Positions 1 to 64,000 of a stretch of DNA of 64,000 bases are shown here, piece by piece (position 1 is the stretch's first letter; each line of letters opens with the position of its first letter). Source of the DNA: Boletus sp. NGJ (lineage: Eukaryota; Basidiomycota; Agaricomycetes; Boletales; Boletaceae); NCBI GenBank assembly GCA_019096195.1, contig JAGTXK010000219.1, positions 682,001 to 746,000 on the forward strand, in the 5' to 3' direction. Under the pieces are notes generated by a model. The model did no database searches and was not told where the DNA came from. It was given only the letters and a program-made list of their open reading frames with translations. Both the position numbers and the translations under genes were made by a program.

Positions 1-13
1 GAGGGGAGATGAC

Positions 14-295
14 TTACTCCGCTTCGCGTCCGTCCTTTGCGCGTTTCTCGAGCTGATCAATAAGAAAGTTCTTGTGTGCAGTTTCGTTGTTCATCTCGAG
101 CTTCCGAACCATTTCTTTGACTTCCTGAATCCGCTTCAGGTTCGCTTGGTATACCTCTTGGGTGATCACGTCTGAGGCATTGATCATGGAAGATGCGGCA
201 AGCGAGATGGACGATTCTTTTTGATTTTGGCCGCTGGCGGGAGAGTCTCTGCCGCCACTGTCCATGATGGTGGTGAACCACACGGTCGCTCTCAT
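14..295 (-). CDS. Small protein of unknown function, possibly partial
   Basis: I do not recognise this protein. From the ATG at 295 it reads about 93 residues; an in-frame ATG at 265 would give about 83. The first half is serine-rich. The second half is charged and looks helical or coiled-coil (…QANLKRIQEVKEMV…). The frame ends at a TAA at 14-16, but those bases also lie inside a good donor (GA/GTAAGT), so the gene may splice and continue past the left edge. It is divergent from NDUFAF5, with 47 bp between the start codons. Existence is inferred from the long open frame and its place in a tightly packed region. Confidence 0.4.
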   Translation of the reverse strand: MRATVWFTTIMDSGGRDSPASGQNQKESSISLAASSMINASDVITQEVYQANLKRIQEVKEMVRKLEMNNETAHKNFLIDQLEKRAKDGREAE

Positions 296-342
296 TCCAA
301 GCGCGTTATGCCATGCGTTTGTGTCACATTTCCCACGGCACC

Positions 343-1760
343 ATGTCTCTTCTCCGCGTCGCGCCGCGTCGTCTAGTCCGCGCATATGCTTCGCAGGCGT
401 CGTTCACAGCGCCCACCGTCTCGGTATACCAAGTTTTTGACCGCGCCGCGAAGCGAACACAAAAGGATCGCGCAGCCAGCAGAAACGGCGGTGAGCGAAG
501 CAGAACCGTAGACTATGTCCGAGACGAAGTTGCAGACAGGTTGATGGAGCGCTTGTTGGTGATGTGTCTATATGGCTTGCGTCGTAAAAGCACGGGCTAA
601 CTACTTGGTTGTCGAATAGGATATCAAAAGGAAGTTTGATACCATTGTCGATCTTGGCTCTGGGCCTGGACATTTATCCAAATTGTTGGAGCCCGACAAG
701 GCCTGCAAAATTATCATGATAGATTTGAGCGGTTCGTGCTAAAAATACCGTATGGGTTGTGCATAACCTTGCATTATCACAGAACAGACGCTTAACAGGG
801 ACCCAGACGACGAGTTTCAGGGTATATCATAGAGTTTTCATGCTCCTTTCACTAATTGATCCTTCAGTTCAACTGGAGCGGGTCCAAGGAGACGAAGAGA
901 ATTTACTCGAGATACTGCCGCGGAATTCTCATGAAGCAATTGTTTCTTGTCTCAGTCTCCACTGGGTCAATGATTTACCAAGTGTGTCTTCAGGGTTGTA
1001 CATCCGTCCTCTCTCTGATGCTCTTTTATCCTCTTTTGTCTCTAGGTGTCCTTGTTCAAATCAAAGAAGTTTTGAAGCCCGATGGCTTGTTCCTAGGTGC
1101 AATGTTCGGAGGAGAAACCCTTTTTGAACTTAGATCGGCCCTTCAACTCGCGGAGGTTGACCGCGAGGGGGGAATATCTCCGCACGTATCACCTATGACA
1201 GGTCTGACAGTCTTACTGCCTATGATTTCCGGTGTTGACCTACCTACTCAGACACCAGAGACATTTCAAACCTCCTCAGTCGCGCCGGATTTACACTACT
1301 CACGATTGACACAGATGAAGTGCGCGTCGGTTACCCCTCGATGTGGGAACTCATCGAGGATCTCAAGGATATGGGCGAGGGAAATTCCATCCTTGGAAGG
1401 TCTGTATTTCACTTAGTTTTCTGTTATGGGTCCATGTCCCCGAATCTGAGGATTGTTAATCAGGCGGCACATCATGCATCGGGACACCTTGGCCGCAGCT
1501 TCTGCCATCTATCGAGGTGATGTCAAACTGTCCTTTCAATTCCCGTACACATATTCACTTGTTCACGTACAGAGCTACACGGTAATGAAGATGGTTCAAT
1601 CCCAGCAACATTCCAAGTAATATACATGGTACGTATTCATCCCTTCTTCATAACCATCCCTTATCCTTCCGTCACTAAGGTTGGATGGAAACCTTCATTG
1701 ACCCAAGCCAAACCTCTTGAACGTGGTTCCGCGCAAACCAGTCTCAAAGATGTGCTTTAA
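343..1760 (+). CDS. NDUFAF5: Mitochondrial complex I assembly methyltransferase-like protein (NDUFAF5 family)
   Basis: Predicted seven-beta-strand SAM-dependent methyltransferase. In animals NDUFAF5 hydroxylates an arginine of the complex I subunit NDUFS7 during assembly in the mitochondrial matrix; the same role here is inferred. The start at 343 opens a basic, serine/alanine-rich presequence ([16 protein letters not shown]). The family block [15 protein letters not shown] follows. Motif I is [13 protein letters not shown], split by introns from [12 protein letters not shown] and then [21 protein letters not shown]. The C-terminal part holds [17 protein letters not shown] and ends in [15 protein letters not shown]. 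Eight short introns join in frame, for example 559-619 and 732-782, the one ending at 782 restoring SEQTLNRD. It is complete, and its 5' end faces the small minus-strand gene. Confidence 0.9.
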
Positions 1761-2306
1761 ATTAGGAGCTGTCGCCACGATAGGGACGCGTACACTTCGG
1801 TAAGTGAACTACTATGTTATGGTGGCATGGTGAATTACTGGCCAGTTCGTACAACTTCGTGTGTCATGCGTGGTGTCTGATCCTACTCGCTAGTAATAAG
1901 TAGCGCGTATCGCACACAGTACGGGTCGTTCGCTAAGATCCCACGTCTTTCAATGAATCCCCCTGAGGATTGAGTCGATTCGCTTTGGAATTTCCTCGGT
2001 CCTCGCATGCGAGTGTATTCAAACAACGTTCCCAGGAAAGCGCATTCCACATCTTTCAGGCTCTAAAAGTACAAGGTAAATGCTGGAGATGTCGATGCCT
2101 TGCCCGAGAATATTCGGGCTAAGTAATAGGTCATCCTAGTCAGGCTATTATAATTATAACTATACAGTGGCTTTGACCAACACAAAGGCACCAAGAAATC
2201 AAGAAACGCGCCTGATACAGTTGACACACCCAGTAATCGCTTGAGAAAAAATTATTTCCGTTATTTAGTCCTCCCGCCTGGAAGAGGAAAATTCTTTGAG
2301 GGTTAG
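1761..2306. other. Convergent intergenic stretch
   Basis: This lies between the 3' ends of NDUFAF5 and the thioesterase. It holds their terminators and 3' UTRs and an AT-rich patch near 2145-2165. No coding frame, tRNA or repeat was recognised. Confidence 0.5.
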
Positions 2307-3234
2307 TCACTGGAGGAGCACATGCTTTAAGAACTCTTTGAGGTCCTCAAGTGTTCGTTCGCATGCCTCGTGCCCAGCTGATCTGTAGGATCTGAAACTT
2401 AATCCTGCCGCGCCCAGTCTGCCCTCGCCTGGCGAGTAGCCGCTCGGCGGAATCAACATCGAGAGTGTCAAATTCTCGAGAGCGGGTAGACTCAGGTCGT
2501 TGGTGAGTATTCTGCTCGCACTCTGGCCCAAATTGTAGGGCACAACGGTATCAGCAGTGCCGTGACACATGAGTATTGGTGTCGTGGTCGAGTGGGGGGA
2601 AGCCATCTGAGAAAGTTGGTTAGTAGTATCCCGCGCATGGGAGGGAGTAAGGGCAACTTTTGGAAACGTATCCCGTAGTGGTACCCAACCGCTCAGCACG
2701 GCCACTCCACCGAGCTTCCAACCATACTTTCCTCCGAATAGTCCGTCCTCCCTTCGGGCCGTCAGTCCTGCTAAAAGCGACATGGACCCGCCCTGGCTGA
2801 ATCCACCAACGACGATGCGTTCAGCCGGTATACCGGCGTTGATCTCGTCCTGGATATACTTGTCGATCGTGCGGGCAGAGTCGAGCATTCCGTCACGATC
2901 TTCATGCTTGTCTTCCAAATCCCACGAGGGCAGATCGAACCAACCAGGCATCACAAACCCACGGTTGGCAGTGATACTGCGGCTTGGAGCATTGGGAAGC
3001 AACCACTTGACATGGGGTAATTCGTCTTTGATCATCTTTACAATTCCAAGCCAACCACTGCCACTATCGCCAAGACCCTGTTGAGCAAAGTTGGATGTAA
3101 GCAACACCGGCGAAAAAGCGAGGCTGATGGCGAAGAAAGCATACATGCAAGAAGATGACTGTCGCAGTGTGTTTTGCGGAAGGCTTGACGACTTCGTAGG
3201 GTCCCCTGAGAGAAGGAATGACTCTAGTCGCCAT
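2307..3234 (-). CDS. APT1: Acyl-protein thioesterase / lysophospholipase (APT1 family)
   Basis: An alpha/beta hydrolase that removes palmitate from cysteine of cytosolic proteins, with some lysophospholipase activity known in the family. About 269 residues, starting at the ATG at 3234 (MATRVIPSLRGPYEVV). The oxyanion strand is VIFLHGLGDSGSGW. The nucleophile is the serine in GGFSQGG, near residue 124. The catalytic Asp is in HGTADTVVPY and the His in SAGHEACE. PNAPSRSITANRGFVMPGWFD is the usual substrate-side loop. Intron 1 (3078-3144) splits H/GLG. A second probable intron (2607-2657) is 51 nt with a perfect TACTAAC branch point but no in-frame stop, so retention would only add 17 residues between DTFPK and MASPHS. 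No signal or membrane segment. A typical family member. Confidence 0.92.
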
Positions 3235-3422
3235 AATCAACGATTCAGGGGAATGATGTAAACGAGTCAAAGGGACGAGAATCTAGGGAACGAGGGGACA
3301 CGATGGAGGATGCCTTGAGGATGGGAACAAGCAACCTCCCAGCGACGACTATCTGAAGAATTCATGTACGTACCTCTCGGCTCAAACCGGACCGCCGGCT
3401 ATCCCTACTTGCCCAGTCCACC

Positions 3423-4793
3423 ATGTTTGCATCCATGGACACACACCCGCTAGTCGATGCTGCCAGTCAGCCAAAAGCAGGACAGGAAGCAGAGTCATCA
3501 AACCATCAGGGTCAGATCTCCAAGAAGGCACAAAAACGTGCCGCAAAAGCCGCGAGGCTCCACGAACTCAAGTTTGAACGACGCGCACGCGAAAAGGTAG
3601 CGAAGAAGAATAAACGCCGTGAACAAGCCCAGGCCATTGCAAACGGCGATCCCGACAAAAATACCGCTCGAAAAAGGCGAAGAATAAATGGTGGGGGCAA
3701 GATGGAATTATTTAATGCGAGAGTCGTGGTCGATCTGGGTTTTGATGAGCTGATGTCAGACAAGGTGGGTGTTTCACTTTGATCTTGTCCCTCCATGGGG
3801 TGATTCGGCCAAGCACAGGAGATCAATTCTCTCACTTCCCAACTGGCGTATACATACAGTGCAAACAGACATGCCGCGCACGCATTCTCGGTGCTAATAT
3901 TCACCTCGCTTAATGGCAGAACCAGACAAAGGTTAGATGCCATAAATGATGCTGGCTACAGAAGGTGGTCAAGGACGGAGTGGTGGGAAGAGGGTTATGA
4001 CCGATTGTGGACAGAACCCTCCCAACCCCCCCAGTTAGCCGGTGAAGAAGCGAGTACGCAAGGCAGCCTAATGCTGGCGGCTCAAGCCGATCGCAAGAAG
4101 ATCGTTTATCTAACCGCCGATTCCTCGGAGGAGTTACTTGAGCTCGGCGAAGGGGAAACTTATATCATCGGTGGAATATGTGACCACAATCGTTATAAGG
4201 TCAGTGTGCATTCTTGCAACCTTTTCATGTATTGCACACAGCAGTCTAACTGGAAAGGCAAACGCAGAATCTCTGCTTAACCAAGGCTAATGACTCACAA
4301 ATCCGTCATGCCCGCCTCCCAATCGGCCGTTACATCTCACTTGCCACCCGCAAGGTACTCACCGTCAACCAGGTTCGTTTCTCAATTCATAGACGCGGCG
4401 GTTCATAGAGTCGTTTGCAAGTCCGGAAGAAATACTCGAGTGTGAACGGGGCTGTCATTCATTCCTCCGTTCTTCGCTCTTCCTTCCACGCTGCTGTGAT
4501 CCTTCTGACTCCGTGCTTAATGTGATACTGCTCGTGAACAGGTCTTTGAAATCCTCTTGAAATGGATTGACACCCGCAATTGGGAAGAAGCGTTTTGGGC
4601 CGTCATACCAAAAAGGAAGTTTCAAGCTGGGCGGCGGGATCAAGCTGGGGGAAAGGATAGGAACATGGAGCCGGATGATGACGGCGGACATGGCTCCAAC
4701 ACTGACGACGATGAGGAGGCGATATATGCCAAAGATGGGGCAGAGGACAGAGAAACTGACACTCCGGAGATAAGAGAATCGACAGATCAGTAG
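3423..4793 (+). CDS. TRM10: tRNA (guanine-9-N1)-methyltransferase Trm10
   Basis: A SPOUT-fold methyltransferase that makes m1G at position 9 of tRNAs using SAM. Four exons, about 360 residues. The N-terminal 90 residues are lysine/arginine-rich (KKAQKRAAKAARL, REKVAKKNKRR), as is usual for tRNA-binding Trm10. The SPOUT domain shows VVVDLGFDELM, AYTYSANRHAAHAF, YLTADSSEELLEL, the signature GGICDHNRYK, ARLPIGRYI and LTVNQVFEILLKWI. Introns at 3765-3818, after 4199 and after VNQ all restore the motif frame. The tail after about residue 300 is acidic and disordered. The ATG at 3423 is followed by another at 3435; either could serve. A tRNA gene lies 88 bp downstream on the same strand. Confidence 0.93.
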
Positions 4794-4881
4794 GGTACCG
4801 ACGAGATGCACCTAGTTGGTCTGGGGCTCTTCGACCGCCAGCCATCCGGTAGTAATTCAAAAACGTACATGGGTTATTATG

Positions 4882-4964
4882 TGCCCCATGGCTGAGTTGG
4901 TTACAGCGTCCGACTGTTATATATGACTATCGGAAGGTCGTGAGTTCGAGCCTCACTGGGGCAG
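4882..4964 (+). tRNA. tRNA-Asn-GTT: tRNA-Asn (anticodon GTT) with a 9-nt intron
   Basis: Folds as a full cloverleaf: acceptor TGCCCCA/TGGGGCA with discriminator G, D stem GCTG/CAGC with loop AGTTGGTTA, anticodon stem TCCGA/TCGGA, T stem GTGAG/CTCAC with loop TTCGAGC. The anticodon loop is 16 nt (4912-4927), which leaves a normal CTGTTAA loop after removing 9 nt 3' of position 37, the standard nuclear tRNA intron site. The D arm, anticodon loop and T arm closely resemble fungal tRNA-Asn. Position 9 is G, the Trm10 target position. A T-run follows directly. Confidence 0.9.
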
Positions 4965-4968
4965 TACC

Positions 4969-4973
4969 TTTTT
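4969..4973 (+). terminator. RNA polymerase III terminator of tRNA-Asn
   Basis: A run of five T on the sense strand, four bases after the tRNA discriminator base. Confidence 0.8.
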
Positions 4974-5387
4974 GTTTGGACTAGATGGTGAGCGTCTGGT
5001 AAGGCTATTCCTTGTTACAGGTCCTTTTAACTTTTTTTAACTTTTTTTTTTCTCAGTCCAATACGTTGTCAAATAAGTTTGATTTCCCTCTCCCGCAGCT
5101 ACCTTCATCAGCGTTTCAGCTTCGAGCATACACTAGCCCTGCAGCTCACCGTCGCGGTGACTCATCTACGGAGCACAAAATCGGATCCTTTTCACCCCGA
5201 GCGCAGGTACTGTGTCCTGTATACCAACTGATACCACTATTGAGACTGATACATGGGGGCTCAACGGTGTTCAAATGGAACACCACGTAGGGATACACAC
5301 AATGGTGCACAAGAAAAACGCCCTATCCAGCCCACACCTCTCTCAGGCAAGCACCCGTGGCGTACCCATCAAAGATGACGTGACAAT
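4974..5387. other. Intergenic stretch with T-rich tracts
   Basis: Between the tRNA and the 3' end of the PP4R3 gene. It contains T-rich runs at about 5030-5053. A short open frame at 5012-5290 has no recognisable motif and is not called. Confidence 0.5.
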
Positions 5388-8300
5388 TTACCCCATATCC
5401 CCATCCTTTGCACCAGGATCTGGAGGGACCGGCGACGTCGATTGTGCGACAGTCATACCCAACGGGCGAAATGTCACTTTCATCCGTTTGGGTGGGTCGT
5501 CGCCCGGTTTCATGGCGGCGGCTCGACCACCGATCGGTTCGTCTCTTTTTTGGGTGCCGAGATCGGTGCGCTTGGGTTTGCTAGCGAGACGCTCCAGCAG
5601 TTCGTCCTCGTCGTCATTTTCTCTTCGCCGTTTTTCGGACAACCGTATGGGGGGTAATTGGGACTTGGAATTCGGCTTAATGGATGGCTCGCTTAACGAG
5701 GGTGAGGAAGGGCTCCCTTTCTGGCGCAGGAGCGATTCTAGAATGTTACCATCCTCTTCATGACTGCGTCGTCGAGGAATAGAGGACGGTCGAGAGATTT
5801 GGCGATGCGCTAGCCGTGGGCTTGGGGGTACATCTATGGAAGGAGAAAGTGTGGATGCGTTTTCCTTGGACGCAGTTTTTGATGGAGTAACAGAGAGGGA
5901 TGCCCCCGGAGGGGACGGGGGTCCGATTTCCTCGTCGTCCTCGTCCTCGTCGTCGCCATAATCCAGGAGAGACGGTAGAGGAGGTGTGCGAGGGAGGACA
6001 AGACCTTGAGGCCGTGGGAGTTTGGACGGAGCAATAGGGACGCGTCGTCTACGCTTGATCATGTTTATTGGGGAACCGGCGCGATTTGCAAGGGCCGATG
6101 AGCTAATGAATGGAAGTGCCGCATCACCCTCGTCGTCATCACCGTTGAAGTACTCTTCTTCTTCGGCGTCAACACTACGGTCTACACGACGCGAATCGGT
6201 GGAATTTCTGTGACAAATTAGCCTGCATGTTCTCTACAGCCCGCTCTGCACTTACCGGTTGTTCTTAGCCTCCTCCTTGGGTGGAGGCTCGACATTGATT
6301 TCCCAACGACGAATGAACGCAGAGAAGCGTGGCCCACCCAATCTTGTTTCGCTGAGCTTACGGACAGTATTTCCATGAACTGTCATACAGTGGGCAATCA
6401 GGTCTTTTATGTTCTCCTGCAACGGGTGGAGTAAGCTTGGATACGAAATAATGAAGACGTCCAGTTTACCCGTCGCATGTACTCAAAGAACTCTTGACAT
6501 GATGCACTCAGTAGGCTGTCCCGGTGTGACTCTTGCAGTGTGAGTTCCAGGATCGGCTTGAAAACATCAAGTTTCATAAGGTGAGCAAGAAAGTTCTTGT
6601 TGTTAATCTTAAGGCATATTCGGAAAAATCGGAACGCAGCTGTAATTAGGGCAGAGTCAAGACGTCAGATCGTAGAGACCCCCACAAGAGCCGGTACAAA
6701 CCCAGCCGAAGGTGCTTATCTCGAGCGCCAAGTAATGTAGCCACGCGAGCGGATATGTTTGAAGAAAGCATGTAGAAATGGCTTCGAAAAGCATGTTGTT
6801 GGGCGAAATTGCAAAGCAAGTCGGATAAATATAGGAAAAGATTAGTCTTCTCTCGCGAGAGCTTCAAAGCCGGATCTGGAATGATCACCTTTAATCCGCA
6901 TTCCTGATGTTCCCAAAATGTTTGCATACCTGTCTGCTTCCTGAAATCTGATATATCGCTGTAAGGTCTGAATAGGACCTCCAGGCAATTCTTGTAGAAA
7001 TAGTCTAGAAACCTCTCAGTTCCCGGATCATCTTTTGGGCGAGCCAAGATTTTCGCACTGATCGCCGCCTAAGTCGAAATGTCAGTAGCATATCTGTAGC
7101 TCTAGAGAGCACACTTACAGGTGTGGCACCAGGACCGCCAATGTTCTGCGAAACATCTAGCAGAGCTTTCAACGCGTCACCAATCTGACACTGCACTGCC
7201 ACGTCCCGACTCTGGACCATGACTCGACACATTAGTTTTAATAGTGTCTCTGCCTTGTCAGCTCCTAACCGACCTGCCTCTTTCTCTCTTTCAAGAGCAG
7301 CGGCCTGTTTGCATACGTGTCCACGAACGCCATGCAAGTCGTGATCAAGTAAGATAGCGATGATCTCGCCTGCAGGGCTGACCACACTCTTCGACGTCTC
7401 TTCCTTTTCAGGTAACGAAAAGGCCCATTGGACGGCGAACAAAATCCCTCGGTCGACCAGTGTCCGAAAGAGCGCCAATCGCGCAGGTAGCTGGACATTC
7501 TTGCCCATTGCGCAGAGCTGTTGAATGAGTGCGACAACCTCGCGACGGAATGCAATATCGCTTTCAGTGAGGTTGCCTGCAGGACCAAATGAGAACTGCA
7601 TGGCTGTCCGCCCTCCATGTCCATTTGGAATCTTCTGATGAGGTTTCCTCACTGGGCCCTTTGGTCCCCCCTCTTCATCTTCTTCGTCCTCCGTAGGACC
7701 AGCGAGCACCTCTTCACTCACATACAACCTGACGATGTCGTGGAGGAAGATAGGGTCATTTTGAATGTGATTGATGATATCTATTTGGTTGAAAATGATG
7801 CAAGAGTTCAAAACGTTGAATGTTGAATCATCGAGCGCGCGTGCAAGTACGACATCCTTGAGGAATTGGAGGCGGTAGGTATGGTGGACCTTCTTCCGGA
7901 TAAGGTCATCTCGTATTGGAATAGGTTGGTGGAAGTGTGTATTGACGTGGAGGAATTCACGATAGTTGGCCTTGTGTGTGGGAAACTCCGGGTCATCTAT
8001 GTCGCCAAAGTCAAGATCACAGAGAGTACGAGAAGAGCATAGCGTACACTCGAGCATTCCGACCACCCCAAAGAAGATATCGTCCTCGAGTATATGCTCG
8101 TAAATACCATGGTCGTTCATCATCACTACGATAATGTTAATGATACTAACGAAACAAATTTTGCGCTCACAAATGGTTTGCATTAGACTGCATAGGGCAT
8201 GCAGGTTGTCTAGGCTCTCGAGGTCTTCTGCCATGTTCAGGACATCGATAAGGGCCTTGATGTAGTGCTGTCACTCTCGTCAATATATGGCCCAAAAGCG

Positions 8301-9575
8301 AGGATATGTATGACGGCAAAACACGGCTCACCTCGCGCTGTATGTACTCGCATATCTTTTCCTTGACTGCTTGACCCCTCGAAAGGGTTTTGATCGCGCC
8401 CTCGATATCTTGTATATTGCCGAGCTGAGGAGTGGGCAGATGACCAGTGCGGATAATATTGACAGTGGTTGCAGAGTGCTCGCCACCTGGAGACGATGAG
8501 CCAATGCCCTGATCTTCTGGGTGAGATTCGGATGAAGATATGCATTGGTCAGCGAGATAAGAAAAACGGAACGAGGCGTGGGCTAAGGGCGAGACGGTAC
8601 TGACCTCCGGAATTCAAGTGACGTTGGACCTCTATAATGAAGTTCCACACCTCCGCGCATCCTTCGGCATCCTGGAAGCTCAGGGCGTAGTCGGCTCCGT
8701 TGGGTTCCGTCCATACTATCAAGCTCGCTATATGTCGTATGAGTGTCGAACAACACAGACAATAGGTCGTAAATCCCCACACAAAACGCATGGAGGTGTG
8801 TGCATACCTTGTTGCCGCTGATATACGTCATTGGAACGGATGGCAGTTGAGAGGATGATTTTATTGAAGTCCAGCTCGGAACGGGCGACGAGGTACGCTT
8901 GGTTGGCGTCGTCCAACTGGCCAGCGCAGTACGCGGTACCTTGATCAACCCACCGAGAACCAACGAGTTCGTAAACCTTTGAAGAAGGTGACAAGTGTCG
9001 GTCAGAGTAGACGCTTGATGAGGTCATGAAAATGACGGGGATGCAAATGAACAGGAGGGAGCGCAGTGATTTTGAATAAAAGGAATAATAATTCCTGGGG
9101 GAGTTGAACACGTTGCAGGCATGACGGCTCTGCCGTTATGAATATGATGCAAAGCGGGGGCCGATATGGGCCTAATGCCACGAAGGAGATGGGAAGGAGG
9201 AGAGAAGCTCACCTTGACACGTTTCAGCTCTAATGAAGACTCGGGCGACTGTTGCTGGGAGTCTTGCTGGGTGACGGCTGGGTCCACGGCCTCGACCATT
9301 GTGATGTGGTCATCCTTGACATTGTCACCAACGTGGTCGATGTCGCCGAAGATGTGGTCACGAGAGTGTTGGAGTGCCATATGAGCAGCAGGGTCGTCCA
9401 AGGCGGTGTCAGATTGCGCAAGACAGGCAAGCTCGAGCTCGAGGGCTACCTGGTGGTCGTGTGTGGGTAACACAGCGTGGTGGGAGGGTGATAAGAGGTC
9501 ATGGTCGAGGATGTCGGTGTCGGTGTCGTGATGGGACGTAAGAGAAGACGATGGCGTAGTGTCCACGCCGCTCAT
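5388..9575 (-). CDS. PSY2: Protein phosphatase 4 regulatory subunit 3 (Psy2/SMEK)
   Basis: Targeting subunit of the PP4 phosphatase, which in yeast dephosphorylates gamma-H2A and Rad53 during DNA damage recovery. Start at 9575 (MSGVDTTPSSSL). Exon 1 is an acidic, histidine-rich extension of about 120 residues ending in SSLELKRVK. It splices at 9213/8976 to the EVH1-like domain: VYELVGSRWVDQGTAYC, then IRSNDVYQRQQ, then SLIVWTEPNGADYALSF and AEGCAEVWNFIIEVQ. The armadillo-like core (about 8330-6640) has the SMEK blocks LDNLHALCSLMQTI, YREFLHVNTHFHQPI, YRLQFLKDVVLARALDD and ERFLDYFYKNCLEVLF. The last exon has an acidic stretch, then a basic, proline-rich tail with RRRRVPIAPSKLPRP, a probable nuclear signal. 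It has many short introns. It reads complete. Confidence 0.93.
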
Positions 9576-10156
9576 GACAACCCAGACGGCGCTTTCTCTG
9601 TAAATTTCGACCACCAGATCCCACCTGCAGAATCCGCGAGAGCTGCTTATGAGGCTGTTCTTGTGTAAAGTCGTGTCGTCCTTTCAACGCCAAACGAGAG
9701 GCATCCGTGAGAATATCCAATGGCCGGTTACATCCGCGTCCACTGTCCACCACGACCACCGCCGTTCGTCCTCGTCGCTGTGCTCAACGGCTCTCTCTTG
9801 CCGCGCGGGTAGATCGTCATCGATACGACCGAGCGCACTCGTCAACATTGGACCACGACGCGTTTACGCCCCGCAACGTTTCACATGAACGGTTCCGAGA
9901 GCTTCCCCTGAACCTCTCTCATCCGAGTTACTCTTTTGTTCCTCGACACGGGGGAAAATATCGCTGTAGCCTGTATTTGATACTCATGTTGTCCAACCTC
10001 CAATTCTCTCAAGTACTGGTTCTGCATGGGAAGTGTGAATTATCATCAATTACGTAATTTAAATTCGCTCGAAATAAGTTACCAATTTTACTCGGTGACG
10101 TTCGCGTTCTTTCCCTCGTCTTCTCTCTCATCCTCCTCGATACCCTCCACTTCAAA
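9576..10156. promoter_or_regulatory. Divergent promoter region of PSY2 and TOM20
   Basis: About 580 bp separates the two start codons. A pyrimidine-rich tract (about 10105-10150) lies just upstream of the TOM20 start, a common feature of highly expressed fungal promoters. Open frames here, such as 9649-9888 and 9707-10057, carry no family motif and are not called. Promoter assignment is inference from position. Confidence 0.45.
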
Positions 10157-10916
10157 ATGACCAGGTCAACGACGATGCTCACTGCCGCTGGCATTGCCGT
10201 CGGGAGTCTCGTTGCCTACGCTGTGTACTTTGATTACAAGCGGAGAACGGATGCTACCTTCCGCAGACAACTTCGTACGCTTGTTTTCATTCCGGTGCCA
10301 GCGCAAGATTAAGTTGTGATCCAGGGAAGGAGAAAAAGCGCGTTGAAAAGAGTCAGACACCCTCAGAAGCATCAGCAAGCACCGGAGGTGTCGATCCAAA
10401 CGAGCTCGTTAGCGCTTTGGAGAAAATCCGGAGCGAACAAGTCCCTACTGACCACGACGAGAGGCACCAGTATTTTATGACGCAGGTTAACATGGGAGAG
10501 ACGATGAGTGTGAAAGGTGCGTCGAGTCGAGCTATCTAGAGAAGGTGGTGATGACTTACGCGTCAACAGGGCCTGCTTTCTATATGCCCGCCGCATTGTG
10601 CTTCTACCGCGCGATTCGGGTGTATCCTTCGCCACTTGAGTTGATCATGGTCTACGAAAAGAGTGTTTCCCAGCCCGTATTCCAGGTTGGTCATTGTTCT
10701 ATGTTGTGTTATTTCATATACTAACTGCCCGTGCCGCAGCTTGTAATGCAACTCGTCAACTTGGACGTGAGTTCACCTCCATTGTCTGAGGGGAAGGGAT
10801 CGGCTTCCATTCCTGACGAAGATGACGAGTTGAGCCCCTCTGGCCCACCCTCGGAAGCGTCTTCGCAGGAGTGGGACAAGGTCACAGACCCAGGCACCCA
10901 GACGCCTGCGATATGA
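10157..10916 (+). CDS. TOM20: Mitochondrial import receptor Tom20 (short isoform)
   Basis: Outer-membrane receptor of the TOM complex that binds presequences. Four exons: 10157-10274, 10325-10516, 10570-10685 and 10740-10916, giving 200 residues. The N-terminal anchor AAGIAVGSLVAYAVYFDY is followed by the basic RRTDATFRRQLRKEKKR. The receptor domain has FMTQVNMGE and the Tom20 signature GPAFYMPAALCFYRAIRVYPSP, with LELIMVYEKSVSQPVF. The C-terminus is acidic and serine/proline-rich, as in other fungal Tom20s. Inside the last exon, right after VNLD, is a consensus donor (10767, GTGAGT). If used, it skips the stop at 10914 and joins the SET module downstream in frame. The short form matches the usual Tom20 length. 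Confidence 0.92.
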
Positions 10917-11133
10917 CTATGAGTGATCTTACACACGATTTTGAACGTGCAGTCCACGCTGCTGTACGCTGTGTAGCCGCCATTGTTCATGTACCCCCTG
11001 ACCTTCGCTATCACCCCTATAATCTCTCCTTACCCTTTCTATCCGTTGTCGATGCGATGATCTGATACGAATGTTCTTTTGCTTTGGATGCGCTTGAATT
11101 ACCGCCTTCTGCTTGAAACGATCGTGTCTGTAG

Positions 11134-12577
11134 GTGAAGACTCGCGCTGAAGGTATGCCTTGCTAATTCAGAAGAAAAGGCATCTCAACTAAATAATGAG
11201 AAATAGGTTACTACAAATTTTTCCCCCGCAAAGAGATGAATGTTGCCATCCAAAATGTCGACGTTCCTCAGGAGGCTAATGGACAGTCTACCGGTGCAAC
11301 CATGCGCAAGAAAGTCGTGGTTTGCACCAAGGACTTCGAACCCGGTGACCTTATTTACATGGTAAGCATCAGCTCTTCCATTGCTCAGTCTTGATGTATT
11401 TTGCTTGTAAAACTCAAGGAGGAAGCCATCGCCACCGCTCTTGACGTAGATCTTCAAGGCAAGGGAACCCATTGCAGTCACTGCTTGCGTTCCATCGACG
11501 GGGGCACAGTCATCCGTCCTGATTTTGACCGCTTCAACTCTGTCTATTGCTCAAAGGATTGTCATATGAAGGCAAAGACCTACTCGCAAGGCATACTCTT
11601 CACGCTCGAGCCACCCTTACCCGAACATCTGGTCCCAGAAGCTGCCAACTTTTCCAAGGATGAGAGAGACCGTGCCCAAGCTGCGTTCGCGGAATACATC
11701 CAGAAGTGTGGCAAAGCCGCACCCGAGCTGATGGCACGTGTTATTGCACGCCAAGTCTCCGTTGAGACGACGCAAATGATAACTTCCATGGGACACTCAC
11801 CGTTAGCGAACGCCAACGTGGTGTTGACGGACGGTGGGGACTATACGTTCAATGACCACCTCGAGCGATTGCGCTACCTTGAAGTGGCTGCCTCTGAGGA
11901 GGGTTGCAAGTTGTTCAAAACCGTGCTGCAGCTTGCGATTCCAGGATTGGAGCACCTTGCGACCGAGGAACGGCTCTCGGTCTATCTTGGCATGATGGCG
12001 TACAACGCGTTCGGTGTCTGCTTTGAGAGCGGAAGGGATGATAAGGTGAAAATGCAGTCATCAGTTTGTGAACACGCACTTACGATATCGTTTTCACGAG
12101 TCTATAGCCCACACCAACGGCGAGGCCTGAAGATGTGGAGAGGACGCGAACGCCTTGTGGTACTCAAAAGCAGGTCGGAGCTGGGTTCTATTTCCTATCG
12201 TCCTACGTAGGTATTTCCACGCATCTCGTGTACGAAGTTGATGTCGACGCGGCACCCCTTGTACACAGCTCACCCACTCGTGCTACCCGTCCGCGCGGCC
12301 GTCCTTCAACGGCACATCCGAATTACATCTCATTGCCACTCGCGCTCTCAAGGCAGGAGACCTGGTCACCATCGCATATGTTGACGCCACTCAGCATGAT
12401 GATGAGAGCATACAGGATTGCCGTCGTCGGAGACGAATGGAACTGGCCCGAGGATGGGGATTCGCCTGTACATGCTCTCGGTGTGCCTTGGAAGCCGGCC
12501 CCGGCGATGAGGCAGACAGTGAGCCCAAAGACAAGTCGAAAGTGTCCGAAGTCGTGTCGAGGCTCGAGGGCGTATAG
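11134..12577 (+). CDS. SET-domain module, probably the 3' part of a Tom20-SET isoform
   Basis: Split-SET (SMYD/Set5-like) protein lysine methyltransferase fold. Exons: 11134-11152 (19-nt microexon), 11207-11361, 11419-12045, 12108-12206 and 12269-12577. The order is GYYKFFPRKEMNVAI, the SET-N strand KVVVCTKDFEPGDLIY, a zinc-binding insert with CSHC and YCSKDC, a helical middle, then LTHSCYPSARPSF (the NHSC motif as THSC), GDLVTIAYVD, and a post-SET cysteine group CTCSRC. If spliced from 10766 the frame is unbroken from the Tom20 start, giving 553 residues on the outer membrane. If transcribed alone, the first ATG is at 11236 and the protein would lack part of the N-terminal strand. I recall agaricomycete entries that join MAS20 and SET domains, but could not check this. 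Confidence 0.85.
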
Positions 12578-13254
12578 AAAATGCCTTGCACAGAGCACAT
12601 CACGAGCACGCTTGGTTTCAAAGTTTCAAATCCCCCAACTCGATCACTCGATTTACACAGGTAGAGAAAAACACACGAGGACGCTTGTTTTTAATGACTA
12701 TGATGTTTCTTCGCTCCTCTCCTCTTCGAGCGTCGTGTTCTGCATTTGCGCTTGCTTTATCGATCGACGTGTGCGATTTGCATCGTACAAGCTGGTTTTC
12801 GTGTCTATTTTGCATGCATCACAACACATTTCTCGCTCTGCATCCTATTCTGATCATCAAGCTATGTTTCCGTTGACTCCGAGTCGAAAGTTGCACATCG
12901 CTGAATCTGGAAAAATAAAAGCGTGACGACAGCATCGCAAGCCCGCACAGAGACGCGACGGGCGACACATGCACAGTCATGACTCTCGATACGCTGAAAA
13001 GTCAGTCATGAGAAACACGGTACTCTAGAGGTGGACTATCCCGTTTTGTAACTCCAACACTGACAACATAATGCTTGTCTAATGGAAGTCGCCCATAGAT
13101 TCATGTGGACGATGGATGGGAGCACTATTGGACCGCGTTTAGTGGGGTCCGTATAACAATAAGTGATGGCTCAGGGGCCATTTCACCGGTTTCCATCGCG
13201 ACTAAACGGTCAAGTCTAGCACGATCGTCTAAACACTTACCCTATTATTGTGCT
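12578..13254. other. Intergenic stretch upstream of CBK1
   Basis: About 680 bp holding the SET gene 3' UTR and the CBK1 promoter. Open frames here are shadows without motifs. The frame at 13105 is open into CBK1, so an N-terminal extension of the kinase cannot be excluded. Confidence 0.4.
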
Positions 13255-15107
<1,853 letters not shown>

Positions 15108-15526
15108 AAATTTGTCTGGTTGATGTATGCGGACATGAATCCCAAGATGGGAAGTGCTGAGGAATGCAGGTTCCGCGGTGCTAGGATATCTTCAATCTGT
15201 ACTTTGTTAGAACATCTCTGTACATGCGATATCATTCTCTTGCCAGTGTATGAATTACATGTTAACTCAGCAATAAGGTCTGGTAGACAATGTTATCATT
15301 CACGAAAAGCTGGAGCATAGACTCGGCGCCCCGCCGAACGTGAAAAGATCCACGCGGGGAGATTATCCTTGAGTTGGGCAAGCGGAGAAAACTGTCCTGC
15401 TTCCAAAAATTGTCCGTGGTCGTTGTGGTGGGTCGTGAGCGCGTGAGCCAAGTCACGCTGACAAGACACAGAGGTAACCGGTCAGTGACCGTACAGGTTT
15501 CACACATTCAACTACTCGTTCGCCGG
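15108..15526. other. Intergenic stretch between CBK1 and AIR
   Basis: About 420 bp of 3' UTR and promoter. The AIR frame is open upstream to 15374, but the residues there are unlike the family and the ATG at 15527 is preferred. No other element seen. Confidence 0.4.
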
Positions 15527-17461
15527 ATGCCAGAAATCATTGATCTTACTGTCTCTCCTCGACCCGAGATTATTGAGGTCTCGTCTGATCAGGGGAACAC
15601 TTCTCCTGGTCGGCGCAACCGAACACAAGAAAACAAGAAGCGGAAGAGGAAAAAAGGAAAGACAACCGACCGTCCCACCAGTGATAGTATCAGCAGTTCC
15701 GCCCAGCGTTCAAGGGCTCATTCACCGGAAATCGGAAACAAACACAGCGAGCTCAATGAATCCACGCCTCATCATAGATCTGCGTCACCTCCCCCGGTGC
15801 AGGTTTCTTTGTCTACTACCAACGAACTTGCTGTTTTCACCATCGATCTCAAAGCTGCCCCCATAGCTGCGGAAGATAGTTCTACTCCGGAATCCAATGA
15901 AGATGGTGATAGGCTCTTGTTACCATCACATGTTTCAATCTTTCGTGATGACGGACCAATTCCCGCTGAGGTACTCCCACCCCCAAAACTAAGCTCAGAC
16001 GAGGGGGAATATATAGAGTACCTCGATTATGAAGATCGCAAGGTCTGTTCCGTCGTATTTTTTATATCGTATACATTAAAACCTGTTTAAAGGCCCCTGG
16101 GTTGGTCCGCTATTTTGAAGTTGAAGGAGAAGAATCCAATCAATTGAGACCCTCGATATTCAAATGCAAGAATTGTGGCGCAGAAGGTGATCACAAGACC
16201 TATGAGTGTCCCACACAGATAGTAAGCTAGCTATAGAACCATGGATGCGCATCACCCCTCACGAATTCTTTAGTGTCTGACCTGTGGTGCGCGTGACGAG
16301 CACTCTACACGAAGCTGTCCAATTAGCAAGACATGTTACACCTGCGGCATGAAAGGTCACATTAATAAAGTACGATTATGGCGTATGTGTTGTGCTATTT
16401 CCTATCATAACATGTTATAGACGTGCCCCAATCGGTTTTCGGCTTATATGGCGCCATCTGACTTTCATGATGACTGCGATCGCTGTGGATCCACAGAACA
16501 CAGTCTGAATGTATGTTACCACCAATACACACATTTATATGAAACCATTTTGACCATATCATTTCTAGGAATGCCCGACCCTCTGGCGCATATACCAGTA
16601 TGTGAGCGATGACGAACGCATCGTAATCATGCAGAGTCGAGATGAAAAGAAACAACTTGGGATTGGCGAAGGACGCGAAGGATACATTGGCGGGGAGGTG
16701 TGGTGTTATAATTGCGCGAATACGGGTCATTTAGGAGACGTGAGTGAAATCTACATTGCCCAGTCTTCCTGAACGTCAAGCAACCGTAGGAATGCGATGA
16801 ACTCCCGCATCCAGCGACCTTTCCTACGGAATATTCTGCATTTAGTTCGCATAACGTCATGTCAGGGCCATTCTATGATCCTGCTGCCGAACCAGTTTCT
16901 ATGAAACGCGGGCAGAGGGATCGAGAGAATGAGGTCGACTGGCCCCGTTTACCGGACGACTGGGATGCAGGTGCTTCCATAGGCGTGGGCAAGCGGGGAA
17001 AAAACAAGGACAAGGAAAGACTAGAGAAGAGGTTCAGGGAGCAGGAGGATGAAGGCGAGGATTGGTTCAATGACATCCGGAACATGAAGAGTAAAGGAAT
17101 GGATCGGCAAGCCCCACGGCCCAGGCCGCGTGGAAAGACGTTAAAGTTCGGTCTATTGAAGGATGTCTCCTCTCCGCCGCCTTCATTGCCAACCAGCGGC
17201 AGTGGGTCTAGTTTGCTCGCACGGCTTAGCGATAGTCGTGAAGGCAGAATTCGGGGAAAAGGTGGTCGTGACCGCGACCGACGTGAACCATCGCACCAGT
17301 TCGAGAATTCTGTTCGTATTCGGGGAGCCGCAACCGATGAAAGAAACCAGGACGGCAGGTATGCACATTCGCGCAAAACCGAATGGGATAGAGACAAGCC
17401 AGGGTATCGAGGGTCAAGGCGGGGCCACGGGCCACGATACAGGGGTGGCTATGGTAGATGA
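15527..17461 (+). CDS. AIR1: Zinc-knuckle RNA-binding protein Air1/Air2 (TRAMP complex)
   Basis: Subunit that links the poly(A) polymerase Trf4/5 and helicase Mtr4 for nuclear exosome decay. The N-terminus begins MPEIIDLTVSP, whose IIDLT looks like a SUMO-interacting motif, and is basic and disordered for about 150 residues. Five CCHC knuckles follow, mostly one per short exon: CKNCGAEGDHKTYEC, CLTCGARDEHSTRSC, CYTCGMKGHINKTC, CDRCGSTEHSLNEC and CYNCANTGHLGDEC. Five is the expected number. The knuckle 4-5 linker (WRIYQYV) matches the Trf4-binding region of Air proteins. The tail from about 16860 is charged, with RG/RD-rich repeats ending GPRYRGGYGR. Retroelement Gag was considered and rejected because of the five knuckles, introns and RGG tail. 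Confidence 0.88.
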
Positions 17462-17653
17462 AGATGTAGACTTTTAGAAGGCAGTTTGAACGCGCAACCG
17501 TCGAGTTAGTAGTACCAGCCAGCCTGGCACACTTTCCAGTTACATACCCAGCTCGACACCGTGTGGCTCGCTTGCAACTTGCTCGACTCGCTAGCATTTA
17601 CTAATTCTCCACACACACACTTCTTCGTCACGTATTCCGATTCAAACATTGTG

Positions 17654-18609
17654 ATGTTGAGCGGGTTGGTGGCTTCCCCGACGCTTGACCTTGGGGGCCG
17701 GTCGAGGAATGCATCCTCTAAACTCGCATCTACTCTCGTAGATCCGACTGCACCAACCTCAGAGGCTGCCATCAGTCCCGTCACCCGCGCTGCAATCTCC
17801 ATCGAGTATGCATCTCTGCTGCATGATAAGCATTGCCCAACAGGCATCTATGTCACACCATCTACAGAGAGCATGCTCATCTGGGACGCTGTTCTTTTCG
17901 TGCACAAAGGCGAGTGATGGCAATTCTGAGTAGACAAGGCTACACCAGTGATCTCTCGTGTGCTCTCTAGGCGACTACGCAGGCTCCGTTCTCAAGTTTG
18001 TTATGACATTCCCCGACAACTATCCCGATCGACCTCCTATGGTGCGCTTCGTGACGGACGTATTCCACCCGCTTGTCGCGAGTCAAACAGGGATGCTCAA
18101 CCTGATGGCGCGATTTCGACCCTGGAGGTGAGTTGCTTCGCCCTCGATCTGGATAACATGGCAACAATGTACTGGCACCCCGTAGACCGAAAGAACACCA
18201 CGTTCACGACATCTTGTACTTCGTAAAGACTGCATTCAAAAAACGTGTACTTGAGAAGCTGAATGAGATGGATGTAGTGAACAAGGAGGCTTTCAAGTAG
18301 GTGTTGTCTCCATGTCTGCCTATGTTCTCAGAGCCGGCTTACATGTTATCAGGCTGTCAGTCCATCCCGCGCAAAACTAGTAGTCTTGTTTCACTCTCAC
18401 CGTTGCTCCACAGATATCAAGGGAACCGATATTCTTTCACAGCCCTTGCCCAGCAATCCTCGCAGTTATCGCAGTCACCGAGCGCGCTCTATGATACGCC
18501 AAGTTCGAGGAAAGCTTATTCATTTCGCTTCGCTCCGACAAAACCCGAGCAAGTCGACACGGTTCTTGAAACGCTCTCAATTCAAACACACTCTGGGCAC
18601 TCATCATAG
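17654..18609 (+). CDS. UEV-fold ubiquitin-conjugating-like protein (AKTIP/FTS-like)
   Basis: An inactive E2 variant related to AKTIP/FTS, which in animals forms the FHF complex (with Hook and FHIP) linking dynein to vesicles. The role here is inferred. Exons 17654-17909, 17971-18127, 18186-18296 and 18414-18609 give 239 residues in one frame. The UBC core reads EYASLLHDKHCPTGIYV, LIWDAVLFVHKGDYAGSVLKF, FPDNYPDRPPMVRFVTDVFHPLV and RFRPWRPKEHHVHDILYFVK. No cysteine sits at the usual catalytic place after HPLV, as in UEVs. The C-terminal segment LAQQSSQLSQSPSALYD is also seen in fungal relatives. Intron 1 is GC-AG (donor AAAG/GCGAGT). Intron 3 (117 nt) overlaps an in-frame TAG at 18298-18300; a read-through form would stop there after KEAFK. 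Confidence 0.8.
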
Positions 18610-19443
18610 AACACAGTCAGTTCATTATTTAATGTCCAGCTTAATGCGGAGGATAACGATTGCAGTGTGCCCTGTTGGTAAAGCAAGAGTTGGAACTTGA
18701 AGGAGAGCCTTTTCCGATTTAGCCTCTTTGAAGAATGTGTCGCAGTTCGTATCCGTTTCGTCAGACTCTAGTACGGGACAGACATACGAACAAGTGCTTG
18801 CTACTTGTCCTACTGCAGCCAACACTCCTGCCTAGTAGCAGCCCTCATGGTCCTGATTGGCACTGACTGAAGCGCTTTTATTCTGCCGTCTCAAAACCGA
18901 CTTCACACATTATCCCCAGCTACCACTCACAACCTTGTTGCATGTCCCTCCACAAGTGTGACCCATCGTCAGCGTTTATTATTTGACACCCATTCCATAA
19001 ACTACCCGGTATACTACGGGCCGTAGAGGCACCCGTTTGCATAGTTTAGACTATTGGCTGCAGTATATATATCTTTAGGGTTTCTTTCTGCTCTACGAAT
19101 CCAAAACTTTACCCAGCTCCAAATCAGTCATACTTTTGAATGCGTGCGCAAGAATTCATGGCCAGGATCATCGCTACTGCTGTTGTCATTGACACTGGAC
19201 GGCCTGTCGTTCAACAAGCGATGCACAGTGTCAACAAAAGGAGTGTCCGTGCCAGTGTCATCATCCTGCTCTCGAGCCATTGGCATGATCGTCGGGTGAG
19301 TGAATGTCCTTTGCGTACCTCTTTGACCCTTCCGAAATGTTTGGAAAGCTTTTCAATTACCAAACTATACGGTAGGTGCTGAGTCAATTTCCTGAAATCG
19401 TTCTGTGAGCTATGTACTATTCAGAGAGTTTCCTGTGAACGCA
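18610..19443. other. Convergent intergenic stretch
   Basis: About 830 bp between the 3' ends of the UEV gene and VIP1. Short open frames near 19054-19382 have no start context, codon pattern or motif that I recognise. Nothing else seen. Confidence 0.4.
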
Positions 19444-22400
19444 TTACCGTCGAGGCTGAACATTGAGAGAATGCCGAGCATCCAAAGTAGAGTCGAGCAC
19501 ATTGGATGAGTGAGCACCCTCGCTCACAGATAGCTTGATAGAGTACTCTTTGTCAGAGTTACCACGCCCAAAATTCCTTTCATAAAGCTCGAACCTGTAA
19601 CAAGAAAATAGTGAGGCCATTAAAAGAATTAAGGACTGAGCGACAGACGTGATGTGTGACTGCATTGTATATGATCAGCTTTATCCTTACCACGCTGGGG
19701 ATTGAAAGTCACGCACGCAGTAATCCAGTTCTGGGATCCGTCTGTTGGCTATCGGCAATCCAGATAGTAAAACGAGGTTGACTAGTGTATGGATGTGGCT
19801 CTCCTTTGTGAAGTACAGGGTGACAGAGCTTCCTCCATTATTACGGGCAACTTCGAGATCTTCAACGACCTTCCGAAGTAGAGGAAGCGAGGTCAAGACT
19901 CCGATTTCTTCTCTAAACTCGAAAAAAAAGGTATATCATGGGATCAACAAAAAGGTGGGCTGAACGTACTTTTCATGGGGGTCGATACCGTACTCCTGGG
20001 GGGCGACCAAGTCAAAAAGTGCCTTTGCACGACCATATAGTTCGTGGAGCTTGCGATCTTGCGTTTGATTCGGCTTGGTGCCTTGTGCAGCATGCTCATC
20101 AAAGATGGCAAACAGGAATTGCCGATGATGGAGGGCACAATATTTGATGGTGTCGTAGAGTTCAGAAACCTGTCGTAAGACATTGAAATGGATAACAGGA
20201 TATGGTATAGCCTCATCTGACTTACACGGGAGGGGTCAAACTTTTTCTGTTCTACGTCACAAAAGTCTTCAAACAACTTTTCCCAGCGTTCTCGGAAGAG
20301 CCATGGTTCATCACCGCAACACCTGGGTGTTATTTAGTTTATTTGAATTAAATACATGGCCATCCGCATCTACATACCAGCGCTCTTGAATTTTGTCAAC
20401 ATCCAAGGTTTCAAAGTTCTTGCGCATGATAGCGCGGAACGAGCTCAAGAGCTCAATCACCTCCTGGTCCAGAGATAAGACAGGGAGATGTAAATGTTTA
20501 GTGTTCACCTACTTTTACAACTTCGACGGGCTCCTTCTTCATGCTTTTCGGCCATGTGAGTTCTGGTCGTTTCTCGGGCTCACCAGGCCTGAGTAGTATC
20601 TTGAGTCGCTTCTTGACATCATCCATGAGATCCTTTGCGGCATTTGAGTCGTCTAAAAGATCTTTGCGGACGATAAGAGCGGGGGGTCCTCCATGAGGAC
20701 TAGAACCAGTCCTATGTGGTATTATATTGTTCGGATTGTCATCCAGAGAAGAGCGAGAAGAAATCGAACTGGCAGAGGAAGACGGGGGATAATTCGACTG
20801 ATTGTCAACAAGAGCTGCAGCAAATATTTCCGCTGAGGCAATGACACGTCGCTCCGATGAGGTGTATATCTAAGATCTAGGGTTAGTGGCATGGATTTGC
20901 GAAAGCCACCTGGTGTTGAGATTTACCGTGACGTTCTGGAGGGCATCCCTGTCTACACGCGGAAATGAGCTACCCGGATCACGGTTAGTTGGGATAATGG
21001 CTTACTCATGATGGACAGGTCTTTCTTCATGTTCTCGCCGAGATCTCTAGACTGGTATCTTGCTGAATGTGTGAACTGTTGATTACAATAATATTGTGGA
21101 AGAGTATAAATAGCAGCAAGCAAGATCTTACCTCACCACCCCATTTGAACACCAAAGTCAACTTGATCAATCTTCGCGGTTGACCGGCCTGCCGCTTAGA
21201 ATATACGGGCTTGAGCTGCGTCTTCGTTCCAGGCAGGTCGATCTTACTGAAAAGAGCATTACTTAGCTGGGTAAGCTTCGCGAGATCATCGCCGTCAGCA
21301 CCAAGAGACTTTGCCTCCTCCACCGCTTTCGCGACAAGGTTCAGTTGCTTCCTCTCCCGGAGTATAATCTCTTCCTTCTCGCCGTTGAGCAGGCGGACGA
21401 AGGGTTGTGTCCAAACATCACCGATGGGGAAGTTGAATTTTAATTTTTGTTTTGGCGTGCGATCAGCATGGCGGAAGACGGTCACATTTGCTTTGAGGCA
21501 CCAGCTTGCGGACTGTGACAGGGCGTCGGCTGGAGGAAGAGGACGGTCCATGGAAGACGAAACACGTATGCAAAGGTTGGCAAGAATCTCTGCTGCTTTG
21601 TCTGGTGAATGAGGGGCTGGGTGAGTATGTTTCCCGCATGTGATGGGGTGGAAAAATTCCTGACCGTAGTAGGACTCGTTGCCTTTGACAAAGCTCCATC
21701 CATTTACATCGATTACCTGGCTGCTCTTCCCGCCATGGCACCTCAACATGTCGAAGCCACAGACGTTTTGACCGAATGCTTGGCAGATTTTAGCAGCATA
21801 GGATTTCTCTGGTTCGCTGAGATGAGTGATGAATCTGAAAGGATATCAGGGTTGGAATGGTATAGAGACGGTGGATGATATCGGGATACCGTATTTCTTT
21901 GCCCTCCGTGTTCCGGCGGACGACACCGTCTACGACGGGTGACTTGCGGGCCTCTGCATGGAAATAGTCTGTTCCAACGGTGTAGACCTTGATGTCCTCC
22001 GAGTTGTCGACATCGATGAACTCTTCGTAGATGTAAGAACCGTCTGTGCGAGGGCAAGTGAGGTTTTGATCGAGGTCGCTGGACTTGTTTCCGACCTGGA
22101 TTAGAGATGAAGGATTGGAAGGGGTGGGAAGGATGATGGAACAAACCTTCCTGAACAGGCGACGACCACCGCCTCCGCGAAAGTAGATGTACACGTTGTG
22201 GTCCTCACCGCTGACTGGTTTTTCCACGAATGGTTTTTCCAAGACTTTGCCATCAATGATGATGGCATCACCATCCTCGCGCATGATTACTTCTGGGGTG
22301 ACACGGAAGTCACCGAGTTGGATGCCGAGTTTGTCGATCATGATCTGCTGGAGCTCGGGATCAAGACGGGGACCGCCGTCTCTAGAAACCTCTAGACGTC

Positions 22401-22929
22401 TTGGGGTTGGGACGTGAAGATGGTCCAGGATGGCACCGACGAGACGACGGTCCCAGAGGAGGGCCTGGGTGGGAAGATCGTTGATGCAAAAGGGGCTGCG
22501 GAGCTTGACGTACGAGATGGCCTTGTCGAGGGGAAAGTCTGTGGAAAAAAAGGAGATGAGAACGTCGCAGCGGGGCCAATTTTCGACGTCTGAAAGGATG
22601 GATGAGTAAGAGGGTGCGAGACGGGAGCGGAGAAGTGGCGAGCCTTCGTCAAGAATGACTTTGTCACCGAAGACCATGACTTCTATCGCACCGCGAGACC
22701 ACGCGACGAGACGTGTCAGGATCTCACGCATCGGCTTTGAACGGGCTTTGATGTCCATGGCACATATGCCAAGGATGACGGGTGGACGAGGGGGATCATG
22801 TGTAAGGGTGTCAGAATGGGACGCGATGGAGGAGCGGGAGGAGGACCTGGTGAGAATTGAGCTGGAGCGCGGGGAGGGATGATCTGAGTTGCCCAGAAAG
22901 GCTGATATGCGCGACGGTCGCTGTTGCAT
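19444..22929 (-). CDS. VIP1: Inositol hexakisphosphate/diphosphoinositol kinase Vip1/Asp1 (PPIP5K)
   Basis: A two-domain enzyme making 1-position inositol pyrophosphates with an ATP-grasp kinase and removing them with a histidine-acid-phosphatase-like domain. It signals phosphate status and affects polarity. The start is the ATG at 22929 ([14 protein letters not shown]); the longer frame to 22959 opens with GTG. A serine-rich leader is followed by [20 protein letters not shown], the ATP-grasp [41 protein letters not shown] and [20 protein letters not shown]. The phosphatase domain starts at [17 protein letters not shown], with the RH..R..P signature. Distal blocks are [21 protein letters not shown] and [17 protein letters not shown], and the tail ends SLNVQPRR. 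Many short introns. The phosphatase signature is intact, so both activities are expected. Confidence 0.93.
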
Positions 22930-23197
22930 TACCAGTGCGATACTCTCACTTATTCCCACGGTCCATGAGCCTTATCTGGCAGTGTGAGGCATTTGTGCCC
23001 ATGTGAGGCATTTGTGCTCACCAAGATATATAGTGGCTGGAGAGATATCGTCATGGACAACAGCACTAGGTATCGTATCGTTATCCATCTCTCTTCCCCC
23101 TCCCTCTCACCACCACCGCCTCTCCAGCTGCACCCTCTCCCCCTCCTGGCAGCGCTCCAAGCCAGTCCAGCAGTGTTCTCTCTGCCAACACAAAGAC
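22930..23197. promoter_or_regulatory. Divergent promoter of VIP1 and the copper ATPase
   Basis: A 268-bp gap between start codons. It contains a perfect 16-bp direct repeat (22983-22998 and 23002-23017) and a long pyrimidine-rich stretch (about 23085-23180) upstream of the ATPase start. Regulatory function is inferred from position only. Confidence 0.5.
22983..23017 (+). repeat. Two 16-bp direct repeats in a shared promoter
   Basis: TGTGAGGCATTTGTGC occurs twice with a 19-bp period and no mismatch, about 180 bp upstream of the copper ATPase start. It could be a paired transcription factor site. Confidence 0.7.
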
Positions 23198-26100
23198 ATG
23201 CCCACACCGCACAATCTCACCCTCTCCATCAACGGCATGACCTGCTCTTCATGCGTCACTACCATCACAGAGTTGCTCTCCCGTCTCCCCGGCATCTCCG
23301 ACGTCGTCGTCACCCTCCTCAGCAACTCCGCCGCCGTCCGTGTAGAGAACAAGAGCCTTATCTCCTCCGTCATCGACACCATCGACGACTCCGGCTTCCA
23401 AGCAGAGCTCATCAGCGCAGATCCCATCTTCCCTTCACCTCCAACCAGCCAACTGCCCCCCGCCGGCCTCCGTGCAGTCTCGCTCCGCGTCGACGGCATG
23501 TACTGCCAGTAAGTCCGTCTCAACCCTCCACACGCACTCTCACAACTTCTCATCAGCCATTGTCCCGGGAAAATCTTGAACGCACTCCATGACCTTTTCC
23601 CAAGAATTGCCATCACGAAACCATTCACTGATCATACCGACCCTCTTATCGGATTGTCATATGAACCTGCCCCTCCAGATTTCACCATCCGCACCATCAT
23701 TTCCCGTATAGCCTCTGCAGATCCCGCATTCACGCCCTCTCTATATCATCCTCCCACACTCGAGAAGCGCACCCGCAGCATGCAGCTCCACGAGCAAGCA
23801 ACTCTCCTCAACCGTCTTCTCTTCACCTTGGTCATCGCCATCCCTGCGTTTATCATCGGTGTCGTGTACATGAGCCTCGTCCCCTCCGGAAACCCGTCGA
23901 AAAGCTATCTTTTGGAACCCATGTGGAACGGAAATGCCTCACGGATACAGTGGTCCATGCTCTTTTTGGCAACTCCCGTCATGTTTTATGGCGCGGGGCT
24001 TTTCCATCGGCGCAGCATCAAGGAGATAACGGCTACCTGGCGCAAAGGAAGCTCAACGCCGATCATCACACGTTTTACCAGATTCGGCAGTATGAGCCTT
24101 CTCGTAAATACTACTCCTTCCTTCCTCCCACCTCACTCATCCTTCGTCTCAGGTTTCCGCTGGTGTATCCGTGGCGTATTTCGCCTCTGTTGCACTCCTC
24201 GCGCTCGCCGCGTCTCGGCCACCTGCTGCAAGCGGAATCGGTGACACCACCACATACTTTGATTCTGTCGTTTTTCTCACCCTCTTCTTGTTATGTGGTG
24301 AGTGAGAACGCTGCACTTTCCTGATCGAGCCAACCCCGAGCTGCTTTAGGCCGGTACCTCGAAGCGTATAGCAAAGTACGAACTGCCGACGCTATCACAG
24401 CGCTGGGTTCCCTTCGCCCAGCAGAGGCCCTTCTGGTAACTCCCCGTCGTCCGTCCGATGAGGTTCTTTATTCCCGTAACATAGACCTCGAGAAAGGTGA
24501 CCCCCTCTCCGAGAGTGGGGATCTGGCCGTTGTCCCTGGGCTCAAAACCGAAAAAGTATCTGTTGATCTTCTCGAAGTAGGGGACATTGTCCGTGTCTTG
24601 AAAGGAGCGACTCCACCCTCTGATGGCACTGTTGTTTCTGGTGCTGAGACGTCATTCGACGAAAGTTCCCTCACGGGTGAGGCTAGGCTCATCGAAAAGA
24701 AGCCTGGAGATCAAGTTTTCCTCGGTACCATAAACAAGGCAAAAGCCGTTGATGTCAGAATGGATGCCGTCGGTGGTGTGACGATGTGAGTATCAATCTG
24801 ACGCTAATGCACACCTTCTGATAATTTCGTAGGTTGGATCATATTGTTCGAATTGTTCGTGAAGGACAAATTCGACGTGCCCCGATCGAACGGATCGCGG
24901 ATATGGTCACAGGCGTGTTCGTTCCGATCGTCACTCTGCTCGCCATTATCACTTGGGTTATCTGGCTCGCTCTCGGACTGGGAGGTGGCATCCCTAGCGA
25001 TTATCTCGATATTGAAGTGGGAGGCTGGGGTATGTACTGTCTAGTCTTCTCCTAATTCTTTCAACTAACTTGCTCTACACTAGCCGTGTGGTCGCTGGAG
25101 TTTGCAATTGCAGTGTTCGTGGTCGCCTGCCCCTGTGGTATTGGTCTCGCAGCTCCAACTGCCCTCCTCGTCGGTTCCGGTCTCGCAGCCGAACATGGCA
25201 TCCTTGCACGCGGCGGAGGCGAAGCATTCCAAGAGATGGCGCAAGTCGACGTTGTTGTGTTCGACAAGACTGGAACGCTGACCGAAGGAGGACAACCTCA
25301 GGTTTTTGACTTTGAGGTGACTTCCGGGTCAACATGGGCGGACCAGACCATCCTTGGCATTGCAGCGGAACTTGAGTCCGTATCATCGCACCCATTAGGC
25401 ACCGCTATCAAACAATACGCAATGGAGCATGGGGCAGCCCAGTTGAACGCGACTGGTTTCGACGAAATCGCCGGGCGCGGTGTGAAGGCCCACTTTGATG
25501 CGTTGGGTTGTACGGCTCTCATTGGGAATGAAGCCTGGATAGGGGAGCACGGGGTCATTCTGGACAGTCAAACAGCTTCTACGTTGGCCAAATGGACAAC
25601 CGAGGCCAAGAGTATCGTCCTTCTCGCGATAAGCGATAGCAGCGCTAAAACCTTTTCTGTCGTGGCCATCTTTTCCGTGACAGACCATTTGCGACCGGAG
25701 GCTTCTAGCGTCATTCGACTTTTCCACGACAAGGGCATCAAAACTTGGATGATATCTGGCGACAACGAGCTGACGGCAAAGGCTGTCGCGAAAATGGTCG
25801 GCATCCCAGAGATGAATGTCTTGGCAGGAGTGCTCCCCCACCAGAAAGCAGAAAAGGTCGAATGGCTGCAAGCGAATGGTACCAAGCGTCCCGATTCGAG
25901 ATGGCAGAGGCTGTTCGGAAAGAAGAGGATGAACGAGCGGTGCATCGTGGCGATGGTCGGTGATGGTATCAACGACGCACCTGTGGGTCGATTTCTTTTT
26001 ACTCAATGTCTCAGTGTACTGACGAATGCGAAAAGGCCCTCGCTGCGAGTGACGTCGGAATTGCCATCGGATCTGGTAGCGATGTTGCCATCTCTAGCGC

Positions 26101-26477
26101 TTCGTTTATCCTGGTATCTTCGAACCTCAAGAGTCTCCTTACATTGTGTGATCTATCGCGAACAGTCTTCAACCGTGTCAAGCAAAATTTTGTGAGCACC
26201 CTGGTGTTTGCCCAGCAGTACAACCATGGCTAATTCGTTCTTACAGGTTTGGGCGTTCACGTACAACATCATTGCGGTACCGATTGCTGCGGGCGTGATT
26301 TACCCCGCTGGTCACGTTCGCCTTGCTCCCGTGTGGGCATCACTAGCGATGGCTTTATCGTGAGTCTTGTATGAACAAATGCATGTAGATTCGAGGTGCT
26401 GACCTATTGTTCGCAGGTCCGTTTCTGTCGTCTCTTCCTCGCTGTTACTCAAGTTGTATAGAGAGCCCAAGGTGTAA
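23198..26477 (+). CDS. Copper-transporting P1B-type ATPase
   Basis: Heavy-metal pump, probably for Cu(I), in the late secretory pathway or plasma membrane. The N-terminus has one canonical metal domain (INGMTCSSC, near residue 12) and a second with GMYCQHC split by an intron at about 23512. Membrane helices include LLFTLVIAIPAFIIGVVYM and VFVPIVTLLAIITWVIWLAL. The ion site helix is VACPCGIGLAAPTAL, with CPC. Catalytic motifs are SFDESSLTGE, the phosphorylated Asp in DKTGTLTEGG, SSHPLG, and GDGINDAP formed across an intron near 25985. The C-terminus (KLYREPKV) lacks CC motifs. The sequence around CPC (GIGLAAPTAL) resembles the fungal Crp1/CrpA/Pca1 branch more than Ccc2, so detoxification is possible. 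No disruption seen. Confidence 0.9.
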
Positions 26478-26600
26478 ATCATCCTATACTGGAGCATAGA
26501 GCCTACTTGCAAGATCCATGTTGACCTCTTCAAGTTGTACATTCTCAAATATATTAACATATCCACACTTATCTCTCGGCACATGCCAGCTACGTGCAAG

Positions 26601-29600
26601 TCAGGACGATTTCTGTTGCTGCAAAAGTTGATGTTCTTTCTTCGTGCGATAAAAGTCTGAAAACGACAGCCGGATACCCAAGAACCGGCAGTCGAGATCA
26701 GGGTGGGATTGAAGCGCATGGACGATGGATTGTGCAGAGTCGCTAAAGGATGTGCTGTACTCCCTCACGAGTGTACGGATTTTCGAAAGGGATTGAGCGC
26801 CCACACGATCCGGCATTGACGCAGCGTAGATTCCCTGACACGATGTGAGGCACTATGGGGAATGATGCAAGAAAGACATACCCTGTCCACGTCTTTTGCT
26901 TGGTCTCGTCTTGCTGACTCTGACAAACAGTAGTGATAAAAGTTTTCCTGTCAACGTAGTCGTAACAAGCGATCCAAATTCTAGGGGTCGAGACTCACAG
27001 TGGCCTCACGGAATTGCAGGATTGTCTGAAAGACATCTCGGACTTGGGTAAGGAGGTTCTCCTGAAAGGGGACGGATAAGTACATTTACAATTCCAAGGG
27101 GATGCGTCCAAACCTCCTTTCCGGCCTTTGGGAATAGCAGGAATACCTTCTTAACCATCCTATCGAGGTACGACCGATGTGCCTCGATCATGGCGTCAAG
27201 ATCGCCTTCACGTTTTTGGAAAAACTCGGTCAAGATTTTCCACGAGCAGGCTATCACCTCCAATTGGCAGTAGGCCTGCATCTGGCGAATGAAATGTATC
27301 ATCTCAGCCATGACGACGCGAATCTGGTGCCAGTCATATTCGAGATCTAAAACAACATCCTTTTTGAGTCGGGAAAGCTAAAGGTGGAGGTATGCCTACC
27401 AGGTAACCTCAGGAACGTCCTTGATGCACCTGCAATTCTCATCCAACCCTGACTCAGCGTGCTCTCCATCCTCTTCATCTTCCACAGGTGATTGAACAGC
27501 TTTAGATACTTGACCATCGAATCAGGGTCGAGGATAGTATCAATCGGTGCATCCACTTTGTATTCGAGGGTGAAGACATCCCAGCCGATTTCGCCGTGGG
27601 AGTACTCGAGCATGCGTGCGTCGAGTCTGCGAAGGACGTCTGGGGAGTCGTTTTGTGCATTGGAGGTGCGGACGGCTGTTTCGAGCGTCGCAGTCAGGTT
27701 GTGTCGATAGAGTGTGTTTGCGGGACGAGTAAGACTTGGTCTGTGGAAACGATTAGAGATTGTAAACTCTCAGTCGCGCAAGGTCGACTTGCCCCAACGC
27801 CTCCATGAGTTGCTCTGCAAAGTCTCCATAGCCGAGGAGTAGATAGTGTTTTAGAGCACGAAGATGATCCATCAGTTTGAACTTTTCGATGAATACCTCG
27901 AAGAGCCGTCGACTCGCGGTCGAGTAGGCGGAGTCTATGGATCGCTCGAGGCCCGCGATATCACTGTACTTGAGGACTGTTGAAGGGGAGAAATGTGGAT
28001 TGGTCGAATGTGGGAGAGGTGTGACTCACTACCGCCGGTATTGCTCATCTTTTCTCTGGTGGCAACCCAATCACTGTCATGGCAGCTATATCGGATGAAG
28101 TTGAGGCTCTTTCCGGTAGAGAATATCTACGGGGAGGGCAGTCTTTGATTGATGCACTGGCTGGACAGTGCTCTTGCTTACCTTTTTCCCAAAGGCTTCT
28201 CCGACGAACATGGGTAGCATGTCCTTTCTGAAATGGTATTTTGCCTCCCAGAGCCGAAGACCGCTTTCGCGCTCGGTGGACATATCCTCTGCGTCACCCG
28301 CGAGTGCGCCAAACACGCCGTCTCCGTTGGCTGCGAGTGATGAAGGGTGTAATAGGTATTGTACGTGGGCAAGGTCTGGGTCGACAGAAACAAAGAACTC
28401 GTTGTAGGGATCGTAGAGTTCGCCTGAAAATAGCCATTTGTGCAAGGTGGAAAAAAAGGGTTTAGATACCTATGTGGAGTTGAGGTGAGTTTGCTGAGGG
28501 AAGAGGGGAAAACAAACCTCTTCAAGCAATTGATCTGTGAACTTGCGAACAAAAGGGTCGCCGTTATCGGTGTAGCTGTGAATGAGGTTGACTAGAGCGC
28601 CACCCTGGGCATCTGGCAGGAGTGGTTCAGGGGGGGAGTACGGGAGATGGGGAAAAGAGTACCTCTAGCGCCCTCGACGCAGACGCTCATCATACGCATT
28701 CTGAGCCTCCAGTCGTTTAGCCAGACATCCAAGCGCTTTAGAGTGAGAGCGGACTCTCGGTCAGTCATGTCGGACTCGGTGTCTGGATTTGGGGATGCCA
28801 TCTGGGACTCGAGGATGGCGACGAGACGGTAGTACTCTGTGAGTTGAGCCTGGAGATGATGGCACAGACTCTGTTCGATCATGCCGACGGCGGAGAGGCG
28901 CTGACGGTCTTTGACGAAGGCGTCGACTCTAGAATAGAGGTGGCCGACCTCGGCGAGTCTGTGTATAAGAGACCTGACGGGGGAAGGAATGATGTATCGC
29001 TGTAGGGAGGGGAATGGTACCGTGTCGTCGAGGAAGACGAGCTTGTTGAGGTCATCTTGGTCGGAGACGGCGAGCTGTACGTATTTGCCGGATATGCCTT
29101 GAAGGAGATAGAGGGTGTCGCGCAAGAGGAGATGTTCTGGGAGGCGTGCTCGGGCTTGTTGGGTGGGTGAGTGAGGGGAGAGAGCGAGGTTTGGGAGAGA
29201 GGTACCTGTTCGCGCGCGGTAATCGCGGAGGATGTCGGCCTTTGACTTTTGCTTAGGAAGACGTGCGGGCGGGGTAGGGTCTACTGGGCTTGGGGCGGCG
29301 GAGGGCGGCCTGGTGGACGGGGGCTGAAGGGTGGCGAGGAAGGGGGTGGAGTGGGTGCGTGGGGAGGATGCGAGCGCGTAGATGAAGAGGAGGGCCTCAT
29401 GTTTGCGGGCAAGGACAGGCTGGGAAAGGGGTGAGCGAGGAGGGGAGGAAGGGGAGGGACGGACCTGGTCGAGGAGACGAGAGAGCAGATTTGTGAAGCG
29501 GAGAGAGGCGGTGCTCGGGGATGGGTGGTGGAGGACTGTGGGGGGCGGGGTGAGCGGGAGAGAGCGAGAAGGAGGGTCGCTCACGGTGTCGCTTGATGAG

Positions 29601-29805
29601 GCTGGCGAGGTGTGCGGTGTCGGGCTCGTAGGACCCGCCGATATGGCTGTCGAGCGGGTGAGCGGGGCGATCTCGGGCTGGGTGAGACTGACCTGGAGAG
29701 GATGTCGGCTGCGTGGGCTGCGAGGTCGTCTCTCAGCCGTCTGTTGTCCCGGGCGTGGGCCACGAGCGCGACGACGAGCGCGTCCACCGACTCGGACGCG
29801 GCCAT
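26601..29805 (-). CDS. SPC98: Gamma-tubulin complex component 3 (GCP3/Spc98/Alp6)
   Basis: Core subunit of the gamma-tubulin small complex that nucleates microtubules at spindle pole bodies. Start at 29805 (MAASESVDALVVALV). The N-terminal region (to about 29230) is proline/serine-rich with helical parts such as ADILRDYRARTG. The GRIP1 block is LPEHLLLRDTLYLLQGISGKYVQL, then HLYSRVDAFV, ALTLKRLDVWLNDWRLRMRMM and HKWLFSGELYDPYNEFFV. It continues with YHFRKDMLPMFVGEAFGKK. The C-terminal GRIP2 part includes LKLFNHLWKMKRMESTL and FIRQMQAYCQLEVIACSW. It ends with LVREYSTSFSDSAQSIV and LGIRLSFSDFYRTKK, the usual GCP3 ending. Complete, with many introns, head to head with IQGAP. Confidence 0.9.
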
Positions 29806-29852
29806 GATACTGGTGGCTGTGTTAAAGGATACGCGCTTTCCCTCTGCCCGCC
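29806..29852. promoter_or_regulatory. Compact bidirectional gap between GCP3 and IQGAP
   Basis: Only 47 bp separate the two start codons, so each gene's promoter must lie in the other's 5' coding region or share these bases. Start choices rest on the conserved N-terminal sequence (IQGAP: PYQTRLLERT) and on MAASESVDALV for GCP3. Confidence 0.55.
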
Positions 29853-32800
29853 ATGTCGGACTCGACCCGTCCGTTCCCATACCAGACACGTCTCCTCGAG
29901 CGGACTCCCGCAGAGCATTCTCCTCCTACCAGGTCCCGCTGGACTCCCTCTCACCGCATCGCCCCCAGTCTCGATGTCGTCCGAGGAAAGTGGGAAGAAC
30001 GCGCCCGCGCCGAATCCAAAGACTCAACTACCCCTCCCCATCTCAAGCGACATACCCTCCCCGCCCACATAGTCGCTTCCCCCCTCTCCCCAAACACAAC
30101 CGGCATATCCGTCGAGAACCTCGACTCCCCATCTCTCCACCGCATTCGCCTCCCTGCCCCCGCCCCGCCCCAGTCCCCCTCCACATCAAATCTCTCCGAC
30201 TCGTCTCCGCCTACTATCCCCCAATCTTCTTCTCATACCCCGTCGCCGCGCTCACGTCGCTCAAATACCCTCGACAGCTCCACCGTCAGCTATGCCGCCG
30301 CTCGTCACGCATTGAACAAGGTTTCTTATTCTCCCTCGATCCCCTCATCCCCGTTGTTCACCCCCAATGCTTCCGCGTCCGCTCTTCATCACCGCCCTAC
30401 TTCGGTCTACGCTACCTCACACCGCAGCTTACCAACTCCACCGGACAAGCCCCATCACCGTCCATCCTCCAGTCTCGATCGTGCCCACACTCCTTCTCCT
30501 TCCCCCGATCGTCCTTCATCCCGCACCTTGTATTCACCCTCCCCCACGTCCGTCCCGTCTTCCGTCATGTCCCCCACTCCGTACAAGAGTTCATACATGG
30601 CCAACAAAAAGGCATCCACCTATGGTCAGATCGGTGCCCGCAGGCTCGGTTGCCATCTTCCCCGTATAGCCAGTGGAGACGGCGATGACACCCCACACGA
30701 GTACGACCACCCATCTCCACCAGTCGACCAGCCCAGCCCCAAAAGGGAACATCCCCTTTACCACCTACGTTCTCATAATGACCCTCCCCTCTCCCCCGTC
30801 TCTCAGGAGCGAGCGGCATCTGGTCTTGCTCACTCCGATGACGTCGCCGGCGTACCTGGTCGCCTTCGTTTGTCAAGAGACAAGACCCCAAAAGCTGCAC
30901 ATACGTCCCCTTTGCCCTCCTCGCGTTTGACAAGGGGACTCTGGGCCGATACACAAAGACATCTGTTGCAGGCCTACGAATATCTGTGTCACGTTGGTGA
31001 GGCCCAGCAATGGATCGAGGGTTGTCTCGGTGAGGAACTCGGCTTTGGTGTGGTGGAGATGGAAGAAGGGCTGAGGAATGGTGTCGTCCTCGCCAAGTTG
31101 GTCAGAGCATTCCAGGGCGAACAAGTCGTTCGTCGCATTTACGAGGTATTCTTCTCCCCCTCTTTTCCCTCTCCGGTGTTGACCAGCTTCCCAGTCAAAG
31201 TCGTCCAAGCTAGATTTTCGACACTCCGACAATATCAACTATTTTTTCGTCTTTGTTCGACATGTTGGTCTTCCCGAAGTGGGTTCTTTTCCTCGTTCAC
31301 TGTCGATATCCTCCATCATTCATGATCCCCTAGTGCTTTATCTTTGAACTCACGGACTTGTACGAGAAGAAAAATCTCCCAAAGGTCATTTATTGCATTC
31401 ACGCTCTCAGGTATGTTGTGATCGTTTCCTAATCCTCAACGACTCATCTCGCGTAGTCATCTCCTCGCTAGGCGAGGACTAGCCCAGCGTATAGGAAACT
31501 TGCTCGGTCAATTGCAGTTCTCCGACGATCAGCTGCAAAAGACACAGAAAGGGCTCAATGATGCTGGCGTTCCAATGCCCAACTTTAGTAATGTTGGTCG
31601 AGAACTCGCCAAAGAGATTAACGAAGACCCGGAGGTCGAAATAGAGACCGAGGATGAGCGTGAGTGTTCCCACACCTCGCCGTTTTCTTGCATCACCACG
31701 ACTTATATGTATTCTAGGGCGAGATCGCTTGCTTTTGGAGAGTGAGGGCTCCATCCGCGCTTTGCAATGTTTGGCGCGTGGATTCCTAGTTCGAAAAGCG
31801 CAGGCTACCCAACATGCCCGCCTTTGTTTTGCAGAACGATATGTACCCAAGATTCAAGCTATATGTCGTGGTGCCATCGCACGACGCCATGTCTCTGATC
31901 TCCGCAGGGAGACTGTCGATCTCACCCCATGGGCGATTAGCCTCCAAACCACCGCTCGCACGGTTCTGAAGCGTAGACAATGGCTCGCCTACCTTAAGCG
32001 TATTCGGAAGTCCGTCAAGTACATTGTTAAAACACAAGCACAGATTCGGGGCGTGCTCCAACGGCGGCGATTTGCTCGACTCAAAGCGGCACTGCAGAGC
32101 AGTCGTGTACTCTTTGTAAAGTTTCAGTCTTCCGCGCGGGCCAAGATTGCGAGACAAAACGTCAACGAGTTATCCAAGACGTTTGCCAAAGTCGAAATTT
32201 CAACGTCTGTTGTGTCCGTGCAAGCGGCTGCGCGTGGGTTCTTGAGGAGGGCTGCGATATCTGAGCAACTGAGGAAACTTGATCTCGCAGAGGATAGTAT
32301 CGTTGCTCTACAGGCCCAGTGCCGAGGTGTACGCGTGCGTGGACGGATCCAGGCGCAGCTTGCGAACCTAGACGACGTATCTTCTATCATCATCCGAACA
32401 CAAGCCGCAGCTCGGACGTATATCGCTCGTAAACGCCTACTCAACTTCATCCGTGGTCTTCGTCGAGCGACCCCGATGTTGATAGGTCTCCAAGCCCGCG
32501 CTCGCGCAAGTCTTGCCCGTCAACAACACCGGAACCTCGACAAAGCACTCTCCGAGATCAAAGTCGTCTCTTCCGTAGAAGGTTTCCAAGCGCTCGCCCG
32601 CGCCGCACTCACTCGTAACCGGCACCAGGAGCAACAGAAGAAGCTTGAGTTCGTAGCACCCAATGTGACAGGTTTGCAAGCCGTTGCAAGAGGTTATTTA
32701 GTACGCAGGGCCCACATCGCATGGCGCGATCATCTGTGGCGTAATCAGCCTGTCGCGACAATGTTACAGGCACTACTACGTGGTGTTCTCCAGAGGCGCA

Positions 32801-35800
32801 AGTTCCACGCAAAGATACAGTACTACCGCGAGAACTTGCATAAAGTCATCAAGATCCAGTCTCTTTTCCGTGCGAAGGAGACGCGCGAACAATACCGTCA
32901 GCTTACTCTCGGCAAGAACGTCACGGTTGGCACAATCAAGAACTTTGTCCATCTTCTCGACGATTCAGAGGCTGATTTCCAAGATGAAATCAAGGTGGAA
33001 AGGTTGAGGAAAAAGGTTGTCGAGAACATTAGAGAGAACCAAGCCCTCGAGAACGACGTGAATGATCTGGACGTCAAGATTGCGCTCGTAGTGCAGAATG
33101 TCAAGTCGTTTGAGGAGCTCGTCAAGGTGCGACGAATGTATGGTGCAGATAGTGCCGTAGCGCATGCTGCACGAGCTTCTATTCTTGCTGCCCACGGTGA
33201 CCCCTTTGCCGGGCCTTACACTTTGGATCATGCAGCCAAGCGGAAACTCGAACTGTATCAACAGCTCTTTTACCTGCTTCAGACACAGGGAAACTATCTG
33301 AGCCAGCTGTTCGTCCGACTGACTGACGATGACTCGGAAAAGCATAGATCATTGGTAGAGCGCGTTGCGTTGACGTTGTTTGGTTACGGACAAGATAGAC
33401 GAGAAGATTATCTTTTGCTTAAGCTATTCCAGGTTAGTGTCATGAGCACTGGATCTGTGCGATTATATAGTTGTTCATCTATTCATCTACAGCTATCCAT
33501 TCGCCAGGAAGTTGCCAGTGCCCGAACAGTCGACGACGTCGTTCGTGGCCATCCAATGTACATCAATATCGCAGTACAATACCTTCGACCCAAACAGGTA
33601 ACCTACGTCCGGGAAACGCTCCAAGCCATCGTGCGGGAACTCGTCGAAGCCGCCGACCTTGATCTCGAGTCAGATCCCTCAATAGTGCGTATTGCACTAT
33701 TTGTCAGTTACAAACTCTCAATTGAACCTTAGATTCATCGGGCGAGGATCGATATTGAGGAAATGCGATCTGGTAGAACAAGTGCAAAGGTCAAAGATCT
33801 CCCTTTCTACGAAGCTCTAAAGGATCCAGATACCAGAGCTGAGTATATTAGACGTAGGTGAAGCTTTGGAGATCCTATCGCGACCATTCACAAACAAGGG
33901 CTGTCTAGATATGCAGAAGTTGCAATGGTGGAGCGAAGCTTTCATGGTAGCTATCATCCAGTCGACTAGAAAGATGCCATACAGTCTGCGATTCATAGCA
34001 CGCGAGACGTTGTTTTCCTTGCGTGTAAGTCAGGTATAGTCTTTTGCTTATTGTATCGCTTATATTGGCCCAGGAAAGATTCCCTGATGCGCCGGACATG
34101 GCCTACGCCGCATGTATCGCAAGGCTGGTTTTTTACAGATACCTGAACCCGGCTATCCTGTTTGTTTCGTCCCCCTACAAGTAGACTCTTTTTGACTCTC
34201 AACCCAGCGCTCCGGAGACTTTTGATATGGTCTCCGCCACAGTTGACGTCGCCTCGAGGAAGAATCTCGCACAGATATCTCAGGTGTTGGCGCAAATTAC
34301 CTCGGGTTCCGAGTTTTCAGAAGACAGACCCCAATTTGTACCGATCAATGAGATGGTGCACAAGACCATTGCGGAAACGACAGTCTGGACGCTCCAGAGT
34401 GATTACTCCCCACTGCCATGGGTTTGTCGACGTTAGCTTACGTTTTCGTTTACAGTCGCAGATGTCCCAGATGCTGAAACTCATTATCATGCGCATGAAT
34501 TCTTGGACGCTACCGTCCAACCGAAGCCTATTTATATTTCACCCAATGAGGTATATGGAATGCACGCTTTACTCTCAAAGTACCAGGGCAAACTCGTAAG
34601 AGTTGCATCTTTTCACGCCTGCTCGCAACTCACTTGTTTGTCCAGTCGCCTTCCCGTGATGATGCTCTGCGTGTTATTTTGCACGAATTAGATGGTGTTC
34701 CGCATCTCGATAATGACGAACTAAAGGATGCTCGAGATAAAGCTATTACTCTAGAACTCACGAACAGGTTCGCGCGGGTCCAAGGTTAGTTTCGTTTCAA
34801 TGCTTGGATATCCTACTTATGTGGTTTCAAGATCCTCGAGCAGATGAGAAAGCACTGTGGGTACAGGCTAAGCGTGGTGTTCTAGCAATCCTTCGCGTTC
34901 AACCTGCGCAAAACCTTCTCGAATCTTTGATGCGCCCAGAAACTGAGGAGGATGAATTGCGCTGGGAGATTATTGTGACTGAAATGGACAATGAACCTGT
35001 TAACAGGCGAATGCCTTCAATCGGTGGTGTGGAATTTGGGTACAGGCTTGAAGACATACGATCGTATGTTTACCAGTCCTCCCCGTAAGATTATGGTACT
35101 AATATATTTCCAGACTCCTATTCAAGGAGATCAAAGCGCGTGCCATAGAGTTTCTTCTTGAGCTGGAGAAGCGAGGGAAGATCACGCGGAGCGATGGGTT
35201 TCAAGGCATTCTAAATGCTATCGCCAGTGACGTCCGCAGCAAGCACCGCAAACGACTGCAACGGCAACAAGAAATGGACAGCATGGTGGATGCTCTCAAA
35301 TATCTCAATGAACGCAAGAAGTACTTTGAGGAGCAGATAGATAGTTACCACAACTACGTCGAAGGTGCCATGGCCACAATGCAGAGAGGAAAAGGGTAGG
35401 AAACTGCACCACGCCTCATGCGAGGGACTGATATGATATTTGTTTCAAGGAAAAAGCGTTTTGTTCTCCCATTCACAAAGCAGTACTTCCACCTCCGCGA
35501 TCTGCAGAAATCCGGCAAGAATCCTCAATTTGGTTCGTTCAGATACAGTGCCAAAGACCTTTACGAGAAGGGCATTCTTTTGTCTATCGACAAGTTCTCC
35601 CCTCGCCAGTTCGATAAGATTGATGTCATCATCTCGTCGGAGAAAGCAGGTGTTTTTAACATGGAGGTGCTCAACAATGCCCTTGGTATCACCAACCGAA
35701 TCGGCATCACAGATCTCCGTATGGAGGACCTACTTCAGGCGCAATTCGAGAACCAGGCTTCACTCTCGCTTTTCAATGGACTAGTTAAAGTTAATATCAA

Positions 35801-35831
35801 CCTTCTCTTGTACCAAATTAACAAGAAGTAA
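29853..35831 (+). CDS. IQG1: IQGAP-family scaffold protein (Iqg1/Rng2-like)
   Basis: Scaffold of the cytokinetic actomyosin ring. Start at 29853 (MSDSTRPFPYQTRLLERTPA). About 350 disordered serine/proline-rich residues precede a calponin-homology domain (LWADTQRHLLQAYEYLCHVGEAQ, VVLAKLVRAFQ, then KNLPKVIYCIHALSHLL), which binds actin. About a dozen IQ motifs (31729-32930) follow, for example SIRALQCLARGFLVRKAQ and VTGLQAVARGYLVRRA, the light-chain and calmodulin sites. The RasGAP-related domain includes DYLLLKLFQ, MPYSLRFIARETLFSL and LVFYRYLNPAIL. There the IQGAP family has lost GAP activity. The RasGAP C-terminal domain (KKRFVLPFTKQYFHL, NINLLLYQINKK) ends the protein. Introns are clustered in the CH and GAP parts; the IQ region is one large exon. 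Confidence 0.93.
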
Positions 35832-36190
35832 GTGAACTTGCCCGTCTCTTGGTCTCCGCGGGCTGACGCGTGGACACAAGATTCTATGCCTAATCTTGAC
35901 ATTTGTGTATGCATCTTCGCGCTCGTAACTCTCGCCCTTGCTGCATCTTTGAACCACTGACATCTCAGTACATGTCATCCTCATAGCATGTAACGGTAGT
36001 CCAACCACAATTTGTATTTTTTTTTTTTTGCATATATCCTCACGACTTACGATGTATTTTCTCAACCCTGACGAATTTCACGACTTTTGACGCGTTGACT
36101 CCTACTATAGTAGCGGTTTGTAAGCCTGTGTAACAGCAACAACTTTACATCTTCCAAGTTCCTGTTTGTACTCGCATTGTCAGCAGCCCC
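35832..36190. other. Intergenic stretch with a T13 run
   Basis: Between IQGAP and the WW/FF gene. A run of 13 T (36017-36029) lies in what is probably the IQGAP 3' region. No gene seen. Confidence 0.5.
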
Positions 36191-38831
36191 ATGTCCGCTT
36201 TCGGTCCCCCTCCACTACCACCAGGTTGGACAGAGCACGTCGGTAACGTACAATGTAACTCGGAACAAAGTTTACTGCAAGCTCAAATGTTGTTCACCCT
36301 ACACAGGACCGGGTGGGCAGCCCTACTACTATCATGCTGCGAGTCAACAATCAACCTATGTTCGACCTCTTCCTGCGTTCCCCGTCGTTCCCCCTCCAAC
36401 CGCTCAACCGTCCATGAAAAAGAAAGAAAAGCCCCTCGTCAAGAAGCCGATCCCGGGTACCGAATGGCTCCGGGTAACGACCACCAACGGGAATACATTC
36501 TACACCCACAAGGGAAGGAAAGAAAGTGTTTGGATAGCCCCGGAAGAGATTCAGCAAGCCCTGCTGGAGCTCGAGCGCGCGGAGGCACACGAGGCGGAAC
36601 AGGCAGGACTCGAGCAAGGGGAAGTGGCGATGAGCATCGAACGGGAGAGGGAGGAGGAAGTGGACAGGATCAAGGCTGAGGTACAGGGGCTCGTGAAACG
36701 GAGAAAGCGTGGCGAACTCGAACCGTTGGATGAGGTAGTCATCACCAAGAAGGCACGTGCTGAAGAGGATGGTGGAGAAGAGGCCGAGGTCGAAGAGGAT
36801 CAAAATGAAGAGGAGAACGAGGAGAGCGAGAGCGATGAGGATTGGCAGAAAGAAGCTGCGGCCCAGTTGGCTGCAGAGGCAGAGGAAGACGAGCAGAGAC
36901 GAGCAGAAGAGGCGAAGAGGGTAAAAGAGGCAGAAGAGGCAGAGGCGAAGGGAGCCCTGGAAAAGCAACCACTTAGCATGCCCGATCGTGTCGACCTTTC
37001 TCTTGATGAAGCAAAGGCACTCTTCAAGGTATTCAGTCTGCACCAATCAATCATTCTGACGCTCACAGTTATTGCAGACGCTGTTGCAAGAGAAGGAAAT
37101 CAACCCCTTGCACCCTTGGGATACCTCTTTACCGCTTTTTATCTCCGACCCTCGATACGTACTCCTCCCCTCTGTCTCAGCACGCCGTGACGCTTTCGAC
37201 GAATACTGTCGAGATCGTGCTCGTGAGCTGCGACAAGAAAGCGTCAAGAAGGAGAAATTTCAAGCAAATCCCAAAGAAGAATTCGACACTTTGCTCCGTG
37301 AGGAGGTGAAGAGTACGCGCATTGTATGGATCGATTTTCGTCGAACATGGAAGAAAGACCGGCGTTTCTACGGCTGGGGCAGAGATGACCGCGAGCGTGA
37401 AAGATGCTTCAAGGATTACTTGAAAGCACTTGGGGAGAGTATGTCACTTCTAGCCTGTGTGACGACGTAAACTTATGGTTCGCTAGAAAAGCGCGCCGCT
37501 GCTGAGAAGGCGGAAGCAGATTTCTTTACTCTGCTTCAGGAACGTGGCATAGTAAAGTCGGACTCGGTTTGGAAAGATGTCAGCCCTCTCCCCTGTTGTT
37601 TTTACCGCTTCTTATGTGCTGAAACCCTTCCAAAGATCAAACGGAAATTGACCGATGATCCACGGTACGGTGCTGTTGGCTCGTCCACACTAAGAGGGGA
37701 ACTCTTCAACGCATTCCTGAAAGCCCGAGGGTCGTCCGATAGTAGCAATCATAAAGACAGGGTCGACAAATCGCAGTCCAGTGTACCAGTAGACGAAACC
37801 GAGCCTGGTCGCGAATGTCAAGAAAAGAAGAAACGGGCTTTGAAAGAGCGCGAAGAACAAGTAAGGGCTCAACGTGGTCGCACGGAAGCAGAGATTAGGA
37901 GGTCTAGGTTGGGATTGACCAAGGAAGAAGGCGAAAGGGTGTTTCGGTGAGCCATACCAGGGTTCTCGCTCCTGAAACTATCATGTCTGTGGCACTCAAC
38001 AACTTGTTTCTCTTAATCCAGTACGCTTTTGACGGATGCTATTCGAGACCCCCAGGTACGCTATCAACGTGTTCGTGAACAGACTTTGACTTTCCACTCA
38101 GCTCTCTTGGGATGCCGTGTTTCCGCAATTAGAAACGGATCCTCGGTTCATAAACTCACTCTTACCGAGAGATCAACAATTACACTTGTTCCATTCCCAT
38201 ATGCAACAGCTTCGTTCGAAGCATCTATATAGTCTACACGCATTATTTAGTGCGCACACACCCTCTCTGGCAGCCTCTTTCTCCCATCTTCCTCTTGAAT
38301 CGATTGAGAAATCATTACCAGCCACCAAGCTTAGACTTGACTCCCGGGAAATGGAGAGGGAGTTTGACAAATGGCAGAGGGAGAGGATTTCTGATGCAAG
38401 GAAAGTATTCGACGAGATGTTGACCGAAAACGCATTCGTGGAATTCTGGGGAAGGCTTGTGAAGATGGGTGGTGAAGGGGTCAACGGGGGAGTGGCTGCC
38501 GAGGACCTGGGGGAAGACGAGGGAGAAGGTTTCGGTGGGAAAGTCGACATGAAGGCTCTGGCGAAAAATGTCGACTTGGAGGACATCGTAAAAGTACTAA
38601 AGGTGAGAGTCTCGGATGGATTCTGAATTGGCTAGATCTTGCGGGCTAATGGTCTCCAGAACGACAAGAGGTATACCATGTTTGAGCACGTCCCAAACCA
38701 GAGGGAGAGATGGATTCGAGTGTGTTGTTTCCCATGTTTATTCTGTATTCCTTACTCATCCTCGCTCACAATTTATGTCACAGGACTACTTGGCTAATCT
38801 GTCTGCGCCAAAGTTATCTGTTCATATTTGA
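36191..38831 (+). CDS. WW/FF-domain splicing and transcription factor (TCERG1/Urn1/Dre4-like)
   Basis: Nuclear protein that bridges RNA polymerase II or the spliceosome. The start exon MSAFGPPPLPPGWTEHVG is interrupted by an intron at about 36241, completing WW1 (GGQPYYYHAASQQSTYVRP). WW2 is TEWLRVTTTNGNTFYTHKGRKESVW. A long acidic/Glu-rich coiled region (36540-36960) leads to FF domains: LDEAKALFKTLLQEKEINPLHPWD with FISDPRYVLLPSVSARRDAFDEYC, then EEFDTLLREEV, AEADFFTLLQERGIVKSDSVW, TLLTDAIRDPQLSWDAVFPQL, and ALAKNVDLEDIVKVLKNDKRYTMF. It ends IRDYLANLSAPKLSVHI. The first FF resembles TCERG1 more than Prp40, which has both WW domains directly N-terminal with a different spacing. Prp40 is the main alternative. 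Confidence 0.82.
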
Positions 38832-39114
38832 CCATGTTTTAGATGGCATAAGTGTTAGGCTTCATGCCATGTGTACACATTGATTACGATGCGGTCCTTG
38901 AAGTTTGTCAGGCAGGCATAGATAGTTCAATGATGAAAAGGAGAATCAAGTCCTATCCAAGGAATTTGAAACGTGAACAGTAGCCTACGCGTCTGGCACG
39001 TGATAAGGAAAGTTAGTCACATGACTTGTGACACGTCAGTACTAATAGGTCTTTAAAAGTTGGCTCAAGTCCTCACTAGGCCTCACTGCTCAGCCTTGGT
39101 CTGGTGTCTCAACG

Positions 39115-42100
39115 ATGCGTCTGCTCCGCTCGTTGGTTCTAGCGCTCTCCGTCCTCACATCCCATACACTAGCCCAGCATGCTAGGGATACCCCAAGCGT
39201 CAAGCACGAATACCAGGTGCGTGTCTCATAAGGTTTTGGTACCCCCTGATTCTAATCCACTCGCAGAGCGATGTAGCGCGTCTTCGCAAGATAGTCATCA
39301 ACAGGTGAGCATTCCTTTGCCTTCGTGCTGTGTTCAAGTCTCATTCCCTCTTCAGTCTTTACTCAAACAGGTGTCGGATCTTGATTTCTTCCTTGCCTAT
39401 TGGGTCTGATCCATGGCTTTAGAGATGTTTTCCTCCGAGAACTGATTTCCAATGCTAATGATGCTCTTGAGAAACTCCGCCTGACCGCTCTTGTGGAGAA
39501 AGACCTCTATGACGGTGTTTCCCCCTTGAACGTGACCATCAAGGCTATAAAGAATGAAGATGGTAGTGGGTACATTATCATTACTGGTACGCGTCCTTCC
39601 AGCCGCGTTCTAGGCGAAACTGATGGACATAGATACTGGCATCGGAATGAGTGCGGAGGAACTAACAAGCAACTTGGTACGCTGATGGTGGTGCTGACGG
39701 TTCATAGGCTCACGTTACACTCAGGGAACACTTGCGAAATCAGGGACTTCTGAGTTCCTCGAAAAAGCGGACACCATGGACACCACCAGTTCTGGCAACC
39801 TGATCGGTGCCTTTGGTGTCGGATTCTACAGCAGGTGCCTACATCTTGTTCTAATGGGATGTTCCAAGACCGAATAATTTGACCACCACTCCTAGCTTCC
39901 TTGTCGCAGATAAAGTCACTGTTGCTTCTATTCCTCCAAAATCCTCCAAGCATCCCAACCCCTCTCAGAGTATCTTTAGCTCCTCTGTCGATGAAGGCAG
40001 TTTTGAAGTATATCCTGATCCCCGCGGAAATACCCTCGGACACGGCACAGAGGTTACTCTTGAATTGAAGACTGACGCGAAACATTATCTGATCCCCTCG
40101 AACCTGATGAACCTGATGTATGTATGCTTTGCGACTGTGATGCACATCATTGCGCTGAAACTTGTGGAAGTAACCAACATTCAGTATTCTCTACTTCTTT
40201 CCCCATCTATCTTTGGAACGAAGTCGAGCAGGAAGTTCCTATAGAAGAAGAAGAAATACTCCAGGATGATCCTGAGCCAAAAGATGACGGGGAGGAAGCT
40301 GTGGTCGAGGAGGTGAAACAGTCCGACTCGGAGCCTGTTGCACCAAAGACAAAGAAGGTTAAGGTCGGCTTGTGGGAGCACATGAATTCTCAGCCTCCTC
40401 TTTGGATGCGGTAAGTTCTCTGCCATTCTGAGTGAAACGGGTTCGAGATTAAATTAACGAACATCAGGGATCCCAAAACTGTCACGGATGAGGAATATGG
40501 GTTGTTGTACCAAGCCACGTTCAAGGACTTTCAAAAGCCTTTAACATGGACTCACTTCGCTGGGGATTCAGGAGAAGGTGTCTCCTTCCGTGCACTCATT
40601 TACATTCCTTCTCGCTTGTAAGTCGTCAGCCCCTGAGCACGGAAACTTGATCATTGATACACTTAGATCTAATAATTTCTTCGACCAACCATTCGATGGA
40701 TCCACCAACGACGTCAAACTATTCGTGAAGCACGTATTCATTACTTCCGATCTCGGTGAATATGCTCTGCCAAAGTGGGCTAGCTGGGTCAAGGTCATAA
40801 TTGACGGTACGCACCTGAGTATCTCACGAACAATGTGACTGAATGTGTCGATTCGAGTCTAGCTGAGGATCTCCCTCTGAACGTGTCTCGCGAGACATTA
40901 CAATCCAGTGCATTCCTCAAACAGATCAAGAACCTCATTATTCGCCGCCTCCTTCAGCTCTTCGGAAAGACTGCCGAGGAAGATCCAGAGAAGTTCCACG
41001 AGATCACCACAATATACAACACAGTTCTCAAGCTTGGCGCAGCGGATGACAGCAAGAATCGCGAGAGAATCGCGGCTCTGACGCGTTACACGACCAACCA
41101 GAGAAATGATACCTCCCTCGATAATGTGCGTGCACCACGTTTGAAGATGAAGGTTGCAGGACTGATCCACACAAAACTCTGCAGTATGTTAGTAATAAGA
41201 AACAAGGCCAGAACCAGATATTTTACCTTGCTGACATGGGTAAACCTGCCGAGCATCTTGCGAGCAGTGTTTTCGTGGAGAAGCTCCATGCGAGGGGTTA
41301 TGAGGTCTTCCTGCTGAATGAGCCTTTGGACGAGATCTTGATACATAGTCTGCAGAGTTGGAAGTGAGTTATGCTATACATTTATGCGGACAAGACGTTG
41401 ACCATTCACAGGGGCATTCGATTCCAAGATGTCGCGAAGGCGGGTCTCAAGTTTGGGGATGGTAGGCATTAATTTTGATGTACAATTCAGTAATGGGTAA
41501 GATTCGCTACAGACTCCGAGGAAGAAGTGGACAGCATGGCAACTCTGATGGAGAAGTTTGCGCCTTTGCTCAACTGGCTGAAGGTCCAGGTTGGCGAGAA
41601 TGCGAGAGACGGTAAGAAATCATTTATCCCTGCGCTGAATGATCTACCCAAGTTGACCGCGAGACACAGTTGTTATCTCTGATAGGCTTGTGACGAGCCC
41701 ATGCGCGATCGTAGCGGACAGCTTTGGTTTCACAGCCAATGTTCAAAAGCTGATGAGCGCCACAAACAAAGGCACTAAGAATGATGCCATGCAAGAGATG
41801 ATGAAAAAGCAGAAAGTACTCGAGATTAACCCTCGGTCGCCTCTGATTGAGGGCTTGCTCCGCCGGGTCGAACAACTGGAGGCGGATGGTGAAGTGAGGG
41901 ATGAAGACCTTGAGGCCGAACTTCGGGAGGTTGCCGCGATTCTGATCGACGGAGCACTGGTTCGCTCTGGTTTTGACGTAGCCGACTCCAATCTGTAGGT
42001 TTCCTGCCGAGCTCATATTCGCTACTGACTGGCAAACGCGGTGCATCAGATTCCTGACTCGGGTGGATCGTGTCCTGAGACGGTCATTGGGTGTATCGGA

Positions 42101-42287
42101 GACTGCGCCGACAGACAGTACTGTGCGACCTGCACCGCCCGTTGATTCGTCGCTTCCCGAGGAGGTTTTGAGGTATGAAGAAGACGCGAAGACGTGGGAT
42201 GCATTCATAAACGATGAAGGATTCCAGCTGGAGGTGGAGGAGATTGACGAAGAAGGGAACGTAGTTGTTGCGCACGACGAACTGTGA
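39115..42287 (+). CDS. HSP90B1: ER-lumenal HSP90 (GRP94/endoplasmin)
   Basis: ATP-dependent chaperone of the ER lumen. The first exon encodes a signal peptide (MRLLRSLVLALSVLTS), and the last residues are VVAHDEL, an HDEL retention signal, so the ER location is read directly. The GHKL ATPase motifs are present across introns: ELISNANDALEKLRL, TDTGIGMSAEELTSNLG and GAFGVGFYSSFLVADKV. The charged linker is acidic (EVPIEEEEILQDDPEPKDD) and is followed by LWEHMNSQPPLWMR. The middle domain reads VKLFVKHVFITSDLGEYALPKW and LPLNVSRETLQ. The C-terminal domain has LVTSPCAIVADSFGFTANVQKLM and the dimer helices DAMQEMMKKQKVLEINP. Cytosolic HSP90 is excluded by the signal and HDEL. About a dozen introns. 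Saccharomyces lacks this protein; basidiomycetes have it. Confidence 0.95.
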
Positions 42288-42457
42288 TGTACTAGTAAAC
42301 TTATGAGTATGGTATTGAATGGTTCGAGTTAAAATCGCGTCCATCGAGTCGGGAAACTGACAACTGTCCGGCAGTAGCACGTTCGCACCTGGCAGTGTGT
42401 CCTGTTGAAACTCAACCAACCACTCTCACCAACGTCCACAGCTCAACTGGGCTCATC

Positions 42458-45400
42458 ATGCCACCAGCCAGGCCTGCTGCCTTCTCCCGTCTCCAGCTCG
42501 CCGCAGCCCTGCTTGGTGAGTCCACAGGCTTGTCTTAACCACCGCGGTCGAATAAATTCCGCTGTACATCCAGAATACGACAATGATCCAGACAATCCCG
42601 ATGCACCCTACCGCTCCGCTCATGAGAGCGCCATCTTCGCCCACCTCCGTCGCCATGACCCCTTGAACAAGTCCCGCAGGAGCATCGATTATCTTGGTGT
42701 TCAAGTTCCGAGCGAGGTCGGAAGCGATCCACCAAATAGAAAATCAAGGGCCTCAATAGACGCCCTCCGCAATCCTTTCGGAAATGCCGACGATGAGGAC
42801 GAGTCGGCTGACGGGGGTGGTGTAGAAGTTGACCTCACCTCGTGGGGACTTGACGCTTTCATGGATAAGAACAAGACAAAAGGGAAGGGTAAAGGGAGGG
42901 CGAAATCAGAGATACTGCCCAATCCACATGTCGATGGCCCAGTGCGTACTGCGCACAGCGTCGCCGGTGACATTCCCTACAGCAGAAATGTGCGGTCCAT
43001 GAGTCTTGGGGCCTTGAATGATTTCGGCGTAGGTGGTGCATTTTTGGACGCTGGGAGTGGCCCCGACAGTCTTGGGCGTGTGCAGTCCTCGGCAGACCTC
43101 AATCAGCTACCACCACTTCAACGCCGTCGTGCTTCTACTCATGTACTCATCGACACTCTCCCTGTCCAACCACCCCTCCATTCCGTCCCTTTCCCTTCTG
43201 TCTCCGTTTCAGGGCGGTCCTCTCCTGGTCCAGAGGAGATTTTGAGACCAGGGTCCCGTTCATCGCGCTTAGATTTGCAGACCGCTCATGCGCGCACACA
43301 ATCTAATGCAAGCTTAGGTTCAAAGGCTTTGCTAAACGATGTCCCTAACGATGAGAATGCCAATCCATTCGCTGTCCAACCTCCCTCTCCAGATCGCGCT
43401 TCTCGCTTCGACCCGAAGGCGAATCGAAGTCGGACCATGTCAGTCGGATCCATGGGCACAATGGCATCAAAGAATATGCTCGCAGATGATGGCGGTTTCT
43501 CCGTCCGTCCTCCTTCTCCCTCCCGTTCCTCGCGCTTTGATCCCAAGGCGCACGGTCGGACCTTGTCCGTTAACTCCATGGGCACACGTATGCTCCTTGA
43601 AAACGATGCTGATGCCGAGTCACGACGTGATCGACCACTCTCTACATTAGAATTACTCCGGCCGAAAGTTCTTGTCATGCCAAGTCCTTTGCAAAGCACA
43701 GTCCCTGCTCAACCACCTCAGCCCACGATAAGACCACGTAGCGGTTTCGAAGTGTCTACTGATGGTCCTCCTCTTCCCCCGGCTGCCCGATCTTCCCGCT
43801 TGTCTGTACCTGTTGCTTCCAACTCTTTTACCCCGAATCCTCGTGCTAGCCTTTCGTTATCCCAGCTTGCTTTCCGAAACACGCTGGTGGTCGGTGGGCA
43901 GAGGGATATCGCCTACTCGGATATCGATCGTCATTTCCCTCGTGCAGTCAAAGATGGAGAACAAGCTTACTTTGAGATGCAAGAGGAAGAGTCACCGGTG
44001 CCTTCCTCTGTTCCCTTGCCTCCTGTACCGTCGCCAACGGAGTTGGAAATCAAACGGCCTGCTGGTAAACTGTATGGTCGAAGCTTGATCGACAATCTCG
44101 AACACCGAAAACTGGAGATGAAACAAAAGGCTCGGTATGCCTGACATCATTCATGGCAGTTTTCTGGAGCTGACCGTCTTTTTTTTCATCATAGTACATT
44201 CCAGGGTGATAACCGACCTTCTATGATGGTCCGCGGACAGATCAGACGTTCAAGCACCCTGATTGATCCAGATTCGCTTGGTCCCCCGGCAAATTCGCAG
44301 AACCTTGATAACAGAGCCTCAACGTTGCTGGGACGAGGCTCCACTGCCACACCTCTTCTTGACTCAAACGGCGAGAGACCACCTTTCATTGGAGCTTCGG
44401 CTTCTACCGGGGATCTCCCGCAAAGCCGCTCCGTCTTTGGCGTCGACACGCTGTGGGATCGTGAGTTGCAGAAGCTAAAGGAGATCGAGGCTCTGGAACA
44501 GGCTGAGGTCGAAGAGCGTAGAAAACGCGAGCAAGAGGTCGCAGAGCGACGTCAGCGGAAGAAGAAAAAGGGCAAGTCGAAGTTGCAAGAAACAGAATCA
44601 ACGCTGCCACAACCCGATGCGAGTGCTCAGGATGTTTCAGAGTCTCGCGTGTCATCCGAACCTCCTATGCTTCCGGTCATTCAGAAGCCTATTCTCAGGC
44701 GTGCACCACCAGCAGATGATGATATGCCAAGCGAAAGTGAAAGCGACGAAGACGACGACGACGACGCTCCTTTGGGACAATCTCTTGGCCGTTTCACCGA
44801 CAAAGCGGCTGATAATTGGGTAGCAGAATCGTCTGACGAGAATGATAAAAGGCTAAGACGCACCACTGGTAATGGACTTCGCTACGTTGGGTCTGCCGCT
44901 CCACGAGCAGCTCCGCTGACATATGGGGGTGAAGACGAAGATAGCACGGAGGATCTTCCCTTAGCTGCAGCCGTCCAGCGGATTACCGAGCGGACAAATG
45001 GGGGTGAGGATGAAGATAGCGAGGAGGATCTTCCCTTGACTGCGGCCGTCCAGCGGATTGCCAAGCGGGCGACGAAGTTACCACTGAGGCTCGTGGACGA
45101 GGACGAGGATGAAGATAAGCCTCTCGCAGCGGTGCTCAGTCAATCGAAGATCCCACTCAGTCAGTCCAAGCTATCCCTACCTAATTTCAGCTTGAACAAT
45201 CTTTCTGGCGGACGCCCACCGACGAACGACGACGACGACGACGAGCAGCCCCTTGGGCTCCGTGCCTCGCGTCTTCCTGCAATGGCTTCCCATACCTCTC
45301 TTCCATTCATGGATAGGGATGGTGGGGACGAAGGGGACGAAGACGACAACAAGCCACTTGCATTCCATCCCGAGCAACAGCGCAAGACACAGTTCCAGAT

Positions 45401-45644
45401 GCTTTCCCAGTTGCAACAGCAGCAGCAAATGATGATGCAAGCACAGATGCATAACAGCTTCTACTTTGGTACCCCTGCAATGATGGGCTCTGGGTTTTTC
45501 GGAACGCCCATGAATGTCGGCATGGGTGTCCCCCCTATGATGGGCATGCCTATGCCCCCTTCCCCTCCTCCAGCGCATGATGCTGCCAAGTATGGGCGCG
45601 TGGATAGATGGCGTCACGATGTCGCTGTCGAGGGCGAAGAATAG
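42458..45644 (+). CDS. 1,022-residue low-complexity protein of unknown function
   Basis: I do not recognise a family. Three exons (42458-42515, 42574-44134, 44195-45644) join in one frame. The N-terminus MPPARPAAFSRLQLAAALL is followed by serine/proline-rich disorder. A tandem unit of about 50 residues appears twice near the middle: PPSPDRASRFDPKA with RTMSVGSMGT, then PPSPSRSSRFDPKA with RTLSVNSMGT. A charged coiled coil (LWDRELQKLKEIEALEQAEVE) precedes a lysine cluster (RRQRKKKKGKSK). The C-terminal half repeats an acidic patch plus a PL motif (DDDAPLGQSL, EDLPLAAAVQRI, EDLPLTAAVQRI, DEDKPLAAVL, DEQPLGLRA, DNKPLAFHP) and ends in Q-, M- and P-rich sequence. It is likely regulated by phosphorylation at the RS/SP sites, which is inference. 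It lies between GRP94 and the kelch gene. Confidence 0.75.
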
Positions 45645-46183
45645 ACTTTCTACCTTAACATTATGAGGAACAGGACTCTTGTTGTCTTTTAATTATTCGT
45701 AAATGCTCATACTCACCACCCTCCTATTTTCGTAGTTTCTTTATTCTAGCACTCGCGTCCTTCCTAACATGACATTCGATTGGTTCCTTTTCCCCTCAAA
45801 AATAAGAAGACGTTAGAAATAAGTCACTCCTTTAATGTCCTTTGCATACAAAAGTACATCGGTGCTACTCGAGGTAAAATGTCCAGGTAGATCTACTCGA
45901 AATATACCGTGAAACAGTGCGACCATGGATCCATGGATGAAGGTGATTATTAAGTTGTTGGAAGGGTTATAATATGATGCACGGATGGGAACCAAAGAGG
46001 GGAAGGTGTAAACTCGGGGGTGGTTGGAGGATGAGCTTGCAAACGACGAACATAACTTGGCAGCAAAACATCAATAAAAGAAGGGAGAAACGTGAAGCTT
46101 TCAATCTCGGTGTCATGATTGTAATCAGTATTGAGCATGTAGGAGCATGAGAACGGGGAGAGGCAAGAAGAAGGGGATGGGGA
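45645..46183. other. Convergent intergenic stretch
   Basis: About 540 bp between the 3' ends of the unknown protein and the kelch gene. AT-rich, with no gene or repeat recognised. Confidence 0.5.
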
Positions 46184-49100
46184 TCATGACGGGTTCGTAA
46201 TCCACAATCTGCGTTTCGGGACTGTGACAATCGAGACCTCTCGTCTTCCCATTTCCTCTTCTATCCGTCGTTGTCTAGTGTCTTCGTCGATATCGTCGTC
46301 GTCATCGTCTGTCTCGACAGAACGAGGGCTCTGGCTTGTGGAAACGTCGTCGTGGCCGGTCGCGCGGTAGAGGGGTTGATGCAAGTATGGTCCACGAGTG
46401 TCGGTCGGGAAAGGATATTGATCCGTGCCTGTCATGGAGAGCGGGCGGGAGGTTGGTGTACCAGGGGAAGCGGCGGGTTGAGGGAGTGGGCCGCGAACGC
46501 GCGCAGCCAAAGTAGTGAGAAGGGATTTACCCGGACGTCCATGCCAAGCGAGCGTAAAGAGTGATATGTAAAAAATGACGGTCCAGAGGAGGAATACAGC
46601 AAACAGAGACATAGGGGCACGATACCAAAGAGCAACGAGAGATAGGATGGATAGTGCAAGAACAAGCACGTGAAAGAAAATGCGGAGCGAGAGTTCGAAC
46701 GGCGGTGGGAGCTCGTACGTGGTACGGGGAAACGCAGGCGTTGGCATCAATGCGCGAGTACTAAGCATGTCTGTTGTATTAGGCGTCGAGCCATTCGAAT
46801 GCCCCTGCATTCTGCCATGATTAGCAACGTAATCAAGCTCGTTCTGTTAATTTGATGACCATCGTTCATACGGATGTCGCGATGAAAGAAAGCAGGGGGA
46901 GGAGAAACAGTATGAAGTCAGCATCGTCGGGTGTTCAAGCGACATGAAAGATCATGCATACCACTGCATTTAGACTGCGCCGCCGATCAAGCCAATCAAC
47001 ATCGCCTAAGCTACGAGGCGCCACTGGCACACGTTGATAAATCTCGATATTTGGATATGCGAGGCCATTGATGCTGGCCCTACGGATGCGTGCAGGGCGG
47101 TTAACTACCTCGAAGGCTCGCTGAGGTCCAGCAGAATGCATTGATTCGCTGTCAGTTGAGACCCTTCCTTCCCGGCTCCGGCGACCTAGCCAAAAACTGG
47201 AGCCACCCCATGAATGTAAACGCGCTCGTGGTGAGGCAGGAGGTGAAGGTGGATACTGTGACTGCTGTGGAGCAGGACTTGATGCCAGCTTTTCTGCCAT
47301 ATCCACCGAATTGGCGCGAGATGCAGCGGCCTCGGAACGATCGAGAACTTCCTTTTGAGAGGGGCGCCGTGCTGATCGAAAGAATGACAAAAGATAGAGG
47401 AAGGGCACGACGACATATAGTACAACGACTAGTATCAGTCCCGCTATGCCGTGTCCCGTTCGCAAAATGGGACTCGAAGCACTGCGTTTTGTCGTGACCA
47501 TCGTGGGTTGGATGGACGTGAAGGATGTAACAAGACCTGCGAGCCCCAAACCATATGCCGAGATAGCAATCACCGACGCTGAATAGATAAGAAAAGGGGA
47601 TTTACGGCCAGTTGGGGGGGTGATCTTTGCTGGCGGAAGCGCTAATCGCGTGAGGAGGATCGCGGGAAGGAGGAGGGCGACGGAGAGAGGGGCGGCAAGC
47701 TTGTGAGCAAAGGAAACATCGTACAGTTCAGATGAGTTGGTGGGGGGGGCGGACGTAGCCGTGGGAGTGGGAGTGGGGGTGCCTGTTGACGAGGTCGCCG
47801 TTGGAACCGGCATGAGCTGGGATGCGCACTGGGTCATGTATTCAATGGTAACACCTGCGCCATTGGCGTTGAGGCCTGTTTCCAGTTGGCCAGTGGGCCC
47901 ACCCCAGGAAGAATTAGAGGCGGTGATGACTCCGTTGTAGGCTCTAAGGATCCAGACTTCATTAAGGTATGTGCCACTCTCATCTTGACCGCCAAAAACG
48001 ATGGTGTCTGCGGCTCCTTGCCGGTTACTGCCAACAAGTGCTTCACTGTACGAATAAGCGACTGCGCCTTGGCGAGGAGTAGGGAAAGAGGGTATGCCAG
48101 ATGTTCCTGGGTCACCCGCAGGAAGGACTCTGCTCCAATCCCCAGTACTAGTGTCCAAGACTGCAACTTCACCACTTCGGAGCCCGCCTTGATCGTCCCA
48201 GTAGGAAGAATTAAAGGTGCCGAGGATGAGGAAAACCTGTGAAGTAAAAGAGGAAGAAGCTGTAGAAGGGTTGAAGACCAATGCACCGCCATATCGGGGG
48301 GCGGGACATGAAGGAGGGGTTATTTCGGAAGGAGAAAGACCTGCGTTGACAACATAGGAATTGGATTCGGCACAAATGTTGCTGGAGTCGGTGGTGGTGT
48401 TGCATCCGCTGACGGAGACAATGGAGGTTCCCAGGACGGCGGAAGCTTGATTGACGCTTGAGCCAGGTGCATTACTGACATTTTGACTGGACCAACTGCC
48501 GAAGGTGTAGTTTGTTGCGAGATTGGAGGAGAGGGTGCCGGTGATTTCGAACTGCCAAACCTCGTCGATGGGGAACATTGAGGAACCGTCAGTACCGCCT
48601 AACATGTAAAAGGTGGTGTTCGTGGAAGCGCTGTCGGGGGCGGTGCGATAGTCTCGACCACCTGATGCGCTCCAGCGGGCGGGAGGTGCACCAGGGGAAA
48701 CGGTGACCGGAGACCAGAACTGGTTGACATAGTCATACTCCTGTTTGTGGCTTGAGCGGAGAAGCGACAGGAGAAAGGAGGGACGAACCCAGACATCGGA
48801 CAATGGCTGACCATTGGTGTCTTTTCCGCCGAGGAGAAGGTGGGCATGGCGACTGCAAGGGGAGATGAGAGGGGAAGACGGAGAGGAGCGGAAGACGGAC
48901 TAGCTGGAGGAGAAGTCATCGCCACCAAGGGCCATGTACCTGGCGGGAGGGGGAGTGGTGGGGAGATTTGACTGGGGGGCGGGAAGGGACCAGGTGTTGG
49001 TGTTGAAATCGATGCTGAGAGAGGTAGGTGAGGTGGTGGGAAGAAAGGAGAAGAGAGAGGGACGGACAGGTAGGTCTGGGAGGTCGGGATGCCGCTGTAG

Positions 49101-49381
49101 GATTCACCGCCAAAGAGGAGGAGGCTGCGAGAGGCGTCGTCGTAGCCGATGGAAGGATACTTGAGGGGTGGTGCGGAGGTGCCCTGTATGAGGGTGGTGA
49201 TGTTGAGCCATTGGAGGGGGGGCACGGGGAGGGTGGTGGAGATGGCGTGTACGGAGGGGGGGACGAGGAGGAGGGGGAGGAGGAGGAGGAGCATGGCAAC
49301 GGCGCGCTCGGAGAGAGCGGGCGGGTGCAAAGGGAGAATTGGACGACGACGACGACGACGACGAGACTTTCCCTCGCTCAT
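46184..49381 (-). CDS. Kelch-repeat membrane protein with b561-like helices
   Basis: A secretory protein with a lumenal or extracellular beta-propeller and about five C-terminal helices. The N-terminus is RRRRRRR-rich and then hydrophobic (MLLLLLPLLLVPPSV); the ATG at 49381 or at 49294 could be used, and the second gives a cleaner signal peptide. Kelch blades include SIGYDDASRSLLLFGGES, HAHLLLGGKDTNGQPLSDVW, FYMLGGTD, PAPRYGGALVF and GAADTIVFGGQDESGTYLNEVW. A Ser/Thr/Pro linker leads to helices ending with FAHKLAAPLSVALLLPAIL and GHGIAGLILVVVLYVVVPFL. These resemble cytochrome b561 helices, with histidines in similar places. The intron 46844-46961 joins RRRSLNAV to NELDYVANHG, adding two more helices; the part after it is not a separate gene. 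Function unknown. Confidence 0.75.
49342..49363 (-). repeat. CGT/ACG trinucleotide repeat in the kelch gene leader
   Basis: About seven tandem copies of a CGT-type triplet on the coding strand encode an arginine run. It could vary in length between strains and lies at the very start of the frame. Confidence 0.75.
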
Positions 49382-49506
49382 TTCCTATTCTGGAAATTAA
49401 TCGGCCGGTCGGGAAGAGGTCTTTGCAACACATGCTGCCTTGTTTCAGGCATGAGTCACGTGACGTATACCCGTGTTCGGTTGGCAGCAGCTTAGCAGCT
49501 TGGTCC

Positions 49507-50240
49507 ATGAAACGTATACTAACAGACGACGAGCGTGCGACTAGACTCGCTTCTCGGTTTCAAAGGAGTGACCCGTGAGTCGTGTTGCAATTATCCTCGT
49601 CTTCCCCCGTTAATCCAGTCCATAGCACCTCCGCTGCGGATTTGGCTACCAGCATTCGCGCCGCGTCCATGCGCGCCAGAAAAAGTCTGTTCGTGTCTCC
49701 ACCTATTCCCCGCCCCCAATGCGGCTTACACCCTTTTCAACGTGTATTGTAGCCGTCACCGAAGGATATCTGAGTTCACCGCCTTCGTCACCCTTGAAAC
49801 AGGCACCTGCCATCTCCTTAGCCGCCGCGGTTGGTTACCCACCTACCGCGCGTGAAAACAATCGCCAAATATTCTCCTCATCATCCGGTGTCTATTCACC
49901 CCTCCCTTCCCCCTCCAAGCGTAAACGCTCCCACCCCGATTCTCATGACGATGACGAACAGTCGATCACACCGTTCTTCATCACACCCCAATCTCAAGAT
50001 CGAGGAGACCTCGCGATGGAACTCTGTGGCGATGACATGGAGGTGAATAGCTTGGATAGGCCTATGAAACCCCTACGGCGATCTGGACGGATCAGGGAAG
50101 TGTCACCTCTTCCACCAACCCGCTCCTTGTTTCCATGTGAAACGGAAATGAATTCGCATCAATGCGAAGAAGAATCCACCAACATGCACTCCACACAGCT
50201 CTTCTGGCTTGAGTCGGCCTTTGACAATGAACAACACTGA
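49507..50240 (+). CDS. Candidate ribonucleotide reductase inhibitor (Dif1/Spd1 RNR_inhib type)
   Basis: Two short exons precede the long one: 49507-49574, 49626-49684 and 49753-50240, giving 204 residues in frame. The join produces SIRAASMRARKTVTEGYLSSPP, which matches my recollection of the RNR_inhib signature (SVGMRVRKSVPEGYKT) in ascomycete relatives. A further shared element is QSITPFFITP, like the ITSFF motif. The rest is disordered, with a basic patch (PSPSKRKR) and an acidic, Asp/Glu-rich part, then KPLRRSGRIR. In yeast, such proteins hold ribonucleotide reductase small subunit in the nucleus until DNA damage. The role here is inferred. The second donor (A/GTCTGT) is weak. Upstream is a 125-bp divergent gap to the kelch gene. 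Confidence 0.6.
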
Positions 50241-50999
50241 ATTATGATGCGGATGCTAATTATTTTAGGTAAGTCTTGCAAATCGAAATCCAAACGGTCA
50301 TTGGTCCGACACAGCTTCCATTTTTGATTGCAGTGTTTTGTCTCAAGATCGCTAACTTTACAGTCCCGATGTCAAGTGCTGGAAATGTAGAACTCGCCAC
50401 CGTGTTGTAGATCTGCTCTGTCGTCGCTTCCAAATAATGCTCATACAACTGTCAACATCCTGTGAACCAACCAGTCCGTGTGACCTCTGAGACCCGGTCG
50501 CAAATCCACTCCTTGCGGAGTTGACAAAGTCGACCAAAATGCAAAGTGCGCTAATTAGGTCCGTTACTTCAATGCATCAGCTGTTCCTCACGTTGTTCTG
50601 ACAGGTGCCTTGTGGTCGGTGGTCGGTTCTGCGTACGTAAGATATTTCGGTTGTCGTTTAATCGATATGGCCCTCGGACCCACCTACCTATCGCATTTGT
50701 CTGACACGCTCTGTTCCATCCACTTTTCCACATTCGGACTGTGCACTTTTCAGGTTAAGGGCTTTTGCGCTATATCCCGCGAGCATCGAGACCAGACACC
50801 CGATGCAAGCAATTTCAGATCTCCGACCAGATACATGTTTCGTTCACTGGGAAAACTCGATTTAGTGCTGATCGCGTAGTATATCTATGTGCACAATCTC
50901 CACCGGAGAGTGGCTCCTTTTTGTTCTTAAATCCCTTCTCCCGTTCAAACGACATCTGAACATCGTTTCACCTTCCCCTGTCCTCCCTACCATTCCCCC
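50241..50999. other. Intergenic stretch upstream of the C2H2 gene
   Basis: About 760 bp. Frames at 50610-50879 and 50765-50959 have no recognisable motif. Probably the 3' UTR of the RNR inhibitor candidate and the zinc-finger promoter. Confidence 0.4.
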
Positions 51000-53039
51000 A
51001 TGGCCTCACCGCCGTCCCTGCCAGCTTCCGGAACCGAGGAACGTTTTGACAAGGCCAAAAAACACCTATGGCAAGTAATGGCACATTCTCCTCATCCGTG
51101 CGACGTTGCAACCATGCCTCGTCTTGCGTTTTAAAAGCGCCAACTCCGTCGCTTTGCGTCTTGATTTTTCGTGCCTTCGCGTATCGCCTGCGTTACGCTA
51201 ATGCTGGCGCCACACGTCCTCGCCACCGGGTGACTCATAATCCACCTTACAGGGCTTCTGAATCCCCGACGCACGAAGAGAACCAGACAGATCGTCCGGC
51301 TGAGCGACGAGAACCTGGCATGAAGTCACCATCTCCAGAGTCCATCAGGATGCGTTCGAGTCATTCAACCACGTCTGACCGACCCCGATCTCCCCAATTG
51401 ACGGAACGGCCACTGGCCCCGGAATGCACTCTCAAGGGGCCATCAAAGTTCGTCATTCCTTTTTCGCTATTCTGCACCGTGAATTGTTGATCGGAGTATG
51501 ACTGTAATATATTCGCTGCGAACAGCCGGCCACAACATGTTATGCCACCTTTCTCTCGTGAGGGATTCAATTTCGATCACGACCGTCGACTACCCCTTCC
51601 ACGGTCTTGGAACACGACGGAACATGTAAACCACAGAGACGGGTCAATCTCTAGGTAATTCTTTGTTTATATGTGATTGACCCTCATCTCACTCGGACAT
51701 GGCTACAAGAAGCCGCATCGCCTCGACGTCCCTAACAGAGCCACGGACTAATAACGAGAGTCTACAACGACCTGTTTCGCTTTCGGTCTTTAATTCACCT
51801 ACTGCGACCTACATGTGGCCGGGTTTTCAGGCTGCGTCACAAATGAGCCACCCTCCCATCATTTACGTCAACTACGACAATAAAGACCCCATGCGGTCGG
51901 CGTCAACCAGCTCTGCATTGAGCACATATGATTCACCTATCATCTCGTGCGTTCTTCGCTGCTGTCGCCAGTGAGGTTGTTCATCGATCTTCAACAGTTC
52001 TCCGACATTAACACATTATGATCGCTCTGCCACCAATATGCTTCCCAAGAAGCGGCGTAGTACATCACCGGAGGGGTGGTATGTTGGCCTCTACGTCTCT
52101 GAATGACTTGGTAATCTCACCATACACCTTTGCTGCAGTGCGTCGCCTGCCCAGAGCGCTCGTTCCCGAAATATATTGGAGTCGATGAGGTATATCTGTC
52201 GTCCCCGTCACATCGACCTACTAAGTTATCCCCAGTCGGGCACAGCTATCAGAGAAAGATCACCATCCACAACCTACGCAAAGCTCCCAGCAACGGGATC
52301 GATATCCTCCCCCTCAGCCCAGTCGGCCACCGACCACCACGTTGGTGCGCGCGGCGTCCATGCACAATGCCCTCACATCTTCTGAAGACGACCAACTAAA
52401 AACATCGCGTGAGGGAAGCCCTCAAATTAGCGAGGCTAGCGAAGGGATAGTGGTAACCCGCCCTACCACCCGCCGTCAATCACCCCGCAGTGATGCAGAC
52501 GCGTGGGAGCGATATGCAAAACCGACGTTGTCTGCCGATGGCACTACCAGAAAATGGCAATGTACGTGGCCGACACCGGAAGACCGCAAAAAGCCCACAT
52601 GCGAATACACCTCCAAAAAGCAACTTGTCAAACGCCACGTCGAGACCACACATTTACGGTACAAGTAAGTATAACGCATTTGCAACAAGAGATTTCTCAT
52701 CTTCTTTAGGCCCTTCATCTGCGAAGTGTGTAAGAAAGGTTTCCCACAAAAGACATCTCTGGATACCCATATGCATGGCCAGTGCGTATTAGTTCATCAG
52801 GGGACTGAACCAGCTTACGCAGCAACCTTATTAGCACTGGTTCGACTCCCCACGTTTGCCGCTATGGATGCGGGATGGCCTTCAAGGACCCCGCTCGGAG
52901 GCATCGTCACATGGTCGAGGAGCATGGATACATTCCGAGACAGTCTAAAAAGAAGCATAAAGCCGGGCCCTCTCCTCAGGAAGGCACCGCTACTGAGCCT
53001 GTGCGTCCGTTCACGTTTATAAGTGGCTCGGACGAATAG
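51000..53039 (+). CDS. C2H2 zinc-finger protein
   Basis: Probable DNA-binding regulator. Nine exons (51000-51070, 51253-51447, 51526-51654, 51710-51946, 51998-52078, 52139-52189, 52236-52664, 52710-52781, 52835-53039) join to 489 residues with no frame break. The N-terminal 380 residues are serine/proline-rich and disordered, with a basic PKKRRSTSPE. A first C..C..H..H unit lies in WQCTWPTPEDRKK with KRHVETTH. Two linked fingers follow: FICEVCKKGFPQKTSLDTHMHGH and, after a TGSTPH linker, VCRYGCGMAFKDPARRHRHMVEEH. The tail is basic (RQSKKKHKAG) and then SGSDE. Intron 1 would be GC-AG (donor ATG/GCAAGT); otherwise the start would be the ATG at 51068 without that intron. No orthologue recognised. 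Confidence 0.7.
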
Positions 53040-53914
53040 CTGTTTCGATGGTGGAGCACCCTTATATTTCTTTGGATGTGGTATTTCATATGTATTGTCA
53101 CAGATAGATATGTATCACTAAATCTTTGTTACCGCCGTTGCGCCGCTGCTATAGCGTATAATTATGTATGGTGATCCTCCCCCCTCGCATACCCTCATAA
53201 GTATTACCTCTAGGATGTTCGATATACCACCCTTGTAGCCATTTTGGTGATGGAGTGCACTGCACTGCTTCCGAGTGTGTCGTGGCGCATGAGAGATCCA
53301 TTGTGCTTATCGTGAGAGCACGCCGGCAGATTTGTTTAAAAAAGGACCCGCGTGCTCGCGATGTCTATGGATGCCATCAATTTCATGGACCGGTTGTTGC
53401 GATGACAAGGAGTCCTTCTCACCGTCGACGATGAAACAGATTCGGAGCTGGAGAACGGACGGGTTAGCGTATCTCTCCGCACCTCGTTACGCGTGCCTCT
53501 CGGAAACTGTTTGACACATGGCCATCAAACGTCAAGGAAAGAAGGTGATTTGGATAAGGGAAGGTGCTAGCGGCGGGAATTACCTACCAACAATGAGCTG
53601 GAATCGTCAGCCGACGTCAAATCCACATTGTATCAGCATTCGCGAAATGAGCTGTCAAGACAATAGAAAAGTGTTTTTCCTGACACACGAGTCCTGATGA
53701 GGGACTTGCCAATGTTGACTCGGATGCATTTACTTCTTGGCCAGACAGGATGTAAATGCATCCGGCGAGTCCACATTGACAAGTCCCTCTACTAGTAGCT
53801 CCTTCACTTGTACTAGGGATGGATGAACTACCGAACCTTCCTTTTCGGGGTACAGGGCACAGCCACGTCTAGGTTCTGCGATTGACGACTCGGCACACCG
53901 GCAAAGTCGCACGC
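53040..53914. other. Gene-poor stretch upstream of CID2
   Basis: About 875 bp with no convincing coding frame. The only structure is the hairpin at 53699-53789, listed separately. Confidence 0.5.
53699..53789. repeat. Long inverted repeat (hairpin)
   Basis: The left arm 53699-53733 and right arm 53752-53789 pair over 33 of 35 positions, with two mismatches and a 3-nt bulge (CCG) on the right arm. The loop is 18 nt. The outer stem starts GAGGGACTTG and the inner stem is GATGCATTTAC. The arms have no coding pattern in either strand. A small RNA precursor, a regulatory structure in the CID2 leader, or a decayed miniature element are all possible; no flanking duplication is clear. Confidence 0.8.
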
Positions 53915-54714
53915 ATGTCTTCAAAATCCTCCCCACCGCTCGGGAGTCTCGCAATCCAAGCCCCGTCACTGACACCGCAACTGGTACATGTTTCATCAGC
54001 GACATGCCATAACCTAAGCCTGTTTAAAGGCGAGTATCTGACACTGCCTTGTGGGGTGTCGCTTATCCCACGAAGACCTTCTTAGAGAATACCGCAGACT
54101 CGATGACACCATCACGATGAGGCTGAATCGTTCAAACGCACAGTTCCGCGATCGAGATCGCCAAGGGTCTGGTGGAAAAGGCAGTATACAAGACCAGGCC
54201 TGTGCGTACGTATGGAAAGAACTTCTCGGTAAGCTGCTCACATTCGTTTCTCTTTCTCGACGAGTGGTTGGGTTAACCTGCGATCGCGTCAGAGAATTGG
54301 AAGCGGAGAACGGAAATTGTGGAATATTGCGTGAATGTTGTGGATCAATCCATGAGCGAGAAGCACAAGGTACTCGATGGACTCGAGGGCGATGCCAGGG
54401 CTAAGAGGAAGGCACAAGCTGAGCTGTTTGCAGACGAGGTGAAGGTCAGAAGCAAGCAATTTCATTACCGTCAATAACTGCCGCTGATGGCCTGGCGTTC
54501 AGAGAAACCAGGTGCGCAATGAATTATCGGTTGAAAAGATAGTACGAAAGCGGTCCCTCGAGGGTCAGCAGTGCACCCCTGACCCTACACCATTTTTGCT
54601 GACATGCATACCACAGCCTTTCAATCTCGATGTCGATACTTCACACCCCCGATGGACGAACTTGAAGCTAGAAAGTGGTGGGACAATACTCAGTCATCAC
54701 AGGAAGCACCGTAG
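53915..54714 (+). CDS. CID2: Caffeine-induced death protein 2 family (Cid2)
   Basis: A small conserved eukaryotic protein named for a fission yeast caffeine-resistance screen; its molecular role is not well defined. Exons 53915-54029, 54076-54228, 54293-54444, 54503-54563 and 54617-54714 give 192 residues in one frame. Key motifs are CHNLSLFKDLLREYRRLDD, TITMRLNRSNAQFRDRDR, QDQACAYVWKELLENWKRR and TEIVEYCVNVVDQSM. These are followed by NQVRNELSVEKIVRKRSLEAF, and the end is RYFTPPMDELEARKWW. The first intron (54030-54075, 46 nt) is GC-AG with donor AAAG/GCGAGT; no GT donor keeps the conserved FKDLLREY junction in frame. The start at 53915 is the first ATG in frame that makes sense. GILT follows 179 bp downstream on the same strand. 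Confidence 0.85.
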
Positions 54715-54893
54715 TACTTGCCTCTCTCCTCGTTGTTTTCATTCCAGGCCAGCGCCGCCCATCATCTGCATGCGTATTATCAGATATGCATACATGTCCT
54801 TTTCGCCAAGTAGTGTCTCAACGGATGCCGGTGCAGAATGGTATGCTTACGTCATCGTGACGCTATTCCCGATTTTGAGACGACACCACGACC

Positions 54894-55734
54894 ATGTTGA
54901 CCACCGCTGTTGCGCTCCTCAGTCTGTGTGCATCGGCACAGGCAGCTGTACATCCACTGACAGTGCAGGACAGCACACAAATCATCGTCACGGACGATGT
55001 CAAGGTTCCAGTGGTTCTGGGCGTCATGTCTCGCTGCCCGGACGCCATGCTGTGCGAGGCGGTCTGGGACCGCGTGCTCCAGAGGGCCGGCGACAAAGTG
55101 GACATCTCTCTCTCTTTCATAGCAGAGTATGTCTTTATCTGCAACTCGCCAGGTTCCCCCATATTAATATGATAAAAGGCCAAATCCATCAGACTCCGTT
55201 TATGGGGTAACGTGCATGCACGGCTTGGAGGAGTGCGCTGGAAATGTATACGAGTTATGCGTCGCCAAATACCACCCAATTTCAGAGTGGTGGCCTTTCC
55301 TTGAATGCCAGAACTTCCAAGGTCGTGATAAAATCGGGCTGCCCGAAACAGCCGTCATCTGTGCAGAGACAGCCGGGTTTGAATGGGAGTCTGATAAGGC
55401 GAGTCTGTGCGCCGGCAAAGATGGTCAGGGGGAAGAAGGCGTCAAATTGCTACAAGAAAGCGTCCAGAACAGTATACGGTTGGGCGTCAAGTAAGCAGTG
55501 CTGCATGGGCTCTGATGACAAAAATTGAGGTTTCTGGCGTAGAAAAAGCTGCACGATCATAATCAACGGCAGGCAAGTTTGCATTCGTGACGGCACTTGG
55601 TACGAGTGCGAGGTACGTGAGTTCTGAGCTGCCAGCGGAGATAATCTTCATAACAGACACAGGGTGGACACACGCCTTCTGACTTCATCAAGCAAATCAA
55701 CGAGGAGTACGAACGCTTGAATAGTGACGATTAG
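54894..55734 (+). CDS. GILT-family thiol reductase-like protein
   Basis: Gamma-interferon-inducible lysosomal thiol reductase family; in animals it reduces disulphides in lysosomes. Exons 54894-55126, 55179-55490, 55543-55612 and 55663-55734 give 228 residues. A signal peptide (MLTTAVALLSLCASAQA) opens the protein. The family signature C-x-H-G-x2-E-C-x-G-N-x4-C is complete as CMHGLEECAGNVYELC. The active site region reads VMSRCPDAMLCE: one cysteine is present, but the usual CXXC partner is replaced (CPDA), with the next Cys three residues on. This CPDA variant may be common in fungi (from memory). The C-terminal part has CTIIINGRQVCIRDGTWYEC. Redox activity is therefore uncertain. It is convergent with YOS1, 105 bp apart. 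Confidence 0.85.
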
Positions 55735-55839
55735 GGGACGCAGCATAATACCATCGTCAGTCGGAGCGTGCGCCAGCTTGCTAGGCGGAGAAGCGAAATG
55801 TCCACGATGCGGCGGCATGCCGGACTGCCATGTGCATGA

Positions 55840-56244
55840 TTAGCCACCAAGAATCAGTTCGTACACGATGACTACTAGGTTTAATCCTATCAGGGGAACT
55901 TGTTTAAATGAGTATTGGATGTATTTTCTCCATGCATATTTGAACACGCTTACTGCGCATGAGTGTCCGCACGGCACTGATGAGGTTTATTAGGCGGACT
56001 TTAACGCCGACATCCTGTTGTGCATAGCCGTAGCCGGACTGGTCAAAGGACTGATGGAAACCAGCGTTGGAGTTCTGAGGTTGCGTCGAGGTCCAGCCGA
56101 CTACAAGAAGGGGAGTATTTGAGTGAGAGGAAGCGGGGAAGGGAAGCAGGACACACTCCGTGCAAGGAACCGGTCCTCGCTGAGTACTGCCACGGCATTT
56201 ATCAAGAGAAGGGAGACATATAGAATAGTGCCAATAGTGAGCAT
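55840..56244 (-). CDS. YOS1: ER-Golgi transport protein Yos1 (IER3IP1 homologue)
   Basis: A small integral membrane protein that acts with Yip1 and Yif1 in COPII vesicle fusion between ER and Golgi. Three exons (56157-56244, 55954-56100, 55840-55898) give 97 residues. The first helix is LTIGTILYVSLLLINAVAVL, followed by SEDRFLARIGW. The middle is a short polar loop with GFHQSFDQSGYGY. Then come VRLINLISAVRTLMRIPLIG and the second helix LNLVVIVYELILGG. The short last exon would be missed by simple open-frame reading. The donors GTGTGT and GTAAGC and the TAG and AAG acceptors keep the conserved junctions R/IGW and R/IPL in frame. It is divergent from uL22m, 138 bp apart. Confidence 0.92.
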
Positions 56245-56382
56245 CGCGTTGAAGAACTGCGAATGTCGGACGAGCACTGAGTGGTTTACACAAAAGCCAA
56301 TGCGTGACAATATTAACCCGTGTGACATGTCAGGAGTGTGACACAAACTCTTGGTCTCCTGTGCGGTCGAGTGTTGGCAAGG

Positions 56383-57376
56383 ATGCATGCACTCGCGAAA
56401 AGTTTCAGACACAGTGCAAGTCGATCCAAGCTCACTTGTTCCACAGATAGCCATGTAGGCTGCAGTCTACGGCCTTACTCCTACCACGAGACCGCCGGAG
56501 TACATTGGCAGAGTCGCCGAGCGTAGGTCACCCTTTCTAACATACGCACTCGTACCCTGACCGTTCCCACCACCAGCTATTGGAGTCCTATGCAGTGGAT
56601 TCAAGAGAAATTTGCTCCGGCGCCAAAGAAAGCGTCTGAACGTGCAGTCAGGCACCAGGATGAACCGGATGCAACCCCTGCTCAGGATGAAGTATTCCAG
56701 GGAGCGCCCACGAGCTACGCAAGTGCAAAGGAGTCTATGGCCAAGAAAAAACAGGAAAAAGAAGTATTCAAACGGCCCAAGCAACCCGCGCATCAGGTAC
56801 ACCTTTCCTTCTATTCCTGAAAGGCACTTGTTCAGAAACTCCTTTGAATCTTAGCATAAATACTCCACAGCGAACTTCAAGATTTCACATCGAAAGCTGA
56901 ACATGCTTGGGAGGCAAATATCTGGGAAGCCCATCGACCATGCTATAATGCAGATGCAATTTAGTGAGAAGCGCGCTAGTGGCCGTATTAAGAGCATGCT
57001 GGCAACGGCGAAGCTTCACGCTAGCGTGTACAAAAAGATGGATCCTTCGAAGCTGATTGTCTGTGAGTGCATCCCCCTCCAATCCCGCTGTTGGCTTGCA
57101 TATTATCTGCATTTCGCTCACACTCGCATTTGTGTAGCCGAGGCATGGGTGACCAAAGGACCGAAGCAACTCAAACGTCTTGAGCCGCGCGGACGAGGGA
57201 AATTCGGTATACGCGTACATCCAGATTCACGGCTGAATGTGATTTTGCGGTCAGGTCAGACGTCTGAGCAGCTACAACAGGAGAAGCGTAAGATGCGATT
57301 GAAGAGGATAGTATCAGCTGGCCTTGTTCGTGAGGACGTTCCTCTTCGGAACCCTGCATCGATGTGGCAATGGTAG
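56383..57376 (+). CDS. MRPL22: Mitochondrial large-subunit ribosomal protein uL22m (Mrpl22)
   Basis: Protein of the mitoribosome large subunit that lines the exit tunnel. Four exons (56383-56522, 56577-56796, 56855-57062, 57138-57376) give 268 residues. The N-terminus MHALAKSFRHSASRSK is a likely mitochondrial presequence. Recognised blocks are YSTANFKISHRKLNMLGRQI, GKPIDHAIMQMQFSEKRAS, RIKSMLATAKLHA, KLIVSEAWVTKGP and PRGRGKFGIRVHP. The first exon is inferred from the GTAGGT donor at 56523 joining RRA to YWSPMQWIQEKFAP. The C-terminus extends past the core with a basic helix (EKRKMRLKRIV). Confidence 0.88.
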
Positions 57377-57446
57377 ACTAGAAAGAGATGCAGTACCCTA
57401 GTACTTCATGTTCCCTGCACTGGTCCCTAAATTTTACGTTTAATAA

Positions 57447-59245
57447 ATGTCACAGCCACTGGAGATTACACGTCGCTCTTCAGCAGAACCACCACACAAC
57501 GAAACGATGTTGCGGCGCTGGCGAACACTTTCCCTGCTCCTCGTGAGCTCCCTACTTCCTTCTTTTTCCTCGGCTGGCCCAGCATTCGAAAATACAGCCA
57601 TAGTGCGCACCATTGAACTCGACGGCTCTCTCGTGCACGTCAGTACCACTTACGCAGTCAAGGCACTCGAGCCAGGTCAAACTGTATACCACATCGCCCT
57701 TGGCAAGGATGAGAGGGAAAAGACGAGTTGGATAGAAGCCAAGGTCAAGGGCCAAACGCGACCACTCGAAATCGCTCACCTGGGCGAGCGTGATCTACCG
57801 TGCGTCGGCGTTCATACATGCGCCTTGTGGAGTTTGACGCCAGTCTGTTCCAAGTGATACTCACGAATTTGCTGTGATGTTACCGAGAAAGCTTGCTGTC
57901 AACGGAACGATCAATCTTGTTCTCGAGACAGTCCAGACGCACGCAACGCGTCCCTACCCGGCATATGCAGCGCAGGCAGACCCTCAACTTTTAAAATATA
58001 AAACAGACTTATTCGTCCTCAGCCCTTATACCACCCTCGTTCAGCGTACTAAAGTCAAGTGTGTCCGATTTGGCTATGTTCTCGTCGTGCAGAACTAAAC
58101 ATTTGCACAGGCCTTCCTCTCCGGACATTCCTTCTTATTCTACTCCTGAGGGGGTAGATGAATTCGTTAGAGATGGCTCAGTGACCAAGTCTGGAGCTAC
58201 CATCACATACGGACCTTATTACAACGTGGGTCCCTCTACAAGCGCGGAGTTCCTCTCCGAGTATCAACAACCCGTCACTGTGCACTACAATTACGATCAC
58301 CCCGTCCTCGAGGTCACGAAGCTTCAACGTTCAGCCGAAATTAGCCACTGGGGATCCAATCTTAATATCGAAGACAAGATTGACCTCCACAATGCTGGTC
58401 CTCTGTAAGTAGTACGCACGTCCTGTCATTCGCTGACCGTTGACTGTTGTGGAATATGTCTAGTCTCAAAGGACACTTTTCCCGTCTCGAGTACCAGAGT
58501 CAAAACTATTTTGGTCGCGTGTCTGCGCATATACTTAGCGGTCTGACCCTACACCTCCCTCCCGGCGTGACTAACGCGTACTTTTATGACTTGAATGGGA
58601 ATGTATCCACTTCCCATCTACGCCGAACCCCTTCTGTGCCCAAGGGTAGCAAGGCCATTCAACACAGCGTCCTTGAAATGCGCCCCAGGTATCCGCTGTT
58701 GGGTGGGTGGAACTATTCGTTCACCCTTGGGTTCGACACCCCACTCCAAGACTCTGTGAGCTGGGACGCGGCGAACCAGAGGCACATCGTTGGTGTTCCT
58801 GTCATGACGCACATCCCTGGATCGGTGGTGGACGAGGCCGAGATCCAGATTATTCTACCCGAAGGCGCGACGTAAGAGTTTCGATTTTGTACACGGTGAC
58901 GACAGGAGGCTGAATGAAAGTATCTCAGCGACATTGACGTTGTAACACCTTTCCCTGCGTTGTCGAGTGCGATCCTGACGCACGTGAGCTACCTTGACAC
59001 GACGGGGCGTCCAGCTGTTTCGTTGACATACAAGGATTTGACTGACAAGCACACCGCCATGATATATGTACGTCGAGCTGTGCAGAGTTTTGGATGCATT
59101 TTCTGACGCGAGGGCGTAGGTCTCGTACAAGGTGCCGTTGTCAGCGCACCTGAAGAAGCCGTTTGCGGTTGGAGCTGCGTTCATGTCGCTGTTTTTGATT
59201 GGACTAGCGGCTAGACGGGTGGATCTGAGACTGGACAAGGCGTAA
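57447..59245 (+). CDS. OST1: Oligosaccharyltransferase subunit Ost1 (ribophorin I)
   Basis: ER-lumenal subunit of the N-glycosylation complex. The first ATG is at 57447; an in-frame ATG at 57507 gives a direct signal peptide (MLRRWRTLSLLLVSSLL). Family blocks are FENTAIVRTIELDGSLVHV, VLETVQTHATRPYPA, EYQQPVTVHYNYDHPVLEVT, EISHWGSNLNIEDKIDLHNAG and LKGHFSRLEYQSQNY. Later come FYDLNGNVSTS, MRPRYPLLGGWNYSFTLGF and VSYLDTTGRPAVSLTYKDL. The protein ends with one membrane helix (VGAAFMSLFLIGLAA) and a short charged tail (RRVDLRLDKA), the expected topology. Short introns near 57800, 58050 and 58410 fit the conserved joins. A typical member. Confidence 0.93.
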
Positions 59246-59328
59246 TGGTGTAATAGATGATATTACAGTAAAATGCAATAGAGTGAGGTTGCCCGAGCCA
59301 TGTATCGTGATCAACCCACGGTCCTTTG

Positions 59329-61061
59329 ATGTTTACCAGACATGCACCGAGTCTCTTCCGTCTTGTCCGCGCCCTTGCAACTAAACCCTCCCCTCCCCAT
59401 CCTCCCCGTCTCCTTCGCCCATATGACCTCGCTTTGCAGCTCAAGCAGCTCTCCACAGACGGAAACGTCGACGCCGCCGTCCAGCGCCTCCGCTCCGTGC
59501 CCAGAGATGCACAGAACGTCCCCGTATGGAACACCATGCTCTCCCTCTGCATGTCCCACAAAAAGTTCCAGCTTGCATATGCGCTCTTCATCGACGTGAG
59601 TCCTTCCCCTGTCCTCCTCCGCAACCTCCCTTATCGCCCGTGCAGATGAAACGTCGCGGTTTCTCTCCAAACATCCCTACATTCGTAACCATGTTCAAGG
59701 GTTTCTCCCAGATCTCTGACTGGTCAAACCACCCCAAACAGCTCGCTAATGCGCACGCCCTGTTCCAATACTACCTCGAGTACACACACTCCATTAAGCA
59801 CCACGATCCCGGCAACATCGCACAACTCTCTCTCACCCCCCTTGTCATCTACATATCCATCCTCGGTACCGCGGGTGATATTCAAAAGATGTTCGATGTC
59901 TACTTTGCCATGGACCAAGACGGTCCCCACGCGCCAGATCGATACGTATTCACAGCCATGCTCCGTGCCATTACAAACCACCAGGAACGCGCTGGTGTCA
60001 TGTCTGTTCGCGATACCGCCGCCTCAGATGCAAAACATGTTTGGTTGCAAATCGAAAAGGCCATGCAAAAGCGTCCGGATTTCGAGCTCGACTCCCACCT
60101 TATTACAGCAACCATACATGCCCTCACCCGTGGTCGACCAGCCGATCAGAATCTTGCGCTAGACATCATCGCCCACCACCTCGGTCTCACAAGACCCGGT
60201 CACCCAGACTCCTTCAGACTGTCCCCCCATCTCAACTACTGGACTCTCGATGCTGCCCTTCAAGTCTGCCTTGCAATGCAGAAATTCAGACTCTGTGTTC
60301 ATTTCATGCATCTCATCATGGACAATATTGATTTCGATCGACCGGACGTCCGCTCGCTCGTGGCCAGGTCACACGTTCACAAGCTTCTGCGTGCCCATGC
60401 ATCCCTCGCCATGTTTGCCTCCCCTCACGAGTCCTCCCAAGCTATCGACATACTCGAATGGTGCCTGAAGCACGATGCTATATATGACATTCCCGATTTG
60501 CGCCCCGACATGCGGACCTATCACCTCGTGCTCATGACTTGCCTCCGCACCGGCGATTGGGAAGGCGCCATCAAGTCATTTCGGCTTATGACGGGCATCC
60601 AGACAGATTCCTTCAATGAATCCGATGGTAAAACCTCTCCCAGGGTCCAGAAGCGGCCTGAGGGCAGGAGCCTCGCGCCAAACGTGGCAACGATGTCCTT
60701 CATCATGGGCACCGCGCTACAGACCAAAGACAGCACCAAGAGTTTGCAGGCAGTTTGGCTCTCAGAGTACGTTGGTTTTGACAATCTCCTCGGAGACACG
60801 GCCGCCGAACCGTATTATCGAGCATCCTTTGCCCGGGCGCTGGCGAGTGTCGTCGACCAATTGCTGGATGACCCGAGAACTGAACATCGTCGAGAGTGGT
60901 TTCTCTCGCTCAAAGCTCGCGCTCAGGAAGTGGTTCGCACCTTCGGGCGTACCCTCAGATCGGAGAAGTTTACGCTAGGCAACCAGACCACGTTGGCTCA
61001 GGAGGACGGCGCAGTCTTATTCGACCTTGCCGCGAGGAGCAGTAAACCTCGCAGTAATTAG
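59329..61061 (+). CDS. Mitochondrial pentatricopeptide-repeat protein
   Basis: Probable mitochondrial RNA-binding protein. Two exons (59329-59595, 59646-61061) give 560 residues. The N-terminus MFTRHAPSLFRLVRALATK looks like a mitochondrial presequence. Helical-hairpin repeats of PPR type are seen: VPVWNTMLSLCMSHKKFQLAYALFID and MKRRGFSPNIPTFVTMFKGFSQ, then PLVIYISILGTAGDIQKMFDVYFAMD, then RYVFTAMLRAITN, YWTLDAALQVCLAMQKFRLCVHFMHLI, and RTYHLVLMTCLRTGDWEGAIKSF. The specific family member (for example Rmd9, Dmr1 or Ccm1 type) is not clear. In fungi such proteins often stabilise or process one mitochondrial transcript. The start at 59329 is the first ATG in frame. Confidence 0.8.
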
Positions 61062-61254
61062 TGGCCTACCTCCGGATGTCGGACCTGGGTACTCCATTAT
61101 CACGCATAATAGAACTATATTCACAAGCTAGATGAGGCAAGCAATGTGTAGGAGACACAAACAACAGAAGCGTCCATGGCAGTCTATTTAGTAACTCTGC
61201 AGCCAAAAGTCCGACGGTAAGGAAAGTAAGAATTAACACAAGTGATAAGTCGAA

Positions 61255-63385
61255 TTACGCAATCGAATTCGGACGATCACCAAAATTTGAAGAGTCGCCC
61301 TTAAAGCGGGGCGACGGGGGAACGAAAAGGGTGTCTTCTGTCAGTGCCATTGACACTGGCTGATATGTGTGCGGAACTTCCCTAGTTAGTTCCGAGAGTC
61401 TGGGTCCCGAGAGGTTGCCCATTGGCATGGAGCCGAGTCTTCCAGGCGTCTTCCGAGTTCGATCGCTCTTTCCACGGCGTCTGCAGAGCAAGATGATCCC
61501 TCCAACGACAAGCACGATCAACACCAGGGCATTCAATGCCATAATACCGAGGATCGCTGGGAGAAATTTCGAGAGATTCTCTATAGCCGTGGCAACGTCG
61601 GTCGACAGCGTGACTGTCGCAGACCCAGACCCAGAGTTCGAAACATTGTAGGTGATATTAGTGTTCGGATTGCCACCTCGAACATTATGGAATTCGACAG
61701 AGGCTTGAGTGGGGTCGACGAGAGCAAGCATTTGAACGTACGGGTCGCCCATGTTCCCCGAGGAATTAAAGTCGCCAAAATCGTAAAGTGTGTAGATTGA
61801 GCGGAGAATATTATCACCAATTAACCAGTCACTAGACAGAGTCAGATGCATCACGACGCGGTATAGATCCAAAGAACCAACAATTGATCAGCACCCACAG
61901 ACACGCCCTGTGGAATGAAGGAGCCCACGCATGTATTTGGGTCACCCACAGCAGTAGGCGTGACATCGAGCGGATGGATGGGAAAGATCTGGTTGCTTGA
62001 CAAGCTGTCAACGGACGCTGCAATCAAGTAAAACATAGACATACCTTATTTGAAGGGCCATATCAATCTCGGCGTCGCATGGAACAAACCATTGACCTAT
62101 ACTGGAATTGTACTGTGCGCCGGAAACGCCACCGTAAATGGCTGTACACACGTCAGTAGGCGCGTACCTTGAGATATGTCCATCATCGTTTCGAAGACCA
62201 TCATTAACGAACAGCTTACGTGTATGATGTGCCACTGTCGAATAAAACAACGGCCTTGTTTGATGGCGCCGCAGCTACCGTGGTCGAGACGGCAACCGTC
62301 TGCGCTCCAACAATAAACAAGTCCAAAAGGACATTCCAGCGTGATGGTGCGGTGGTCGGCCATGTTGGGATCTTGTTTGTACTTGTCACGTTGGCATATA
62401 AGGGATCTGTTTCGCCAACGGTAAAGGTACCCTGGACACCGTCACCATTTGAAGTGCTTTGGAGTGAGAATGCAATGAAATTGGGCTCGCTCGGATTATC
62501 ATGGAAGAGGTTGTAAAGTAGCGTTCGTCCCGAGGACGATCCAGTCTGGTTCATCGCCGCATCGATATTTGAAAGAGAATCGAAACCAAGACCCATGATA
62601 CCTGCTGCCCCGTAGGACAAAGCTGGATTCTGAGCTGACGTAACATTCAAGTATGCTTGCTGGGGTACAGTGATGCTGTCCGAAACATTAGCCGTGTACA
62701 CTCAAGAGAGCCAGACGACCAAGATACCCTGCAAAGTCTACCGAAGCAGTGGATATTGGACCTTGTGCCCACCCAATGCCATACTATCCGGAATGAGTTT
62801 TTTTTACTTGATAGAGGCCGGACGCTGATAATACTTACTGTGAGGTTTAAGCTGGTCGGCTTAGTAAGTCATCAGTATGAGAATCACGACGGGAAACCAG
62901 GGTACTGACGCTAGCCTTGGCATTCGGGAGCGATCCGCTTGTGGACATTACCCAGAGATCTAAGAAGCGAGAATGGTCAAGGAGAACGGTTGGGGGACGC
63001 ACGACCTACCAGACGAGCCCGTGTCGAGTTGCACGGGGAACGCTGAAGCATGGATTAGATTCGGAATGCCAATGTGGGTGTGATGCAAATGCTTACAGAT
63101 GCCTCCAATGGTGACCTGTGAGACGACTGAGCGGGGGACGATTGACGCGAGAGGGAGAAAGACATACATTAGCAATGTAAACCAGGTCTTGTACGTCACT
63201 GGGGGTGAGTTGTGAGGTCAGTAGGAGGGGTGGGGGAGGTAGGTATACTTGAGGGAAAGGGATCCAGAGGTGTTGGAAGCTGCAAGCGTGGTGTCGGATG
63301 AAGGAGAGACTGAAAGGGCAGCTGAGCCACTTCGACGCTGGAAAGTGCGTCTGTGTACCGGCTGTACGGGTATTTTGATGCCCAT
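61255..63385 (-). CDS. Membrane-anchored aspartic protease (pepsin family A1)
   Basis: A pepsin-fold protease with a C-terminal transmembrane anchor. The first active Asp is in FPVQLDTGSSDLWVMS and the second in AVVLFDSGTSYTYAP; both are intact. Other blocks are VDFAGITVPQQAYLNVTS, AGIMGLGFDSLSNID, IPTWPTTAPSRWNV and WLIGDNILRSIYTLYDFG. A helix (ALVLIVLVVGGIILLCRRR) and a basic/Pro tail end the protein. At least seven introns are needed; one of 52 nt near 62677-62728 has a GGCTAAT branch point and restores DFAGITVPQQ. The ATG at 63385 (MGIKIPVQPVHRR) lies just after a hydrophobic stretch read in frame upstream (SLVVAFALFTLPT), so the real start with a signal peptide may be on an upstream exon. 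Likely a vacuolar or wall-linked yapsin-like enzyme. Confidence 0.88.
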
Positions 63386-63495
63386 GGTGGGGAGGGTAAA
63401 AAGAGCGAACGCGACGACGAGCGAGCGGGGGCTGTGTGGCTGTGTTGTACTACATTGTCCACTTTGCCGTTCCGATTCCGATTCCGACCCCCACC

Positions 63496-64000
63496 ATGAT
63501 GCCAGCCACGACGAGGAGATCCATCCTGCGCCTCATCAACCTCTCTGCCCAGCATTCCCCTTGTCCTTGCCATCGCTGCTCCTCCCCACACGGCGCCGCT
63601 GCGCTCAACCAGCTCAGACGGTTGGCGACACCCGTTCATGCCGTTCAGAAAGAGTATGCATTCGAGGTGCGCCCCAACCTCTCGCAACCCCTGCTCTCTG
63701 CAAATACTCTCTCCCAAGGTCGCTGCGTCCAACCTCAGGTTCGGAGAGGGCGTTACCCGCGAGGTTGGCATGGATCTCAAGAACATGAAAGCACGCAAGG
63801 TAAGTCTCACAGCCACCCGTCCTTTCCGTCTTTGCATCTCTACTTCCCAGGTCGGCGTCTTCACGGACCCCATCGTAGCCAAGCTCAGGCCAATGGCTGT
63901 CGTGTGTAATTCCTGCGAGACTTCCCCTTACTTTGACCCAGTCACCCTTCTCCTAGACTCTCGAGTCCCTACAATCTCAGGAGGATCTTCCCTTCGAAGT
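63496..64000 (+). CDS. Hydroxyacid-oxoacid transhydrogenase (ADHFE1-like), 5' part
   Basis: An iron-dependent alcohol dehydrogenase family enzyme; mitochondrial ADHFE1 moves hydride between 4-hydroxybutyrate and 2-oxoglutarate. Only the first exons are inside the window. The start at 63496 opens a presequence (MMPATTRRSILRLINL). Exon 1 ends EYAFE; the intron 63667-63718 leads to VAASNLRFGEGVTREVGMDL and KNMKARKVGVFTDPIVAKL. A further intron (about 63910 to 63957) leads to TLESLQSQEDLPFE, after which the window ends. The family's NAD and metal motifs lie beyond. The AASN-RFG-GVT-EVG-D block is diagnostic. Divergent from the protease, with 110 bp between the start codons. Confidence 0.85.

Follow-up and report, generated by a model that had tools for sequence, protein, structure and literature searches.

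Tom20 is a general entrance receptor for mitochondrial proteins, and in Boletus sp. NGJ the exons that encode it are followed, on the same strand and in a compatible frame, by exons encoding a SET domain. Does this locus therefore make one protein, two proteins from one gene, or the products of two neighbouring genes, and what would a SET module do when attached to an import receptor? A preliminary description of the 64,000-nucleotide stretch of contig JAGTXK010000219.1 that was analysed here (the window) proposed that the locus encodes both Tom20 and a Tom20-SET methyltransferase by alternative splicing. We have re-examined that proposal from the raw sequence, and we find that a locus with two alternative 3' ends remains the favoured reading, with a probability of about one half, and that the SET module may well be non-catalytic.

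Structure, domain content and copy number of the locus

Rebuilding the gene from the raw sequence reproduced every coordinate and exon join previously given, including the 19-nt microexon and the lengths of both products. The spliced model lies on the forward strand, starts at 10157, has a stop codon ending at 12577 and encodes 553 amino acids, and all eight of its introns (10275-10324, 10517-10569, 10686-10739, 10767-11133, 11153-11206, 11362-11418, 12046-12107 and 12207-12268) are GT-AG. Exon 1 (10157-10274) carries the start codon and the N-terminal part of Tom20, including a membrane anchor predicted from the family; Tom20 continues through exon 2 (10325-10516) and exon 3 (10570-10685), the latter encoding the receptor domain, and into exon 4, which ends with VNLD (10740-10766) at an internal, phase 0 donor (GTGAGT, 10767-10772). 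When this donor is used, the 367-nt intron that follows leads to the microexon (11134-11152; VKTRAE plus one nucleotide), which joins Tom20 to SET. The SET part begins in exon 6 (11207-11361), where KKV occupies the position of the GxG motif and an internal ATG lies at 11236, continues through exon 7 (11419-12045), which covers the insert region of the split SET domain, and exon 8 (12108-12206), which runs up to SSY, and finishes in exon 9 (12269-12577) with THSCYPSA, the tyrosine motif TIAYVD, the post-SET cysteines CTCSRC and the stop. When the donor is read through, the sequence that is otherwise the 5' end of the 367-nt intron becomes a tail of 49 codons plus a stop (10767-10916; TGA at 10914-10916), and the product is a Tom20 of 200 amino acids. 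At this stop the T content rises from 19% to 34%, and the T-rich stretch that follows (10917-11133) is a candidate 3' UTR and poly(A) region or, alternatively, may be a former intergenic or promoter region.

Both forms contain a full MAS20/Tom20 domain according to Pfam (cut-off 27 bits): the 553-residue form matches positions 1-132 of the 132-position profile (E 1.2e-38, 132.6 bits), and in the 200-residue form MAS20 is the sole Pfam domain (E 1.8e-39, 135.3 bits). The NCBIfam model TIGR00985 also matches both, at 5.8e-34 (fusion) and 8.6e-35 (short form), with bit scores (117 and 119.7, respectively) that do not reach its curated cut-off of 163.55. Among solved structures, the short form is closest to Tom20 (PDB 9i7s chain K, 2.5e-30) and the SET part to SMYD3 (2.4e-8). 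Like Tom20/MOM19, the gene encodes a full receptor domain and an N-terminal stretch; it differs in that splicing can add a C-terminal SET extension, and in its tail, for which nothing was matched among PDB chains at E values of up to 10.

A MAS20 profile search of the organism's own assembly (32.8 Mb, 141 contigs) returned three matches, all three of them exons of this gene. With the 553-residue protein as query, nine matches were found among the best candidates in the same genome, seven of them at the locus and two, weak and confined to SET, on other contigs. As this is the sole MAS20 locus found, it has to supply the Tom20 of this fungus, within the limits of the assembly and the search. Neither the SET exon nor Tom20 found a relative when scanned against viral contigs, and scans of prokaryote genome contigs, in which Tom20 and the C-terminal part of SET served as queries, were likewise empty, as expected for a fungal gene. 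A scan for bacterial promoters and terminators has no meaning at a fungal locus and was set aside.

Several neighbouring genes could also be recognized in the window. On the reverse strand, the divergent neighbour at 5388-9575 is a PP4 regulatory subunit 3 (PP4R3, E 1.8e-91 on exon 7008-8270), with a modelled start approximately 580 bp from that of Tom20. The downstream neighbour, at 13255-15034 on the forward strand, encodes a protein kinase that appears NDR-like by eye; its Pkinase match (5.5e-17) falls on exon 14492-14734. Further away, a forward-strand gene from 39115 to approximately 42300 begins with what looks by eye like a signal peptide, matches the Pfam family HSP90 on exon 40805-41314 (E 9.2e-23) and has a frame ending VVVAHDEL-stop; it looks like an ER-type, Grp94-like Hsp90. 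Fungi are generally described as lacking Grp94.

Splice signals, the coding-like tail and the competing gene models

Models of splice sites and codon usage were trained, unsupervised, on the one window, using 89 introns from 12 genes and leaving out the Tom20-SET locus. This training run restricted introns to at most 120 nt by construction (median 54 nt) and replaced an earlier, less strict run that had over-called introns (588 in three giant genes) and was discarded. One of its models, at 56590-58875, looks by eye like two unrelated genes joined, and thus the gene finder does make errors. Measured against the training set, the internal donor at 10767 stands at the 62nd percentile of the 89 donors. 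Nine GT sites occur in the interval 10740-10916, and it is the only good one among them, none of the other eight rising above the 2nd percentile. The acceptor signal at 11133 reaches the 20th percentile, and its best branch site the 4th. Weak points also occur in other introns of the gene, namely at donors 10275 (8th percentile) and 12046 (4th) and at acceptors 11206 and 11418 (9th).

The match of frame across the nine exons had been taken as direct evidence for the fusion, a claim that now appears too strong. The real 367-nt intron holds two in-frame microexon paths, of which the proposed one scores first; however, 98.15% of 2000 dinucleotide shuffles of that intron offered at least one such path, and in 7.8% a path scored as well as the real one or better. 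Since in-frame microexons are so common in shuffled sequence, the argument from frame match is weak by itself. Better evidence comes from the splice signals described above, with one good donor and a weak acceptor and branch site, and from the tail downstream of that donor. The codon-usage score of the tail (5.55) falls at the 35th percentile of 224 coding windows, within the coding range. Scores as high occur in 1.8% of off-frame windows (n = 448), 3.3% of intergenic windows (n = 2490) and 8.7% of those intergenic windows that are open (n = 495). When the whole intron was shuffled (n = 5000), a frame open for at least 49 codons with the tail's score or better arose in 0.1% of cases; when only the tail was shuffled (n = 5000), 0.34% matched it in openness and score, or 1.4% of those that stayed open. 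Similarly, among 92 strong intergenic GT sites, 16 were followed by a frame open as far as the tail and one of these also reached its score. When the other intron donors (n = 89) were treated as unspliced and the frame was followed onwards, the corresponding numbers were 12 and three, although such frames can run on into the next exon. The tail specific to the Tom20-only form thus looks coding, judged by its codon usage and its open frame.

Whether the Tom20 and SET exons form one gene is a separate issue, and coding statistics do not separate a fused gene from two genes in tandem: the fusion scores 18.4, against 2.0 for Tom20 plus 16.4 for a SET gene starting at ATG 11236, which is a tie. If there were two genes, Tom20 would stop at 10916, the SET gene would start at about ATG 11236 from a promoter within 10917-11206, and the splice path between them would reflect chance or rare read-through. 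In keeping with this, the finder limited to introns of at most 120 nt called a gene at 11236-12210 alone and missed Tom20, and in-frame microexons are, as described above, frequent by chance. There is also a pyrimidine-rich 40-mer (0.80) in 10917-11133, but the same value was reached ahead of two of 12 start codons and beyond two of 12 stops, and the 40-mer therefore does not discriminate. Against separate genes stand the good, in-phase donor at the edge of the Tom20 domain and the frame that is open upstream of ATG 11236. Moreover, the balance tips towards a real fusion because a published group of fungal SET proteins, Group 25, carries MAS20 upstream of SET, as reported in the accessible text of PMC9692433.

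That published architecture would equally suit a locus making the fusion alone, in which the tail, its stop and the T-rich stretch are the remains of an old Tom20 end and spacer from before the merger of two neighbouring genes, and now form a constitutive intron. The layout of the 367-nt intron, in which a spacer comes after the end of a gene, agrees with such a history, and the finder did join Tom20 to SET once introns of up to 600 nt were allowed; in that run four of the 94 other introns were at least 367 nt long, although these may be false gene merges. Yet an old relic would not be expected to stay open and to keep the codon usage of coding sequence, and the acceptor and branch signals of the supposed constitutive intron are weak; we consider this explanation unlikely, and that of tandem genes less credible still. 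The joined model of the finder also suggested that the fusion might use a donor at 10881 rather than 10767, so that 38 tail residues would be kept as a linker in a fusion of 591 amino acids and any short form would be a matter of intron retention. This path is in phase and open and raises the total score to 19.3 from 18.4, but the gain is due to the coding bias of the tail, which the short form explains too. The donor itself (GTCACA) is at the 1st percentile, and the model that uses it begins at 10175 and has a single intron, 12064-12268, in place of the final two, which makes it unreliable in detail. We therefore regard use of donor 10881 as very improbable.

A divergent SET module and its known relatives

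The SET domain had been described as complete. In length this holds, as the Pfam match spans positions 3-104 of the 105-position profile (E 2.2e-5, 25.2 bits against a cut-off of 22.4), but the motifs that contact SAM are replaced. Three conserved SET motifs are recognized in the accessible text of PMC6054832: GxG, NHS/CxxPN and ELxF/YDY with the catalytic tyrosine. At the GxG position the Tom20-SET protein has KKV, whether aligned to SMYD3 or to a SET paralogue from its own genome (L020, E 0.11), these N-terminal alignments not being significant on their own. At the NHSCxPN position it has THSCYPSA, where SMYD3 has NHSCDPNC. The catalytic tyrosine and the post-SET cysteines are kept (TIAYVD and CTCSRC, compared with TICYLD and CDCFRC in SMYD3). 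Within the same genome, the Set5-like paralogue L016 has both GKG and NHACTPN, and L020 has GRS at the GxG position and keeps NHS (NHSA). At what we take to be the MYND zinc-ligand positions, the Tom20-SET protein shows just C-x2-C and C-x3-C; both its exon 7 and L020 show this pair of motifs with no obvious second MYND zinc site. Thus, the module resembles SMYD3 and the fungal Set5-type proteins in its split SET domain, cysteine-bearing insert, tyrosine motif and post-SET cysteines, and differs from them in the replacement of GxG and NHSCxPN, in the second MYND ligand set, which was not seen here, and in its fusion to Tom20.

Because two motifs are replaced, methyltransferase activity of this module is doubtful, and we reject the simple equation of a full-length SET domain with an active enzyme. 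Ordinary SAM binding has probably been lost, and the module is likely to be non-catalytic or to act in an atypical way. It should be noted, as a counterweight, that SAM contacts are not all conserved even across the 23 solved enzymes considered in the accessible text of PMC6054832. Of the Tom20-SET methyltransferase originally proposed, then, the fusion finds support in the published MAS20-SET group, and it is the enzymatic part that has become questionable.

The combination of the two domains is not a new architecture. A survey published in 2022, which covered 229 species of fungi and built its trees on 20 representatives, described Group 25 as having MAS20 upstream of SET, found none in Ascomycota and noted that its function is unstudied (PMC9692433, accessible text). 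We assume that this survey rests on predicted proteins. The spliced model matches Group 25 in that a MAS20 domain precedes SET within a single protein, which makes the gene a candidate member; the accessible description of the group makes no mention of alternative splicing, a Tom20-only product or motif loss (PMC9692433). Thus, the kind of fusion is known, and the variant in which one locus yields both Tom20 and Tom20-SET was not found in print among the literature matches listed, which take in subscription papers and preprints only to a small extent. 

In other mushrooms, annotated MAS20-SET proteins seem to have the linker encoded by the microexon, and the THSC motif as well. Partial parallels exist elsewhere. 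For example, in the insect Su(var)3-9/eIF2gamma locus the gene for a SET protein is likewise merged with a functionally unrelated gene, although the partners there are an H3K9 methyltransferase and a translation factor, and the Su(var)3-9-specific exon sits in an eIF2gamma intron, whereas here a terminal tail is followed by the SET exons (PMC1435931, accessible text). Furthermore, fungal SKI7/HBS1 shows how one gene can give two functionally distinct proteins via splicing, but does so, according to the accessible text of PMC3597508, through a choice of 3' splice sites (in basidiomycetes, by skipping an exon) rather than an alternative terminal exon, and the proteins are unrelated to those discussed here.

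A proposed Tom20 locus with two alternative 3' ends

Taking the evidence together, we favour, at roughly even odds, a single Tom20 locus with two alternative 3' ends, one of which would bring to the surface of mitochondria a SET module that is divergent and possibly non-catalytic. Both reading frames are open in the genomic DNA; the two mRNAs would arise as follows. If donor 10767 is left unused and the transcript ends at a putative intronic poly(A) site in the T-rich stretch beyond 10916, an ordinary Tom20 of 200 residues would be made. If the donor is instead spliced to the microexon and then to 11207, the Tom20 anchor and receptor domain would be extended by a SMYD/Set5-like SET module of approximately 400 residues, which, from the expected topology of the anchor, would be exposed to the cytosol at the mitochondrial outer membrane. 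The pairing of a good donor with a weak branch site and acceptor suggests that the balance between these two ends could be tunable. Given the loss of two SAM-contact motifs, the module is more likely to be a binding or regulatory one, or a very divergent enzyme, than a standard methyltransferase. More tentatively, and as a somewhat unlikely extension, the contest between intronic 3'-end formation and splicing may decide whether the import receptor carries a pseudo-methyltransferase SET domain, the motifs of which would have been lost when the module was repurposed for binding or gating within the TOM receptor. On this extended reading, fungi with this gene would possess a second Tom20 controlled by splicing.

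If the favoured reading is correct, it would provide a setting for Group 25, and the motif losses predict that methylation by this protein would be absent or atypical. A SET-bearing import receptor made in this way would connect mRNA processing with the surface of mitochondria.
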